The translations under genes were made by a program, and so were the position numbers. DNA of 64,000 nucleotides from Leptolyngbya sp. FACHB-261 (GTDB lineage Bacteria; Cyanobacteriota; Cyanobacteriia; FACHB-261), in contig NZ_JACJPL010000015.1 of assembly GCF_014696065.1 (NCBI RefSeq), forward strand, positions 248,001-312,000, written 5' to 3'. The notes under the pieces were generated by a model. That model did no database searches, was not told where the DNA came from, and saw only the letters and a list, made by a program, of their open reading frames with translations. Shown piece by piece: positions 1 to 64,000 of this stretch (position 1 is the stretch's first letter; each line of letters begins with the position of its first letter).

Positions 1-236
1 GTTTAATGTTTAGCCTCTCTTAAGATATAGGAGCTTTTTAAGCGAGCTTACTGGAGATGTTGGATGTCATTAGAGCATCCACCTAGGGAGAGGTATTCAA
101 TGTTACCGTTTCCTATGGTTTTGCTCCCAAATATTTGACTTTAAGACATTTAGACATTTTCTTAAGTTAGCCTAATCCAGGTTTTTAGATTGGGCTTTTG
201 AATTGAAGTTCCAAGGAATTGAAAGTTCAAAATGCT
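1..236. other. AT-rich intergenic region, no gene seen
   Basis: Non-coding stretch to the left of the trehalose-synthase-like gene, whose 3' end is at 237. It is AT-rich. A weak imperfect hairpin (CCTAATC near 170-176 and GATTGGG near 189-195) is followed by CTTTT, but there is no gene inside the window for it to terminate. I see no RNA gene or convincing promoter. Confidence 0.5.
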
Positions 237-1862
237 TCACTTGATCCGAAACCAGCGATAGCCATAGCCAGCTAAAGCAATAGCCGCTAAATTATGATTC
301 AGCGGCTCATATTGTTGGTCTCCCAGAAGATCGGTCACGTAAATAGCGTCTAAATCTTTTGTAGTTAAGGTCACAATACAAGCCTGAGCAGATAGGTTGT
401 GCACCGCTATCGCCACTCTTCGCTCATATTGGCAGCAATGGGCAAAGACAGAGGCTGAGCCAGTTTCCAGGATCTGAAGCGTTCCCCAGCCAAATTCTGG
501 GCATTCCCGACGCGTTCGGATCAAGCGCTCCATCCAATTGAGCACCGAGAGCGGATCGCGATGCTGGGCAACGACGTTTACCTGGGCATAGCCATACTCA
601 GGGCTCGAGATTACAGGGCGAATTAGCTTAGCAGCGTCAGCATTGGAGAAACCGCCATTAGCCTCCGGCGACCACTGCATAGGCGTGCGCACACTCATTC
701 GCTCGGGCAACCCCAGGTCATCGCCCATGCCAATCTCCTCGCCGTAGTACAGGACTGGCGTTCCCGGCAGGCTGAACAATAGGCTGTAGGCCAGTTCCAG
801 ACGGCGACGGTCTCCAGCCAACATCGGCGGCAGGCGGCGACGCACCCCCCGCTCGTAGATCTGTGCGTCTGGATCAGGAGCGAAAGCCTCGAACACCACT
901 TGACGCTGTGCTGGGCTGAGCATGCCCAGGTTGAGTTCGTCGTGGTGGCGCACGAAGTTGGCCCATTGTCCGACCGGCGAAATCGGCGGCAGTGCTTGCA
1001 AGCAGTGGTGCAGTGGCTCCGCTTGCTCACTAGCCATCGCTAGAAACAAGGCCTGGTTGAGCAGAAAGTTAAATAGCAGGTGCATTTCGTCGCCCTCACC
1101 GAAGTAGGGAGCAACCTCATGCGGTTCAACATCGGCCTCAGCTAGCAGGACCGCATCGCCGCGCCGCGACGAGAGGAACTGGCGCATCTGCCGCAGAAAG
1201 CGGTGAGGGTCGTTGAGGATGGTAGGTTGATTGCCCTTAGGTCGAATCAGGAAGGGCGCAGCATCAACACGAAAACCAGAGACACCCAACTCCAACCAAA
1301 AACCCATAATTTTACGAATCTCTTCTTGCACTGCTGGATTAGCAATATTGAGATCGGGCTGATGGTAGTAAAAGCGGTGCAAATAGTAAGCTTTAGCCTG
1401 TTCGTCGTAATTCCAAATCCGCTCCTGCACGCCAGGATAAATCACACCTTCATGGGCATTAGCGGGCAACGTTTCGGACCAGACATAGTAATCGCGGTAC
1501 TTCGAGTTTCGGTCAGCGCGGGCGCTTTGAAACCAGGGATGTTGATCTGAGGTGTGATTAACCACGAGATCAATCAGCACTCGCATGCCCTGTTCTCGCG
1601 CTTGATGCGTAAACTCAACAAAATCTCCCAATGTGCCCAGGCGAGGGTCAACACTGTAGTAATCCATCACGTCGTAGCCGTTATCTCGGTTGGGTGAAGG
1701 ATAAAACGGCTGCAACCAAATACAGGTTACGCCCAGACCCGCTAAGTAATCTAAGCGCTGAGTCAGACCTGCGAAGTCACCGACGCCATCGCCGTCACTA
1801 TCTAAATAGGTCTTAACGTCAAGCGCGTAAATAATTGCGTTTTTGTACCAGAGGTTTCTCAT
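237..1862 (-). CDS. treS: GH13 trehalose synthase-like enzyme (maltose alpha-D-glucosyltransferase)
   Basis: Alpha-amylase superfamily protein of 541 aa, best matching trehalose synthase, which interconverts maltose and trehalose in the cytosol. The opening (NAIIYALDVKTYLDSDGDGVGDF), the GYDVMDYYSVDPRLGTLGDF segment and VNHTSDQHPWFQ (101-112) are typical of the GH13 TreS/oligo-1,6-glucosidase group. The catalytic triad is visible: D200 (GFRVDA, nucleophile), E242 (LLAEAD, acid/base) and D308 (HHDEL). The length is close to stand-alone TreS, and there is no fused maltokinase domain. The ATG is preceded by GAGAGGAAAGC, a good ribosome binding site. The gene stands alone with a non-coding region on both sides. 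The substrate is inferred from sequence character; a glucosylhydrolase of the same family is the alternative. Confidence 0.85.
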   Translation of the reverse strand: MRNLWYKNAIIYALDVKTYLDSDGDGVGDFAGLTQRLDYLAGLGVTCIWLQPFYPSPNRDNGYDVMDYYSVDPRLGTLGDFVEFTHQAREQGMRVLIDLVVNHTSDQHPWFQSARADRNSKYRDYYVWSETLPANAHEGVIYPGVQERIWNYDEQAKAYYLHRFYYHQPDLNIANPAVQEEIRKIMGFWLELGVSGFRVDAAPFLIRPKGNQPTILNDPHRFLRQMRQFLSSRRGDAVLLAEADVEPHEVAPYFGEGDEMHLLFNFLLNQALFLAMASEQAEPLHHCLQALPPISPVGQWANFVRHHDELNLGMLSPAQRQVVFEAFAPDPDAQIYERGVRRRLPPMLAGDRRRLELAYSLLFSLPGTPVLYYGEEIGMGDDLGLPERMSVRTPMQWSPEANGGFSNADAAKLIRPVISSPEYGYAQVNVVAQHRDPLSVLNWMERLIRTRRECPEFGWGTLQILETGSASVFAHCCQYERRVAIAVHNLSAQACIVTLTTKDLDAIYVTDLLGDQQYEPLNHNLAAIALAGYGYRWFRIK

Positions 1863-2207
1863 GCTTTCCTCTCAATGCTTTCCATTATGAAATCTACCTC
1901 TTACGCAGCATCGTGCGGGAGAAGGATAGCTTTTATGTCGATCCTCCCTTTGAAGCCTTTTAAATTCTATTAGCTGATCTGCCTCAGGAGAGATGGTTTG
2001 TACTTGAGCAAGTTAGACGCTTTGCTTACACTAAATAAGCTTAGTTCACCCTCAGAAGTACCTCAACAGTATTTCTGCAATGGGTGCTCTCAATGCGTTT
2101 TAAGGCTTTGGTACTTGAGCACTACTGCTTTCAAAAGTAGAAGTTTGCTTTTCGTCGGTCTTGCCTTACTTACTGCTCTTTTTGTTAAATCTTAAGAAGA
2201 ACCAAAC
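1863..2207. other. AT-rich intergenic region with an unconvincing ORF
   Basis: AT-rich spacer between treS and the mini-porin. An open frame at 1998-2195 could only start at TTG, lacks a clear ribosome binding site and resembles no family I know. It is in the same frame as the porin-like ORF and is separated from it by one TAA (2193-2195). The segment could therefore be a decayed upstream part of that gene, although its residues do not look like porin. Confidence 0.4.
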
Positions 2208-2513
2208 GTGAGCATCAAATTATTGCTGTCGTCTGGCATCGCAGCCTCACTGGCCACCGCTCCTGTCGCCTTTGGGCGAGACGGGGACTGGATCCAATTT
2301 CTGTTTGGGCAACCACCCAAGCTCACCCAAGTTAGCGGACGTGAGGTCGAAGAAGACGAGGACACCTCTTTCCGGTTTGGGAGCTTCTACCAGGTTCGCT
2401 TAACTGACGAAATCACCGTTCGGCCAGGCATGTTTGCAGTCACTAATCTAGAACACGACGAGAGCAACAACACGATCTTCGTGTGGACTTTGCGGACTAT
2501 CTTCGAGTTTTGA
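2208..2513 (+). pseudogene. C-terminal fragment of a cyanobacterial OprB-type outer-membrane porin (mini-porin or remnant)
   Basis: The 101-aa product matches only the last 75-85 residues of the SLH/OprB carbohydrate or iron-uptake porins of cyanobacteria (full length usually above 500 aa). The visible landmarks are the FLFGQPPKLT segment, the DEDTSF...FYQVRLTDEITVRPGMF strand pair, and the terminal TIFVWTLRTIFEF. The terminal Phe is the usual outer-membrane insertion signal. The SLH domain and most of the barrel are missing. The first 23 residues from the GTG (SIKLLLSSGIAASLATAPVAFG) can be read as a signal peptide, so it may be an expressed mini-protein. They can equally be read as a drifted barrel strand, which would make it a remnant. 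A single in-frame TAA lies 12 nt upstream. Confidence 0.55.
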
Positions 2514-2689
2514 GCCGTTTTGATTCCATGTTCAAGGCTGAGCCTTGCGAAATAGATGAAAAGCCAAATTTTGTGACCAGAATCACCGTTCTTGAAGCCT
2601 AAGATCACGGTTTCTATAGCTCGCAGATCACTTAAACCCTGAGAGGAATAGCCGATAGTTTAATTATTGAGCCACAAGCCATCCCTCTC

Positions 2690-2932
2690 ATGGATACCCG
2701 CTCGGAAGATCTATCGCCCAACCCACTGCTACAGCTAATACCTTTGGCTCTAAGCTTTGCGGATGATGCGGTACTTCTAGGGCTATCTCGACTGGGGCTA
2801 CCCTTATTAGGGCTATCCTGGCTGTCCTCAGCTTTGCTGGGTTTCACCCTTGTCTACTGGATGGTGCGGTTGCTCAAGCAAATCTTACGGTTTAAGACAA
2901 CAGGTTTGCAAATTCACCCGGTCGGGGTATAG
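2690..2932 (+). CDS. Small hypothetical membrane protein
   Basis: An 80-aa ORF from an ATG. After a polar start (MDTRSEDLSPN) come two leucine-rich hydrophobic segments (about residues 13-33 and 37-60) and a basic tail with KQILRFK. I recognise no family. There is no clear Shine-Dalgarno sequence before the ATG. The DNA contains short internal repeats (ctagggctatct, ttagggctatcc), so the hydrophobicity could be a by-product of repetitive sequence. It could be a two-helix membrane protein or a chance ORF. Confidence 0.3.
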   Translation: MDTRSEDLSPNPLLQLIPLALSFADDAVLLGLSRLGLPLLGLSWLSSALLGFTLVYWMVRLLKQILRFKTTGLQIHPVGV

Positions 2933-2996
2933 GCAGGACTGTAATGTTCTCTTACCGTAAGAAGTAATAACCCTCCTATTCAGAAAGGACAAAAAA

Positions 2997-3080
2997 ATGC
3001 TAGCTCTTCTTCTTTTGGTCTCCGTTGGTAGTGGTCTGTTCTTCGCTAGCGATCATCTGCTGAAAACCCACGGCCTCTAA
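2997..3080 (+). CDS. Candidate 27-aa single-span membrane miniprotein
   Basis: The frame ATG to TAA encodes 27 residues beginning MLALLLLVSVGSGLFFASD, then a short polar tail with two His (HLLKTHGL). It has a good ribosome binding site (AGAAAGGAC) six to seven bases before the ATG. A 13-bp palindrome TCTTACCGTAAGA lies at 2950-2962, about 35 bp upstream. The layout of one hydrophobic helix plus a short tail resembles small subunits of thylakoid or respiratory complexes, but the sequence does not match PetL, PetN, PsbM, Ycf12 or other miniproteins I know. Support is the start signal and the composition only. Confidence 0.35.
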   Translation: MLALLLLVSVGSGLFFASDHLLKTHGL

Positions 3081-3180
3081 ATTCCCACTCTCCAAATTGA
3101 AACTTCCCAGTTTCTTAAAGTCTGGTTTTTTAGAGCCCAGTTTCGAGTCTAGTTTTTTAGCAATCGTCACGAAGAAAGAA

Positions 3181-4905
3181 TTAGCAAGTGCTAGGGCGCG
3201 CCCCAACTAGTTCTAATTGCAAACTGGTTTTCTCCTTCCAGGTATTGGTTCGTAATTTATAAGCCAGATCGACTTGTTCCGGTAATGGACAGTGAGCTCC
3301 CCAGCGCCAAGCCACTGCATTTATTCGGGTTCCAGTCTTATCTCGCACCGTGAGCCGCAGATGTGCATTTTCTTGTCCCATCGTGCGCTGTTCAATGACT
3401 TGTAGGCCACGGCTACAGAAGATCGGTTCAGGATTGCCGATGCCGCAGGGTTGCAGCTGATCCAGTTGCGCCATCAGCTCCAAACTGAGATCTGCCAAGT
3501 CGGCGCAGGCATCAATTTCGACTAAGGGACGCAATTGCTCAGGTTTTAAGCAGCCAGTTGCGAATTGGCGCAGGCGCTGCCGCAGATTGGGCAGGTTCGC
3601 TGGATCCAACGAGAAACCACCGGCTGCTTCATGACCGCCGTGCTTCGCCAGCAGGTCTTTGCAAAACTCCAGTGCCTCGAACACATGAAACTCGGGGATG
3701 CCCCGCGCTGAGCCCCGCACCTCGGTGGTTGAGAGCGAACCAATAAACACCGGCACACCGTAGCGCTCCTTCAGGCGCGAGGCCACAATGCCAATTACGC
3801 CGTGGTGCCAGTTTTCCTGAACCAGTAGCAGCACGCGCTCGGCTGCAAAGTCGATGGGGTTCTGCCCCAACCAGGCCACGGCTTCCTGCTCTATCTGCTT
3901 GCACAGTTGCTGACGCTCGCGGTTGATCTCTTCGCAGACCAGCGCTAACTCTTTGGCTCGCGCCGCAAAGTCTGTGGTCAAGAGTTCGATCACCACGCGC
4001 GGGTCGTCGATGCGACCCATAGCGTTGATGCGTGGTCCCAGGCCAAAGCCCACAGCATCGGGTCGAAAGGCTTCGCCTCGGCCCTGCCGCGTCACCTCGA
4101 TCAGCGCTTGAATTCCCGCCAGGTTCGAGTGCGGCAATCGCTGCAAACCCCAGCGCACCCAACGCCGATTTACCCCGGTCAAGGGAGCCATGTCGGCAAT
4201 CGTGCCCAGCGTAAACAGTTCTAGTAGCTCACCGGCCAGCTGCTTGCGCTGGTTAAAGCGCTCGGCCAGCAAACAGGCCAGCACATAGGCTACGCCCACC
4301 CCTGCCAAGCCCCGAAACGGTGAGTCAACTGGGATCAGCTTGGGATTCAAAATCGCATCGGCAACCGGCAATTTGCCATCGGGGGAGGGCTCGTGATGGT
4401 CGGTGATAATCACGGTTAGGCCCAGGGCTTTGGCTTTGGCAATCGGATCGAAGGCAACGATGCCGTTATCCACCGTCAAAATCACGCTGACGCCGCGTTG
4501 AGCCAGTTCCAGCACCATGCGCTCGTTGATGCCATAGCCATCGTGGGCGCGGCTGGGGATCTCATAACTGGCCTTGGCTCCTAACTGCCGGAAGGTGCGC
4601 AGCAGCAGAGCTGTGCTGGTCATACCATCGGCGTCATAGTCGCCACAAATCGCAATCGGTTGTCCTGTTCTCACTGCCTGTTCTAGACAATCGAGTGCCG
4701 GTGTTAAATCACTGAAGTGCTCGCGCGGATCCGGTAACTGCCAGGTTTCAGGATGGAGAAACGTCTGCGCCGCTTCCAGACTATTTTTGCCTCGGCTTAC
4801 CAACACCTGCGCCACTAGGGGAGACAGATTTAGCTCGTCGGCAAGCTGCTGCACGAGCTGAGCTTGGGCAGGTTGGGTGATCCAGCGTTGGTCAGGCAAA
4901 GGCAT
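3181..4905 (-). CDS. recJ: Single-stranded-DNA-specific exonuclease RecJ
   Basis: A 5'-3' exonuclease of the DHH phosphoesterase superfamily that acts on single-stranded DNA in recombination and mismatch or base-excision repair. The DHH core is clear: ICGDYDADG (87-94), LTVDNG (143-148) and TDHHEP (168-173) supply the metal-binding aspartates and histidines. The DHHA1 part (HHGVIGIVASRLKERYG, then GGHEAAGGFSL) and the C-terminal OB-like domain with PCGIGNPEP follow in the usual order. At 574 aa it is the normal length. It starts at ATG and has no close operon partner; the divergent carotenoid oxygenase gene begins 150 bp away. Confidence 0.95.
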   Translation of the reverse strand: MPLPDQRWITQPAQAQLVQQLADELNLSPLVAQVLVSRGKNSLEAAQTFLHPETWQLPDPREHFSDLTPALDCLEQAVRTGQPIAICGDYDADGMTSTALLLRTFRQLGAKASYEIPSRAHDGYGINERMVLELAQRGVSVILTVDNGIVAFDPIAKAKALGLTVIITDHHEPSPDGKLPVADAILNPKLIPVDSPFRGLAGVGVAYVLACLLAERFNQRKQLAGELLELFTLGTIADMAPLTGVNRRWVRWGLQRLPHSNLAGIQALIEVTRQGRGEAFRPDAVGFGLGPRINAMGRIDDPRVVIELLTTDFAARAKELALVCEEINRERQQLCKQIEQEAVAWLGQNPIDFAAERVLLLVQENWHHGVIGIVASRLKERYGVPVFIGSLSTTEVRGSARGIPEFHVFEALEFCKDLLAKHGGHEAAGGFSLDPANLPNLRQRLRQFATGCLKPEQLRPLVEIDACADLADLSLELMAQLDQLQPCGIGNPEPIFCSRGLQVIEQRTMGQENAHLRLTVRDKTGTRINAVAWRWGAHCPLPEQVDLAYKLRTNTWKEKTSLQLELVGARPSTC

Positions 4906-5054
4906 CGAGGGCTCGCATCCAAATACGTTTTTGAAGTGTTGATTGAATTGTTGACTCTGTAGGCGAGATTATCGACGCCTGTGTCGGCCTTAGCAAGCAG
5001 TGTTAACTTATATGAAGGGGATAGCTTTTAAGTTTTTTTAGGTTTAGCGGCTTT

Positions 5055-6518
5055 ATGACGTCCACGCTCCCGTCTCAGCAAACAGCATTTACGCAAGAAG
5101 ACTGGCAGGGGGGTTACACCTCGCTGCGCGAAGAAGTCGATTACTGGATTTCAGATGCAGATATTGAAGGCCAACTGCCTGCGGCTTTGCGGGGCACGTT
5201 GGTGCGCAATGGCCCTGGTTTGCTGGAGGTGGGTGGACACCCGTTGCAGCATCCCTTTGATGGCGATGGCATGATCGCCGCTTTTAGTTTTGCCGGCGAT
5301 GGTCGGGTTCATTTCCGCAATCGCTATGTGCGTACGGAAGGCTACCTGGCTGAGCAAGCGGCAGGACGTCCACTGTATCGTGGGGTTTTTGGCACCAACA
5401 AGCCCGGTGGGTTTTTCGCCAATGCCTTTGATGTGCGGCTGAAGCACATTGCTAATACCAACGTCATTTATATCGGTGGCAAATTGCTGGCGCTGTGGGA
5501 AGCGGCCTCACCCTACAAGCTTGACCCTGACACGCTCGACACTCTGGGCTTGGATAATCTGGGCGGTGTGTTGCCTGAGGGCGCACCTTTCTCGGCCCAT
5601 CCTCGCTTGGATCCGGTCAGTGGCAACTTGGTCAACTTTGGCATTCGCACTGGGCTTTCCACCAGCCTGACCATGTATGAGCTGAACCCGGCGGGCGAAG
5701 TGGTCAAGACCCATACGCACGCGGTCCCGGGCTTTGCTTTCGTGCATGACTTTGCGCTGACGCCAGAGTACGCGATCTTCTTTCAAAACCCGGTGTTTCT
5801 GAATCCGATTCCCTTCTTGTTGGGGCTACGCGGTCCAGGCGAATGCCTGAAGTTTATGGCGCGACAGAAGACGCGCATTTTGCTGGTGCCGCGTGATGGC
5901 AGTGCCATCCGCACCCTGGAAATGGATCCTTGCTTCGTGTTTCACCATGTCAATGCTTTCCAGGAAGGGCAGACCGTGGTGATCGATTCGATTGCCTATG
6001 AGGACTTCCCCAGCGTCGAACCGGGCAGCAATTTCCGTGAGATTGACTTCAATAGCGTGCCGGTGTCGCAGCTGTGGCGCTTCCGTTTGGATTTGGCACA
6101 GGGCACAGTGCAGCGCGAGTTGCTGACGCCCAGGGCCTGCGAGTTCCCCACGGTGCATCCGGACTATGTGGGCCAGCCCTACCGCCATCTCTACATCGGT
6201 GCAGCTCACCAGCCCGAGGGCAATGCTCCACTTCAGGCGATCCTCAAGTTGGATCTGGAAACAGGTGAGCAGCAACTCTGGAGCGCCGCGCCGCGTGGCT
6301 TTATGGGTGAGCCGGTATTTGTGCCCTTCCCAGATGGTCAGGGTGAAGAAGACGGCTGGCTGCTGAGCCTGGTCTACGATGCGGCCCATCAGCGCAGTGA
6401 CTTGGTGATTCTGGATGCGCGCGATGTGGCCGCGGGTCCGGTGGCGCGGCTGCACTTGAAGCACATCATCCCCTATGGGCTGCACGGCAGCTTTACGGAG
6501 CAGGTGCTGGGAGTCTAA
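5055..6518 (+). CDS. Carotenoid cleavage oxygenase, apocarotenoid-15,15'-oxygenase type
   Basis: Non-heme iron enzyme of the RPE65/CCD family that cleaves apocarotenals to retinal, as in Synechocystis ACO. At 487 aa it is almost the same length as that enzyme (490 aa). All four iron-ligand histidines are present in typical settings: H182 (FSAHPRLD), H231 (FVHDFALT), H298 in FHHVNAF (or H297) and H477 near the end (GLHGSFTEQ). The blade motifs RNGPG (51-55) and HPFDGDGM (66-73) are intact. It is probably peripheral on membranes, where apocarotenoids partition. It starts at ATG and is followed 100 bp later by a PstS-like gene on the same strand. The exact apocarotenoid substrate cannot be read from the sequence. 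Confidence 0.92.
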   Translation: MTSTLPSQQTAFTQEDWQGGYTSLREEVDYWISDADIEGQLPAALRGTLVRNGPGLLEVGGHPLQHPFDGDGMIAAFSFAGDGRVHFRNRYVRTEGYLAEQAAGRPLYRGVFGTNKPGGFFANAFDVRLKHIANTNVIYIGGKLLALWEAASPYKLDPDTLDTLGLDNLGGVLPEGAPFSAHPRLDPVSGNLVNFGIRTGLSTSLTMYELNPAGEVVKTHTHAVPGFAFVHDFALTPEYAIFFQNPVFLNPIPFLLGLRGPGECLKFMARQKTRILLVPRDGSAIRTLEMDPCFVFHHVNAFQEGQTVVIDSIAYEDFPSVEPGSNFREIDFNSVPVSQLWRFRLDLAQGTVQRELLTPRACEFPTVHPDYVGQPYRHLYIGAAHQPEGNAPLQAILKLDLETGEQQLWSAAPRGFMGEPVFVPFPDGQGEEDGWLLSLVYDAAHQRSDLVILDARDVAAGPVARLHLKHIIPYGLHGSFTEQVLGV

Positions 6519-6618
6519 GCGCCTATGGTTGAGGACTCGGTGTTGGGGGCGACGCGCTAGCTCAGTCAGCAAAGGCTAACTTGGGGGCAGTTCTCTTGCG
6601 GTCTGCCCCAAGGCTTCC

Positions 6619-7701
6619 ATGAGCAAAAGCAATAACGAAACGCCGGTTCTACTAGCCTCTTTGGTAGTTACACTGCTGCTTGCGGCGGGTCTGGTATTTT
6701 TCTTGGGGCCGAAACTGGGACTGAGGTTGGGCGGGACTAGCCCTGAATCCCAGCCCTCTGCTCAAGATGGCAATTCAGGTCAGGCGGGTTCAGCTACGCA
6801 AACCGAGTCAGCACCTGCGGCAGTGGGGGCTAATTTCAAAGATGTGCCGGTGCCGAGTGGCTTGTTTAGCTACGGCGGTAGCACCACTTGGGCACCGATT
6901 CGGCAGTTGGTTGACTCGCAGATTCAGAGTGCGCGGCCTGAGTTTCAGTTGCGCTATACCAGCCCGGTGACCGGGGCACCCGGTTCGAGCACGGGAATTC
7001 GCATGTTGCTGAATGGCGAACTGGATTTTGCGCAGTCCTCGCGTCCATTGCAAGACAGCGAATATCAGGCAGCGCAGCAGCGGGGCTTTGCTTTGGCCCA
7101 ATCGCCGGTGGCCATTGATGGCATTGCGGTGGTGGTCAATCCCAATTTGAATCTGCCGGGTCTGACGATTGACCAGTTGCGGCAAATCTACCGGGGGCAA
7201 GTGAACAACTGGAGCCAGGTGGGTGGGCCGAATCTACCGATTACGCCGTTTTCGCGGCGGGTGGGCGATGGCGGTACGGCGGAGTTTCTAGTCGAAAACG
7301 TTTTGCAGAATCAGGCGTTTGGGCCGAACGTGCAATACGTTGCTACGACCACAGAAGCGCTGCGCAAAGTGAGCAGCACAGCAGGCGGTGTCTACTACGC
7401 TTCGGCTCCGGAAGCGGTGCCCCAGTGCGGGGTGAAACCGTTGCCAATTGGACAGGAGGCCAATCAGTGGGTGCCGCCTTATCAGGAACCTTTGGTACCA
7501 CCGGCCAATTGTCCGGCTCAACGCAATCAACTGAACGGTGAGGCTTTTCGCGATGGCAATTATCCTTTAACGCGCAAGTTGTTTGTGGTGGTGAAGCAAC
7601 AGGGACGCGAGCAAGAGGCGGGTGAAGCCTATAGCAAGCTGCTGCTAACTGACCAGGGACAAAAGCTGATCGAGCAGGCGGGTTTTATTCGGCTGCGTTA
7701 G
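6619..7701 (+). CDS. PstS-like phosphate ABC transporter substrate-binding protein
   Basis: A 360-aa PBP-like protein of the PstS/SphX superfamily, which binds phosphate or a similar oxyanion outside the plasma membrane. An N-terminal hydrophobic segment (about 11-31) without a lipobox cysteine suggests a membrane-anchored or cleaved form. A Ser/Gln-rich linker follows. The ligand-binding fold begins FSYGGSTTWAPI, continues with SSTGIRMLLNGELDFAQSSRPL (serines that contact the anion) and later GDGGTAEFLVENVL. No pstC, pstA or pstB genes are adjacent, so it may be an orphan binding or sensory protein. Ligand identity is inference. Confidence 0.8.
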   Translation: MSKSNNETPVLLASLVVTLLLAAGLVFFLGPKLGLRLGGTSPESQPSAQDGNSGQAGSATQTESAPAAVGANFKDVPVPSGLFSYGGSTTWAPIRQLVDSQIQSARPEFQLRYTSPVTGAPGSSTGIRMLLNGELDFAQSSRPLQDSEYQAAQQRGFALAQSPVAIDGIAVVVNPNLNLPGLTIDQLRQIYRGQVNNWSQVGGPNLPITPFSRRVGDGGTAEFLVENVLQNQAFGPNVQYVATTTEALRKVSSTAGGVYYASAPEAVPQCGVKPLPIGQEANQWVPPYQEPLVPPANCPAQRNQLNGEAFRDGNYPLTRKLFVVVKQQGREQEAGEAYSKLLLTDQGQKLIEQAGFIRLR

Positions 7702-7728
7702 GAATTAATGGGGGCCTAATTTAGGTTC

Positions 7729-8070
7729 CTAAGTTCGGGAGTTATTGCTTAAGGCTCGGTGCAGAAGTGGGGCGGAGAGGTTATAGAGGGTGACGGCGGG
7801 ACGACCGCGCACTTCATTAGGAACGCGCATACTTTCGATCCATTGTTTGGTTTCGAGGGTGCTGAGCAGGCGGTTGATTTCGGTTTCACTTTGGCCGCTG
7901 TGGACGACGAGCAAGGAAATAGGAATGCGGGCTCGTAAACTTCTGGGGTCGGTGAGATTGGCAATCACGAGCAACAGGATTTTGGAGGAGGTGGGAAGGC
8001 GAATTTCGCGGCTGATGTGGTCCCAGAGTTGCAGGCGAATTTGAGAAGGGGAGAGGTGAGAAGTATTCAT
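7729..8070 (-). CDS. Unknown small protein, winged-helix-like, second gene of a coupled pair
   Basis: A 113-aa protein from the ATG at 8070. This start overlaps the TGA of the upstream gene as ATGA (8067-8070), which indicates translational coupling. The middle (SSKILLLVIANLTD, then ISLLVVHSGQSETEINRLLSTLETKQWIESMRV) looks like a winged-helix DNA-binding fold with a recognition helix followed by a wing (RGRPAVTLYNLS). That is structural inference, not a family match. It could be a DNA-binding partner or antitoxin-like regulator of the preceding protein. The pair lies at the left edge of the accessory region. Confidence 0.55.
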   Translation of the reverse strand: MNTSHLSPSQIRLQLWDHISREIRLPTSSKILLLVIANLTDPRSLRARIPISLLVVHSGQSETEINRLLSTLETKQWIESMRVPNEVRGRPAVTLYNLSAPLLHRALSNNSRT

Positions 8071-8471
8071 TGAGGTGCGGTGAGGGGTTGGGGATTGGGC
8101 GTGTAAAAACTGCGCAGGTTGAGGTCGAGATCCAATTGGGCTTTGCGTTGTTGCCACAGTCGGTGGAGATAGGCGACGGTGTCGGCGGCGTAGGTGAAGC
8201 GTTCGATTTCGTGTTTGAGCAGTTGGCCGAGTTCTTGCAGGGCTTGATGGTCTGAACAGGTGCGAATGGCTTGCACACAGGCTTCGAGCCAGTAGATGAG
8301 GTTGCGGTAACTGATGAATTGGCCGCCTCGATCTTTGCGATGCACAAACAGGACATTGGCCCATTGTTCAAAACGCAGAATTAGGTCGGGTGGAATGCCT
8401 AAGTAGGTGGCGAGATAGCTGAGCGAAATCTCGAATTGATGCGGATTAATGGTCTGCAAAAGTTGGCGCAT
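8067..8471 (-). CDS. Unknown protein, first gene of a coupled pair
   Basis: A 134-aa product counted from the ATG at 8471. The frame stays open to 8546, but the extra N-terminal residues are translated from an intergenic palindromic repeat (GAGFPCP), so they are probably not real. It is predicted mostly helical, with LSYLATYLGIPPDLILRFEQWANV, RNLIYWLEACVQAIR and a coiled-coil-like stretch LQELGQLLKHEIERF. I recognise no family. It shares a 4-bp ATGA overlap with the downstream winged-helix-like gene, so the two products are probably made together. Retention of both frames beside repeats suggests a small accessory module. Confidence 0.5.
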   Translation of the reverse strand: MRQLLQTINPHQFEISLSYLATYLGIPPDLILRFEQWANVLFVHRKDRGGQFISYRNLIYWLEACVQAIRTCSDHQALQELGQLLKHEIERFTYAADTVAYLHRLWQQRKAQLDLDLNLRSFYTPNPQPLTAPQ

Positions 8472-8511
8472 AGGGATGCGAGTTGTAGAAGGGAGGCTGC
8501 AATGTTGCACC

Positions 8512-8655
8512 GGGCAGGGAAACCCTGCCCCTACGGAATTCGTCATTGAAAACCGAGGGATTTACAATTTCACAGTCGTGGGTAGGGGCAGGGTTTCCCT
8601 GCCCTTTAGGGGGGCCAGAATGCGGTCCTTGGGTAGGGGCGAGGTTGCCTCGCCC
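8512..8655. repeat. Three copies of a GC-rich 19-bp palindrome
   Basis: Three near-identical inverted repeats lie in a gene-free stretch: GGGCAGGGAAACCCTGCCC at 8512-8530, GGGCAGGGTTTCCCTGCCC at 8586-8604 and GGGCGAGGTTGCCTCGCCC at 8637-8655. Each has 8-bp perfect arms and a 3-nt centre, and copies 2 and 3 are preceded by GGTAG or GGGTAG. This type of dispersed palindrome is common in cyanobacterial intergenic DNA. Transcripts through it would fold into hairpins. The rest of 8656-8922 shows no gene. Confidence 0.8.
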
Positions 8656-8922
8656 TTACCGTGGATGCCGCCAAACAATGAGCCACCCCGGTGATTTGCC
8701 AATGCAAGTCGGGGTGGCTAGTCGGTGTTAAAATCACCTGTCAGCCGCCGGACTGTGCCATTCACAGTTAGGGGGTTAGCTATCTAGAAGTTCCTCATAG
8801 CTTCTAGGTAGCGCTTAAGTTTTTGTGGCGTTTTTTCGTTAGGCAAATTCTCCAATTCGAGCGGTGCAGATTAACCTATCAGAACCATCGTGATTTTTGC
8901 AATAGGTTCCGCAAGGCTGATT

Positions 8923-10968
8923 TCAACTACGCTCTGGCATTTGGGCAAAATGCTCGCGCAGCAGATCGTGGGTGAAGCGATAACTACCACCAACCCGTTG
9001 TAGGAAGAGGCGCTCAGTGGCGTAGTTAAGGAAGCGGGCATAGTTCCAGGGGATATTACCGCTTTGCCAGAGGATGAGACGGAGAGTGAAATGTTGGATG
9101 CAGGTTAGACCGCCATACTGAAACATCCCAAGAATCAGGCCAGCACTCAGCCCACTAAGCAGCCCCCCAAGCAGCCCAACACTCAGCCCAAAAAGCAGTC
9201 CAACAATTACAGCGTTACTTGCAGAACGCCAAATACCCTGATTAGGAATAGCTTTCCTTTCTACTTCAAATCCACTCAGCCCACCAAGCAGCCCAAGAAT
9301 CAGTCCAAAAAGCAGCCCACCAAGCAGCCCAAAAAGCAGCCCAACACTTAGCCCAACAAGCAGCCCAACACTCAGCCCAAAAATCAACCCAACAAGCAGC
9401 CCAACACTCAGCCCAACAAGCAACCTACCACTCTGGAAGTATTCACGTAGTCCAGCCCCTGCGTTTTTCCAAGACCAACGTAGAGTCTCAACCAGCTCAA
9501 TCTCATCACTCAGCCCAACACTCAGCCCAAAAATCAACCCAACACTCAGCCCACTAACCAACCCAACACTCAGCCCACCACTCAGCCCACCACTTAGCCC
9601 AACACTCAGCCCACCACTCAGCCCAACTCCAATTCGATATGCTTGCTTCTGAGAGCCTCGTTGTAACCAGGCTGGCTGTATTTTCTCGATTAAGAATTCG
9701 GTTTGCTTTTCGGCTTTTAGTCTTTGAGCTAACCAAATCAGCCAGTGACGAGTTTTTTCTGGAGTTGGCTCTTTTCGCTCGGTGTACTCCTGGCTTTTTA
9801 TAGATCGCTCTAGCATCCGCCTAATATAGGCATCAAAGAGATAACGCTGACGCTCTTGAGAAGAAGCAAGCTGCTGCCATTCTGGAAAGGAAATTTCTTG
9901 ATAAGCCAGGGTGATAATGCTCAGCAAAAGCGGCGTTTGAGCTAAATCCAGTAGCGCTGGATCACTCGCAATGCTTTGCCACAACTCTGGACCTGTAACG
10001 CGCAACAGATATTCTTTAATTTGAAATTGCTCCAGAGGTAACAAGCAGATTGCCCCATTCAGATTAAGGCTAGTCTCATGGCTCTCGTATTCTTCCAAAC
10101 GGCTGCAAACAACTACATGTCTGGGTCGCTCATCCGATTGAAGCCACTCGTTAATCGCCTCAACACACTTCGCTTGCCGCTCTGAGGCCAACTCATCCAA
10201 CCCATCCAGCAACGGCAAAAGCTTTCGCTCTCTTAACCACCTCTGTCCAATATCTGCCCGCACCCCATACTTGAGCTTGAGTTCCGCCACCAACCAATCA
10301 AAAATACTTTGCTCGTTCTTCTGCCAAGATGAAAGGTTTACTAAAACTGGAGTTGGCTGCTCAAAGTCTTCTTCATTACGAGCAATTAGCTGCTTCGCTA
10401 AATCCAGAAGCATTGTCGTTTTGCCAGCCCCCGGTGCTCCCAAAAGCAACAGCTTACCTGCAACATCCGGGAGTTCAAAAACCTCAATGACGCTTGTTCC
10501 TGGCGCCAAAGGATAGTGAGGCCGTGTGCCAATTTTGACTTGCACATCCCAAGGCCGTTCAACCTGTTTCGGCTGTGCCTCCATATGCAAAATCAAGCGC
10601 ACCTGATTGTGCAAAGAACTGCTGAGCCGCCCCTCAACTTCTCCCTTGACCGACTCCTGCAAAATTTTGAGATTGCGAGACTCCTGCTCAGAAGAAATCC
10701 CAGTTGCTTCATCTTGCTTAGGCTTGTCACTATCCGCCTCAGACTGATTTGAAAGCCAAACCAGAAAAGCCGACGCAAGCGTTAAAATCAGCAGCAGCAA
10801 AACGATTGCCTGCTGGGTTGCAGAGAATTCAATTCCAGAGATTGAGCGGGTTTGGAACCAAAGGAATTGGGGCTGCTTAGGAATCTCTGGCAAGTTGTTC
10901 GTGAGCCAGCCAACCAGAAGAGCAATAATTGCAGACAACAAGGCCAACAGGAAAAAATTCTTCTGCAT
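8923..10968 (-). CDS. NACHT-domain NTPase with a glycine-zipper-like membrane array (copy 1)
   Basis: A 681-aa STAND NTPase. Two N-terminal membrane segments (about 5-25 and 54-74) precede a linker. The NACHT domain has Walker A GAPGAGKTT (177-185), Walker B LLPLLDGLDEL (250-260) and the arginine-containing VVVCSRLEEYE. After a helical region come three arrays of GLS/GLL repeats (447-486, 515-568, 589-614) spaced every four residues, which would form Gly-rich GxxxG membrane helices. The tail (WNYARFLNYATERLFLQRVGGSYRFTHDLLREHFA) is the conserved end of cyanobacterial NACHT proteins. NACHT proteins in bacteria include anti-phage sensors; whether this is one is inference. A paralog lies directly upstream. 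The alternative is a membrane signalling NTPase of unknown trigger. Confidence 0.85.
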   Translation of the reverse strand: MQKNFFLLALLSAIIALLVGWLTNNLPEIPKQPQFLWFQTRSISGIEFSATQQAIVLLLLILTLASAFLVWLSNQSEADSDKPKQDEATGISSEQESRNLKILQESVKGEVEGRLSSSLHNQVRLILHMEAQPKQVERPWDVQVKIGTRPHYPLAPGTSVIEVFELPDVAGKLLLLGAPGAGKTTMLLDLAKQLIARNEEDFEQPTPVLVNLSSWQKNEQSIFDWLVAELKLKYGVRADIGQRWLRERKLLPLLDGLDELASERQAKCVEAINEWLQSDERPRHVVVCSRLEEYESHETSLNLNGAICLLPLEQFQIKEYLLRVTGPELWQSIASDPALLDLAQTPLLLSIITLAYQEISFPEWQQLASSQERQRYLFDAYIRRMLERSIKSQEYTERKEPTPEKTRHWLIWLAQRLKAEKQTEFLIEKIQPAWLQRGSQKQAYRIGVGLSGGLSVGLSGGLSGGLSVGLVSGLSVGLIFGLSVGLSDEIELVETLRWSWKNAGAGLREYFQSGRLLVGLSVGLLVGLIFGLSVGLLVGLSVGLLFGLLGGLLFGLILGLLGGLSGFEVERKAIPNQGIWRSASNAVIVGLLFGLSVGLLGGLLSGLSAGLILGMFQYGGLTCIQHFTLRLILWQSGNIPWNYARFLNYATERLFLQRVGGSYRFTHDLLREHFAQMPERS
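9127..9630. repeat. 12-bp tandem repeat encoding the GLSVGLLxGL membrane array (copy 1)
   Basis: On the plus strand the units read as variants of agcccaacactc in blocks at 9127-9204, 9265-9426 and 9511-9630, inside the NACHT gene. The period is 12 bp (four codons), and many neighbouring units are identical. Loss or gain of a unit keeps the frame, so the length of the membrane array could vary between strains. Confidence 0.85.
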
Positions 10969-10987
10969 CGTCTGAACTGGCTCAGCC

Positions 10988-11056
10988 CATCTTGAGTGCC
11001 ACTATAGCTGCTGGAGCCCCCCTAACCCCCCAATTCTGGGGGGAACCGGATTTATT
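10988..11056 (-). promoter_or_regulatory. Conserved upstream region of NACHT copy 1
   Basis: Two stretches are identical to those upstream of NACHT copy 2: 21 bp at 10988-11008 (matching 13411-13431) and GGAACCGGATTTATT at 11042-11056 (matching 13474-13488). On the coding strand the first contains TATAGT, a possible -10 box, but no good -35 is visible. A C-rich/G-rich palindrome (near 11020-11043) lies between them. Conservation could also reflect only the recent duplication. Confidence 0.3.
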
Positions 11057-11164
11057 GCTTCTCTTCGATTTCGTAACGCTTAAGCTTTCATGGCGTTTTT
11101 TCGCTAGGCAAAATCTCTAATCAGAACCGTTGTGATTTTTGCAATAGGTTCCGCAAGGCTGATT

Positions 11165-13363
11165 TCAACTACGCTCTGGCATTTGGGCAAAATGCTCGCG
11201 CAGCAGATCGTGGGTGAAGCGATAACTACCACCAACCCGTTGTAGGAGGAGACGCTCGGTGGCGTAGTTGAGAAAGCGAGCGTAGTTCCAGGGGATATTG
11301 CCGCTTTGCCAGAGAACGAGACGGAGAGTGAAATGTTGGATGCAGGTTATACCGCCATACTGCAACAGCCCAATAATCAGCCCGATAACTAGCCCAGTAG
11401 TCAGCATAAACCTCAGCGCAACAATCGGCTCAACTACTAGCCCACTAATCAGTCCACCGACCATTCCAATAATCAACGAAAACATTAACCCAACAATCAG
11501 TGCACCACACACAGCGTTACATGCAGAACGCCGGATGCCTTGGTTAGGAGTAGCTTTCCTCTCTACTTCAAGGCCACTTAGCCCACCTCTCAGCCCAAGC
11601 CTTAGCCGGAACAGCAGCGCAAGCATCAGCACCAACATTGCCCCAAATTTTGGATCAACAAGCAGACTACCAAGCAAACCACTAAGCAAACCACTAAGCA
11701 GACCAATTCTGAGCTCAGGGATGGGGATTCTACACAGCCCAGACCATGCTTTCTTCCAGGACCAGCTTAGAGTTTCAACCACACTAATCTCATCCATCTG
11801 TCTAGGCCCCAGCCCGACCCCTGGCACAAACATCAGCCCAAACATCAGCCCAAACGTCAGTCCACTAGTTAGCCCGGACTTCAACCCAAACATCAGCCCA
11901 GACCTCAGCACACCAATTAGCACACCAATAGGCACACCAACTAGTCCACCAATCAGCACACATCCAATTTGATATGCTCGCTTCTGAGAGCGTTCCTGTA
12001 GCCAGGTCGGCTGCATTTTCTCAATCAGAAACTCAGTTTGGTTTCCGGCTTTTAGTCTTTGCGCTAACCAAATCAGCCAGTAACGAGTTTTTTCTGAGGT
12101 TGGTTTTTTGTGCTCGGTGTACTCTTGACTTTTTATCGTTCGCTCTAGCATCCGTCTGATATAGGCATCGAAGAGATAACGCTGGCGCTCTTGAGAAGAA
12201 GCAAGCTGATGCCATTCTGGAAGAGATATTTCCTGATGAGCCAGGGTGATAATGCTTAGAAAAAGCGGCGTTTGAGCCAAATCCAGTAATGCCGGATCAC
12301 TTGCGATGCTTTGCCACAATTCCGGGCCTGTAACGCGCAACAGATATTCTTTGATTTGAGATTGCTCCAGAGGCAATAAGCAGATTGCCCCATTTAGATT
12401 GAGACTGGCCTCATGGCTCTCGTATTCTTTCAAACGGCTGCAAACAACGACACGTCCAGGCCGCTCATCCGATTGAAGCCAAGCATTAATCGCTTCAACA
12501 CACTTCGCCTGACGCTCTGAGGCCAACTCATCCAACCCATCCAGCAACGGCAAAAGCTTTTGCTCTCGCAACCACCGCTGCCCAACATCTGCCCGCACCC
12601 TATGCCTGAGATTGAGTTGCGCCACCACCCAATCAAAAATACTTTGCTCGTCTTTTTGCCAAGATGAGAGGTCTAGCAAGACTGGAATTGGCTGTTCAAA
12701 ATCTTCCTCATTACGAGCGAGAAGTTGCTTTGCCAAATCCAAAAGCATTGTCGTTTTTCCAGCTCCTGGTGCCCCCAAAATCAACAGCTTGCCTGCAACT
12801 TCTGGGTGTTCAAAAACCTCAATGACGTTTGTTCTTGGTGTGGCAGGATAATGAGGCTGCATGCCAATCTTGATACCCCTAGCCAAAGGCGAATCCACCT
12901 GTTTCGGCTGCGCCTTCATACACAGAGCCAAGTGCACCTTATTGTGCAAAGAACCACTCAGCCGCCCCTTAACTTCTTTCTTGACTTCCTCCTGCAAAAT
13001 CTTGAGAATTCGATACTCTTGCTTAGGAGAAATCCCAGCCGTTCCACCTCTATCAGGCTCACTGCTTGGCCCAGCGTTTCTTCTCAGGATATTAACTAGT
13101 TGAGACGCATCGATAGTGAAGAAAACTAGGCACAGGATCCCTAAAGCTTCTACTAAAGCTTTAGTCTTCTCACTGCTTGACTCAGGCGGATTAGCCAACC
13201 AACTCAACGAAACGCCTAGAATCACAAGCTCAAAGGCCAACCTCAAGACTGAAAAGGTCCTTCCTGGGACTTGAGGGAGCGAGGGCAATTGGTTAAGCAA
13301 CCAACCTAAAACAGCAGCCACCACTGCGCCAAGCAGCAATCTTAGTAAAGGATCATCTGGCAT
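11165..13363 (-). CDS. NACHT-domain NTPase with a degenerate glycine-rich membrane array (copy 2)
   Basis: Paralog of the neighbouring NACHT gene, 732 aa from the first ATG at 13363; the frame is open to a TTG at 13408. Three N-terminal membrane segments (about 5-25, 37-57, 72-92) replace the two of copy 1. Walker A is GAPGAGKTT (197-205) and Walker B LLPLLDGLDEL (270-280). The NTPase core and the C-terminal 60 residues are nearly identical to copy 1. The N terminus and the membrane array (IGGLVGVPIGVLIGVL, SGLTSGLTFGLMFGLMF and others) have diverged. This pattern of a conserved motor with variable membrane parts suggests the two copies sense or act differently. The function is unproven; a defence or stress-signalling role is the leading idea. 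Confidence 0.85.
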   Translation of the reverse strand: MPDDPLLRLLLGAVVAAVLGWLLNQLPSLPQVPGRTFSVLRLAFELVILGVSLSWLANPPESSSEKTKALVEALGILCLVFFTIDASQLVNILRRNAGPSSEPDRGGTAGISPKQEYRILKILQEEVKKEVKGRLSGSLHNKVHLALCMKAQPKQVDSPLARGIKIGMQPHYPATPRTNVIEVFEHPEVAGKLLILGAPGAGKTTMLLDLAKQLLARNEEDFEQPIPVLLDLSSWQKDEQSIFDWVVAQLNLRHRVRADVGQRWLREQKLLPLLDGLDELASERQAKCVEAINAWLQSDERPGRVVVCSRLKEYESHEASLNLNGAICLLPLEQSQIKEYLLRVTGPELWQSIASDPALLDLAQTPLFLSIITLAHQEISLPEWHQLASSQERQRYLFDAYIRRMLERTIKSQEYTEHKKPTSEKTRYWLIWLAQRLKAGNQTEFLIEKMQPTWLQERSQKRAYQIGCVLIGGLVGVPIGVLIGVLRSGLMFGLKSGLTSGLTFGLMFGLMFVPGVGLGPRQMDEISVVETLSWSWKKAWSGLCRIPIPELRIGLLSGLLSGLLGSLLVDPKFGAMLVLMLALLFRLRLGLRGGLSGLEVERKATPNQGIRRSACNAVCGALIVGLMFSLIIGMVGGLISGLVVEPIVALRFMLTTGLVIGLIIGLLQYGGITCIQHFTLRLVLWQSGNIPWNYARFLNYATERLLLQRVGGSYRFTHDLLREHFAQMPERS

Positions 13364-13781
13364 TACTTGTATTTTGCTCAGTGCTGGCAACGAGGGGCAC
13401 CGAAGCAATCCATCTTGAGTGCCACTATAGCCGCCAGAACACAGAGAGTCCTCCTACCTCCTCCACCCTGGGAGGAACCGGATTTATTACGTCCCTCTAA
13501 TACCAATTGTCTAAATGAGAGCTAGAAATCAGAACCCCACCGCCTATGGCTCCTCCCCTTGGCAAGGGGAGGCTGGGAGGGGTCGATGTGTAGCAGTTAA
13601 AAAGGGAGTTGGTATAACTCCCTGATGCAGCATTAACTGGAATTCTTGCTCCCCCCAACCTTGGGGGGGCCGGGTGCCTTTCTCAGCCACGGCAGAAGTC
13701 TCTCCTCTCAATCCTGATCTTGGTTTTGCCTGTGCGTATATAACTGTTGCTTAAGCGAATGCAACTTTTCTGAAAGCGTTA
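13364..13781. other. Gene-free region with GC-rich palindromes
   Basis: Intergenic DNA between NACHT copy 2 and the 21-bp repeat array. It includes sequence shared with the upstream region of copy 1 (13411-13431, 13474-13488). It also includes a palindromic element around 13552-13580 (CTCCCCTTG gca AGGGGAG, then GGGAGGGG) and a C/G-tract palindrome around 13651-13670. These resemble small dispersed cyanobacterial intergenic elements. No ORF looks real. Confidence 0.5.
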
Positions 13782-13942
13782 GTTATTGTCACGTTCGCAT
13801 CGGTTGCTTTTGGGCTCTGAACAGTTGCTTCTGCTTCTAGAGCAGTTGCTTACCGGGGCTGATCAGTTATGTTCACTCATCGATCAGTTACTTTTGTATG
13901 CGCGGTTCCAAGTTTTGCGGACAGATCAGTTACTTTTGCCAG
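13782..13942. repeat. 21-bp-period direct repeats (GTTRCTTTTG...GATCA)
   Basis: The seed GTT(G/A)CTT or a close variant begins at 13782, 13803, 13824, 13845, 13866 and 13887, exactly 21 bp apart, and again at 13929 (two periods on). Later units end in GATCA just before the next seed. A 21-bp period is two turns of B-DNA, so all seeds face the same side of the helix. The array ends about 45 bp before the pectate-lyase-like start. It could be a set of protein-binding sites or a decaying tandem repeat. Confidence 0.7.
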
Positions 13943-13985
13943 CTCCTTAACCTCTGCCGCTGAGTAATGAAGGCACCTGCCCCCT

Positions 13986-15485
13986 ATGATTCCAGCCCTA
14001 CTTGCGCCCCCACTCACACCGCCTGCTCTGCTCATCGCCTCCGAGCGCAGCCCCCAAGTCCTATTTGGCCGCCTATTCAACCAATTGCAGCCACGTGTAG
14101 GTTTGGCGTCCGTTAGCCTGGCCACCGACAGAACAACCGATGATTTGGTCGCCTTTCCAGGCGCTGAGGGCTATGGAGCACTCGCCAAAGGCGGACGTGG
14201 CGGAAAAGTTATCGCTGTCACCAACCTCAACGACGCTGGCCCTGGCAGTTTACGGGCGGCAACCGAAGTTAGGGAACCCCGCATCATCGTCTTCCGGGTC
14301 GGCGGCACCATTACCCTCAAACGCGACATCGTCCTTCAGGATCCCTACGTCACCCTTGCCGGACAAACTGCCCCCGGCGATGGCATCACCCTACGCGGCG
14401 CCACCCTGCTGATCTCCACCCACGACGTCATCGTGCGTGGCTTGCGCGTACGCGTCGGTGATGACCCCAACGGCCCCGATCCAGGCGACCGCGATGCCAT
14501 TGCCATCCGTGCTGAGCGCCGCAACCAGGTCTACAACGTGATCGTGGATCACTGCTCAGTCAGTTGGGCCATCGACGAGAACCTGAGCACCTGGGGTCCA
14601 GTACGTAACATCAGCTTCCAGTGGAATCTGATCGGCGAAGCCCTGAGCCAGAGCCTGCACCACAAAGGCCGCCACAGCATGGGCCTACTAGTCGGCGACC
14701 ACGCCCAACAGATCTCGATCCACCACAACCTGTTCGCCCACAACGTCAGCCGCAACCCCTCCATGAAGGGTGGCACTGCAACTGAAGTGGTCAACAACGT
14801 CATTTACAACTGGGGCAACCAGGCCACCGATTACTACAGCGACCGCGACAGCCGCAGTGGGCCACTCTTCCTCAACGTGATTGGCAACTACTACAAAGCC
14901 GGTCCCAATAGTCGTTTTCGGGCCATCGGTAAAAGCGCCAGCGGCCCCCTCAAAGGCAGCAAGGTTTACTTACAAGGCAACATCGGCCCCAACCGCCCCG
15001 ACGATTCAGGCGATCAATGGCTCATAGCAGGCAGGGCCAAATACCGCAGCGACCGCCCCGCCCTTGAGCCCTCCGGCATCCACACTGACCCTGCTAACAC
15101 TGCCTATGAGCGCGTGCTCGCTAGCGCTGGAGCGATCACCGCCGGACGGGACAGTGTCGATCAGCGCCTTTTGCAATCGGTGCGCAACGGCACAGGCGGC
15201 ATGATCGACTCACCCCGCGAAGTCGGCGGCTGGCCCAACCTCAGCAGCGGCACCGCCCCGCAAGACAGAGACCAAGACGGCATGCCCGACTCCTGGGAAC
15301 AAGCCCAGGGCCTCAACCCCACCGACCCTGCCGATGCCGACAACCGGGCCAGCAGTGGCTACACCTGGGTCGAGGAATATCTCAACTCGCTGTTCGGTTC
15401 TGGTTCCCGTCCGCTGGAGGCAGCCGCCTTGCTAGTTTGCTTTAGCGGCAGCAGTCTAATTTCCCGTGCCCATCGCCACCGGTAA
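13986..15485 (+). CDS. Pectate-lyase-like (PL1-type) right-handed beta-helix protein
   Basis: A 499-aa protein with the entry motif AFPGAEGYGALAKGGRGGKVI (residues about 56-76) and NLNDAGPGSLRAA, both characteristic of PL1-family pectate or polysaccharide lyases with a parallel beta-helix. Helix-turn repeats such as VIVDHCSVSWAIDENLS and ISIHHNLFAHNVSRNPSMKGG carry the His, Asn and Arg residues usual in the active-site face. A calcium-binding DRDQDGMPDSWEQ loop (about 419-431) is a common C-terminal addition in exported lyases. The N terminus is hydrophobic, so export is likely, though a classical signal peptide is weak. Base use is notably C-rich compared with neighbours. The context suggests an acquired gene for attack on, or remodelling of, an acidic polysaccharide. 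Confidence 0.8.
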   Translation: MIPALLAPPLTPPALLIASERSPQVLFGRLFNQLQPRVGLASVSLATDRTTDDLVAFPGAEGYGALAKGGRGGKVIAVTNLNDAGPGSLRAATEVREPRIIVFRVGGTITLKRDIVLQDPYVTLAGQTAPGDGITLRGATLLISTHDVIVRGLRVRVGDDPNGPDPGDRDAIAIRAERRNQVYNVIVDHCSVSWAIDENLSTWGPVRNISFQWNLIGEALSQSLHHKGRHSMGLLVGDHAQQISIHHNLFAHNVSRNPSMKGGTATEVVNNVIYNWGNQATDYYSDRDSRSGPLFLNVIGNYYKAGPNSRFRAIGKSASGPLKGSKVYLQGNIGPNRPDDSGDQWLIAGRAKYRSDRPALEPSGIHTDPANTAYERVLASAGAITAGRDSVDQRLLQSVRNGTGGMIDSPREVGGWPNLSSGTAPQDRDQDGMPDSWEQAQGLNPTDPADADNRASSGYTWVEEYLNSLFGSGSRPLEAAALLVCFSGSSLISRAHRHR

Positions 15486-15560
15486 TGAAGCGGTAGGGGC
15501 ATGGCATTGCCGCCCACACAGCCCGCCCCCGCATGGAGAAGGGCCGGGGGCAGAGCTTTC

Positions 15561-17525
15561 CTACGCCTCTTCGCGCAGTTTATCCAGGACCGAGCGGTCT
15601 TCCAGGGTCGAGGTGTCACCGAGCAATTCCTGCCCAGAGGCTAGGTTGCGCAACAGGCGGCGCATGATTTTGCCGGAGCGGGTTTTGGGTAAAGAATCGG
15701 TGAACTGGATTTGGTCAGGACGAGCCAGGGCACCGATTTCTTTGACGACGTGCTTTTTCAGTTCTTCTTTCAGGGCATCACTGGCTTGGTGCACTCCTTC
15801 TAGGGTCACAAAGGCGAAGACCGCCTCACCGCGCAGTTCATCCGGTTTGCCCACCACTGCCGCCTCCGCTACTGCCGGGTGTGAGACCAGGGCCGACTCA
15901 ATTTCCATCGTGCCCAGGCGGTGACCAGAGACGCTAATCACGTCATCGACGCGGCCCATCACCCAGTAATAGCCATCTTGGTCACGGCGAGCGCCATCCC
16001 CGGCAAAGTAGAGATTGCCCGGAATATGCTCCCAGTAGGTGCGGCGGAAGCGGTCGTGATCGCCGTAGACCGTGCGCATCATCCCCGGCCAGGGGTGCTT
16101 AATCACCAGATAGCCGCCTTCACCTGCCGGGACGGGATTACCCTCCAGGTTCACAACATCCGCGATGATGCCCGGAAAGGGCAGGGTGGCGGAACCTGGT
16201 TTGGTTGGAATCGCACCGGGCAGTGGCGTCAGCATATGGCCGCCAGTCTCGGTTTGCCACCAGGTATCGACAATTGGGCATTTGCCGCCGCCAATCACGC
16301 GGTGATACCACATCCAGGCCTCCGGGTTAATCGGTTCACCCACCGTACCCAGCAGGCGCAGACTGGAGAGATCGCGGGCCTGGGGCAGCTGTTCGCCCAT
16401 CTTGATGAAGGCACGAATGGCAGTCGGTGCCGTGTAGAAGATATTGACGCCGTACTTCTCGATCACGTCCCAGAAGCAACCGGGATTGGAGGCGCGGGGC
16501 GCACCCTCATACATCAGTGAGGTCGCCCCATTGGATAGTGGGCCATAGACGATGTAGCTGTGGCCGGTGATCCAACCCACGTCAGCCGTGCACCAGTAGA
16601 CATCGGTGTCCTTGAGGTCGAACACCCACTGGGTGGTCAAGTGGGCGTAGAGGTTGTAGCCGCCCGTAGTATGGACGACGCCTTTGGGTTTGCCGGTCGT
16701 GCCTGAGGTATAGAGGACAAACAGCAGATCTTCGCTGTCCATCGGCTCGGCGGGGCAATCGGCAGAAGCATCTTTTTGCAGTTCGTGCCACCAGTGGTCG
16801 CGGCCTGCGGTCATCTCGACTGGATGCGCCTCACCCACTCGCTGCACGACCAGCACGTTCTGGACACTGGGCACACCGCCACCTGCTAGGGCGCGATCGA
16901 CCTGAGATTTCAGAGGCACAATGGCACCCTTGCGCCAGCCGCCATCAGCGGTGATCACGAGCTTGGCCTCAGCGTCGACTAGACGGTCTTTGAGCGACTC
17001 TGCACTAAAGCCGCCAAACACCACATTGTGGACAGCGCCGATCCGGGCACAGGCCAGCATGCCTATCGCCGCCTCGGGAATCATGGGCATGTAGATGCCA
17101 ACGCGGTCGCCTTTCTGCACGCCCAACTGCTTGAGCACATTGGCGAACTGACAGACTTCTCGATGCAATTGTGCGTAGGTTAGGGTGCGCGAATCGCCGG
17201 GTTCGCCTTCCCAAATCAGCGCTGCTTTATTGCGTCGCCAGGTGGTGAGATGGCGGTCCAAGCAGTTGTAAGAAATATTAATTTTGCCGCCGACAAACCA
17301 CTTGGCCACGGGCGGTTGCCAGTCTAGAACCGTGTGCCATTTCTCGAACCAATGCAGCTCTTGCTCGGCCATTTCTGCCCAGAACTTAGCTGGGTCAGCC
17401 GCCGCCCGGTCATAGAGGGCTTTATATTCGTCCAGGCTTTTAATCCGAGCGCTTTGGGCGAATTCTGGCGGCGGTGCAAACAGCCGTTCCTCATGGAGGA
17501 TAGATTCGATAGCTGGCTGGCTCAT
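15561..17525 (-). CDS. acs: Acetyl-CoA synthetase (acetate-CoA ligase)
   Basis: AMP-forming enzyme that activates acetate to acetyl-CoA through acetyl-adenylate, in the cytosol. At 654 aa it is the standard length for Acs. The P-loop [11 protein letters not shown] (272-282), the acetate-pocket region [12 protein letters not shown], the hinge [18 protein letters not shown] and the C-terminal [10 protein letters not shown] with the catalytic, acetylatable Lys619 are all intact. It starts at ATG ([10 protein letters not shown]). The gene is monocistronic: 190 bp of gene-free DNA separate it from the CysR-like gene upstream on the same strand. Confidence 0.97.
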
Positions 17526-17715
17526 GGTTCTGGCGTATTGGAGGCTACAGACCAGAATTGTGGCACACTCAAGCCGCTGCGCTAAAGCGGTTTGGGGCTA
17601 AGCAGAGCACTTGGGCAAAGCACTAGACAGAACACTGAGCAAAGCGGTAAGCGTTGCCCCTAAGTTGTAGCCTCAAAGCCCTTGTAGACTAAGTTCTGAC
17701 TAAGTCAAGCCTTGG

Positions 17716-18309
17716 TCAAGCCCTAGCCACATTTAGAATCGTGATGCGGCGCAAGGCCCGGTGGATTGTGCCTTCCTGCTCCATTTGATTGAGCAAGCGG
17801 GTAACAGTTACGCGGGTCGAGCCGATTAAGTCAGCAATTTCTTGATGGGTGAGGGGCAAATCGATCAGTTTGCCGTTCTCAACTTCCCGGCCAAATTTAC
17901 TGCTCAACCAAACCAGAAATTGCATCAACGAAGCTTCGACCGGGCGGCAACGGATAATGCTAAGCAACTCTTCTGACTGCTGGATCTGAGCGAGCAAGGT
18001 TGGCAGCACTTGGTACCAACTGTGAGATGGCAAAATGCTCAGTTCTACCGCAGTGAGGCACTCAATTTCATAGGGGTTCGCCTTGGAGAGAGGACGGCCT
18101 ACAACATCACCCGGTCCCCACAACCCCAAGGTGAGAACTTCGCCCTCTTCATTCCAGGTGAAGGTGCGAATAATGCCGCTCTCAATCCGCCACAAATAAT
18201 CCTGAAGCAGGGGCACCGACGCACGACGGACAAAGCTGCGACGGGTGAAATCGAGCCGAAAATCAGTGAACTTGACCGGAAAAGCTAGCGGTATTGTTCT
18301 TGCAGTCAT
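17716..18309 (-). CDS. Crp/Fnr-family transcription regulator, CysR-like
   Basis: A 197-aa DNA-binding protein with an N-terminal cyclic-nucleotide-binding-like beta roll (LWRIESGIIRTFTWNEEGEVLTLGLWGPGDVVG). Its C-terminal Crp-type helix-turn-helix (LPLTHQEIADLIGSTRVTVTRLLNQMEQEG) resembles NtcA and CysR. The ATG at 18309 overlaps the TGA of the preceding NIL gene (ATGA), so it is the last gene of the sulfur operon. In Synechococcus the Crp-family CysR is encoded within the sulfate-permease cluster and is needed for sulfur-stress gene expression. By position this is probably its counterpart. The frame extends to a TTG at 18315, but the ATG is the better start. Effector and targets are not visible. 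Confidence 0.85.
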   Translation of the reverse strand: MTARTIPLAFPVKFTDFRLDFTRRSFVRRASVPLLQDYLWRIESGIIRTFTWNEEGEVLTLGLWGPGDVVGRPLSKANPYEIECLTAVELSILPSHSWYQVLPTLLAQIQQSEELLSIIRCRPVEASLMQFLVWLSSKFGREVENGKLIDLPLTHQEIADLIGSTRVTVTRLLNQMEQEGTIHRALRRITILNVARA

Positions 18310-18680
18310 GACCAACTATCTCCATCAGGATTGGGTTTGCCCCAGATTTGGATGTCCAGGTTCTGAAGGTAGGCGAGTCCTTGCTGAAGCTGCGGCGGCG
18401 TGCCGTGCAATTCCAGGTCAAACCAGCCTTCGGCTTGAGGGCAATCTTCTAACTTGGCCCCGGTAATATTCACGAGCAAGCGGTGCTCAGAAATCAGGCG
18501 GGAAATGACCGGTTCTTGACGATGCTCACTGGGAATTCGAATTTTGACGCGGATGCGAGTAGCTGTGCCTCTATTCAGGTTTGAGCTAGTTAGATTTGGG
18601 CCAGGCAAGTTTGGGCTCGGTAAGTTTGGGCTAGGCAAACGCCCTGCCCACTCACGGGCTGCTGAGTGATCACCAACCAT
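18306..18680 (-). CDS. Single NIL-domain protein with a Pro-Asn-Leu repeat linker
   Basis: A 124-aa protein if started at the ATG at 18680, which overlaps the stop of the upstream NIL gene by 11 bp; a start at 18716 is also open. Residues about 17-36 are a low-complexity linker made of five-residue units (LPSPN, LPSPN, LPGPN, LTSSN). The C-terminal 80 residues form a NIL domain (IRVKIRIPSEHRQEPVISRL, then LLVNITGAKLE, then GWFDLELHG). NIL domains are best known as the C-terminal ACT-like, amino-acid-binding part of the methionine importer ATPase MetN. Placed in a sulfate operon, a sensory or adaptor role for a sulfur metabolite is plausible. Confidence 0.75.
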   Translation of the reverse strand: MVGDHSAAREWAGRLPSPNLPSPNLPGPNLTSSNLNRGTATRIRVKIRIPSEHRQEPVISRLISEHRLLVNITGAKLEDCPQAEGWFDLELHGTPPQLQQGLAYLQNLDIQIWGKPNPDGDSWS

Positions 18681-18975
18681 CTTGTTCAGGATTCGATCCA
18701 TGCCAAATCTCCACATCCAAATCGGACAGGTAAATCAGAGCGCTGCGAATGGCTTTAGCCGCACCCCGTAATTCCAGATCAAACCAACCGTCTTCATGAA
18801 CACTAGCCCCTAATAGAGCTGCCGAAATATTGATGGTTAGGCCATAGCGAGAAACCAAATGTGAAATGACTGGTTCTTGGTGGTTACGGGGAATCCGAAT
18901 GCGAATTCGGGTTTGAGTGAGACGTTGATCTTCAGCAGACGGATCAGGGGGTTCGTAATTATTTCGAGTCACCAT
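18670..18975 (-). CDS. Single NIL-domain protein
   Basis: A 101-aa protein consisting almost only of a NIL domain. It has RIRIRIPRNHQEPVISHLVSR, LTINISAALLGAS, DGWFDLELRGAAKAIRSALIYL and a DVEIW end strand. The fold predicted is the ferredoxin-like beta-alpha-beta unit seen at the C terminus of MetN. Its start lies inside the end of the ferredoxin gene (17-bp overlap), and its end overlaps the next NIL gene, so translation of the three is linked. It lacks an ATPase, so it must act in trans if it regulates a transporter or enzyme. Ligand unknown. Confidence 0.8.
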   Translation of the reverse strand: MVTRNNYEPPDPSAEDQRLTQTRIRIRIPRNHQEPVISHLVSRYGLTINISAALLGASVHEDGWFDLELRGAAKAIRSALIYLSDLDVEIWHGSNPEQDGW

Positions 18976-19324
18976 CTGAAGCTCCTATGCGACTTGAAAG
19001 GTGCCCAGCAGAACCTTTAAAGGGATTGACGTAGAGATCTTTCTGGCTTTCAAGCCCCACTTCAAACTGGCAATCCGCACGCGGATAAGCCACACACAAA
19101 AGCACATAACCGAGTGCAACCTGAGCAGGTTTGAGCGCTACTGCCTGAGGCTGTGCGACCTCACCCACAATCAAGCGAGCGGCACAGGTCACACAGGCCC
19201 CATAACGACAGCCTACGGGCAAGCGCAAGCCTACAGCTTCAGCACCATCCAGAATGAATTGATCTTCAGCAACGGTGATTACTTGCTGGCTGCGATTGAG
19301 CAATTCAATCTGGTAGGTTTTCAT
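18959..19324 (-). CDS. Plant-type 2Fe-2S ferredoxin
   Basis: A 121-aa electron carrier. The cluster ligands are in VGCRYGACVTCAARL (C-x4-C-x2-C) and the fourth cysteine is in YVLLCVAYP. The core matches chloroplast-type ferredoxins, followed by a variable tail of about 25 residues after FEVGLESQKDLYV. It sits between the SBP56 gene (81 bp upstream) and the NIL genes (17-bp overlap). It may deliver electrons to, or accept them from, the SBP56/methanethiol oxidase-like enzyme or a sulfur reduction step. That partnership is inferred from gene order only. Confidence 0.9.
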   Translation of the reverse strand: MKTYQIELLNRSQQVITVAEDQFILDGAEAVGLRLPVGCRYGACVTCAARLIVGEVAQPQAVALKPAQVALGYVLLCVAYPRADCQFEVGLESQKDLYVNPFKGSAGHLSSRIGASDGDSK

Positions 19325-19405
19325 CGCTGGCTGCTCCTACTGGATTGGACGGGTTGAGTTGATTGTCTTGGTCTGGTTTTCTTGGTCTGGGCTGTCTTGA
19401 TCTAG

Positions 19406-20782
19406 CTAGACCCAAATATCCGAGGTGACATCACCGCCGGGATAGCGCATTTCGTGAGCACGGGCCGGTCCATGTGGTTCTTTGCCAAAATCAACGTAGA
19501 AGTTCTCGTTGATTTGCAAACCGCCTTGCTCGGTATCGCAATCGATCTGCAATAGATAAGAACCCGTCTCGGTCATATCGGGATAGAACTGATTGTCCCA
19601 AGTGCTAAACAACGAGCTAGTGACATAGAGGCGTTTGCCATCCAAACTCAGTTGCAGCATTTGCGGGCCACCCACTAGTTTGTGCCCTTTGACTTCACCA
19701 CCCTTGCCCAACAAACCGCCGCACCAAACTTGACCGACTAGCTTGGGATTAGCTGGATCGCTGATGTCGTACTGACGAATATCGCCATGCAACCAGTTAG
19801 AGAAATAGAGATAGCGATCGTCCAGCGAAATCAGCAGGTCGGTAATTAAAGAGGGCACTGGAAAAGGCCAACCTTCCAATTCAACGGACGGCACATCGAC
19901 TGCTTTACTGACCTTCCATTGCCCATCAGTCTTTTGCCAATGCCAGATATTACTACTGAGCGCAGCACCAACATAGCCGTGAGTGCTATCGGGGTTGTGA
20001 TGGAAGCGCACTTCGAGAGGAATTAAGCCCTCTTCACCCAGGTCAACACTCTGCGTAATTTCGTGTTTGGCCCAATCCCAAAAATGCAATTGCCGACCGT
20101 AGTTGCCAGCGCTGACATCTTCTAAATTGAAGCCGGGATAGTAAGTTTTGGGTGCGCCCCATTCGCTGCTGACCATCACATTATGGCGGGGCTGATACCA
20201 GAAGTCGTAATTGAAGCGCATGGCATCTGCCTGGTGTTCCCAACGCCCAGCGATATCAAAGTTTTCATCCAGCAGCAAAAAGCCGCCGGGGGCATTACCC
20301 TGACTATCCCCCAACATCGAAATCATGATTTGACCATCGGCCAGACAATGCACCGTATGGGGAGCGGTCAGGTCAGTTTTGGCTTTGATTTCTTCAGGCT
20401 CAATCACCTTATGCACTTTGGGTGCGTGGGCATCAGCCGTATCGATAATATAAATGCGGCTGGAGCGCTGACCGGGCACCACCATAAAGCGACGAGCGCG
20501 GCTGGCATCGTTGTGGCAAGAACTACAGGCATTCCAACCAAAGTGATGCAGTTCATCACCCAGATAGGGCATCTCCGTGCGGTAGATGACCTGGGAGTAA
20601 GTGGGTGAGGCTGGATCGACATCGACGGTGGCCAGATAGTCGGGAGCCTCAACCCTAGTGCCGGTGTAGAGGGCGATGGTGTAGAGCAGTTTCTCTCGCT
20701 CGGCCTGCATGGCTGCTTCTGGCGAGGCATAGCCGGGGCCACAGCAAGCATGGGCATTAGAGTGAGGGGTTTGATCAGACAT
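19406..20782 (-). CDS. SBP56 family protein (selenium-binding protein / methanethiol oxidase)
   Basis: A 458-aa protein of the SBP56 family, which in bacteria includes the copper-dependent methanethiol oxidase MtoX that makes formaldehyde, H2S and H2O2. Family landmarks are the N-terminal ACCGPGYASP, the cysteine motif GWNACSSCHND, and histidines in PHTVHCLADG, EVRFHHNPDSTHGYVG and FSNWLHGDIRQYD that fit a metal site. The C terminus (GPARAHEMRYPGGDVTSDIW) is also typical. I see no signal peptide, unlike secreted MtoX, so it is probably cytoplasmic. Its position in a sulfate-uptake operon fits sulfur metabolism: recovery of sulfide from methanethiol is the attractive role, while selenium binding is the older annotation. 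Confidence 0.88.
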   Translation of the reverse strand: MSDQTPHSNAHACCGPGYASPEAAMQAEREKLLYTIALYTGTRVEAPDYLATVDVDPASPTYSQVIYRTEMPYLGDELHHFGWNACSSCHNDASRARRFMVVPGQRSSRIYIIDTADAHAPKVHKVIEPEEIKAKTDLTAPHTVHCLADGQIMISMLGDSQGNAPGGFLLLDENFDIAGRWEHQADAMRFNYDFWYQPRHNVMVSSEWGAPKTYYPGFNLEDVSAGNYGRQLHFWDWAKHEITQSVDLGEEGLIPLEVRFHHNPDSTHGYVGAALSSNIWHWQKTDGQWKVSKAVDVPSVELEGWPFPVPSLITDLLISLDDRYLYFSNWLHGDIRQYDISDPANPKLVGQVWCGGLLGKGGEVKGHKLVGGPQMLQLSLDGKRLYVTSSLFSTWDNQFYPDMTETGSYLLQIDCDTEQGGLQINENFYVDFGKEPHGPARAHEMRYPGGDVTSDIWV

Positions 20783-20820
20783 GGTTCTACACCTCTTGTT
20801 GAATGGCGCGAGATTAAGAC

Positions 20821-21558
20821 TTACCAGTCATCAGCAGCACCAGAATCGAACCACAACTGCAATTTCAGTTGCTTCAGATAGCTCAAACCCGACTGGATTT
20901 GCTGAGGCTGGCCCCATAACTCTAGATCAAACCAACCATCGTCCCGAGCCTCTGGGCCTAGCAGCGCCCCAGCAATATTGACTGTCAGGCTGTATTGCGA
21001 AACCAGTCTGGAAATGACTGGTTCCTCACGAAAGGTTTTGGGAATACGCACGCGCACCCGAGTGTGGGCCAAAGCCTGATCGATTACAGGCGAACGAGTA
21101 GCAGATGAATGGGTAGCAGGCGTCGCGCTGTCTGTAGGGCTTGTATGGTCCGGGTTGGTATAGCCTGGGTTGATATTGCCTAAGTGGGTAGAGTTTACAT
21201 CGGCTTGCGGTTGCTTAGGCTTCACTAATTTGCTTTCCAGAATGTCCTTCAGGGTCAAGCCATAGACATCCAGATTGAGCGATTGCAAGTAGTCAATGCC
21301 CGCTGCCGTTTGCTCAGCTGTGCCCTGCAGTTCCAAATCAAACCAGCCTTCATCACGGGCATTCGCCCCTAGCAAAGCAGCGGTAATATTAACCACTAGA
21401 TTATGCCGGGAAGCAAGTTGCGAAATAACGGGATCCTGATAGTAATTTCGAGGAATCCGCACCCGAACTCGCGTTTGAATAATTGAATCAGTGGCGTCTG
21501 AATGGTTAGATTCAGGGGTTTGAGCTTGAGCTTGAACTTTGCTGCTTTGAACAGCCAT
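20821..21558 (-). CDS. Tandem NIL-domain protein (two NIL domains)
   Basis: A 245-aa protein with two NIL domains. The first spans about residues 27-103 (TRVRVRIPRNYYQDPVISQL, LVVNITAALLGAN, GWFDLELQG) and the second about 165-243 (TRVRVRIPKTFREEPVISRL, LTVNIAGALLGPE, GWFDLELWG). They are joined by a Ser/Thr/Pro-rich linker. There is no ATPase or membrane segment. It lies 34 bp after cysW and 38 bp before SBP56, so it is co-transcribed with the sulfate permease. The two domains may bind a sulfur amino acid, or may regulate the transporter in trans as the MetN NIL domain does in cis. No characterised homolog is known to me. Confidence 0.8.
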   Translation of the reverse strand: MAVQSSKVQAQAQTPESNHSDATDSIIQTRVRVRIPRNYYQDPVISQLASRHNLVVNITAALLGANARDEGWFDLELQGTAEQTAAGIDYLQSLNLDVYGLTLKDILESKLVKPKQPQADVNSTHLGNINPGYTNPDHTSPTDSATPATHSSATRSPVIDQALAHTRVRVRIPKTFREEPVISRLVSQYSLTVNIAGALLGPEARDDGWFDLELWGQPQQIQSGLSYLKQLKLQLWFDSGAADDW

Positions 21559-21592
21559 CTTGAACTTCTCCTATGTAGCGTTGATTCAGCTT

Positions 21593-22471
21593 TTATTCGG
21601 CATCACGAATGCGAGTTTTGCGCTCTAGAATTTCCTTGAGCACCAGGGTCACGAGCGCTAGAGCTGCCAGCAGAACCGCTGCTGAAAAAGCGGCCTGAGT
21701 TTGGTACTGTTTGTAAGCTTCTTCAACAAATAGCGGCAGGGTTTGGGTCTTGCGAGCAATGTTGCCCGAGACAACCGTAACCGCACCAAATTCACCCATT
21801 GCTCTAGCATTCGTGAGAATCACGCCGTAGAGCAAACCCCAACGAATATTGGGTAACGTGACTCGCCAGAAAATTTGCCAATCACTCGCGCCCAAGGTTT
21901 TGGCAGCTTCTTCTTGATCCGAGCCTGCTTCTTCTAAAACAGGCAAAACCTCACGGGCAACAAAGGGCATGGTCACAAAAGCAGTGGCTAAGACCATACC
22001 GGGCAGGGCAAAAATGATCCTGATGTCTTCGGCCTGCAAAAAGGGGCCAAACCAACCGTTGCGCCCGTAGAGCAAGACAATCATCAGACCAGCAACTACC
22101 GGCGACACCGCAAACGGCACATCCAAAATGCTGATCACGAAAGCACGACCTGGAAACCGATGTCGAGCAATCGCCCAAGCTGCACACAAACCAAACACTG
22201 TATTCAGGGGCACCACAATCAGGGCAATGAGCACTGTGAGCTGGATGGCATGCACGAAGTTAGGTTCGGTCAGGTTGGCGATAAAAGCACCGAAGCCGTT
22301 CTTAAAGGCTTCGTAAAAAACATTGACTGCTGGGATAAATAGCACCACGCCTAAGTAAGCCAGAGCCACGCCGATCAGCGTAAATTTGACCCAAGCCCGC
22401 TCTTGATCCGGTGCGTCTTGCTGGGAGACGCCAAAGGAATGACCCGCAGGCTGTTCTAATTTAGTCGGCAT
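21593..22471 (-). CDS. cysW: Sulfate ABC transporter permease CysW
   Basis: Inner-membrane subunit of the sulfate/thiosulfate importer, 292 aa with about six membrane segments. The ABC permease EAA loop reads [26 protein letters not shown], with the ATPase contact in the usual place. [32 protein letters not shown] is diagnostic for CysW. Its start overlaps the end of cysT by 11 bp. No cysA ATPase gene lies in this operon, so the ATP-binding subunit must be encoded elsewhere. Confidence 0.95.
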
Positions 22472-23321
22472 AACGTTGTCCCCAAGCTTGTAGCAAGTTG
22501 ATCGCCAGCAAGATCAACAGCGAAACAACCAACAAAACGGTGCCAATAACCGTTGCACCAGAGTAGTCGAATTGTTCAAGTCTCTGCACAATCAGTACCG
22601 GTGCAATTAAGTCCTTAAACGGAATACCTGAAGAAACAATAATTACAGACCCATATTCACCCACTGCCCGCGAAAATCCCAAGGCCACACCAGTCAGAAT
22701 TGCGGGCATTAGAGGCGGCAAAATCACTTGCCAAAAGGTTTGCCAACGCGAAGCTCCCAAGCACCAAGCCGCTTCTTCAATCTCTTTTTCCATCTCTTGC
22801 AGCACGGGTTGCAGCGTGCGTACCACGAAGGGCAGTGAAATGAAAACCATCGCCATCCCAACCCCTAAGCGGGTGAAGGCGATCTTGATACCCAGTGGCG
22901 CAAATAGGGAGCCGATCCAACCGTTGTCACTATAAACCGAAGCTAAAACTAAGCCTGCAACTGAGGTTGGTAACGCAAAAGGCAAATCAATTGCAGCATC
23001 GATAATCCGCTTGAACGGAAAGTCGTAGCGGACCAGAACCCAGGCGATTAAAACGCCGAATACACCATTGAACAGGGCGGCAATGAATGAGGTCACAAAG
23101 GTGACATCGTAAGCGGACAGCGCAACGGGACTGGTGGCAATCTTCCAGAAGTTAGCAGGACTTTCGGTAGCAGCCTTAGCAAACAGCGCCGCCGTTGGCA
23201 GCAGCAACATGATGCTGAGATAGCCAATGGTGATGCGCCAGGGCCAGGAAATTTTGGAAATCGTGCCTAAGGTGCTCTTCCAGCCAGGGGGTGAAGATTT
23301 GCGCAGAGATGATACGGCCAT
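22461..23321 (-). CDS. cysT: Sulfate ABC transporter permease CysT
   Basis: A 286-aa inner-membrane partner of CysW. It has hydrophobic segments from about residue 29 onward, the EAA loop [27 protein letters not shown], and the CysT-type [38 protein letters not shown]. It forms the transmembrane channel for sulfate together with CysW. It lies 123 bp downstream of sbpA, with a stable hairpin in the gap that may separate expression levels of the binding protein and the permease. Confidence 0.95.
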
Positions 23322-23372
23322 AGGGGAGAGTGAAGAGAATGGCTGGGTTCAACCGTTAACGGGATTGGGGTA

Positions 23373-23398
23373 GCACCGGGGCTTCAAGACCCCGGTGC
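23373..23398 (-). promoter_or_regulatory. Intercistronic hairpin between sbpA and cysT
   Basis: Perfect 9-bp stem (GCACCGGGG with CCCCGGTGC) and an 8-nt loop in the 123-bp gap. No T-run follows on the transcribed strand, so it is not a classic terminator. Such hairpins after binding-protein genes often stabilise the upstream message and give excess binding protein over permease. Confidence 0.55.
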
Positions 23399-23444
23399 CA
23401 TGACTGATGTGGCTAGCCAGCTAGAGATGCTGACTCAAGTTGCC

Positions 23445-24548
23445 CTACTTGCTGGCTTGGATTTGGTCGAACTCGGAACCGTCATCGAAGAACTTGGTCT
23501 GAATTTGATCCCAGCCACCCATATCTTGAGCGGTGAACAGCTTGGTGATTTTTGGATACTGGTCAGCCACTTCTGAACCTACCGCTGGGTCAACCGGACG
23601 GAAGCCAACTTTGGCAAATTCACGCTGTGCTTCTGGCGTAAAGAGGAACTGAACAAAGGCTTCAGCCACTTCTCGAGTGCCGTGCTTATCAACATTCTTG
23701 TCAACCACAGCTACAGGGTTGTCAATGGAGATGTTGACATCCGTGGGCACGACATAGGGTTGGTTCTCACCATTTTGCTTGGCAAGGATGGCCTCGTTCT
23801 CGTAGTTGATCAGAACGTCGCCCTGGCCTTGCTTCACGAAGACGTCAGTGGCTTCACGGGCATCCTTGGGCAGCACTGGCACGTTCTTAAAGACTTTGGT
23901 GGTGAACTCCTTAGCCTTCGCCTCATCACCGCCAGTCTGGGTGACCGAGCCCCATAGCGCTAGGAAGTTCCAACGGGCACCGCCAGAAGTCTTAGGGTTG
24001 GCAGTAATCACACTGACGCCATCTTTAGCCAAGTCTGCCCAAGTGTTAACGGCTTTCGGGTTACCCTCACGCGTGATCAGCGCCGCTACAGACTTGTGCA
24101 CAATCGAACCGTTAGGGGCTTCCTTCTCCCAGCCGGGCTGGATCAGCTCTGCTTTCTCAATTTTCTTGGTGTCCAGCGCCAGCGCCAAAGCCACGACATC
24201 AGCTTCCAAGCCGTCGATCACCGCCCGGGCTTGAGAGCCAGATCCACCATAACTTTGATTAAAAGTGACATTCTGACCTTTTTCCTGCTGCCACTTAGCC
24301 GTGAATTGCGGGATGATCTTCTCATAGGCAGCTCGGGTCACTGCGTAGGAAACCAACGTCAACTCGACGTCTTTTTGAGCAGCAGGGCTGGCGCCATCTG
24401 CAGGGCTGGCTGCGGAGTTGCTGGCATTACCCCCGGTGCAGGCTGCCATTGACACACTCAAGCTGACCCCAACCAGAAACAGCGCCACCAAACTCTTGAG
24501 TGACCTATTTCTGCGTATACTTTGTCCAATTTGTTGCCACCAACCCAT
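23445..24548 (-). CDS. sbpA: Sulfate-binding protein SbpA
   Basis: Periplasmic sulfate/thiosulfate-binding protein of 367 aa, first gene of the sulfur operon. A basic start and hydrophobic segment (SLKSLVALFLVGVSLSVSM) end in the lipobox-like SMAACTGG, so it is probably a lipoprotein. The mature part begins VELTLVSYAVTRAAYEKIIPQF and contains FNQSYGGSGSQARAVIDGLEADVVALAL, the sulfate-pocket region, and TSGGARWNFLALWG. The ATG is preceded by TAAGGAGCGCGTGAC, a strong ribosome binding site. Expression is probably induced by sulfur limitation, by analogy with Synechococcus and in view of the co-encoded CysR-like protein. Confidence 0.95.
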   Translation of the reverse strand: MGWWQQIGQSIRRNRSLKSLVALFLVGVSLSVSMAACTGGNASNSAASPADGASPAAQKDVELTLVSYAVTRAAYEKIIPQFTAKWQQEKGQNVTFNQSYGGSGSQARAVIDGLEADVVALALALDTKKIEKAELIQPGWEKEAPNGSIVHKSVAALITREGNPKAVNTWADLAKDGVSVITANPKTSGGARWNFLALWGSVTQTGGDEAKAKEFTTKVFKNVPVLPKDAREATDVFVKQGQGDVLINYENEAILAKQNGENQPYVVPTDVNISIDNPVAVVDKNVDKHGTREVAEAFVQFLFTPEAQREFAKVGFRPVDPAVGSEVADQYPKITKLFTAQDMGGWDQIQTKFFDDGSEFDQIQASK

Positions 24549-24605
24549 GTCACGCGCTCCTTAAATCCCCGATTATCCGCCCGGAATACCGGATTTATGT
24601 CTGAC

Positions 24606-24618
24606 TGTAAATGTTACA
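24606..24618. promoter_or_regulatory. Inverted repeat TGTAA-N3-TTACA upstream of sbpA
   Basis: TGTAAATGTTACA is a perfect 5-bp inverted repeat about 58 bp before the sbpA start and about 245 bp before the divergent DUF1997 gene. Crp-family proteins bind TGT...ACA-type palindromes, and one is encoded at the end of the operon. The spacing is shorter than the NtcA consensus GTA-N8-TAC, so the assignment is tentative. CCGGAATACCGG at 24581-24592 is a second symmetric element. Confidence 0.3.
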
Positions 24619-24863
24619 AAGGGATTGCCAAAAAGGCAAATGAAATTTTTTATCAGATTTGCCCTGACCCTGAATGCAGTAGCAACACCTGCCTGAGGAA
24701 TGAGGGTCAAGCTGGACTAAAGCCTGAGTTTGCATTCAGCGCGAATGGGTCGCAGGGCAGAATAACGCTTGGATGAGAAGTCTGTAAAATTAGGTTAAGT
24801 AATGTTCAGGTCTTGCCGTCAGACCTTTACGCTCTTCTCTTAAACCTCCCGAGTTTGTAACCC

Positions 24864-25454
24864 ATGCGGTTTACTGCCTCTCAGCCTGTGTCCCTGGTCG
24901 TTCCCGCCTTGCCAGGGGCTGCCCCTACTTTGGTTCGGCACTATCTGCGTCAACCACGACGCCTAGTCAGTGCGTTGGTTGACCCTAGTCGCCTGGAGAC
25001 ATTGGGCCCAGATCTATTTCGCTTAAAGATGCGGCCCCTGAACTTTTTGCACTTAGCAATCCAGCCGACTGTGGACCTGAAGGTGTGGGCGGAGGCAGAT
25101 GGCACCGTACGGCTCCGCTCGGTTGGTAGCCAAATTCGAGGCATGGAGTATTTCAACCAACGTTTTGCGCTGGATCTGGTGGGGGTGCTGCAACCCTTGG
25201 AGGTTGCAGGGCAAACTCGGTTGGTGGGCGAAGCCAATCTAGAAGTACGGGTCGAGTTGCCGCCAGCGCTTTGGCTGACTCCGACTCCCTTGCTGGAAGC
25301 CACTGGCACCGGTCTACTTAAGAGCGTATTGATGACGATCAAGCAGCGCTTAGCCGGACAACTCCTAGAGGACTATAGCCGTTGGGTGCAGTCTGATGCC
25401 CCTAACCGCAGTGCCCCTCACTTGGATCCGTCTTCGCTGCCAGCCAATGGTTGA
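24864..25454 (+). CDS. DUF1997 family protein
   Basis: A 196-aa conserved protein of cyanobacteria and plastids with no assigned reaction. It shows the family pattern: an N-terminal strand, the Tyr/Leu-rich LVRHYLRQPRRLVSALVDPSRLETLGPDLFRLKMRPLNFL, then VDLKVWAEADGTVRLRSVGSQIRG and a long lipid-binding-like beta region. The overall strand order suggests a START/SRPBCC-like fold, which is inference. The last 37 bp overlap the end of the convergent rnhB gene. It starts at ATG about 315 bp from the divergent sbpA. Confidence 0.8.
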   Translation: MRFTASQPVSLVVPALPGAAPTLVRHYLRQPRRLVSALVDPSRLETLGPDLFRLKMRPLNFLHLAIQPTVDLKVWAEADGTVRLRSVGSQIRGMEYFNQRFALDLVGVLQPLEVAGQTRLVGEANLEVRVELPPALWLTPTPLLEATGTGLLKSVLMTIKQRLAGQLLEDYSRWVQSDAPNRSAPHLDPSSLPANG

Positions 25455-26032
25455 AGCAGATCGAGCTGACAAGGCTTAAAGCTGCGGCGATGCAACGGAG
25501 TTAAGCCCTGGCGGGCAATGGCAGCTCGATGCTTACGCGTGCCATAGCCTTTGTTGGCTGCTAGATCATAGCCAGGGTATTCCAGTGCCAATTGGGTTAA
25601 CAGTTGGTCGCGCCAAACTTTGGCCACAATACTAGCTGCGGCAATCATCGGAGAGTCGCGATCGCCTTTGATGATGGTAGTTTGTGGCATCGGCAGCTCA
25701 GGCACTCGTTGATTGCCGTCGATCAAGCAATGGGCTGGCTGCGGTTCGAGCTGGGCAATTGCCCGCGCCATCGCTAATAGTGACGCCTGTAGGATATTGA
25801 TCCGGTCAATTTCTACTACTGAGGCACTGCCTACCGCCCAAGTGAGCGCGACAAACCGGATCTGCTGATCCAGCCGTTCTCGATCCAAGGCTGTCAGTTT
25901 CTTGCTGTCAGTGAGCCCTGCTTTCAACAGTAGGGGCAAACTGGCATCAGGCAGGATGACTGCCGCCGCTACGACGGGACCGAATAGACAGCCCCGTCCA
26001 ACCTCATCAACCCCCGCGACTAAGGGGGACAA
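25418..26032 (-). CDS. rnhB: Ribonuclease HII
   Basis: Endonuclease that cuts RNA in RNA:DNA hybrids and removes single ribonucleotides from DNA. At 204 aa it has the catalytic DEVGRG (9-14), TDSKKL (41-46), LIDGN with Asp105, and KGDRDSPMIAAASIVAK with Asp124. The start is a TTG two bases after the rne stop; no ATG or GTG precedes DEVGRG in frame. Translation therefore probably depends on ribosomes finishing rne. The rne-rnhB order is conserved in cyanobacteria. Confidence 0.95.
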   Translation of the reverse strand: MSPLVAGVDEVGRGCLFGPVVAAAVILPDASLPLLLKAGLTDSKKLTALDRERLDQQIRFVALTWAVGSASVVEIDRINILQASLLAMARAIAQLEPQPAHCLIDGNQRVPELPMPQTTIIKGDRDSPMIAAASIVAKVWRDQLLTQLALEYPGYDLAANKGYGTRKHRAAIARQGLTPLHRRSFKPCQLDLLQPLAGSEDGSK

Positions 26033-26034
26033 GT

Positions 26035-28266
26035 TTAGCCTCGCGCAGAAGAGCGACGGCGACGACGGCGGGGAGGACCACCCGCAGCATCAACGTCATC
26101 AGCACTGTCCTCAGCAACGCTGGTATCAGTGCTGAATGCCAGCTCTGAGCTTTGCACCTCCTCGGTAGTTGTCTCGTCCCCTGGAGTTAGATCGCTAGCC
26201 GCACTTACTGGCACTCCACTCTGCACAGGACTTGCCTGCACAGGGCTTAGAGGACTCGGAGCAGCAATTGGTTCAGTCTCAGCTTCTTCACCTATAGGGG
26301 CTGAAATGTTAGAGGCTGGAATACTAGGTTGGGCGATCGGCTCGGGCTCCGACCTTGTAGTGACAGGGGGAACCAGAGGGCGAGGCGGTTCTCCAGGTAG
26401 GGCAACTGTCACAACTGCCGTGCGGGGGTTTTTGAGACCTGGAGGCGCTAAAACCACAGGCGAGATGCCCATGAGTGCGTAGAGGTCTTGCTCCTCTTCG
26501 GTCATCTCCACAGTGATTTGCTCAGGCGGCTCGGGTCGAGGCCGAGGGTCTTCCCGCCGCGCTTCGACTGGCTCAGGCTCGCGAGGCCGATCAATCCTTA
26601 GAGGTTCTGGTCTTGAAGTAGGAGTATCTGTTCGCGGTGGCTCGGGACGCTCCTCGACACCGCTGGGTGGCTCAGAACGTCCATTCTGCAAACTGGGAAT
26701 GCTAGGCGGCAGGCCATTCTCGCGGCTGCCATTCTCGCGAAAACCGTCACGACGACGACGACGACGACGGTTGCCATTAGCACCACGATCTGGATAGCCA
26801 GGCCCCCCACCCAGGTCCAGCTCTCGATCGTCGTTCTCCGACAGATCAAAATCTTCAGTTGGCTCAACCTGAGCCGGCTGGGTACGCGGTGGATTTTCTT
26901 GGGTAATCGGTCGGAAGTCACGGAACTCGCGATTCTCCCGAGGTTCGCGCTCGCGCGGCTCCCGTTCTCGGAAGGTGGGACGGGGAGAGGAGGAAACCAT
27001 GCGCTCTAGGCTCTCACCCTCACCGTTAAGGTCGCCCGGCAAATGCACCATGTAGCCTAAGCCAGCACAGGTATTACAAGGCCGACCAAACAATTCGTAA
27101 ATACTCTGGCCCTGCCGTTTCCGGGTCAGCTCAATCAGACCCAGCTCAGTCAGTTGAGCAATTTGCGGGCGAGACTTGTCAGCCTTGAGGGCTTTACTAA
27201 AGTGCTCCAGCACCTGCAACTGATCACGCCGCGCGTCCATGTCGATGAAATCGACGATAATCACGCCAGCGATATTGCGTAAGCGCAACTGACGAGCAAT
27301 TTCAGTAGCGGCTTCACAATTGGTCCACAGCACCGTCTCGCGGGAGGTCGCCGAGCGAGTAAAGGAGCCTGAGTTGACATCAATGACTGTGAGCGCCTCA
27401 GTCGGCTCAATGATGATGTAGCCACCCGAAGGCAAATCAACCCGAGGGCGCAGTGCCTCACGAATTGCTGCATTGACCCGGAAATATTCCAGAATCGGAG
27501 CGCGGTCACGGTGGTGATCGATGAAGACCCCAGTCGGCGGCTTACCAGCACTCCAGTTGGTTAAATACTGTTTAACTCGCTTCAACCCAGTGCTGGAATC
27601 AACCACAATGCGGTTGACATCGGCGCTGTAAACATCGCGCAACACCCGTTGAATGAAATCGTCATCCCGATTCAACAAGGCCGGAGCACGAGTAGTTGTG
27701 GCCTCCTGCTGAATCGTTTCCCAAGACTTCATCAGCGTATCGAGGTCTTCCATGATGGCCTCTTCGGTCATCTCCTCAGCCTCGGTGCGCACTAGCAGAC
27801 CCATGCCTGCCGGTTTAATCAAAATTGCTAAAGCTCTCAATCGATTGCGCTCGTTCTCGCTACGAATGCGCCGAGAGAGGTTTACACCTCGACCAAAGGG
27901 CATCAAGACTAGATAGCGACCCGGCAGTGTGATGTTGCCCGTCAGGCGAGGGCCTTTGTTGCCGGTCGGCTCCTTCATGATCTGCACCAGCACCTTCTGC
28001 TGGGGAGCCACTAGTTCAGTAATCGAAGCGGCTATTCGCTTGAGGCGCAGAGGACCCAAATCGGACACGTGGATGAAGCCATTGCGCTCCGAATCACCAA
28101 TATTGACAAAGGCCGCGTCGATGCTGGGCAAAACATTCTCGACCACGCCCAGATACACATCGCCAACTTGATGCGAACCCTTGGCAACGATCAGCTCCTG
28201 GATTTGGTCTTCTGAGAAGACGGCAGCCGTTCGGTGTTGCTCCGCAATGATAATTTGCTTGGACAT
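26035..28266 (-). CDS. rne: Ribonuclease E
   Basis: Endoribonuclease that starts mRNA decay and processes RNA. The 743-aa protein has an S1 RNA-binding domain (about 30-115), the DNase I-like catalytic core with Asp296 (VIDVNSG) and Asp339 (IIVDFIDM), and the zinc link CNTC (397-400). A disordered Arg/Pro/Glu-rich tail follows, with an RRRRRR block in its middle. It ends RRRRRRSSARG: the motif RRRRRRSSA near the C terminus of cyanobacterial RNase E is known to bind polynucleotide phosphorylase, so the decay complex should form. The ATG is preceded by GAGGAAATTGA. A 344-nt gene-free leader region lies upstream, in line with feedback control through the rne 5' UTR known in other bacteria. Confidence 0.97.
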   Translation of the reverse strand: MSKQIIIAEQHRTAAVFSEDQIQELIVAKGSHQVGDVYLGVVENVLPSIDAAFVNIGDSERNGFIHVSDLGPLRLKRIAASITELVAPQQKVLVQIMKEPTGNKGPRLTGNITLPGRYLVLMPFGRGVNLSRRIRSENERNRLRALAILIKPAGMGLLVRTEAEEMTEEAIMEDLDTLMKSWETIQQEATTTRAPALLNRDDDFIQRVLRDVYSADVNRIVVDSSTGLKRVKQYLTNWSAGKPPTGVFIDHHRDRAPILEYFRVNAAIREALRPRVDLPSGGYIIIEPTEALTVIDVNSGSFTRSATSRETVLWTNCEAATEIARQLRLRNIAGVIIVDFIDMDARRDQLQVLEHFSKALKADKSRPQIAQLTELGLIELTRKRQGQSIYELFGRPCNTCAGLGYMVHLPGDLNGEGESLERMVSSSPRPTFREREPREREPRENREFRDFRPITQENPPRTQPAQVEPTEDFDLSENDDRELDLGGGPGYPDRGANGNRRRRRRRDGFRENGSRENGLPPSIPSLQNGRSEPPSGVEERPEPPRTDTPTSRPEPLRIDRPREPEPVEARREDPRPRPEPPEQITVEMTEEEQDLYALMGISPVVLAPPGLKNPRTAVVTVALPGEPPRPLVPPVTTRSEPEPIAQPSIPASNISAPIGEEAETEPIAAPSPLSPVQASPVQSGVPVSAASDLTPGDETTTEEVQSSELAFSTDTSVAEDSADDVDAAGGPPRRRRRRSSARG

Positions 28267-28610
28267 TCAATTTCCTCAAAAGTGAGAAGCACAGAGCACC
28301 TAGGTCTGCTGCTCTGGAAAACGTGAAATTGCCATCGGAATGAGTGATGTAAAAAGCACCAAACCCCAGGCTAAGCTAATGGTCTGACAAGCGACGAGAA
28401 GATCCCTAAACTGCTAAAATCCCGGCACACGCGTCGGGTCAGGGTCATAAAAGTCAAATTGGGAGAAGGCTCTGGCAGAAGTCACCCGTATCGCACTTTG
28501 AGCTTGCGGACGGCTATCCGCAAACAGTCTGGGGATCTGCATCCGCCAACTCACACTGTGGCGACTCAGGCAGCTTCCTATAGTTCAGCATTATAACGTG
28601 TGAACGCAAG
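28267..28610 (-). promoter_or_regulatory. Long leader / promoter region of rne
   Basis: 344 bp without a believable ORF between the ctpA 3' end and the rne start. It should hold the rne promoter and a long 5' UTR. Several G/C-rich inverted segments are present (for example around 28503-28525, GCGGACGGCTATCCGCAAAC). Autoregulation by RNase E cleavage of its own leader is an inference from other bacteria and cyanobacteria. Confidence 0.4.
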
Positions 28611-29867
28611 CTAGCCAGACACAGCTAGTGTTGCATTGCTTAACAGGTTGATAGCCGCCTGGTACTGCGGATCCTGAGCCGTTGCAATCTGGTCGCGCTT
28701 CAAACTGGGAGCCTCAACGACGACATCTGGGGTAATGCCTAGCTTATTGATGTCGTGATGGCTGGGAGTCTGATATTTGGCAACAGTAACTGCCAATCCA
28801 GAGCCATCACTCAGGTCAAACAAGGACTGAATCAAACCTTTGCCAAAGGTCTGGGTGCCGACCAGCTTGGCCCGTCCGTTGTCTTGCAGAGCAGCGGCGA
28901 GAATTTCGCTAGCACTGGCTGTACCGCCATTGACCAGGACAACTAACGGTTCCTGGGCCAGGGCAGAACCTCGGGCCTCCAGGCTATCTTGGACGCCTTC
29001 CCGATTGACTGTGTAAACGATAGCGCCTTGATCTAGCCAAAGCCGAGCAATCTCGACTCCCGCTTGCAACAGACCGCCAGGGTTGCCTCGCAGGTCAAGG
29101 ATGTAGCGCGTGGCACCCTGGCTTTTGAGGGTTTGAACAGCTTGTGCCATCTCAGACACCGCATTGCCATTGAATTGACTGAGCCGAATGTAACCAATGG
29201 CGCTCTGGTCGGGCACTTGGCGCAGTTCGGCGTGAACTGGGTTGAGTTCAATCCGGTCGCGAACCAGGAGCACCTCAAAGCTAGACTGACCCTCGCGGCC
29301 CACCGTGAGCCGGACCTGACTGCCAATGGTCCCCCGCATCCGCTCTGCAGCCTCATCAAGAGCCATGTCTGTGGTCGGAACGCCATCAATCGCCAGAATT
29401 TTGTCTAGTGGCCGCAATTCGGCTCGATCGGCGGGTGAACCTTCAATCGGCGAAATCACGGTAAGCGCACCAGTTTCAGGCTCCAAGGCGATCTGAAGTC
29501 CGACACCAGTCAGCTCCCCACGAGTGCTAGTGCGCAGGCTGAGGTACTGCTCTGGACGTAGGAAACGCGTGAACGGGTCACCTAGAGGTTCCAACATTGA
29601 CTCGATCGCACTGTAGGTCGCTTTGCGGTCTTTGAGCCCACCTCGTAAGGCTTTCTGACGCAGGGATGACCAGTTCTGGCCATTGAAGCTGGCATCCACA
29701 TAGGTGCGATTAACAATTCTCCAAACTTCGTTCAGCAGTTGCTGATCTTCGTTCAGCGTGACGCGGGCGGCAACTGGTAGGCTCCAGAACCCTTGAATCA
29801 GTAGGAGGAGAACTATACCCCAAAGCCACCGTTTCAGCCATCCTGTAACCGATAACCAGTTGTGCAT
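28611..29867 (-). CDS. ctpA: Carboxyl-terminal processing protease CtpA (family S41)
   Basis: Serine/lysine-dyad protease that trims the C-terminal extension of the photosystem II D1 precursor in the lumen or periplasm. From the ATG at 29867 it is 418 aa: a signal peptide or anchor (WLKRWLWGIVLLLLIQGFWSLPVAA), a PDZ domain (GVGLQIALEPETGALTVISPIEGSPADRAEL), then the catalytic part with DLRGNPGG, the Ser in VNGGTASASEIL and the Lys in TFGKGLIQ. The frame is open to 29957, but the extra residues would precede a good signal peptide. It is divergent from petB, an arrangement conserved in cyanobacteria. Three CtpA-like paralogs are common, so the D1 substrate is probable but not certain. Confidence 0.92.
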   Translation of the reverse strand: MHNWLSVTGWLKRWLWGIVLLLLIQGFWSLPVAARVTLNEDQQLLNEVWRIVNRTYVDASFNGQNWSSLRQKALRGGLKDRKATYSAIESMLEPLGDPFTRFLRPEQYLSLRTSTRGELTGVGLQIALEPETGALTVISPIEGSPADRAELRPLDKILAIDGVPTTDMALDEAAERMRGTIGSQVRLTVGREGQSSFEVLLVRDRIELNPVHAELRQVPDQSAIGYIRLSQFNGNAVSEMAQAVQTLKSQGATRYILDLRGNPGGLLQAGVEIARLWLDQGAIVYTVNREGVQDSLEARGSALAQEPLVVLVNGGTASASEILAAALQDNGRAKLVGTQTFGKGLIQSLFDLSDGSGLAVTVAKYQTPSHHDINKLGITPDVVVEAPSLKRDQIATAQDPQYQAAINLLSNATLAVSG

Positions 29868-30034
29868 TGCTACGCAGTCAAGAATTTTCAAAGAAGCGGA
29901 ATAGAGGCTCAAAAGCAAGAGGGAAGCGGTCGAGTAGACTGGAATTGAGCGAGGCATCCAGGGAAGGAAATCCCCGTGGTGCCTATGTTACATTTTTCAT
30001 GAAGAGCAATTCATAATCCAGGATCACTAGCTCT

Positions 30035-30682
30035 ATGGCCAAAGTTTACGACTGGTTCGAGGAAAGGCTCGAAATCCAGGCGCTAGCGGAAGACGTCACT
30101 AGCAAGTATGTTCCTCCCCACGTCAATATTTTCTATTGCCTCGGTGGTATTACACTGACCTGCTTCCTGATCCAGTTTGCCACCGGCTTTGCAATGACCT
30201 TCTACTACAAGCCCACTGTGGCTGAAGCCTTCACCTCGGTGCAGTCTTTGATGACCGAAGTGAACTACGGCTGGCTAATCCGCTCCGTCCACCGCTGGTC
30301 CGCCAGCATGATGGTGCTGATGATGATCCTGCACACCTTCCGGGTTTACCTAACCGGCGGTTTCAAAAAGCCCCGCGAACTCACCTGGGTAACGGGTGTG
30401 ATCCTGGCAGTTCTCACCGTATCCTTTGGTGTGACTGGCTACTCCCTCCCTTGGGACCAGGTGGGATACTGGGCCGTTAAAATCGTCTCTGGCGTGCCTG
30501 AGGCCATCCCTGTAGTCGGTGTTCTCATCTCCGACCTGCTGCGCGGCGGTTCTAGCGTAGGTCAAGCAACGTTGACTCGCTACTACAGCGCACACACCTT
30601 TGTCTTGCCCTGGCTGATTGCAGTGTTCATGCTGCTGCACTTCCTGATGATCCGTAAGCAAGGCATCTCTGGTCCCTTGTAA
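30035..30682 (+). CDS. petB: Cytochrome b6
   Basis: Heme-carrying core subunit of the cytochrome b6f complex in the thylakoid membrane, passing electrons between plastoquinone and plastocyanin or cytochrome c6. It is exactly 215 aa, as usual. The ligands of the two b hemes are H86, H100, H187 and H202, and Cys35 covalently holds heme ci. The four membrane helices are intact. It is followed 35 bp later by petD, with which it forms an operon ending in a strong terminator. Confidence 0.99.
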
Positions 30683-30717
30683 TCTCTAAACTTGAAAAAG
30701 GAGAACACCCGAGCACT

Positions 30718-31203
30718 ATGGCAAAAGTTGAAAAGAAGCCGGACCTGAGCGACCCGATTCTACGCGCCAAGCTTGCCAAGGGCATGGGCCACAACTACTA
30801 CGGTGAGCCTGCCTGGCCCAATGACTTGCTCTACATCTTCCCGGTGGTGATGCTAGGAGCGCTTGCCTGCATCGTTGGCCTCTCGGTCCTCGACCCTGCA
30901 ATGATCGGTGAGCCCGCTGATCCCTTCGCTACCCCTCTCGAAATTCTGCCGGAATGGTATCTCTACCCGGTGTTCCAGATCCTACGCACGGTGCCCAACA
31001 AGCTGCTGGGAGTTGTGCTCATGGGTTCTGTACCTCTGGGTCTGATCCTGGTGCCCTTCATCGAGAACGTCAACAAGTTCCAGAACCCTCTACGTCGGCC
31101 TGTAGCAACCACAATGTTTCTGATCGGAACGCTGGTTACGCTGTGGCTGGGTGTGGGTGCGACCTTCCCCATCGACAAGTCTCTGACCCTGGGCTTGTTC
31201 TAA
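30718..31203 (+). CDS. petD: Cytochrome b6f complex subunit IV
   Basis: A 161-aa three-helix subunit that completes the quinol-oxidation site next to cytochrome b6. The diagnostic PEWY motif lies in [17 protein letters not shown], and the membrane helices follow. The start has an AAGGAG ribosome binding site about 13 bp upstream. It is the last gene of petBD, with a 14-bp-stem terminator 28 bp after the stop. Confidence 0.99.
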
Positions 31204-31231
31204 AGCTCCCGGTCCGAAACTTGCCTCATTT

Positions 31232-31262
31232 CTGACGCTCGGTTTAAGAAACCGGGCGTCAG
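31232..31262 (+). terminator. Rho-independent-type terminator of petBD
   Basis: A 14-bp stem with one wobble pair (CTGACGCTCGGTTT with AAACCGGGCGTCAG), a 3-nt loop and a T-rich tail (TCTCGTTTATTT). It separates petBD from the copper ATPase gene. Confidence 0.85.
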
Positions 31263-31322
31263 TCTCGTTTATTTGAGATCTTCGCTAGGCTTAAATAGTT
31301 TTCTGTCGCCAGGACCACTACT

Positions 31323-33674
31323 GTGCAATTGACGTCTAAAGCGCCTGAGAAAGCTACGCTGCCGAGCACACCAGAGACGCTAACCCTGGAGGTTAGTGGC
31401 ATGAAATGTGCAGGCTGTGTTCGTGCCGTAGAGCAACACCTGAGCGCCAATACAGGCGTGCTTAGTGCCAACGTCAACCTGGCAACAGAGCTGGCGACCG
31501 TAACGCACAAGGCTGGAGCCGTTCAACCGCAGCAACTGCTGGAGTCCCTTGAAGAACTAGGCTTTACAGGACGCCTGCGTTCCTGGAGTGAGCAGGCCAA
31601 TGCGCCTGCTAGCGTAACGCTTGTTGAGTCTCCCGGCGAGGGACCTGCGATTGGCATTGCCGCCGCGCTGGTTTTGCTAGCCGGTCTAGGTCACCTGGGC
31701 AAGATGGGTCTGCCCGACGTGCCTCTGCTCAGCAATATGTGGGTGCATTGGCTATTGGCGACGCTAGCCCTAGTTGGACCGGGACGTGAGATTTTCATCA
31801 ACGGGGCTCGCAGCCTGTGGCACAACGCCCCGAACATGAACACCCTGGTGGCTTTGGGTACAGGCTCTGCTTATTGGGCGAGCACCGTTGCCTTGCTATT
31901 TCCCCGGCTCGATTGGGAGTGCTTCTTTGAGGAGCCCGTGATGCTGCTGGGCTTTATCTTACTGGGACGCACCTTGGAAGCACGGGCCCGAGGGAAAGCC
32001 TCAGCCGCAATCAAGGCTCTGCTCAACCTACAACCGCCAACAGCGCAGGTTTTGAGCTCGGCATCGGGCGCGGACCCACAGGAACGCCCCATAGAACAGG
32101 TGAGCCCTGGTGACTACTTGCGGGTATTGCCAGGCGAGAAGATTCCAGTGGATGGCCTAGTCATTGCTGGTGAGTCTACGGTTGATGAGTCTATGCTGAC
32201 CGGCGAGCCCTTACCTGTCACCAAACGGGACGGCGACACAGTCACAGGCGCATCGCTCAATCAAACGGGTATGTTGACGCTCCAGGCTACCCGTACGGGT
32301 CAAGATACGACTTTGGCCCAGATTGTGGCTTTAGTGGAGCAAGCCCAGAGCAGCAAGTCTAAGGCGCAGCAACTAGCCGACCAGGTGGCGGGCTATTTCA
32401 CCTACGGAGTTATGGCGCTGGCAACCTTGACCTTTAGCTTCTGGTTCTTGCTGGGTAGTCGTATTTGGCCACCGATGGGGGCTATGGCTACTCTGCCTGC
32501 CCATGCGATGCACGATCACCTCATGCAGAGCGTGGCGACAACATCGCCTCTATTGTTCAGCCTCAAGATCGCTATTGCCATCCTCTCGATCGCCTGCCCT
32601 TGCGCTTTAGGCCTGGCAACCCCTACAGCGATCATTGTCGGTATGGGCATTGGCGCTGAGCGTGGCATCTTGATTCGGGGCAGTGAGGCTTTAGAGCGTA
32701 TTCACCGTCTGACTACCGTCGTTTTCGATAAGACCGGAACGCTGACTCAGGGGCAAGCCGTAGTCACCGATGTGTTGGGCCAGGACAATGAGCAGACTAT
32801 CTTGCGTTGGGCAGCAGCGGTTGAGCAGGGAACGACTCATCCTCTAGCCCGAGCGATTGTGCGCTACGCCGCTCAGCAGCAGATTGAGCTGCCCACGGTT
32901 GAGCAATTTCAGGTAGCGCCAGGGGGCGTACAAGCTCTAGTGGAAGGCCAAAGCGTGTCTCTAGGCAATTTGGCTTGGCTAGAACAGCATCAAATCTGTG
33001 TGGGCCAGGCTTGGCAGGAACAAGCTACTACACTGGCTCAAGCTGGCAAAACCCCGATTTATCTAGCGGTGGCAGGTCAGTTTCTGGGGTTAATCGCGGT
33101 CTTTGACTCCTTGAAGCCAGAAGCAAAAGCGGTGGTTGAGCAGTTGCAGTGCTCCGGCTTGCAGGTTCGGATCTTGACTGGCGACCGGCTAGAAACAGCC
33201 CTAGCTATCGCTCAACAATTAGGGATTTCGCCGTCGCAGGTCAACGCTGAAGTTCGTCCAGCTGACAAAGCTGAAGTCATTCGGGAACTGCAACAGCAAG
33301 GTGAGCGCGTCGCGATGGTCGGTGATGGCATCAACGACGCCCCAGCCTTGGCACAAGCCGATGCGGGTATCGCCCTGGGTTCTGGCACGGATGTAGCCGT
33401 GGAAACAGGCCAGATTGTCCTGATGCGTGACGATCTGCGTGACGTGATTCGAGCTCTGCATCTGAGCCAAGCCACCTTCGACAAAATCCGTGCCAACCTG
33501 TTCTGGGCCTTTGGCTACAACCTGCTCAGCATTCCGGTCGCGGCGGGCGTGCTCTACCCGGCTTTTGGTGTGCTGCTCAGTCCCTCCGTGGCTGGTCTGT
33601 TGATGGCCTTCAGCTCAGTCAGTGTGGTTACGAGCTCACTGCTGCTGCGCCGGACGCAGCTGGATGGCATTTGA
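31323..33674 (+). CDS. ctaA: Cu(I)-transporting P1B-type ATPase (CtaA/PacS type)
   Basis: Copper pump of 783 aa. It has an N-terminal metal-binding domain with MKCAGC (Cys29, Cys32), the TGEP actuator motif (293-296), CPC in membrane helix 6 (425-427), the phosphorylated DKTGT (469-473) and [12 protein letters not shown] in FGYNLLSIP and [12 protein letters not shown] complete the Cu(I) ligand set of the P1B-1 group. Cyanobacteria have two such pumps, CtaA (plasma membrane) and PacS (thylakoid), that together supply plastocyanin. The length and the His-containing loop HAMHDHLM before CPC favour CtaA, but PacS cannot be excluded. It starts at GTG. It lies behind petBD but after a strong terminator, so it is likely transcribed separately. 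Confidence 0.9.
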
Positions 33675-33711
33675 AGGGACGCAGGGACAGCGGAGTTAGC
33701 CCTAGACAGCT

Positions 33712-33981
33712 CTAGCCTTGCTCAGAGTCGGGCCTGGGCGGCCGCTCAGCATCCAACAGGTTTTTCTTGGAAAGCTTTAGGCCCTTCCATAGCGCCTGAA
33801 TTTGGGTGTAGGCATCCTCTGCTGAGAGCTTGCCCCCAGTTTCTAGAGCGCAGATCAGACTGACCCTTTGGGCGAATTCCTGAAGGTTGGCGTTGAAGGC
33901 GAGTTGCTCTGGAGTAAATTCGCCATAGTAGCGACTACGAGGCGTTATGAAGCGGTCCTTATCGGAGTTGGTCACAGTCAA
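33712..33981 (-). CDS. Small conserved cyanobacterial protein of unknown function
   Basis: An 89-aa soluble protein of a type I know only from cyanobacteria. The conserved-looking core is FITPRSRYYGEFTPEQLAFNANLQEFAQRVSLICALETGGKLSAE, followed by AYTQIQALWKGLKLSKKNLL. It is predicted helical with no membrane segment or cysteine motif. It is convergent with the copper ATPase gene (37 bp between stops). No function is assigned. Confidence 0.75.
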   Translation of the reverse strand: MTVTNSDKDRFITPRSRYYGEFTPEQLAFNANLQEFAQRVSLICALETGGKLSAEDAYTQIQALWKGLKLSKKNLLDAERPPRPDSEQG

Positions 33982-34455
33982 ACTTTCGCACCTCTACCTC
34001 TAATAAATAAATCGTTCCCCGTAGCTAGCAAGCAATGGTTAGCGATACAAACTCAATTAACTCACTGAGTTGGGTGATTCGTTGAGTTGGCAGGGAAGGT
34101 TGGAAGCTGGGAGCTTATTGACTGGAAAGCACCAACTCAAGAGCAGGATAGTTTAAGGAGTAGGCAGTCTAAGGTTGTTGCTTGGACCTAGCCTCTTAAG
34201 TAGGGGGTTCATAGCAGATTAAGAGGCATCACGATTAGGTGACTATGCTTGGCCTTGGCGATAAGCAACGGTTACCTACAACACAATTGCAAGGCCAAAC
34301 ATTTGAAAGCTAAACAAGCTAAAGTAGTCCCTCAAAAAATTTCAGAGGGACTAAGCACAGATAAATTTGGCCAAGACAGTCTTGGCAGCAGGGGCCATTG
34401 GAAAACTGGTTAAGCAGTCACTCCAGCAGGAGCGCTATTGCGACCAGCAGACTCC
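33982..34455. other. Gene-free region with two hairpin-forming sequences
   Basis: 474 bp between the small conserved gene and the ssb 3' end. Two inverted repeats stand out: AGTCCCTC/GAGGGACT at 34326-34352 (11-nt loop) and the perfect 17-bp palindrome at 34370-34386. No ORF is convincing. Promoters for the 33981 gene must lie in the left part. Confidence 0.5.
34370..34386. promoter_or_regulatory. Perfect palindrome GCCAAGACAGTCTTGGC
   Basis: 8-bp arms around one base. It lies 70 bp downstream of the ssb stop codon and lacks a T-run, so it looks more like a protein-binding site or processing hairpin than a terminator. It does not match the cyanobacterial LexA box. Confidence 0.3.
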
Positions 34456-34968
34456 TTAGAACGGAATATCATCCAGATCAGGTTCGATTGGAGGTGGAGG
34501 CGCCACCTTAGTACGCCGGACCGCAGCGGGTTGCGCCTTAGGAGCTGGAGTTTCCAGCTCAGGCGCTGGAGTGTAACCTGGAGTGCTGCGGGAGGCCGGA
34601 GCCCGATTGGTCTCGGTGCGTGTAGAAGGTGTAGGTGTGCTAGCGCTGCTATTTAGGACCTCACCCTGGCCGCCAAGGGCAAAGATGCGTTGCGCGGTGA
34701 GTTCAGCCCGCTTCTCCTTGAAGCCCTCGCGCTCGACCGTGTTCATGCCCAGCCGTCCTTCGATCAAGAGCCGGTCGCCCTTGTGATACTTCTCCACAAC
34801 TTCCTGAGCCAAATTGCCCCAGCCCACAACACGCACCCGTGAGACTGGGTCATCCGGACGCAAGCCAGCAAACTCCACACTGAAAGTCGCAATGGGAGTT
34901 TGATTGTCAGGGGTATAGCGTAGTTCCGGATCGCTCAGGACTTCCGCCAGCAATACACAGTGGTTCAT
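34456..34968 (-). CDS. ssb: Single-stranded DNA-binding protein
   Basis: A 170-aa protein from the ATG at 34968. The N-terminal OB fold (residues about 1-105) begins MNHCVLLAEVLSDPELRYTPDNQTPIATF and contains VVGWGNLAQEVVEKYHKGDRLLIEGRL. A Pro/Thr-rich disordered linker follows. The acidic tip DLDDIPF at the end recruits repair and replication partners. The N terminus is less typical than the main cyanobacterial Ssb, so this may be a paralog related to cyanobacterial Ssb-like proteins. It is preceded by GAGAGGACG. Confidence 0.9.
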   Translation of the reverse strand: MNHCVLLAEVLSDPELRYTPDNQTPIATFSVEFAGLRPDDPVSRVRVVGWGNLAQEVVEKYHKGDRLLIEGRLGMNTVEREGFKEKRAELTAQRIFALGGQGEVLNSSASTPTPSTRTETNRAPASRSTPGYTPAPELETPAPKAQPAAVRRTKVAPPPPIEPDLDDIPF

Positions 34969-35099
34969 CGGGTAACGTCCTCTCCCAAGCAAGTCACCAT
35001 CAGTTTAGCTATGAGTCTCAGCTACAGATCGAGTCAGTCAATCTCTCGGCTCCACCTAACTGGAGTGAGTGAGTAGCTGAGTAGTACACATGATCTATT

Positions 35100-35540
35100 T
35101 TAGCTATTTGGAACTGGAATCGGCGAGATCAGAAACTCACAGCTGACATCTACAAGAAAATGTCCTGCCAGGGCAGTGCGGCCCAGAATCATCCGATGGC
35201 TCATAGCACTGCGATCACTGAGGGTGAGGGGCATGACAATACATTCTCCGCCCAGACAGAGGAGCGTTTCGATCACGCGGCGCTTCTGCCGAACCCCACC
35301 TGTATTTTTGACCCAAGTGTAGCGGCTCACCCAGGCCCGAGCGATTAGCGTAGGGGCATCATGGCTGGCTAGGGGCACAGTGAGCTCAATGTATTCACGG
35401 CCTCCGACATCGTGGTCGAGTACGGTTACGGCGGAGACATGGAGCGATGAAGATTGAGCCCCTGTGTCAATTTTGGCTTTGAGCTGATAGATCCCTAATT
35501 CCGGTAGATCAACATACTCCCGCCAGCCCAAGGTTTTCAT
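35100..35540 (-). CDS. Retropepsin-like zinc protease family protein (RimK-associated type)
   Basis: A 146-aa protein of the bacterial retropepsin-like family annotated as ATP-dependent zinc protease and often found next to RimK ligases. The hallmark KAKIDTGAQSSSLH (22-35) holds the catalytic-type Asp-Thr-Gly, and SDRSAMSHRMILGRTAL is the second conserved block. No rimK is adjacent. Its ATG overlaps the TGA of cbiG-cobJ (ATGA at 35537-35540), so the two are translated together. The reason for coupling with corrin synthesis is unclear. Confidence 0.85.
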   Translation of the reverse strand: MKTLGWREYVDLPELGIYQLKAKIDTGAQSSSLHVSAVTVLDHDVGGREYIELTVPLASHDAPTLIARAWVSRYTWVKNTGGVRQKRRVIETLLCLGGECIVMPLTLSDRSAMSHRMILGRTALAGHFLVDVSCEFLISPIPVPNS

Positions 35541-37354
35541 GGCTCAAATCCCAGGTAGCCACGTGGGGTGATCAGCCAGTCGCCATAGAAGCGGGTCGTG
35601 CGGTTACCGATTAACACCAGGGTCAGCATGTCTACCGCCTCTAAACTTAGGTCTTTCAGAGTGGTGCGGGTAATTTGTTCTGAATCCCGATAGGCCGAGC
35701 GCACCAAAGCAACAGGGGTAGTCGGCTCTCGGTGCTGCAAAAAAATTTGTTGAGCAGCGGCTAGAGGTTCAAGGCGTGAGCGTGAGCGAGGATTGTAGAG
35801 GGCAGTAACAAAATCTGCCTGAGCCGCGGCCTCTAGACGCCGACGAATAGCCTCCCAAGGCGTGAGCAGATCGCTCAAGCTGATGGCACAGAAGTCTTGC
35901 ATCAGGGGAGCACCCAACCGGGAGGCAGCTGACTGTAGAGCGCTGATGCCGGGAATAACTTCAACGGCAGGAGTTTTGCCATCCCAGCCTTGGGCGCGTA
36001 ATTCTTCTAGCACTAACCCCGCCATGCCGTAGATGCCGCAGTCGCCAGAAGATACCACGGCAACACTCAAGCCCCACTGGGCAAGCTCAATCGCTCGTTC
36101 GGCCCGCGCTCGCTCTTGCGTGATGGGTAGAGCTTCAATGATTTGCCCCGGACGCAGCAGGGGCCGAATCAGTTCGATGTAGAGGCTGTAGCCAATCACA
36201 GCATCGGCCCGGACTAGGGCTGCTCGTGCCGCAGGCGTTACTTGCTCAAGGCTGCCCGGTCCAGTTCCGACTAATAGCAGCTCACCTGTACGACCGGTAT
36301 ATTCCTGGTGAGCCAAGGCAACGGCAACGGTTGCAGCTCCTGGCAGCCCTGCCTGGCGAATGACCTGTTTGGGCACGAGTAGAGTTCCGGCAGCTGCTAG
36401 TAAAGCTGCGGCCTCGGCAACACTCGGAGTGCCAACGGCAGCGGTTACGACCTCAGATGGGTTAGGCACGGCCACCTGGCTCAGTGCTTCGGCACTAAAG
36501 CAGCGTAGGGGCCAGCCCCGCTCGACACAAAGGGCTTGCAGTCCCATCTCATCGGCTTTAAGGTCCAGTGTTGCCACTCCCGCTACAGCCTGCGCGGCTA
36601 GCTGATGCGCGGTCAAGACTTGCTCGATGCCTTGCTCGATCACCTGTTGTGGGGTGCCGCGCTCACAACCAACTCCTAGCCAAAGCACGCGGGGATGCCA
36701 CGCCGCCGCATGGTCTGATGGTTCGAACGCAGGCAACCGGTGGGTAATCCAAAGTTGAGCCTCCGTTTGGGTCCCATCCCAGACCAGCGAGTGCTCGGCT
36801 GGCAAAGCGGTACGCCAAAGTTGAGAGCCTGACTCCTGATGCACTGCTACGGGTTGGTGCCGGGCCAGTGCCGTGCTAACTGCCGACCAATCCGAGGTCG
36901 CGCCTCGTTGCCAACCCATCGGTTCGCCCAGAATGTCTAGACCCACCCGTCCAGCAGCATCGGAAGCGCCAGTCAAAACTGGCTGCGCTCCCAACCGCGC
37001 TGCGACCAACCGCGCCAGTTGATCGGCCCCACCCCGGTGGCCTCCACAGAGGCTGATCACAAATCGCCCTGCCTCATCCACCACAACGACTGCTGGATCA
37101 CGGGTTTTATCTTGCAACAGGGGTGCAACTAATCGGACCACAGCTCCCGTTGCCAAGCAGAAGATCAGGGCTTGTTGACTCGGCCAGAGCGTTTGCAAAT
37201 GAGCACTTAAAGCGCCGCTATAGGTGCGACAACCTGGAACTGTGGCCAGGGTATCAGGCTGCCAAAGCGTGACATCCGGTAGCAGTTGCTGGAGCAGGTG
37301 CAGACCCGCTGGGGTCACGGCAAACGCCGCTCTATCAGAAGGCAGAGAAATCAA
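35537..37354 (-). CDS. cobJ: CbiG-CobJ fusion (cobalamin biosynthesis; precorrin-3B C17-methyltransferase)
   Basis: Bifunctional corrin-ring enzyme of 605 aa. The N-terminal part (about 1-350) is CbiG-like: TGAVVRLVAPLLQDKTRDPAVVVVDEAGRFVISLCGGHRGGAD, which opens the lactone of cobalt-precorrin-5A. The C-terminal part (about 360-605) is an SAM-dependent methyltransferase with LLLVGTGPGSLEQVTPAAR and SSGDCGIYGMAG, matching CobJ/CbiH, which contracts the ring and methylates C17. This fusion order is found in other cyanobacteria. The gene is divergent from the MscS gene (63-75 bp between starts), and no cobalamin riboswitch is visible. It is coupled to the downstream protease-like gene. Confidence 0.93.
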   Translation of the reverse strand: MISLPSDRAAFAVTPAGLHLLQQLLPDVTLWQPDTLATVPGCRTYSGALSAHLQTLWPSQQALIFCLATGAVVRLVAPLLQDKTRDPAVVVVDEAGRFVISLCGGHRGGADQLARLVAARLGAQPVLTGASDAAGRVGLDILGEPMGWQRGATSDWSAVSTALARHQPVAVHQESGSQLWRTALPAEHSLVWDGTQTEAQLWITHRLPAFEPSDHAAAWHPRVLWLGVGCERGTPQQVIEQGIEQVLTAHQLAAQAVAGVATLDLKADEMGLQALCVERGWPLRCFSAEALSQVAVPNPSEVVTAAVGTPSVAEAAALLAAAGTLLVPKQVIRQAGLPGAATVAVALAHQEYTGRTGELLLVGTGPGSLEQVTPAARAALVRADAVIGYSLYIELIRPLLRPGQIIEALPITQERARAERAIELAQWGLSVAVVSSGDCGIYGMAGLVLEELRAQGWDGKTPAVEVIPGISALQSAASRLGAPLMQDFCAISLSDLLTPWEAIRRRLEAAAQADFVTALYNPRSRSRLEPLAAAQQIFLQHREPTTPVALVRSAYRDSEQITRTTLKDLSLEAVDMLTLVLIGNRTTRFYGDWLITPRGYLGFEP

Positions 37355-37388
37355 CGAGGTGGGTGTTTCAGTTCAAGGGTCGCACTAG

Positions 37389-37394
37389 TATAAT
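37389..37394 (+). promoter_or_regulatory. Consensus -10 box upstream of the MscS-type gene
   Basis: TATAAT lies 24 bp before the GTG and 36 bp before the ATG start candidates. The best -35 at 17-bp spacing is only TTTCAG (37366-37371), so the promoter may need an activator or be weak. Confidence 0.4.
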
Positions 37395-37429
37395 GCCTGT
37401 TTCTCTGGTGTACTTGGGTGTTCTTGCGC

Positions 37430-39178
37430 ATGGGAACGGTGCGCGCAGTCTACCTGCAGCTCACAGCTCTACTGCTGGTCATTGCTCTGCCTGTCTCGGC
37501 CCAGAGCCGTGATATTCAGCAACGTGCAGTTAATCTGGATGGGCGCGAGGTATTTGAGGTCAGTGCCTCCACTGATAACTTGCAGCAACGCGTCGAGAAT
37601 ATTGAAGAGAGCCTCAGCCAGGTGGTTGAGCAAGGCATTGAGCCCAACAAGCTCAACGTGACCCAGGCTACGGATCCAGACAGCGGTTTACCGGTGGTTC
37701 GAGTCAATGGTCAGTACCTGCTGACCGTTACGACCCTGGATGCCGAAAGTGAAGGCACCAGTCTGACTGCTCGTGCTAATCAAATCACTGACCGAGTTGA
37801 AACTGCACTCCGGCAGGCCTATCAGGAGCGGCAACCGCAGGTCTTGGTACAACGGGCGATTATCGCGGCTGGTCTGACGCTGCTAGCCTTGTTCAGCAGC
37901 TATATGCTGGAGCGATTGCGCAGGCGCGTTCAGGATAAGTTGAACCGCTGTGACGCGCAGATGCAGGAGACCAAGTCGCAACTTTACCCACTTGCCACTT
38001 CCCCAGTTTCCATTCGCGACGTTAATGAACCGGTCTCAGCCGATCGACAGCTCAGTCTCCAACTCAACTCCCAGGCTGGCTCTCAGGCAGATATTAATGT
38101 TGATGCGGTTGTTGCTCAAACGACTCTGCTGCAACATCGCCGCCGTCAACACTTAGTTCTGGACCTGACCTATTGGGCAATCCGTCTCGCCCAAGCCAGC
38201 GTTTGGTTGACTTGGTTACTGCTCACCACAGGTTTATTTCCTCAGACACGGACGGTACAACGGTTAGCTCTGGAAATTGCCCGAGGTCCAGCTATCCGTC
38301 TACTTGGCATCGGCATTGGTACTTACCTAAGCATGCGGGTCACCAGCACCATCACTGACCGAGCCTTTGATGCCATTCGCGAAGGTCGGCTGTTTGCCCC
38401 AGAGTCGTCTGCACGCCTGATCTTGCGTGTGAATACCTTTTCCAGTGCTGTCAAAGGCGTGCTCGCAGTTGTCGTTTCCGCCGTGGGCATCCTAGTTGCG
38501 CTCTCAACCTTAGGGGTTAATGTTGGACCGATTTTGGCTGGTGCTGGCATCTTAGGGGTTGCCGTCTCTTTGGGCTCGCAGAGCTTGATCAAGGACTACA
38601 TCAACGGCTTTTTCATCTTGGTCGAAGACCAATATGGAGTCGGCGATGTGATTGCGGTAAATAGCATTAGTGGCTTAGTCGAAAACATGAACCTGCGCAT
38701 TACACAGGTGCGCAACAGCGAGGGAACCTTGATTACGGTTCCAAATGGTGAAATTAAAGTTGTCGAGAACCTCTCTAACGGCTGGTCGCGAGTGGACTTG
38801 AGCATCCAAGTCGCCTACGGATCCGATGTCGATCAGGTGCTTGCTCTGATTAAGAACTTGGGCCAACAGATGTGGCAAGAGCAGCCCTGGTCACATCAGA
38901 TTCTGGAAGAGCCTAGCGTCTTGGGGGTCGACGGTTTTGGCGACGATAGCATCACGATTCGGGTCTGGATTAAAACCATACCGCTCAAGCAGTGGGAGGT
39001 CGCTCGCGAGTTTCGTCGTCGCCTGAAGAACGCTTTTGAGGCGGAAGGCGTTAGCATTCCCTATCCTCGCCGCTCTCTATGGATTCGCAATCTACCGAGT
39101 GAGTTCTCGCTAGATGGCTCGCTGGATGGGGGCGGTCAGCATCAGCCTGAACGGTCCAATTCCCAATGGAAGACTTAA
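37430..39178 (+). CDS. MscS-family mechanosensitive ion channel
   Basis: A 582-aa membrane channel protein that would release osmolytes on hypo-osmotic shock. An N-terminal signal peptide (YLQLTALLLVIALPVSAQS) leads to a periplasmic region of about 110 residues, then four or five membrane helices. The MscS pore and beta domain is clear: GVNVGPILAGAGILGVAVSLGSQSLIKDYINGFFILVEDQYGVGDVI, then NMNLRITQVRNSEGTLITVPNGEI. A start 12 bp upstream (GTG at 37418) is possible. It is divergent from cbiG-cobJ. Confidence 0.93.
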   Translation: MGTVRAVYLQLTALLLVIALPVSAQSRDIQQRAVNLDGREVFEVSASTDNLQQRVENIEESLSQVVEQGIEPNKLNVTQATDPDSGLPVVRVNGQYLLTVTTLDAESEGTSLTARANQITDRVETALRQAYQERQPQVLVQRAIIAAGLTLLALFSSYMLERLRRRVQDKLNRCDAQMQETKSQLYPLATSPVSIRDVNEPVSADRQLSLQLNSQAGSQADINVDAVVAQTTLLQHRRRQHLVLDLTYWAIRLAQASVWLTWLLLTTGLFPQTRTVQRLALEIARGPAIRLLGIGIGTYLSMRVTSTITDRAFDAIREGRLFAPESSARLILRVNTFSSAVKGVLAVVVSAVGILVALSTLGVNVGPILAGAGILGVAVSLGSQSLIKDYINGFFILVEDQYGVGDVIAVNSISGLVENMNLRITQVRNSEGTLITVPNGEIKVVENLSNGWSRVDLSIQVAYGSDVDQVLALIKNLGQQMWQEQPWSHQILEEPSVLGVDGFGDDSITIRVWIKTIPLKQWEVAREFRRRLKNAFEAEGVSIPYPRRSLWIRNLPSEFSLDGSLDGGGQHQPERSNSQWKT

Positions 39179-39236
39179 AGCAAATGAAAGACCTAAGGCG
39201 CTAGGCTGAAGATGGCCTTGGAAATATTCAGAATTT

Positions 39237-39665
39237 ATGCCCCGTTCTGTGATCACCGCTGTGCTTGCTGTGCTGACTGCGTTGCTCTTAGTGGCATGCG
39301 GTGGACCCGGTTTCAGCAAGGCAACCGTCGCGCAGGCCCTGACCATTCAGTTACAGACGGCCACCCGTCAGCTCAATCAGCAATTGCATTTGCCCCCTGA
39401 AGGCAGTGGCCCAATCGAGGTGAGTGCAGTCAAGGTGACGGGGCGCGAACCGATTGAAGTAGCAGGCTTACCGGGTTACCGAGTCACTGGCACCTGCACA
39501 TTGCATCTTAAGGTGCCAGGGCAGCAGGTCCGGGTGCCCGATTCTGCCTTTGAGGTCTATTTACAGCAGCAGCGGGAGGGTAAAAGCTGGCGTCTAGCCC
39601 GCCCTCGGATTGGTACGGAACCAGGGGCAACTGAGGACTGGGATTTAGTCGTGCTAAGTCCCTAA
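39237..39665 (+). CDS. Hypothetical lipoprotein
   Basis: A 142-aa exported protein. The signal peptide ends in the lipobox LLVACGG (Cys21), so it should be lipid-anchored. The mature part is predicted as a small alpha/beta domain (VAQALTIQLQTATRQLNQQL, then two beta hairpins ending in TEDWDLVVLSP). I recognise no family. It lies 58 bp after the MscS gene on the same strand and may share its transcript. Confidence 0.65.
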   Translation: MPRSVITAVLAVLTALLLVACGGPGFSKATVAQALTIQLQTATRQLNQQLHLPPEGSGPIEVSAVKVTGREPIEVAGLPGYRVTGTCTLHLKVPGQQVRVPDSAFEVYLQQQREGKSWRLARPRIGTEPGATEDWDLVVLSP

Positions 39666-39819
39666 AATTCTCCGTTTTCTCCTGAATCACAGCTCAATTA
39701 CACTGCGAAGGCGAAAACAGTTCAAAAAACGCTTCGGGTTATTGAATTTCTGTCAAGTTTCGGGCTTAGATCCTGGAGAATCAAGGCTATTCTGGTATGG
39801 AGATTTCTAGGGAGTGGCA

Positions 39820-40551
39820 ATGCTAAAGCACCGATGGCTGGCGTTGGTTGCTGGAACAGCTTTACTGATGGGAGGCTGTGACAGCCTTTCCTCTTCAGGT
39901 GAGGGCGATACGGCACCGACTGCACCAGAGGCCAGTCCTGCAGGTGTACCGGCTGGGGTACCTGAAGCAGCCGCGCCCACCCCTGTTGCCACTGCTGCAT
40001 CGCCGACCCCCCTGCCACGCTCTGCGGTGGCAGCTAATGGTTTGATTCCAGTCACGAATCCCCAAGATCGGCTGCGCAGCATCCAACCAGGCATCACCAC
40101 TGGACGCAGCGACCCCTTCGCTACCGTTGCGGTTAGCCCTGTTGCCATACCGGTGGCAGCCCCTGCTGCCGTTAATCCTGTTCCCAGAGTGATTCCTAGA
40201 AGTGTGCCTCGGGATGTTGAGGATGACGGTGGGAATGACAATAACACTGATATCCCTAGCCCGGCTGTGGTGCCGGTGCGTCCCCCGGAGCCGCAGCCAG
40301 TCCTAGCCCCTCAAGTCGCAGTGACAGGGATCGTGCAGCTGCCAGCAGGCGTTTATGCTCTAGTCAGAGCTCCTCAAGAATCAACCTCTCGCTATGTACG
40401 GGTGGGCGAGCGCTTCTCGGATGGAAATCTACTGCTCAAGCGAGTCGACATGAACCGTTTCCCGCGGCCCGTAGCTGTGATCGAAGAAGTGGGCAAAGAA
40501 GTAGAACGGGAAGTGGGCTCTCAACCAGTAGGAGCGCAGCAAGGCGCCTAG
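39820..40551 (+). CDS. Proline/alanine-rich lipoprotein with a PilP-like C-terminal domain
   Basis: A 243-aa protein from the ATG at 39820 (a GTG lies 6 bp earlier). The signal peptide ends with the lipobox LLMGGCDS. A low-complexity Ala/Pro/Thr region spans most of residues 25-160. The last 80 residues (QVAVTGIVQLPAGVYALVRAPQESTSRYVRVGERFSDGNLLLKRVD) form a beta-rich domain widely seen in cyanobacterial hypothetical proteins and similar in layout to the pilus-assembly lipoprotein PilP. The PilP link is a weak inference; no pilMNO genes are adjacent. Confidence 0.65.
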   Translation: MLKHRWLALVAGTALLMGGCDSLSSSGEGDTAPTAPEASPAGVPAGVPEAAAPTPVATAASPTPLPRSAVAANGLIPVTNPQDRLRSIQPGITTGRSDPFATVAVSPVAIPVAAPAAVNPVPRVIPRSVPRDVEDDGGNDNNTDIPSPAVVPVRPPEPQPVLAPQVAVTGIVQLPAGVYALVRAPQESTSRYVRVGERFSDGNLLLKRVDMNRFPRPVAVIEEVGKEVEREVGSQPVGAQQGA

Positions 40552-40595
40552 AAGCTCGCCTGGTCTGAGGCTAACTCAACAAACAAATAACAAGC

Positions 40596-40626
40596 TTGCC
40601 GGTCAGCAATTTAAGCTGGCTGGCAA
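40596..40626. terminator. Hairpin between convergent genes
   Basis: A 12-bp stem with two wobble pairs (TTGCCGGTCAGC with GCTGGCTGGCAA) and a 7-nt loop lies between the lipoprotein gene and the convergent GUN4 gene. T-tracts are weak on either side. It could serve as a shared terminator. Confidence 0.4.
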
Positions 40627-40719
40627 TGTGTTTATAGAAGCAAATTGACTGGACGCTATTTAGCCCTAGTTTATTGAGTTGCTCTTGAGTTGTTTAGATT
40701 GCTCCATTACTCTACCAAG

Positions 40720-41187
40720 CTAGTTATTCAACCAAGCTGGATGAGCCATTAGGGCAGCTAGGACTTGAACTCCTCGCAGCTGATTGGACAAGGGCAGGTG
40801 ACCTTTAGGAGCCGTGGTGTTCCAGATAAATTCTTGAGGATAGCGGGTCCAGCGGTTGTTCTGCTTCCAGCCAATTTTGGGCCAAAACTTTTCCCAATTC
40901 TTGCCCACGCTAAGCCAAAGCTCACGTTGGACGGAGAAACCAAACTTGCCCTCCGAATGAGCCAGCCATAATGCATTAATTGTGCGTAAATCAGCGTTAG
41001 GCAAGCGCTCAACATCAGTGAAATAGAGCCAGCCCCGGTTGGCCGATAAGGGACCTGCCAGCATACAAAGCAGTTGCAGGGTGAGCTTATCGGCAGCCAG
41101 AAAATCCTGTTGAACCAGAAGGTTCTGTAGCGGCACATAGTCTACGCCACGCTCTGAAGCCAACTCGACAGTGGGATGGTGTTGCAT
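40720..41187 (-). CDS. GUN4-domain protein next to chlH
   Basis: A 155-aa protein from the ATG at 41187 (a TTG at 41199 is also open). It is nearly all GUN4 domain, with [25 protein letters not shown], the hallmark [54 protein letters not shown] and a short tail. GUN4 binds protoporphyrin IX and Mg-protoporphyrin, and stimulates Mg-chelatase through ChlH. The N-terminal helical bundle of the main cyanobacterial Gun4 (about 230 aa) is absent, so this may be a compact paralog. It lies 93 bp downstream of chlH on the same strand but behind a strong terminator. The location supports a role in chlorophyll synthesis. Confidence 0.85.
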
Positions 41188-41213
41188 AAGCTCGAGCAAT
41201 GAGCCTCTGTTGA

Positions 41214-41256
41214 GAAAAAAATGCGGTGGGTCTCAGCTTTGGTGTGAGCCCACCGC
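41214..41256 (-). terminator. Strong terminator after chlH
   Basis: On the transcribed strand a stem GCGGTGGG...CCCACCGC, extended by partial pairing of TGAG/CTCA, is followed at once by ATTTTTTTCTC. It is a textbook intrinsic terminator 24 bp after the chlH stop and just before the GUN4 gene. Confidence 0.9.
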
Positions 41257-41279
41257 AGAGTCTGGAGTGAACTAGAACT

Positions 41280-44200
41280 TCATCGAGCCAACGCTGGAAC
41301 CGGTTCGTCGACTCCCTCAATCCGATCTTCGATCTCCTGATAGAGCTCGCGGAGCTGCTCTAAGTTGCTTTCTGAGGTTTCCCAATAGCCGCGACCGTTA
41401 GCTTCTAGCAAAGTGGCAACGATCTTACGGAACGAATGAGGGTTGAGGTTTTTTAGACGCTCTCGCATCGCCTCATCCTTAATGTAAACCTCGTTGGACT
41501 CTTCGTAGACCCAGTTGTCTACAGCGCCTGCGGTTGCAGACCAGCCCATCGTGTTTACTAGGCGCTTGGAGATTTCGCGTACGCCTTCGTAGCCGTGGCT
41601 GAGCAGACCCTCATACCACTTGGGATTGAGCATCTTGGTGCGAGCGTCGAGCCGAACAGTTTCCGATAGAGTCCGCACCTGTGCATTAGCCGTGGTGGTA
41701 TCCGCCATGTAGGAAGACGGGGTCCTACCATCCTTACGCAGAGAAGCAACTACTTTGGTGGGATCTGAGTCGAAGTAGTGGCTGACATCCGTGAGGCTGA
41801 TCTCAGAAGAGTCCAGGTTCTGGAAGGTGACATCCACGGTTTTGAGCGCCGATTCAAAGATCTGCCGCTGCTGGGTGTTGCTGACCTCAGCACCGAAGGC
41901 AAAAGACTTACGAGAGAGATACATCTCTTGTAGTTCTTGCTCATTCTCCCAAGTGCTGTTTTCTACTGCCAGGTTGACGTTGGCGGCATAGGAACCAGAG
42001 GAGTTGGAGAACACACGCGTTGCAGCTTGACGCGGCGTAATGCCCAATTCGTGAGCCTGAACCATGACGTGCTTGCGCACGAAGTTCATCTCCAGAGGCT
42101 CTTCGGCTTCGGCGGCCAGTTTCACCGCCTTGTCCAGCAGATCCATCTGATTGATGAACAGATCGCGGAAGACGCCAGAACAGTTCACCACCACATCAAT
42201 GCGAGGGCGACCCAACTCTTCCAACGAAATCAACTCCAGCCTGTTCATGCGACCCAGAGAGTCAGGGAGCGGACGTACACCGATCATCCACAGGATTTGC
42301 GCCAGGGACTCGCCGTAGGTCTTGATGTTGTCTGTGCCCCAGAGAACGCAGGAAATGGTTTCTGGATAGTGACCGTTGTTCTCCGCCCGCTGACGGTCGA
42401 GCAAGCGGTCTACGACCACCTTGGCTGACTGCACTGCCGCACTAGTTGGAATCGACTGCGGATCCAAGGCGTGCATATTCTTGCCTGTAGGCAGCACACC
42501 AGGATTGCGGATTGGGTCGCCCCCAGGACCGGGCACGATGTAATCGCCTTCCAGCGCCTTGAGCAAACCACCCAGTTCGTTGTCAGCGACGATCTGTTTG
42601 AGGCAATTTTCCAAGAACTCAAACATAGGCTTGACTTCCTCAGGGTCAACCTTGGTGTAGCCAGCAGCATGTAAAGCTTCCAGCCAGGGCTCTTTCTTGC
42701 CCATGTTGAAGAAGTTTAGCCGTGAGACTTTAGAAACCCGCCCATCAGCATCGGTTTGCTCTTTTACTAGCGCCGCCGCCGCCGCTGTAATTGCCGCACG
42801 GATATGTTGCAGCAGATCAACATCGGCTAGATTGCCTCGGTCGTTGCCCTTATAGACCTCGTCAAGATCGCGACCAATGCTTTCGCACAGCAGCCGTGGA
42901 AGACCTCTGACCCCTTCTTCTGGCCGGTCAAAGCTAGCAATGCTGGCTAAAACATCAACCGAGTCCTCAGCCGTGGGCGCCTGTCCAACCACATGCAGAC
43001 CGCAGGGCAGAACCCGCGATTCTATTTCCATCAGCTTGACGTAGACACGACCAATGATGGCATCGCGCTCTTCTAAGCTGAGGCTAGCAGTGTCCTGCTC
43101 AGGCAACTCAATGTCTTTATCCAGGTTGACCTGGCGAGCCTTCTCAACAATCGTGTTGACGATGGCAACGCCGCGTCCGCCTTCGCGCAGTTCCTTGTAG
43201 GAACCGATCAGTTCGCTGAGTTCCTGCAAGCCACGGTACAGACCAGCCTTCTCGGGCGCTGGTGTGAGGTAACTGATTGTGGTCGCGTAGCCCCGGCGCT
43301 TAGCGATCGTGCCTTCGGATGGGTTGTTAACTGCGTAGTAATAAATGTTGGGCATCGTGCCGATCAGCTGATCCGGGTAGCAAGCTCCCGAGAGACCAAT
43401 CTGCTTACCAGGCATGAACTCCAGTGAGCCGTGAGTGCCAAAGTGCAGCACAGCATCGGCTTTCCAAATCTCGTTCAGATAAGTGTAGTAGGCAGCGAAG
43501 CCGTGGTGCGGCGAGCAGGACTTCGAGAACAGCAAGCGCATGGGGTCGCCTTCGTAGCCAAAAGTCGGCTGTACGCCTACAAAAACATTGCCGTAATGCT
43601 TGCCGTAAACCAGCAGGTTTTGGCCATCGGAGTTGAGGTGACCTGGCGCCGGTCCCCACTGCGCGGCAATGCTTTCGTAATAGGGAGTTTTTTCTTCGTA
43701 GTCGCGTACCGAGAGCTTAGCGGCCACATTGAGCGTAGGGCTACCGACTTGCGCCTGTGCGTCGTGCAGCACATCTTCCATCAGCTGCGCAGGGCTTTGG
43801 GGAAAGTCCTGAACGTCATAGCCGTTGCTCTTCAGGGCATCAATCACCTTATGGATTGAGGCAAACACGTCCAGATAGGCTGCCGTTCCCACGTTGCCCT
43901 TATCCGGCGGAAAGCTGAACACTGTGATCGCAACTTTCTTGTCGATCTTGGGTTTACGGCGCAGTTTGGCCCACTTAACCGCCCGCTGAGCCAGCAACTC
44001 AACTCGATCTTTAAGTGGGATAGCTTTGCCCGTAACGCCATCGCGTCCGGAGAAGATTAAGGGGTCAATGGCACCATCGAGTTCAGGCAGAGCCACTTGC
44101 AGAGCCACCTGAATCGGGTGCAAACCAAGGTCGCTTTCTTCCCACTCTTCAGTGGTCTGAAACACGAGGGGCAGAGCCACCATGTAGGGCCGATTGAGGC

Positions 44201-45284
44201 GCTTGAGCGCTTCCACCGCTTTCGGATGATCTTGACGGGCAGGACCACCGACCAGCGCAAAGCCAGTCAGGGAGACGACCGTATCAACTACAGCCTTGCG
44301 ATCGTCGCCTTTGCCCGGCTCATAGAAAAAGGCTTCTACTGGCTTCGAGAAATCAAGTCCACCTGCGAACACTGGAATAACGCGCACGCCCCGGCTTTCG
44401 AACTCCGAGACTGTGCAGACGTAGTGAGCGTCATCGCCAGTCACAAGGTGAGTGCGTTGTAAAACCAGACCAATGCAAGGCGCTAATGGATCTTTGAGAT
44501 CGGCAGAGATATCCGTACGGGCGTTGTACCAGGCCCAATAGTCGCGAACATCCTCGAACATGCGAGGGGAAAGGGGATGCCAGATCCCCAGATCCGGGTA
44601 TTCAATCGGCGCGTTGAAAGTCAGTTTCTTGCCTTGCAGAGCAGGGACATACTTGTCCGCCAGCATCAACAAAAAGTTTTCCAAATTGCCCTGAGAGCCA
44701 CCCAGCCAATATTGAATGCTCAACATAAAGTTGCGAGCATCCTGGGCTTTATCAATGGGCATGTACTTCAAGATCTTGGGCAAAGTCTGCACCAGCTTGA
44801 GCATGCCGTCTTGAAAAGAAGCGCCTGATTTTTCTTTGCGCTTCTTCATGAACTGCCCGATGGCGCTTTTAGACTGGCCCAGATTTGCCATGCTGAAAGA
44901 GCCCAGTTTGTTCAACCGCATCACCTGCGGCATTGAGGGGAACACCAGGCAAACATCCAGCCGTGGGCGGTGAGGCTCTACAGCTTCAACCACCTTGTTG
45001 GCAATATCTTCAATAAAAATGAGGGATGCAAAAAAGACGTTGGCCTCAGCCACGTCCCGTTTAAAAGACTCATAGTTTGCTGCATCCCGCAGCTCTTCAA
45101 CCAGGTAGCCGCTAACTTCTACAGCCAGATCCGGGTGGTTAGAATTAATGCTTTGAACGGCGGCAGACAGGGCGCTCTGGTACTGCGGCTCCAACACGAC
45201 ATAAACCACCTTCATCAGGACCCGGCTGCCTAAATTAGCAGGCTGCAGATGCCGGGCAGCCGGTGTGAAGGCATGGGTGAGCAT
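41280..45284 (-). CDS. chlH: Magnesium chelatase subunit H
   Basis: The large porphyrin-binding subunit of Mg-chelatase, which inserts Mg into protoporphyrin IX at the first step of chlorophyll synthesis. From the ATG at 45284 it is 1334 aa, matching cyanobacterial ChlH. The frame stays open to 45347, but that extra sequence is not family-like. The sequence contains the CobN/Mg-chelatase landmarks [62 protein letters not shown], and the C-terminal [21 protein letters not shown]. It works with ChlI and ChlD (not in this window) and with GUN4, encoded just downstream. A 454-bp divergent region with a 20-bp palindrome lies upstream. Confidence 0.98.
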
Positions 45285-45738
45285 AGTCAAGTCGAACTCC
45301 TTTACAGTCTTTACACAGGGCCTGACGGGTTTCGGTAAGGAGCGCACTTAGTCTGCGCCACACACCTGAAAAGGCATGCAGACCGGGAATTTCAGTGTTC
45401 TGCCCACGGGCTCTACACATGAATCGTTGTATCAGAAACCCGGTCCCACTAGGCGTTCCAGCGCTGAACCGAAATAATTTGATAGGAAGAGCGAAACACT
45501 TCTTTGCATTTCCTAAGAGTGAATGCTCACAAGAAAATTAAGTTATCTTAATTTGCCAAAAAACGCAAAAAGGTTTTAGTCAAATGCATATCAACACTAG
45601 TCATGTCAAGCCTGAACTTTAGATGGTGAAACTAGAAAATGAGCAGCAAACGCTTCATCTAAAGCTGGGTTTCCGGTCCAGGGGCGACTATTCTAGAGGG
45701 TAAAAAGCAGCGTCCCCTAAGCCTAAGAGTGAGGTTTC
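45285..45738. promoter_or_regulatory. Divergent control region of chlH and the phosphohexomutase gene
   Basis: 454 bp without a convincing gene, holding the promoters of two divergent genes. The main feature is the palindrome at 45535-45554; an A/T-rich stretch follows it (GCCAAAAAACGCAAAAAGGTTTTAG). No riboswitch or small-RNA structure is recognisable. Confidence 0.5.
45535..45554. promoter_or_regulatory. 20-bp AT-rich palindrome AAATTAAG-TTAT-CTTAATTT
   Basis: Perfect 8-bp arms with a 4-bp centre, about 250 bp from the chlH start and 185 bp from the mutase start. It looks like a dimer-binding operator. The family of regulator is unknown. Confidence 0.45.
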
Positions 45739-47190
45739 ATGAGCGTAACTGCAGGTCCCCCAACTCACACGCCTCAGATTCAATTCGGTACCGATGGCTG
45801 GCGTGGGATTATCGCTGATGATTTCACCTTTCCTAACGTGCGGAAGGTGACTCGGGCCATTGCCAAGTATCTCGAAACTGCCTACAGCAAAGATCGGCCC
45901 GTCCTTATTGGCTACGATACTCGTTTTCTGGCCGACCAGTTTGCCCTGGTGGCGGCTGATGTTTTGGCTTCGTTAGGTTGGACGGTTAAGATTTCCGACC
46001 GGGACTGTCCTACACCGGTCATTGCCTATAGTGCTCGTCACCTAAACTCTGCTGGGGCCTTGATGTTCACAGCCAGCCACAACCCGGCTCCCTACTGTGG
46101 CATCAAGTACATTCCAGACTACGCCGGTCCCGCTACGCCTGAAATTACGGATGCGATCGTGGCGAATCTGAGCGGCTCCAGTGACGAGGGACCGGACAAT
46201 GTGCCTCGGGATAAGATTTCCCAGTTCGATCCAAAGCCAGAGTATCTGCAATTTATTTATGGACTGATCGATGTTGAGCGCATCCGCGCCGCTCAGCTTA
46301 AGGTTCGCTACGACGCGCTCTATTCCACCTCGCGCGGCTACGTTGATACGGTGCTGGAGCACTGCGGTTGCGATACAGCGAGCTATCACACCTACCGCGA
46401 CGTGTTGTTCGGCGGCGGCATGCCAGAGCCTAAGGGTGATCAGTTAGTTGAGTTGGTAGAAGCAGTCAAATCCTCAGGAGCCGATATTGGTCTAGCAACT
46501 GACGGAGACAGTGACCGTTTCGGCATCGTGGATGAACTGGGCAATGTGCTCACCCCTAACACGGTGTTGTTAATTCTGGCCCGACATCTAGTCAAGAACC
46601 GTGGCAAGTCTGGTGCCATCGTCCGCACTGTCGCTACCACCCATCTGCTCGACAATCTGGCAGCCAAGTACGGCCTAGAGATCTACGAAACCCCGGTGGG
46701 CTTCAAGTACGTGGGTGAGAAGATGCGGCAAACTCAGGTGCTGATTGGTGGCGAAGAATCTGGAGGCTTGAGCATCGTCGGTCACATCCCCGAAAAAGAT
46801 GGCATCCTTGCCGACATGTTGATGGTGGAAGTGATCGCCTACGAAGGCAAACCTTTGTCGCAAATTGTGGAAGAAGTCACTGCCGAAGCAGGAGGCCCTC
46901 TCTACAACCAGCGCCTAGACCTTCATTTGAGCAATCCGCACAAAGCAGCAGTGATGGAATCGTTCCGCAACAACCCACCTAGCGAAGTTGCAGGCATAGC
47001 CGTCAAAGAAGTGGGTCGCAAAGATGGCGTCAAACTTTATCTAGAAAACGGCTCCTGGATTCTGCTGCGTCCTTCGGGGACCGAGCCCCTGATGCGGGTT
47101 TATTTGGAAACCCACTCCGTTGAGCAAGAGAGCCAGATCGCAGCCGCCATGGATCAGCTGATCCATCAGATCGAGGCTGTGCCTGCTTAG
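45739..47190 (+). CDS. Phosphoglucomutase/phosphomannomutase family protein
   Basis: A 483-aa alpha-D-phosphohexomutase that moves phosphate between C1 and C6 of a hexose. All four active-site loops are present: the phosphoserine loop TASHNP (Ser113), the metal loop DGDSDR (255-260), the sugar loop GGEESGG (337-343) and the phosphate loop RPSGTEP near the end. Substrate (glucose, mannose or glucosamine phosphate) is not settled by sequence; the main pgm and glmM could be elsewhere. It is followed 56 bp later by a strong hairpin terminator. It is divergent from chlH. Confidence 0.92.
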   Translation: MSVTAGPPTHTPQIQFGTDGWRGIIADDFTFPNVRKVTRAIAKYLETAYSKDRPVLIGYDTRFLADQFALVAADVLASLGWTVKISDRDCPTPVIAYSARHLNSAGALMFTASHNPAPYCGIKYIPDYAGPATPEITDAIVANLSGSSDEGPDNVPRDKISQFDPKPEYLQFIYGLIDVERIRAAQLKVRYDALYSTSRGYVDTVLEHCGCDTASYHTYRDVLFGGGMPEPKGDQLVELVEAVKSSGADIGLATDGDSDRFGIVDELGNVLTPNTVLLILARHLVKNRGKSGAIVRTVATTHLLDNLAAKYGLEIYETPVGFKYVGEKMRQTQVLIGGEESGGLSIVGHIPEKDGILADMLMVEVIAYEGKPLSQIVEEVTAEAGGPLYNQRLDLHLSNPHKAAVMESFRNNPPSEVAGIAVKEVGRKDGVKLYLENGSWILLRPSGTEPLMRVYLETHSVEQESQIAAAMDQLIHQIEAVPA

Positions 47191-47245
47191 GTTAGCTCTC
47201 GGTTCTGGTCCTACCCACTCAAGGTTCTACAACTCAAACAAACCA

Positions 47246-47272
47246 GCCGCCAGAACTTTTCGTTCTGGCGGC
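47246..47272. terminator. Bidirectional terminator hairpin
   Basis: An 11-bp perfect stem GCCGCCAGAAC/GTTCTGGCGGC with a 5-nt loop between the convergent mutase and rlpA-like genes. The flanks are only moderately T-rich (TCATTT on the plus side; TGGTTTGTTTG on the minus side). Confidence 0.8.
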
Positions 47273-47293
47273 TCATTTCAAGCAGGCAGACTC

Positions 47294-48532
47294 TCAGCGA
47301 CGCAAGACCTCAATGCGTACCGGAGCAACCCCTGATTGAACGAGACCGAGGACCCGAGCGGCAGCCGTCGATAAGTCGATTACCCGTCCGCGAGCATAGG
47401 GGCCCCGGTCAGTAATACGAACGACAACTGAGCGACCATTGCTGCGATTCACAACCCGGACTCTGGTACCAAAAGGCAAGCTACGGTGGGCCGCAGTCAT
47501 CGCATTTTGGTTGAACACCTCACCACTGGCACTGCGATTGCCGTGGAATCCAGGCCCATACCAGGAAGCAATGCCACTAGCCAGAACTCGGAAAGAGCGA
47601 ACTGCCAAACCGATACCAGAATTCCGAGCTTGACCCAGTACATTCTGGCGGGCCTGACCCAGCACATTTTGCCTTAGGGGCGGCGCATTGCCGAGCAGCC
47701 TTCGCAGACGATTGGCTGCTTGGAGCGCATCGTCTGAACGATTGCGGGTAGCATCAGCCAGCCGCACGTTTTCGGCAAAACCAAGTAGCACTTGATCGTC
47801 TAGCCTGATCTGGTATTGGTTTTGAGCCTCAGACCAAACCAGAGCAATAGACCTAGCATCAAAATCGGAACGGCTTAAGGCGTTAATTCGAGCCGCAACC
47901 TCCGTGGCTTGCCAAACTGGGTTCTGAGCCGTGTTATCTGAGCGACTCTCACCTCTTGCTCCCGAACCGTTGAGAGTCAAGAAGGTCACAATTGGAATAT
48001 CACGCACGTAGAGGGTCGCGGCGGCACGACCTTCCCAGGTGTGGGGCTGAATGCGAGCAACTAGATCGGCCGGTTGCTCATCAGCTTGCTGTGATTGGCG
48101 AGCGCCAACTTTCGTCACCTCTGACTTCATCACCTCCGACTTCTGCCCTTCAAGAGCAGATGGTTGAGGCACCTGAGCGTCAATCATGGCAAACGCTGCA
48201 ATCGGGGCATGAGCCGGGAACTTCGCAGCGGTGATGGCGTCTGTTTCGTCAGTTCCTGAAGCTGGAGCAATTGGTTGTGAAGCTATGACTCCAGCTACCG
48301 AGTCCCCGGAGGGAGAAGTGATTGAGGCAGGGGCGGCGCTGCTTTGAAGAGCGCTGTTTTGCTCAAGAGCGGGCTGAGCAGGGGCAAGATTACCGCCCGC
48401 GTCGATGATGCCAACTTTTTTGTCTGAGGAACTGTCCTGGTCTTCTGCCTGGACGGGGGCGCTAGATACTGCGCCGTGAGCGGTCGAGATTAGCAGGGCA
48501 GTGACCAGGCTGCCCCAAAATTGATGGTTCAT
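47294..48532 (-). CDS. RlpA-like double-psi beta-barrel protein (septal/peptidoglycan-associated)
   Basis: A 412-aa exported protein if started at the ATG at 48532, where a signal peptide begins (MNHQFWGSLVTALLISTAHGAVSSAPVQA). The frame is open to 48667, but that would place the signal internally. A Ser/Ala/Pro-rich middle and a conserved cyanobacterial domain (WEGRAAATLYVRDIPIVTFL) precede the RlpA barrel near the end: GIASWYGPGFHGNRSASGEVFNQNAMTAAHRSLPFGTRVRV with RITDRGPYARGRVIDLS. RlpA enzymes cut glycan strands without stem peptides and act at septa. The duplicated NVLGQARQNVLGQAR before the barrel is odd. Confidence 0.88.
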   Translation of the reverse strand: MNHQFWGSLVTALLISTAHGAVSSAPVQAEDQDSSSDKKVGIIDAGGNLAPAQPALEQNSALQSSAAPASITSPSGDSVAGVIASQPIAPASGTDETDAITAAKFPAHAPIAAFAMIDAQVPQPSALEGQKSEVMKSEVTKVGARQSQQADEQPADLVARIQPHTWEGRAAATLYVRDIPIVTFLTLNGSGARGESRSDNTAQNPVWQATEVAARINALSRSDFDARSIALVWSEAQNQYQIRLDDQVLLGFAENVRLADATRNRSDDALQAANRLRRLLGNAPPLRQNVLGQARQNVLGQARNSGIGLAVRSFRVLASGIASWYGPGFHGNRSASGEVFNQNAMTAAHRSLPFGTRVRVVNRSNGRSVVVRITDRGPYARGRVIDLSTAAARVLGLVQSGVAPVRIEVLRR

Positions 48533-48891
48533 ACTTCCGTGAGGAACAACGTCATCAGGGAGTGCCGCTGACCGTAGAGGGGTCAGTTTTAACAGCACTC
48601 GGGCTAACTCAGAGTCGTCGTCTAAGCCGTACTTGCTCCGCTTTTGTCCATTAGTTTTGAACTGCAATAGACTAGCATGAAGTTTCTGTTACGGGGATCA
48701 GAGGAATCCATAGTCTCAGGTTAGATTTATTGATCCTTAAAAAGACAAAACCGTAGGAGATCAGGTGGAGACAAGGGTTTCAGCCTGCAAGCATTTCTCC
48801 CCATTTCTGGGGTCCTTTAACAAAGCTTTACATTTTCTGTGAGCATGATCACGTCATACTCGGGAGTCTGAACCCTGAAAAGGAAGAGGGC
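48533..48891. other. Divergent promoter region of the RlpA-like gene and purM
   Basis: 359 bp without a clear gene. The left 135 bp remain open as an N-terminal extension of the RlpA-like frame, perhaps untranslated leader. The right part is AT-richer, with promoters for purM presumably near 48830-48870. I see no repeat or RNA structure worth naming. Confidence 0.4.
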
Positions 48892-49920
48892 ATGGATTAT
48901 CAGCAAGCAGGGGTCAATGTTGAGGCAGGCCGCGCATTTGTTGAACGCATCCGCTCAGCTGTCGAGGGCACCCGTCGACCCGGTGTTCTAGGAAACCTGG
49001 GTGGCTTTGGGGGATTATTTGAACTCCCCAGCGGCTATCGGCAACCCGTGTTGGTTTCTGGTACTGATGGCGTAGGCACCAAGTTGAAAATTGCCCAGGT
49101 CCTGGACCAGCACACCACGGTGGGCGTGGACTTGGTTGCGATGTGTGTCAACGATGTGCTCACGCTGGGGGCAGAGCCCCTGTTTTTTCTCGACTACCTG
49201 GCGACGGGCAAACTAGAGCCGGAACAGCTAGCTGACGTAGTCTCAGGCATTGCCACCGGTTGCCGCGACGCAGGGTGTGCTCTGCTGGGTGGCGAGACAG
49301 CTGAGATGCCCGGCTTTTATGGTGCTGGCGAGTATGACCTGGCGGGCTTCTGCGTAGGCATCGTTGAAAAAGACCAGGCGCTGGATGGCTCTCAGGTGCA
49401 AGTTGGCGACGTTGTCCTAGGACTAGCCAGCAGTGGCGTTCACAGTAACGGCTTTAGCCTGGTTCGCAAAATCGTTGAGATTTCTGGGCTGGATTGGCAA
49501 CAGACGTTGCCTGAACTGGATCCAACGAGATCCATCGGCGAAGTGCTGCTCACGCCAACTCAGATTTATGTGCGGCCAGTCCTGGCAGCGCTCAAGTCAG
49601 GGCTGGAAATTCATGGCATGGCTCACATTACAGGCGGCGGTTTGCCTGAGAACCTACCTCGGTGCTTGGGAACCGGACAATCTGCTCAGGTCGAAGCGGG
49701 CTCTTGGCCCCTACCACCAGTCTTTCGTTGGCTATCAGAAGTGGGTGCGGTTCCGGAAGCAGAGATGTATCGCACCTTTAATATGGGTATTGGCTTCGCG
49801 GTGGTACTACCAGCAACACAAAGCGAAGCTGCTCAGCAGTGGTTTGTCAACCAGGGGTTAGCTGCTTATCGCATTGGTTCGATTATTCCAGGGGACAACC
49901 AGTTAACTGGCTTATTCTAG
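48892..49920 (+). CDS. purM: Phosphoribosylformylglycinamidine cyclo-ligase (AIR synthetase)
   Basis: Fifth enzyme of purine synthesis: ATP-dependent closure of FGAM to AIR in the cytosol. At 342 aa it has the typical start [13 protein letters not shown], the ATP-binding [48 protein letters not shown] and the C-terminal [13 protein letters not shown]. The ATG is preceded by AAAAGGAAGAGGGC. Its last 9 bp overlap the end of the convergent flotillin gene. Confidence 0.98.
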
Positions 49921-51876
49921 GGAGCCGTTACCATCCCCTTTCCCATCAAACTCTAAGCGTTCAAGCTCTGGGACAGTAGGGTTAACGATTGGCGCAGGAT
50001 TGCGGACTACATTCAGCAGTTGGCCTAGCAGTGTTGCTAACTTGCCCTCTTCTAATAGGGTGTTGATTAGCGATAAGCCGCTGGTGGACAGAAGCAAGCG
50101 GTTGATATCTGGATTAGCACCATTGCCGTTGCTACTGCCATTGCCACCCGCACCTGGGAAGGCATAAACTCGGGCATCGCCCAAGACCCCCGGTTGAGGG
50201 GCAAGTGCTCTCAGCATCTCTGGTAACTGAGTCACCAGGTCAGGACCAAGAGCATTCAGCAGATTTTCTAGCAGGCGGGGATTGCTGATTGTGTTCTCTG
50301 CCAGGATTTTGGCGCGTGTCCCTTCAGCTTCGGCCAACAGTTTCTCGCGGGTAGCTTGGGCCAAAACGCGCAGAGATTCAGCTTCTAATTCAGCGGCTGC
50401 CTGAGCCACTTCGGCAGCACGACGACGACGAAAAGCGTCAATTTCTACCACGTTTTGTTCGCTCAGCCGTTTCTGCTCAGCCTGTTTTTCAGCGTCAATT
50501 AGGGCCAACCGTTTCTCACGATCGGCCTGCTCGATTGCAGTAGCAGTGACAACGCTGGCTTCTGCTTGAGCCCGGTTGGCCTCGGTGAGCAAACGCTCCC
50601 GTTGACGAGTGGCAACGTCGATCGCAGCTTCTTCCTGTACCAGGCGAGTTTGACGCTCGGCTTCTGCGACTCTAGCCCGAGCTTGAAACTGCGCCGACTC
50701 GATTGCTTGTTGACGGGCAATTTCTGCCGCCTCCGCCTCTTGACGCTGCACAACTTGGGTGACTTTGAGCTGTTTGTTACGCTCCTCTAGCGAGATATCC
50801 GCTTCTACTTGGCTTTGCTGCACTGCCAGTTTTTTGCGGATTTCTTCTTCCTCAACGCCCTGATCTTGAAGAATTTGTGTGCGTCGAGAAACTGCCAGCT
50901 CACGGGCCCGAGATTCTTGAATTTCGCGTTCCCGCTGGGCCTTGAGGGACTCTACTTGAAGCTGCTGCTCCAAGCGAGCACTTTCTTGTTGTTCTTTGAT
51001 CTTGAGCGATTGTTTATGAGCATCTAGCTCGCGTTGCTCAATGCCAATCTGCACCTGCAATTCCACTTCGCGCTTTTGTTGGATCGAGCGCTGAATTGTC
51101 TCGGTGCGCAGGCGCACCCCTTGCGCATCGAAGAAGTTGTTTTCCTCATAGGTATCACTCTCTTCGATCTCGGAGATCGAAATATTGTTGAGCGTTAAGC
51201 CTAATTTCTCCAAGTCGGGCTGAATCAGATCCAGAACTTCCTGTGCAAAGCCCAACTTATCGGAGTCAATCTCAGACAAGCTCTTTTTCTTGGCCGCCGC
51301 TCGGATCGCATCATCCGCCTTCTTTTCAATCGCGTTTTTGATATTTTCAGGCGTGATCCGGTTGCTCTGAGAAAGACGAGCCGCCGCAGTTAGCACGTCC
51401 CCTTCTGAGGCATTGATATAGACAAAGAAGGTGGCGCGCATATCCGCCCGCAAGTAATCTTTGGTACGCACGGCGAGTTTGCCAGTCCGTTCGACATCGA
51501 CCGAAATTTCGCGCAGCGGCACACGAGTCAGCTCATGAAAGCCAGGCAGAACAACGCAACCTCCATTGAGAACTACTTTTTTGCCTTTGCGAAATACGCC
51601 ACCGGTCAAGACAAAGGCTTCATTCGTGGGGGTAATTGTATAGACTCTGGTGTAGGCCCAGGTTCCAATTAGCAGCAGTAGCAAAATGCCACCAATGCCC
51701 CCAGCCAAGACAACGCCTTCGCCTGCTACAGCCAATGGCATAGCAGGCGGCAAATAATCTACTGCGGCACTGCTCAACAGAGTTGGCTGTTGAGATAAGT
51801 TGGCAGGCTGATCAATAGGTTCAGCAGAGCTGTCAGTGACCGGTAAATTTTGCAGCAAAGTTAGCCAAAACTGCAT
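49912..51876 (-). CDS. Flotillin-like SPFH-domain membrane protein (YqiK type)
   Basis: A 654-aa protein from the ATG at 51876, which has an AGGAG site 7 bases upstream. A membrane helix (about residues 50-75) precedes an SPFH/band-7 domain ([28 protein letters not shown], then [22 protein letters not shown]). A very long Glu/Arg/Ala/Gln-rich coiled coil (about 240-530) follows, then a small C-terminal domain with Gly/Asn repeats. Flotillins form oligomeric rafts that organise membrane complexes. It lies 30 bp downstream of the YqiJ-like gene, its usual partner. Confidence 0.9.
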
Positions 51877-51906
51877 AGAAAATCTCCTGGGCAGAGTCAA
51901 AAAAGA

Positions 51907-52611
51907 TTAACGACTAGAATTGGTTTCAGGCATAACCGACTGCCAACGATCCTGATCAACGCTGTCTTTTAGGACAACAAAATAAAGACTGCGCTCAGGC
52001 GAAACGATTTGGCGGTCAATAATCAGAATTGGATTACCTCTTTTGGGCATACAGGTTGCCCATTCTGGCGTCACAGCGCTGAGGGTAACGCGATTTAGAT
52101 GGGCGTCAATCACGTCAACTTGGCCAATTTTGCCAGTGCCAAAGACTGGAATTACAGCTGAGCCGACAGTGCCGCTGCGTCCTACTAACCGGGCCTCACT
52201 GGGATCCTCACCAAAACTCGCTAGAGCTGCACCAACCGGACGAGCCATCAGGCCGCCCAAGCACAAAGCACTTAGTAGCGAAGCGACGAATACACCCAGG
52301 CGAACAGGTCCAAACTCAGCTAGTTCTGCGAGTGATTTAGAAACCCAAGTATTGAGAACCCAACCGAAAACTCCCCATAGACTAAAGTCAGTAGCGAGCA
52401 AGAGTAGTAGGGGCGCTTTGCCAACGCCAAGTAAACCCAAGAAAGCAGTTCCACCAAAGCCGTCTGAGCCTTCAAGGTCTGCATCAGCGTCTAAATCGGC
52501 ATCAGCATCTAAATCCTGATCACCCCCCCCAGTAAAAATCACAACGGCAAATAACAGCAGACCCATCCCTAAGAAAATCCAGTAGGGAAGATTAGTCGAG
52601 CTGAACAGCAT
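51907..52611 (-). CDS. YqiJ/NfeD-like OB-fold membrane protein, flotillin partner
   Basis: A 234-aa protein with an N-terminal membrane helix (PYWIFLGMGLLLFAVVIF), an acidic repeat DQDLDADADLDADADLEG, two further helices (about 68-90 and 104-125) and a C-terminal OB-like beta domain (ARLVGRSGTVGSAVIPVFGTGKIGQVDVID). This matches the YqiJ family, which is encoded next to flotillins. The pair probably forms one membrane-microdomain complex. Confidence 0.82.
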   Translation of the reverse strand: MLFSSTNLPYWIFLGMGLLLFAVVIFTGGGDQDLDADADLDADADLEGSDGFGGTAFLGLLGVGKAPLLLLLATDFSLWGVFGWVLNTWVSKSLAELAEFGPVRLGVFVASLLSALCLGGLMARPVGAALASFGEDPSEARLVGRSGTVGSAVIPVFGTGKIGQVDVIDAHLNRVTLSAVTPEWATCMPKRGNPILIIDRQIVSPERSLYFVVLKDSVDQDRWQSVMPETNSSR

Positions 52612-52867
52612 AGAAGGTAGTGTGATTTAGCTCCAGGCTAACGCATCCCTACCGGCTGTCAGCAAATTTAAAGTTTTGTGCAGCTTTCTTTGTGAACTTT
52701 AAGAAAAACAGTTGGCTCTAGGCGACTCGCGCTTATGTTTTCTAAAACACATAATTTGTAGATTTCTAAGCCGGTTGCTGATCTTGCTAATCGGGGCTTC
52801 TGTTGTGGTCGGTTCAACACTGGACTCAGGGTTTAAACACTTAGACCTTAATCTGGCTTAATAGCGC

Positions 52868-52901
52868 TAAAAAAACTCTCTAGCAGCAGAGAGCTAGAGA
52901 G
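52868..52901 (-). terminator. Intrinsic terminator of the Pro-rich membrane protein gene
   Basis: On the transcribed strand, CTCTCTAGC/GCTAGAGAG (9-bp stem, 8-nt loop) is followed by TTTTTTTAGCG. It begins about 40 bp after the stop at 52943. The rest of 52612-52867 shows no gene. Confidence 0.85.
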
Positions 52902-52942
52902 AGAACCGTCAACACGTATAAGCCTGTATCAGCCCGTACCTC

Positions 52943-53593
52943 TTACTGGGCAGGAGCAGCCTCACCTGTAGGCGAGGTCTGGTCTAGAGTAGGGTCAGCC
53001 GGGGCGAGATCTGTTTCACCTTGGGTGCTTGGCTCGACATCGTCCTGCTGCGGCAATTGTGTGGGGGCCTGCTGAACAGGAGCTTGTTGTGCGGGGGCTG
53101 ACTGCTGAGGCACCGGCACAATCTCGCGCGTTCTTTCAATAATCGTTGTGGTCGCACTAGGCGCTGGGGTTTGCGTGACTGTTGGGACCGGGGTTGGGAC
53201 CGGAGCAGGTGAAGCGCTGGGAACAACAATCGTAGATCTAGGGGCAGGTGCCGTAGCGGGGACCTGGTTATTGCGCTGATTCACATAAAGGATACTGCCC
53301 AGCACCAATCCTGTTAGACCCGTCAGCAATAGTCCCAACAGCAAGCCGCGAGCTGCGTTTTCATTATCGCGAGCAACCTGTCCTTCCTGTTGCAGGCGAG
53401 ACTCCGTTACTCGCCCTTGTACATAGCCGTTGCGGTAAGACGCTCCGTCGGATATTACCCCTTGATCTGGCCCTCTGCCCTGGATGGTTTCAGAGGTGCG
53501 AGTTACATCCGTGTGGATCTTGCCACTAGCATCTTGGTAAACATCGCGACGGACTTCACGATTGTGAACTTCTCGATCATTAGAATTGGACAT
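52943..53593 (-). CDS. Single-span Pro/Gln-rich membrane protein of unknown function
   Basis: A 216-aa protein. The N-terminal 80 residues are polar and charged (DREVHNREVRRDVYQDASGKIHTDVTRTSETIQ). One membrane helix follows (about 83-104, GLLLGLLLTGLTGLVLGSILYV), then a Pro/Ala/Thr/Gln-rich disordered tail with PAPVPTPVPTV and QQAPVQQAPTQ repeats. I recognise no family. Its layout suggests a membrane-anchored protein with a periplasmic, wall-spanning tail. It is monocistronic with its own terminator. Confidence 0.7.
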   Translation of the reverse strand: MSNSNDREVHNREVRRDVYQDASGKIHTDVTRTSETIQGRGPDQGVISDGASYRNGYVQGRVTESRLQQEGQVARDNENAARGLLLGLLLTGLTGLVLGSILYVNQRNNQVPATAPAPRSTIVVPSASPAPVPTPVPTVTQTPAPSATTTIIERTREIVPVPQQSAPAQQAPVQQAPTQLPQQDDVEPSTQGETDLAPADPTLDQTSPTGEAAPAQ

Positions 53594-53993
53594 AGTGTTA
53601 TTAACAGAACTCTTTTGAAGACCTTGAGATTTCGCTGTCGATACTGCCGGTTTAAGCTCTGAAGCTCTTTGAAGCTTAGGCTAGGTTCTTGGGTTATGCT
53701 TCGGTTGCTTCGGCTAATAGTAGTCACCCTGTTAATAATTAGACTTTAGTCCCTCGCGATTCTTAACTGGCTCTACCTCTAGAAAGGAAAGTCACTTCTG
53801 TCTAGAGAGCGAGAGCAAGCAGTATAAGCCACGATTTTTATGTCTGTTTTTAGTTTTTCTAAGTCTTTTGAGCCCTTAAAGTTATCTTCAGTCACTTCTG
53901 CTTAGCAGGCCTGGTTCAAATACCTCGGTAGGCAGTCGCGACTTAAGCGCGATTTATAGTCCCATAGTAAGTATTGAGATATTGGTGTTTTCG
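53594..53993. other. AT-rich gene-free region
   Basis: About 400 bp holding the divergent promoters of the two Pro-rich proteins. TCTAGAAAGGAAAG...CTGTCTAGA (53778-53806) is an imperfect inverted repeat. A GGTTCAAATAC string at 53910 resembles a T-loop but belongs to no tRNA. Confidence 0.4.
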
Positions 53994-54302
53994 ATGAAAA
54001 TTGGCTCTAGCAGTCTGCTCCTCGGAACGCAGAGGCCAGCTCAGGCACAAGCTGAACGGCTGCTGGCCATTGGACCACAACCCACTCCCGGTCCAGTGCC
54101 AGAACCAGTTCCAGGTGCGATTCCTCAGCCGACCCCTGGTTCTGTTCCCCAGACAGTGCCTGCTCCCATTCCTCAGCCGATTCACGAGCCGATTCCACCC
54201 TCGATTCCGTTCCCTGATCCAGACCCCTTGCCCTCGCCGCAGCCTCCCCAGACCCCTGAGACACCACCCAGCCTCATTCCTGAACTCTCTTTGAGCCTTT
54301 AA
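53994..54302 (+). CDS. Proline-rich small protein
   Basis: A 102-aa product from the ATG at 53994. After a short N terminus (MKIGSSSLLLGTQRPAQAQA, weakly signal-like, with an AQA cleavage-type end) almost everything is Pro-x repeats: PTPGPVPEPVPGAIPQPTPGSVPQ and similar. About a third of residues are proline, giving an extended polyproline-type rod. No domain is recognisable. It could be a cell-wall or surface spacer, or a non-coding Pro-like repeat; the frame and composition support the former. Confidence 0.45.
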   Translation: MKIGSSSLLLGTQRPAQAQAERLLAIGPQPTPGPVPEPVPGAIPQPTPGSVPQTVPAPIPQPIHEPIPPSIPFPDPDPLPSPQPPQTPETPPSLIPELSLSL

Positions 54303-54362
54303 GGAGGGCCTTTAAGAGATTTTGCGTCTTTGAGGAACCCCTTAGGGTTTAGCCAGAACTAA

Positions 54363-54662
54363 CTAAGCCAGCAGATAGTACCGACGAACATCGGGAGGAG
54401 CTGCGAGTAAGTTTTCTGCACCTAGAAATGCTTCTTGTACGTGGTCTGAACCAAGGTGGGCAGTGATTGCAAAATCGCTTGCCCATTCTTCGATGAAGAC
54501 AAACTCAGAAGGGTCAGCAGAACTCTGAAATAGTTCGTAACGGATGCAGCCCTTTTCGGCACGGGTGGGTTCTAACAATCCGAAAAGACGAGCTTTAACT
54601 TCTTCTAATTTGCTTGCCTGAGCAATAATACGGGCAACCACTTGAATAGTTTTGTCTGCCAT
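54363..54662 (-). CDS. ABM-domain monooxygenase, YgiN-like
   Basis: A 99-aa ferredoxin-fold protein of the antibiotic biosynthesis monooxygenase family, close to the quinol monooxygenase YgiN. It has VVARIIAQASKLEEVKARLFGLLEPTRAEKGCIRYELFQSSADPSEFVFIEEWASDFAITAHLGSDH. Such proteins act as dimers on quinols or as heme/peroxide-related enzymes. Substrate unknown. It is divergent from chlB. Confidence 0.88.
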   Translation of the reverse strand: MADKTIQVVARIIAQASKLEEVKARLFGLLEPTRAEKGCIRYELFQSSADPSEFVFIEEWASDFAITAHLGSDHVQEAFLGAENLLAAPPDVRRYYLLA

Positions 54663-54889
54663 TTTTTCTCTTGGGTCTGACTTGCAAATCTTTACACAAA
54701 GAATTGGACCGCAAAGAGTGTCATTTGTCAGTAAGTCCGCAAGTAAACCAGTCAGTGAGCCAGCTCCTTGGCTCGATAAAGAATGATTACAGTGCCCCCC
54801 TCACGCATCAGTCCCGTTTTAACCTGAGTCCTGTGCCCTGTGAGACTTTTAGGGCTTAAGAAGCAATAAGGCAGAGGAAAGCTCGACCT

Positions 54890-56416
54890 ATGAAATTGGC
54901 CTACTGGATGTATGCGGGTCCTGCCCACATTGGCACTCTGCGCGTCGCCAGCTCATTTAAGAATGTCCACGGCATTATGCACGCTCCCTTGGGCGATGAC
55001 TATTTCAATGTCATGCGCTCAATGCTGGAGCGCGAGCGTAACTTTACCCCAGTAACGACCAGTGTTGTCGATCGCAACGTGCTGGCACGGGGCTCACAAG
55101 AAAAAGTTGTCGATAACATTACTCGCAAGGACACAGAAGAGCACCCTGACCTGATCGTGCTCACGCCAACTTGCACCTCCAGCATTCTTCAGGAAGACCT
55201 GGAGAATTTTGTGGAACGAGCTTCCCTGGATACCAAGTCCGATGTGCTACTGGCAGATGTTAACCACTACCGGGTTAATGAGCTGCAAGCCGCTGACCGC
55301 ACGCTAGAGCAGATCGTTCAGTTCTACATCGATAAAGCTCGTCGCAAGGGCGACCTGCCCGAGGGCAAAACTGAAAAGCCATCGGTTAATATCTTTGGAA
55401 TTTCGACCCTAGGCTTCCACAACCACCACGACTGCACCGAACTCAAGCGGCTGATGGCCGACTTGGGCATTGAGGTGAACGAAATCATCCCGGAAGGGGC
55501 GTCAGTTCATAACCTTAAGAACCTGCCTCGCGCTTGGTTCAATCTGGTGCCTTATCGTGAGTTGGGGCTGATGGCAGCTCGCTACCTGGAGAAGGAATTC
55601 GGTACGCCTTGTGTGGACATCACACCGATGGGCGTGGTTGATACAGCCCGTTGCATCCGCAAGATTCAGCAGGTGCTCAACGAGCAGGGCGCAGAGGTTA
55701 ACTACGAAGACTACATCAATGAGCAAACGCTCCATGTCTCGCAGGCGGCCTGGTTCTCGCGCTCTATTGACTGCCAGAACCTCACGGGCAAAAAGGCCGT
55801 AGTCTTTGGTGACAATACCCATGCCGCTGCCATGACCAAGATTCTGGCGCGTGAAATGGGTATCCATGTGGTTTGGGCAGGCACTTACTGCAAATACGAC
55901 GCTGATTGGTTCCGCGCAGAAGTCAGCGAGTACTGCGACGAGGTGCTAATTACCGACGACCACGGTGAGATTGGCGATGCCATTGCTCGAGTTGAACCGT
56001 CTGCGATCTTTGGTACCCAAATGGAGCGTCACGTTGGCAAACGCCTGGATATTCCTTGCGGTGTGATTGCGGCTCCGGTGCACATCCAGAATTTCCCGAT
56101 TGGCTACAAGCCTTTCTTGGGGTACGAAGGCACCAACCAGATCTGCGACCTGGCCTATAACTCCTTCACCTTGGGCATGGAGGATCACCTGCTGGAGATA
56201 TTTGGCGGTCACGACACTAAGGAAGTGATTACTAAGGGCATCAGTGCTGGCTCCGACCTGGGCTGGAATAAAGAAGCCACTGCAGAGTTGAATAAGATTC
56301 CTGGCTTTGTGCGAGGCAAGGTGAAGCGCAACACTGAAAAGTTTGCGCGGGACCGGGGCCTCAATGAAATCACCGTTGAGGTGATGTACGCCGCTAAGGA
56401 ATCTGTGGGCGCATAA
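54890..56416 (+). CDS. chlB: Light-independent protochlorophyllide reductase subunit B
   Basis: Catalytic subunit of the dark-operative, nitrogenase-like enzyme that reduces protochlorophyllide to chlorophyllide. ChlB with ChlN carries the NB cluster and substrate site; ChlL donates electrons. At 508 aa it is the normal length. The start [20 protein letters not shown], the Cys in [14 protein letters not shown], the Asp-containing [15 protein letters not shown] and the C-terminal [28 protein letters not shown] are typical. chlL and chlN are not in the window. It has its own strong terminator. Confidence 0.98.
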
Positions 56417-56466
56417 CTCGTTTCTAGTAGCTTGAGTTGCCAGCTTAAATTCGGCAGCTTAAAGTT

Positions 56467-56501
56467 ATCCTCCCGTTGAACTTCAACGGGAGGATTTTAT
56501 T
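56467..56501. terminator. Bidirectional terminator after chlB
   Basis: A perfect 14-bp inverted repeat (ATCCTCCCGTTGAA and TTCAACGGGAGGAT, one base apart) followed by TTTATTT. It can serve chlB (plus) and the hps genes (minus), whose last stop is at 56534. Confidence 0.9.
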
Positions 56502-56533
56502 TGGTATCAATTGCGAAAATTTTAAGCCTCAAC

Positions 56534-57121
56534 CTAAAGATTGCAGGCGGGACCTCTTTCTGTACGAATAGCGCCTAGCAATGTGGCGACCGCAACGCAT
56601 CTTTGATTTGCGGGGGTTGCGCCTTCGCGGGGTTGGAATGAGATTCGCGTTGGTACTGAGGCTGCACCCAAGCGCTCATCGTCAATTAAACCATCGAACC
56701 GGAAGGGGACGTAGTAAACGCCTGGGCCGTTGGTGAGGAAAGATGTGGTTGCCGTATTGATGGCAACTTGGTCAGACTCACCGCCGATCAGATCTTCCCA
56801 TCCTGGCGCGTCTGTTGCACAGAAGCTAGTGGGAGTGGAGCGGCTGGGCAGTGCTTGCGCTAGCGACTGTACGCGATCATCTGCAACACGAAAACAAGCT
56901 TGCCACTGGCGATTTTGGCGTTTGGCGTTGGCTTGAGCTTCGCGGATGACGGCTAGGGCTGCATTCTGAGCTGTGTTCATGCGCTGCCGGTTTAGCAGCC
57001 CTAACCAACCAGGCGCGACAATTGCCACTAGAGCCGCAATGATTGCCAAGGCAACTAGCACTTCTAGCAAGGTAAAGCCCGAGTTTGACTGTGGCTGTTT
57101 TTGTTGGGTTAGGGGAGCCAT
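56534..57121 (-). CDS. hpsD: Type IV pseudopilin, GspH/HpsD-like
   Basis: A 195-aa prepilin-like protein from the ATG at 57121; the frame extends to 57280 but without a pilin start. The leader ends NSG|FTLLEVLVALAIIAALVAIVAPGW with Gly-Phe at the prepilin peptidase site and Glu5 of the mature helix. The globular part resembles GspH-type minor pilins (VIREAQANAKRQNRQWQACF, PRGPACNL end). Position downstream of hpsA, hpsB and hpsC identifies it as the likely HpsD of the hormogonium polysaccharide locus. It would be a minor tip subunit of a pilus-like secretion or motility machine. Confidence 0.8.
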   Translation of the reverse strand: MAPLTQQKQPQSNSGFTLLEVLVALAIIAALVAIVAPGWLGLLNRQRMNTAQNAALAVIREAQANAKRQNRQWQACFRVADDRVQSLAQALPSRSTPTSFCATDAPGWEDLIGGESDQVAINTATTSFLTNGPGVYYVPFRFDGLIDDERLGAASVPTRISFQPREGATPANQRCVAVATLLGAIRTERGPACNL

Positions 57122-57137
57122 AGTTGCCTTTCTGCCA

Positions 57138-58289
57138 CTAATTTGCCAAAGGAGGATTTCGGTTAAACGCACTGCGTATCTGGGCTTGGGTTTGCAGAGT
57201 GGGCAAGTAACCGGCTTGACGATTGTTGTCTGGTTGACCTGAACGGGTGGCAGCGTTGCCTCGCAGGAATACGAAAACATCCTGGTTCAACCCAGCCTGT
57301 GAAGCGTCTGGGCGAGTGACATAGGCATAGAAGCTGGCATTAGCATTGCCACTAGCTGGCTTAGGCGGAGTCAGACTATAGGTGAAGGGCAAACTCGCGG
57401 TTGCTGCGCAAGGATCAGTCTGACTGAGATCGGCCTGACTAGGAGGACAGTCAGGGGGAAATTGATCACTGCCGACATCGATAGGGAAGAAATCGACATG
57501 GTCCACTAAGGCTGCCGCTTCTAGAATGCTTGAGCCATCATTCACAGTTGCGGTAGGACAGGAAGTGGCAGTAGGTCCCCCAGATTTACAGGTCCAGCCT
57601 TGAAAGCCTTCAGCAGGATCATCCTCGTATCTTTTAACCAGTGTAGATAACTGATTGGGATCGTACTTGCGCAGGCGGTAGCGAATAATTCTCGCTGGAC
57701 CTTGTTGAATATCAGTTGGGCTTATATTTCTGGCTAAGGCGTAAACAACTAGGGTGTACGCGTTCTGTGAAATCCTGAGACCGTTACACTCTGCTTGATC
57801 AGCAGTTAAACGAGCGCAGTCCGCCTCCGTCGGCAATAGCTGCGTGCCAGTTGGATTTCTAAAGTAAGGCGTGCGCTCCTGCTTCCAAAAAGCCAAGACG
57901 GGTGTGAATGAACCGTCAGTGACTACAGGCAAACCGATAGAGGCAGCTAAGTTTTGGGTACGTCCGCAACCACCAGCATCGGAAGCATTAGTTACGCGAG
58001 GACCACTACCACTCAGGCATTCGCCCTCATAGACATAAACCGCTTCTTTAAGGTCAGCGGCAATATAGTCGAGGGCTTGAGCCATTTCGCGTTGGGTTTC
58101 TGAGCGTCCGAAGTCTTGTCTGTCCTGACCAATAAGCTGGGTCATTAAAAACAGAAGCCCCCCAACTGCCAAAACTGCAACCACTGAAGTAATCAGCAGT
58201 TCTGTGAGGGTGAAGCCTTGTGTCTTCTGCTGACGCAGTGTGAGCAAATAGGCTCGGAATAGGTTGGCCTTAAGTTTTTGGATAGCCAT
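57138..58289 (-). CDS. hpsC: Pseudopilin HpsC-like (PilW-type)
   Basis: A 383-aa large minor pilin. The leader cleavage site is TQG|FTLTELLITSVVAVLAVGGLLFLMTQL, with Gly-Phe and Glu5. The globular domain has PilW-like features (FGRSETQREMAQALDYIAADLKEAVYVYEG) and is Cys-poor apart from scattered pairs. It lies 16 bp upstream of hpsD and 29 bp after hpsB. In Nostoc punctiforme the hps pseudopilins are needed for hormogonium motility and secretion of a motility polysaccharide. Assignment to HpsC is by gene order and type. Confidence 0.82.
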   Translation of the reverse strand: MAIQKLKANLFRAYLLTLRQQKTQGFTLTELLITSVVAVLAVGGLLFLMTQLIGQDRQDFGRSETQREMAQALDYIAADLKEAVYVYEGECLSGSGPRVTNASDAGGCGRTQNLAASIGLPVVTDGSFTPVLAFWKQERTPYFRNPTGTQLLPTEADCARLTADQAECNGLRISQNAYTLVVYALARNISPTDIQQGPARIIRYRLRKYDPNQLSTLVKRYEDDPAEGFQGWTCKSGGPTATSCPTATVNDGSSILEAAALVDHVDFFPIDVGSDQFPPDCPPSQADLSQTDPCAATASLPFTYSLTPPKPASGNANASFYAYVTRPDASQAGLNQDVFVFLRGNAATRSGQPDNNRQAGYLPTLQTQAQIRSAFNRNPPLAN

Positions 58290-58318
58290 TATGCGCAGTG
58301 CCTAAAGACCAAGTTGGG

Positions 58319-59020
58319 CTAGTTGGGTGGGCAAGTTGAACTCCCTGGAGCGAGAGACAGACAGTACTGCCTCAGGGCAGAGTCGCTGGAGTTGGTGTAA
58401 TCGCTGCGGGTAATTGGCGCATAAAGAACGACTAATGGCGATTGAACAGCGCTCTGACCACTGGTGAGCTTTAGTCTGCTGGTGTCGGCTTTGAGGCCAT
58501 TGCCTGCATAGGCGTCTATGGACTGTTTGGTGTAGACCCTAACGCCCATTTGGAAGAAAACCGGGATGCCTTGAATGGTCGTGGTTTTGACTTGGGTACG
58601 GAATGTTTGAATGGCTAAATCAAATTTGTTGTCAGCATTCGTGTCTACGCCGCACCAGTCAGTAACCGTTAGTTTGGAACGGTCGCCGTTACAGTTAGCT
58701 GGAGTGGCTGGGGTAGTCGAGGTAGGCACAGGAACCGCGGCTGGAGCTGTGTCGTTATTAGTGGTTTTTGGGGGCAGCAACTGGTCGAGCTGAGCGCTAG
58801 TCAAGCCGCCCCGATCCACTAGCAGCCGTACGCGGTTGATTTCTGCTTGCGCCACGCTGAGCGCTTGCTCGTTGCGCTGGTTTTGCACACGGGTGGCCAG
58901 GGCCAGGATGATCGGTGGTGCGATAGCACCAATGACCACCGAGACCAGTACCAACGCCACCAGTGCTTCTAGCAGGGTTAGGCCCTGTTCAGTAGACCTA
59001 TGTCGAGCGTTGTACTGCAT
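58319..59020 (-). CDS. hpsB: Pseudopilin HpsB-like
   Basis: A 233-aa pseudopilin from the ATG at 59020, two bases after the hpsA stop; a start at 59041 inside hpsA is also possible. The prepilin site is TEQG|LTLLEALVALVLVSVVIGAIAPPIILALATR, with Leu replacing Phe at +1 and Glu5 kept. A Pro/Thr-rich patch (about 93-112) is followed by a C-terminal domain with paired cysteines. It is probably translationally coupled to hpsA. Confidence 0.82.
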   Translation of the reverse strand: MQYNARHRSTEQGLTLLEALVALVLVSVVIGAIAPPIILALATRVQNQRNEQALSVAQAEINRVRLLVDRGGLTSAQLDQLLPPKTTNNDTAPAAVPVPTSTTPATPANCNGDRSKLTVTDWCGVDTNADNKFDLAIQTFRTQVKTTTIQGIPVFFQMGVRVYTKQSIDAYAGNGLKADTSRLKLTSGQSAVQSPLVVLYAPITRSDYTNSSDSALRQYCLSLAPGSSTCPPN

Positions 59021-59022
59021 CT

Positions 59023-62000
59023 TTAGGCCCCGGTGTTGCATGGATATTGGGTGGCGCTGCGCAGCTTGCAGATGTAGTCATCGTCAGCTGGCAGTTCTCG
59101 GTAGAACTCGTCGCGCGAGTTGGTGGTTTCCGCGATGCGTCGGGCAAAGGCGCTGGGAGGTGCGTATTGCAGGCCCACGTCATAACCCCAATAACGGTTC
59201 GGGTTCCGGTAGTACTGGTTGCTTTGGGTATCGTTACTAGATACAGTCGGCGGCTCCCAGGCGTCTTGGTCGAACGGGCCAGTTGCGTAGTTACTGAAGT
59301 TGACCTGGATCATTGAGCCGGAGAAGTAGAGGTTTGCGTCTTTCCAGCTTTCAAGGAAGCGCGGGAAGTTGTGCAAACCGCCGGCGGTTTGGTTAAGCCG
59401 AGAGGGTACTGTGCCACTGACGATTATGGCGTTGACCCAGGTATTAGTTGGGGCAGTCATTAGCTGACTACTTTCAAAGCCGCTGTCAAAGACTTCAAAA
59501 CGTTGATAATCAGGCACAGGGATAGGACGTCTCGTTACCTCATCTAGAAGAACAACGTACCGTTGTCCGGCAAGAAGGGTTGATTCGGGACGTGTCTCAA
59601 TTTCTACCTTGACTAGATTCCCGTTAATTCGCAGCCTTCTCTGGTCCGTTCGGAACCTGAAACAGATACCGTTGTTGAATTTTGAGGATCTCACAACCAA
59701 GTTGTAAGGTGCCACATCATCTTCCTCAAAGAGAGGATGACTTACGTTGTAAGCCTTACGATTACCAGTACCGTCAGAGAAGTAATCACTAGGGAAAACA
59801 CCTAGGACATAGGCTGTATTCGTTAGAGTGGTCGAAGGGCAAAATGGCAAGCCATCTTCCAGGCTTAAGTCAGTCCTCGCTGGCTGGATTTCATTGTCAG
59901 CGCTATTAGGAGCATCAGGGTCATCAAGGGCAAAATTCCAACCAATTGCTAGATCACCCGTATCGATAACTGGATTTCCCTGTGATGAGATATGAATGGG
60001 TCGCCTTAGTGGATCTAGGAGGGTAGAAGGAGGAACAATTTCGTCACGCTTTGGCTTACGACCCCAACTTAATAATTTTGCACCAGGGTTCGAGGCGCGA
60101 AGCTTGGTGAACACCGTAGGCCAAGAGCCAGAAGCTATTTTCGAACTCAAGGTAGGTGCAGCTGGCAGGTTTTGGTTGACATACGACGTGTTGGTCTCAG
60201 TAGTACAGCCGTAGTTCGCTCTTATAGGACCAATATCATCAACAGTGTCACCAAAGAAGGCTCCTCTATTGTTGCCAGTGCCAACAGCCATTCGTGAGTT
60301 GAAGGATCCATCTTGTAGGAAGCTTTCCTCGATACTGCCGTCACAGAAATTAGAAGAGAGAACAGTTACCGCATCCGAAAGGATTTCTGAGGGGCGCCAT
60401 ATATCGCCGCCTTCGGCTTTAGCTCTGGCAAAGGCAGGGTTAGGTGTGCTTCTGCTATAGAAGCTGCCAGCAAAATTGTTGGCATAATCAATCTTTTCGG
60501 TGAATTCCTCAATGAGGCTCCCAACTGCGTCAGCCTCACTGGTGCCACCTGTGCTGTGCAGGTTGAAATTGCCCTGAATATAAACCGGGTCGTCGGAAAT
60601 AAAGGACAGACCGGCAATGTTTTCTTGCTCAGGAACAATTGTTGCTGCCCGGTCCAGCCTAAAGCCTTGAATCAGGCGGAAGCCATGAGGACGACGTTCC
60701 GGATCAGCGTAGTAGTCAACTGATTTGGTGCTAACGCCACGGGTACCGTCAACACAACCTGTGCTGCTCAACTGGCAGACTGGCGGATCCCGATCTGCGT
60801 TGACATTCATGATATTGGCTGCATCTGTCGGATCACCTTTAGCCGTAGCCCAAGCCGCAGCGTAATCGTTCCAAGCTTTCAGCTTAGGTCTAGCAATGGC
60901 GTCTTCACGAACAGCATCTTCACGGAACGCATAGACCAAGCCGCTCTTGGGTAGCCACGTATCTCTATCATCAGTACTCTTGCTTTGATCTCTCTGACGC
61001 AGCAGATCCAAGTCAACGTTGAGAGCACGGACATTCATCATCTCCCGCCCATTTAGGAAGGTAGTGTCCTTAAAGGCGATCCGATAAAGACTATTGTCAG
61101 CAGTAATTTTGACCAGGTTGTATTGGCTACAATTCGGTGCGTTCGCCAAAGTACAAACTGCATCTCCGTTAAATCTCTCAGCAGGCGTTACCCAAACATT
61201 TGCCCCTGGTATAGTTGTGTCAATCCTTCTCGGATTGATTTTGATGGCATCCAAGTCCGCATCACTAATTGGACTGTACAGAATGGTTGGATTCGGGTTG
61301 ATCGTTAGCGGATAGCCAGCACGAAATTCACCGTGAGGAGTTGCAGTTAGGGGGAATAGATAGAAGAGAGACTGGTAGGGATTCTCATCTTGGTCTGTCC
61401 GACTCGCTCTGATCACCGAGTCAGCTAGACGGTTAGTGACGATGTCATGGGCCAACATGCCCAGAGTGCAGGCTGCGGTGTGCAGAGTTGACTTATCAGC
61501 AATACTGAGCTGCTCGTAGTTTTTACGACTAGCTAGAACTCGTCGCAGCTCTGAAAAATTGCCCCAAGCGCTTAATACAGGTTCTGGATGGACCTTCGCA
61601 TTGGTACCACTAGCTTCTTGAGTGGGTGGGAACGCTCCACTCGCTTCTGGAATACCATCACTGTTGCTATCCAGATAATCCCCAGCAAAATAAGCTAGGT
61701 TCTGAAGCGCTCTACGCAGTGGGCTAGTGGCACTGTTATAAGCTCCTATGAAGCCTGCCTCTGAGCCTTGAGGAACATCAAACTCCCAGCCGTTAGTACC
61801 TGTGCCTTGGAAGAAGCTTATGCCAAGACCATTGGCGTCTGTGAAGGTTGAGGATGCTCTTAAAGTCTCGGCTGTGCCAGGGTGAACAGTTGTCGCTAAG
61901 CAGGCTTTAGGGAAATAACCATCATCTGTCGAACTGTAGTGATAAACAGCCGTCGCCTGAACTGCCGCTAGGCTATCTCGCAAAGCGCGCCGCTGACGGG

Positions 62001-63924
62001 CCTCATTATCCCGAAGGGTGCCATCTGATGCGGCATAGGGAGGCAGCGGGTTGCTCAGCTCTAGCCGTTGCCCAACAATCAGCCGTAGTCCCTTGGCTCT
62101 TGCACGGCGTTCCCAGTAACCATCCAGACCAACTGAATCCTCATCGCCTCCAGATTTCGGCCCCTCCCGGATTAGATCATCTCCTAATAGTTCAACCTGA
62201 CCACCAGTAATGAGCTGATCCGTTGCAACAATTTCATCGCCAATATTTTTGGCAATTTGTTGGCTAAATTGAACCGCTGAACAATTGCCAGTCGTATCGT
62301 CCCGGGTCGCCCTTTTGTAAGTTGGCTTAGGACCGTAGCGATTGTCAGCACGATAGGTGTCGTCAATGTAGGGCAAGCAGGACCTATCCCCATCTCCCAA
62401 AATCTTGATCCGGTCTGCCACATCTCTGTTTTCCCAAGGCGCGGCTTTCGCGGTCCTGTAAGTAGCGTCTCCGCCCCTCGGCACAGAAGCATCCCTGGTA
62501 ACAATCTGCAGAGGGTCTAGTGCCAGATTGATTGGGTCTGTGTTGGCGTTGCCATCAACAACAGAATCCTCTACGTTGTTAACTCTCTCTGAGTCTGTCG
62601 GTGCGCTAGCATCGCCAGGGTGAACATCAAAAGTGACATTGTCTCCGGAGTAGGCGTTATCACCAATGGTGCCAACTGCAAACAAGCCCCGCGCGCTGAC
62701 TTCGGAGTTCGCTGCTGGCAAGTAATAGCAAGAAGCAGGTGAACTAATTAGATAAGAGCGGAAGCTATCTCTAGTGGTGAACAAACTACCTTCAGTGCGA
62801 ATCCGTCCGTTCCAGTTGAAGGCATCGCCAGCGAAAACTTCCAGATCATTTCGGAACAACGCTCCAAAAGTATTACCCGGTTCGACTTCTCGATCTTGCT
62901 GATACTGAAGTGCCGCAATCGTCGAATTGAGAGGACTACCAGCAGCATTTCCTGTGGCTACGTCAGTAGGCAGGGTTACGGCGTAGATCTGAAAATCTTT
63001 TCTAGAAGCCCCATCACGAACTCCGCTAAACCAGCCGGCTCTACCTCGGCTGAAACTACCCGCCTGACAAACATTGCCTGTGGCACCAGTTGGACCATTG
63101 CGAACAACTAACGCGTTTGCTTTAACGTTGTCAGGAGAGTTAATCGTGATGTCTTCCGGATCTAAGACATCATTATCCCCATTGGTATCAACCTGTGTCT
63201 TCAGGAAAACGCCATAAACCGTTGTGGTGTTATCCGCAGGGTTAACAAACTTCCAGGCAGGCACTGGGTCAGCCGCCTCAATATTGCCGTCGGCGTTGAA
63301 ATCGACATTGAGGTCAGCTTCGGTTAGCTGAGTCTCATCTGGAAGGCTGTTGTAAGGATTGCTCGCCAGAGCACCGGCACCGCCCAAGCCATTGTTGAGC
63401 AACATGCCCGCGATGTATTCCTCAGAAGGCTCCCCAGTGGGCAGACGACTATCCTTCGTGAACAAATACTCCAGCTTGGCCTTAGCCCGGTCAATCGCAG
63501 GTGCAGCCGCGTTTTCGATTAGTTTTTCCTGGCGCGAACCAATGTTCTGGTTGGTACGGTTGTAAGCCCGGAACACTAGCAGACTCACCACCAGCGTCAT
63601 GATCAACAGCACAAACACCGTAGTCGGCAGCACGAAGCCCGAGGCCGCCCGACCCCGTACCCTACCAGGGCGTACCAGGAAGCCGCGCAACAGCCACCGC
63701 TGCAACGATTGCCCCACCCGCTTGCAGAATCGACTCGACACCCGCAACACCTGGCTAAGCCCTAGCCCCTGCCCATCCGGCCTGGCGCTTGGGTTCGAGG
63801 TTCTTCGTGCGCGAGGACGCCAACTCTCTACACGACGCCTCACGGCAGCCAATGGCTCAGCAATCACACGCTGGAAAAATGAAGGTCGGCGCTGGCGACG
63901 CTTTCTCTGTGCAGAACGTGACAT
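59023..63924 (-). CDS. hpsA: Hormogonium polysaccharide biosynthesis protein HpsA
   Basis: A very large (1633 aa) pseudopilin-like protein heading the hps genes. The first 95 residues are strongly basic (RKRRQRRPSFFQRV and similar). A prepilin-like junction RAASG|FVLPTTVFVLLIMTLVVSLLVF (Gly96-Phe97) starts a single membrane helix, and about 1500 residues outside follow, rich in Asp/Asn/Ser and in calcium-type DxNxDG motifs (DFNADGNIEAADP, DSNSDGIPEASG). This matches HpsA, which Nostoc punctiforme needs for gliding and secretion of the motility polysaccharide. It lacks Glu5 in the helix, as HpsA does. The gene is complete, starting at ATG 76 bp from the window end. Confidence 0.9.
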   Translation of the reverse strand: MSRSAQRKRRQRRPSFFQRVIAEPLAAVRRRVESWRPRARRTSNPSARPDGQGLGLSQVLRVSSRFCKRVGQSLQRWLLRGFLVRPGRVRGRAASGFVLPTTVFVLLIMTLVVSLLVFRAYNRTNQNIGSRQEKLIENAAAPAIDRAKAKLEYLFTKDSRLPTGEPSEEYIAGMLLNNGLGGAGALASNPYNSLPDETQLTEADLNVDFNADGNIEAADPVPAWKFVNPADNTTTVYGVFLKTQVDTNGDNDVLDPEDITINSPDNVKANALVVRNGPTGATGNVCQAGSFSRGRAGWFSGVRDGASRKDFQIYAVTLPTDVATGNAAGSPLNSTIAALQYQQDREVEPGNTFGALFRNDLEVFAGDAFNWNGRIRTEGSLFTTRDSFRSYLISSPASCYYLPAANSEVSARGLFAVGTIGDNAYSGDNVTFDVHPGDASAPTDSERVNNVEDSVVDGNANTDPINLALDPLQIVTRDASVPRGGDATYRTAKAAPWENRDVADRIKILGDGDRSCLPYIDDTYRADNRYGPKPTYKRATRDDTTGNCSAVQFSQQIAKNIGDEIVATDQLITGGQVELLGDDLIREGPKSGGDEDSVGLDGYWERRARAKGLRLIVGQRLELSNPLPPYAASDGTLRDNEARQRRALRDSLAAVQATAVYHYSSTDDGYFPKACLATTVHPGTAETLRASSTFTDANGLGISFFQGTGTNGWEFDVPQGSEAGFIGAYNSATSPLRRALQNLAYFAGDYLDSNSDGIPEASGAFPPTQEASGTNAKVHPEPVLSAWGNFSELRRVLASRKNYEQLSIADKSTLHTAACTLGMLAHDIVTNRLADSVIRASRTDQDENPYQSLFYLFPLTATPHGEFRAGYPLTINPNPTILYSPISDADLDAIKINPRRIDTTIPGANVWVTPAERFNGDAVCTLANAPNCSQYNLVKITADNSLYRIAFKDTTFLNGREMMNVRALNVDLDLLRQRDQSKSTDDRDTWLPKSGLVYAFREDAVREDAIARPKLKAWNDYAAAWATAKGDPTDAANIMNVNADRDPPVCQLSSTGCVDGTRGVSTKSVDYYADPERRPHGFRLIQGFRLDRAATIVPEQENIAGLSFISDDPVYIQGNFNLHSTGGTSEADAVGSLIEEFTEKIDYANNFAGSFYSRSTPNPAFARAKAEGGDIWRPSEILSDAVTVLSSNFCDGSIEESFLQDGSFNSRMAVGTGNNRGAFFGDTVDDIGPIRANYGCTTETNTSYVNQNLPAAPTLSSKIASGSWPTVFTKLRASNPGAKLLSWGRKPKRDEIVPPSTLLDPLRRPIHISSQGNPVIDTGDLAIGWNFALDDPDAPNSADNEIQPARTDLSLEDGLPFCPSTTLTNTAYVLGVFPSDYFSDGTGNRKAYNVSHPLFEEDDVAPYNLVVRSSKFNNGICFRFRTDQRRLRINGNLVKVEIETRPESTLLAGQRYVVLLDEVTRRPIPVPDYQRFEVFDSGFESSQLMTAPTNTWVNAIIVSGTVPSRLNQTAGGLHNFPRFLESWKDANLYFSGSMIQVNFSNYATGPFDQDAWEPPTVSSNDTQSNQYYRNPNRYWGYDVGLQYAPPSAFARRIAETTNSRDEFYRELPADDDYICKLRSATQYPCNTGA

Positions 63925-64000
63925 AGATCGCTCTCTAGACTCCGTGTGTTACCGGGTCAGCTACACTGACTGCCCTGATCAATTCCGTGGAAAGACTGTA
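63925..64000 (-). promoter_or_regulatory. Upstream region of hpsA
   Basis: 76 bp to the window edge containing the presumed ribosome binding region (AGAGAGCGATCT) and perhaps the promoter of the hps operon. No clear -10 or -35 can be assigned. Confidence 0.3.

Follow-up and report, generated by a model that had tools for sequence, protein, structure and literature searches.

NACHT receptors of the NLR/STAND class, among them NOD2, NLRC4, NLRP3 and the bacterial bNACHT proteins, combine a NACHT nucleotide-binding domain (NBD), a helical domain (HD1) and a winged-helix domain with a variable effector slot at the N terminus and an LRR, WD or TPR sensor, and in NLRs the winged-helix domain rotates during activation. 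In multicellular bacteria, STAND-centred conflict systems join a constant NTPase to interchangeable TIR, CHAT, caspase, kinase or EAD modules, as described in two reports (PMC7159879, PMC8195603), while the bacterial amyloid signalosomes of the BELL/BASS type have a two-gene arrangement with matched motifs (PMC7889193, PMC8086366). Besides, the cyanobacterial STAND protein XssQ is a transcription activator (PMC8205485). The two genes described here lie in a 64,000-nucleotide stretch of the Leptolyngbya sp. FACHB-261 genome (hereafter the window, to which positions refer unless a locus is named). Their products share with the NLR/STAND receptors the NACHT NBD, HD1, the winged-helix domain and the variable N-terminal slot, but they have no LRR, WD or TPR sensor and instead bear six predicted membrane helices inside the winged-helix domain.

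Both genes, and all features given below for them, are on the minus strand. Gene 1 (8923..10968) encodes a protein of 681 amino acids and gene 2 (11165..13363), its tandem paralogue, one of 732 amino acids counted from the ATG, with a TTG at 13408 as a possible alternative start. These assignments are based on the open reading frames and their translation, on AlphaFold2 (AF2) models and on matches to the Pfam NACHT model PF05729 (36.5 bits for gene 1 and 39.3 bits for gene 2; cut-off 26.7). The NBD corresponds to residues 171-325 in gene 1 (9994..10458; Pfam match 174-323, with Walker A and B motifs) and, by Pfam, to residues 191-345 in gene 2 (12329..12793). The Walker A sequence GAPGAGKTT and the sequence LLPLLDGLDEL are exact in both, and G177, G180, G182, K183 and D255 are invariant across 76 relatives. 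The NACHT antiphage protein EruA (NCBIfam NF058535) gave a weak local match near Walker A, scoring 19 bits where the cut-off is 1000, and the window proteins are therefore not members of that family. Open reading frames, Pfam, hydropathy and shuffled sequences bore out the preliminary description of two adjacent genes with a NACHT motor, N-terminal membrane helices and glycine arrays.

HD1 and the first part of the winged-helix domain span residues 326-432 of gene 1 (9673..9993, from hhalign comparison with canonical NACHT proteins) and 12008..12328 in gene 2 (from alignment to gene 1). They are followed by a module with GLxx arrays and six predicted membrane helices, at residues 433-636 of gene 1 (9061..9672), where model helices, an excision test and GxxxG counts delimit it, and at residues 453-687 of gene 2 (11303..12007), which has the same six-helix topology. 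The second winged-helix part then closes each protein, in gene 1 as residues 637-681 (8926..9060, FLQRVGGSYRFTHDLLREHFAQ; C-terminal match to canonical NACHT and model) and in gene 2 at 11168..11302 (alignment, with 96% identity to gene 1 over the last 56 amino acids). In the AF2 model of gene 1, built from 42 relatives (pLDDT 83.4, pTM 0.79), NACHT and the helical domain lead into the first helices of the winged-helix domain; six long helices follow, and the chain closes with a beta hairpin between two helices. The six module helices lie at residues 438-464, 466-483, 515-538, 540-561, 577-601 and 603-617. The gene 2 model (pLDDT 78.5, pTM 0.73) keeps this order, with module helices at 458-488, 490-512, 548-568, 571-594, 608-639 and 646-668. 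A Foldseek search with the model returned NOD2, NLRC4 and NLRP3 as the nearest solved folds; no solved structure of the family was found, and a sequence search of the PDB gave RFC-like AAA matches only.

The position of the module was examined by excision. When residues 433-636 were removed, the family profile aligned end to end with canonical cyanobacterial NACHT proteins with an hhalign score of 223.9, against 206.2 for the intact profile, 200.7 for a truncated one and 201.7-201.9 when the C-terminal columns were shuffled. The last 45 amino acids of gene 1 alone match positions 303-349 of canonical NACHT proteins of the same genome (E 1.6e-4), the C terminus falls on the same canonical positions in 39 of 42 members, and the short relatives L092, L093, L098 and L103 have zero to two helices where the module would lie. 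Alignment after excision and the PDB fold matches both indicate a helical domain and a winged-helix domain after the NBD, and in the AF2 models of both proteins the chain ends in the winged helix, with no C-terminal superstructure sensor (LRR, WD or TPR). Judged from these alignments and models, the six-helix membrane module is an insertion within the NACHT winged-helix domain, and the two proteins are predicted to be membrane-inserted NACHT/STAND switches, which supports an NLR-like logic. A polytopic membrane insert inside an NLR-type winged helix is an unusual family architecture; no description of it was found in the literature surveyed, although papers on BASS or on the bNACHT clades may mention it, and the consulted sections of the reports on STAND-centred conflict systems (PMC7159879, PMC8195603) do not mention an integral-membrane module inside the switch. 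Some family members have at least nine predicted helices (L085 5845-8625, L058 2613-5114, L101 5836-8904), and L058 carries a linker segment in repeated copies, as if membrane half-modules had been duplicated.

The glycine-leucine arrays of the module were previously proposed to be the effector itself, with the glycine-zipper helices of several subunits packing into a pore upon NTP-driven assembly. The density of GxxxG is indeed far above chance, since the gene 1 module contains 28 GxxxG and 23 GxxxGxxxG motifs (9.1 and 1.9 expected from residue shuffles) and the gene 2 module 17 and 9 (6.0 and 0.9 expected), counts reached by none of 5000 shuffles, and the AF2 models predict six hydrophobic helices per subunit that could take part in such packing. 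However, the array-bearing module belongs to the constant half of relatives whose outputs are TIR, CHAT or kinase domains or a partner protein, and many relatives retain the helices with weak arrays or none at all: L030, L034, L036 and L038 have sparse GxxxG (6-7 matches each, counted over whole proteins), and the Streptomyces relative L056 few or no arrays. Moreover, array length differs between close relatives, with stretches gained or lost inside the array. We consider a pore formed by the arrays distinctly unlikely. The GLxx arrays look instead like slippage-prone, low-complexity coding of the small-residue-rich module helices, as far as can be judged from sequence; in gene 1 they are encoded by degenerate 12-bp tandem repeats detected by Tandem Repeats Finder (9148..9627, as 9148-9206, 9277-9422 and 9507-9627). 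An origin of the arrays from the cyanobacterial HIP1 repeat was rejected, because the window contains a single HIP1 site. In three further NACHT proteins encoded by this genome, L001, L002 and L004 (G000:C10:66995, C1:52947 and C26:76898), the switch is followed by low-complexity arrays of other kinds (ARALALARDLDLALD, RDLVRDLDRVRVLVRDL, ALSLSLDLDLDCALALNHA), the common theme being repeat growth behind NACHT domains.

Comparison of the two copies by protein segment showed that they differ mainly in their N-terminal and membrane parts. Identity is 31% over the N-terminal 90 residues, 65% in the linker, 86-89% in the switch (NACHT and first winged-helix part), 61% in the membrane module and 96% over the last 56 residues; the motor and C terminus, earlier called almost identical, are close, and the stronger wording does not hold. 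Between the genes, dN is 0.06 and dS 0.48 in the switch (dN/dS about 0.13 in NACHT), compared with a dN of 0.30 and a dS of 0.49 in the membrane module (dN/dS about 0.6); purifying selection acts on the switch, and the membrane module evolves faster. A 22-bp leader element, found by alignment and genome-wide counting, precedes gene 1 (10987..11008, GCTATAGTGGCACTCAAGATGG) and, in identical form, gene 2 (13410..13431). It occurs in exactly two copies in the genome, one upstream of each gene, and nowhere else at two or fewer mismatches. Since this element is shared by both copies, and given the segment identities and substitution rates, the duplication probably took in the leader. After duplication the switch was probably kept by purifying selection, while the N-terminal slot, with conserved sequence on either side, was replaced or diverged rapidly. 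Rfam gave no match in the gene-pair region, and promoter-like sites there did not exceed the expected number. Inverted repeats of the C6/G6 type (ccccccaaggttgggggg, ccccccagaattgggggg) occur in the leader regions at 13640-13700 and 11010-11050 of the window and resemble a dispersed small repeat.

The N-terminal segments of the window proteins are predicted to enter the membrane. Gene 1 has a putative transmembrane (TM) hairpin at residues 5-76 (10741..10956) with the motif G-x-x-x-N-x-L-P, delimited by hydropathy, model and alignment, although its model helices (5-25 and 50-76) are of low confidence (pLDDT about 50). In gene 2, residues 5-96 (13076..13351) contain hydropathy-based membrane segments and low-confidence model helices, so that hydropathy gives two N-terminal membrane helices in gene 1 and three hydrophobic segments in gene 2. 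Comparable TM segments occur in about 20 of 80 family loci; cyanobacterial hairpins share the motif G-x-x-x-N-x-L/W-P in the alignment, and actinobacterial ones a related G-x-x-x-N. At the same position, Pfam found TIR (5), CHAT (5) and protein kinase (4) domains among 74 members, as well as caspase, EAD1, EAD10, HTH and AAA_35 domains. The N terminus is, on domain matches and models, a swappable slot, in which the window proteins hold a predicted TM hairpin. The conflict-type domains of the relatives accord with the systems outlined in PMC7159879, PMC8195603 and PMC7889193, and since the slot contents are those of STAND-based conflict systems, the output most likely comes from the slot, here from the TM hairpins. 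The membrane module, being part of the constant half, is more likely an anchor or a sensor than a killer.

Other relatives have short Q/N/G-rich N termini, and the upstream partner gene of many of them bears a matching motif at its C terminus, so that these members resemble the NLR half of a BELL/BASS pair; this putative assignment follows gene arrangement and motif matching rather than BASS models. The motif similarity of the true pairing of 43 gene pairs was reached by none of 20,000 random pairings. A matched partner gene accompanied 12 of 33 members with short non-TM N termini but none of 20 with TM hairpins, which fits hairpins replacing the partner. The window pair departs from BELL/BASS pairs in that a predicted TM hairpin stands where the motif would be and no adjoining gene encodes a partner with a matched amyloid motif. 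An amyloid-like motif in the N-terminal segment of the window pair was considered and rejected, because the segment is a predicted TM hairpin and the partner gene is absent.

Several loci show further arrangements of their own. In Nostoc (plasmid and genome contigs), genes for pentapeptide-repeat proteins of about 690-756 amino acids (L054 3676-5796, L057 3601-5808, L058 441-2513, L060 3528-5789, L119 3460-5727) lie directly upstream of the NACHT gene and share its N-terminal motif, and the ones inspected over their whole length contain a hydrophobic insert; such a protein is a possible, and unusual, partner in an amyloid-type pair. On Nostoc sp. C057 plasmid p057_M, a CHAT-NACHT-membrane fusion (L059 1125-4755) adjoins a trypco2 family gene and an alpha/beta hydrolase and resembles reported conflict operons, and in L062 a truncated caspase-like duplicate (316-717) lies immediately upstream of a caspase-NACHT-membrane fusion (794-3442).

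The layout, for which no described system had been named earlier, turned out to be common, in relatives annotated simply as NACHT domain-containing proteins. Scanning genome contigs with an alignment yielded 284 confirmed relatives, while a scan with a single protein as query returned no match; the best 80 of the 284 belong to Cyanobacteria, Chloroflexi, Actinomycetota, Chlorobi, proteobacteria, Myxococcota and Verrucomicrobia. Of 291 evenly sampled cyanobacterial genomes, 42 contained full-length relatives at E <= 1e-40, and 22 of 59 relatives gave a match at E <= 1e-30. In the 6.95-Mb source genome, 18 NACHT-like matches were found at E <= 0.001 (13 over the Pfam cut-off), and the window pair alone represents the full-length family. 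A second strongly matching family gene adjoined the first in two of the 80 loci (L071 and L139). Within this widespread family, the window pair is an ordinary representative.

Plasmids contributed 27 records, mostly from Nostoc, whose products bear the annotation NACHT domain-containing or hypothetical protein, and no relative was found in the phage collection. Many of the Nostoc plasmid copies lie near recombinase, ParA or toxin-antitoxin genes, as would suit a device that served plasmids and other mobile elements in stabilisation or competition and afterwards became established in chromosomes; most copies examined are nevertheless chromosomal and no mobile element was seen next to the window pair, and we regard such an origin as very improbable.

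An association of homologues with defence islands, for which a survey had been suggested, was not found when PADLOC was applied to the neighbours of 20 family loci and 20 matched control loci, a small sample. PADLOC and NCBIfam defence models gave only weak, NTPase-level matches to the pair, its neighbours in the window are housekeeping genes, and no experiment on any family member was found in the literature. The housekeeping neighbours and the lack of defence enrichment, together with the HTH-type N termini of some relatives and the activation of exopolysaccharide genes by XssQ in Synechocystis (PMC8205485), would suit a membrane-anchored sensor or regulator of ordinary physiology, such as envelope stress, transport or gene expression, with no immune role. 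On the other hand, patchy distribution and plasmid carriage are typical of conflict systems, as are TIR, CHAT, caspase, EAD and amyloid-like slots, and we judge a purely physiological role rather unlikely. Just downstream of gene 1, a minus-strand ORF of 159 amino acids (8067-8546), which has no Pfam or NCBIfam match, overlaps a 211-amino-acid ORF (7729-8364) in another frame.

The explanation that we favour, at somewhat better than even confidence, is that the pair are membrane-embedded, NLR-like STAND switches whose output is provided by the N-terminal hairpins, and not by the glycine arrays, in an immune or stress response. The six-helix module would anchor the switch in the membrane, and a change or ligand at the membrane would release autoinhibition through this module. 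Because the module is built into the domain that rotates in NLRs, and presumably rotates here as well, a membrane cue could release the switch. NTP-driven oligomerisation would then cluster the N-terminal hairpins, which might disturb the membrane or recruit a partner and lead to growth arrest or cell death. The architecture makes a role in defence plausible, and the family as a whole probably acts at the membrane to set off defence or death of the cell. Counting against this explanation, and against an immune role in particular, are the lack of agreement with defence models, the neighbourhoods not enriched in defence genes and the housekeeping neighbours, together with the HTH-type relatives and XssQ, which show that STAND proteins can serve gene regulation (PMC8205485). 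The low-confidence hairpin is a further point against the explanation.

More tentatively, and with appreciable doubt, the lipid bilayer itself may be the ligand, so that the winged-helix membrane module would read membrane tension, potential or phage-made lesions and drive NACHT assembly directly, with a hairpin, TIR, CHAT, kinase or amyloid-templated partner as interchangeable outputs. If the proposed reading of the pair is right, the proteins would represent an NLR-type switch that senses through an integral-membrane insert in its mechanical core. They would then offer a direct handle on how bacteria could detect phage damage to the membrane and convert it into cell death, as well as on how movement of the winged helix gates NLR assembly. 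As the family occurs in several phyla with interchangeable outputs, a single membrane module could be combined with many of them in tests.
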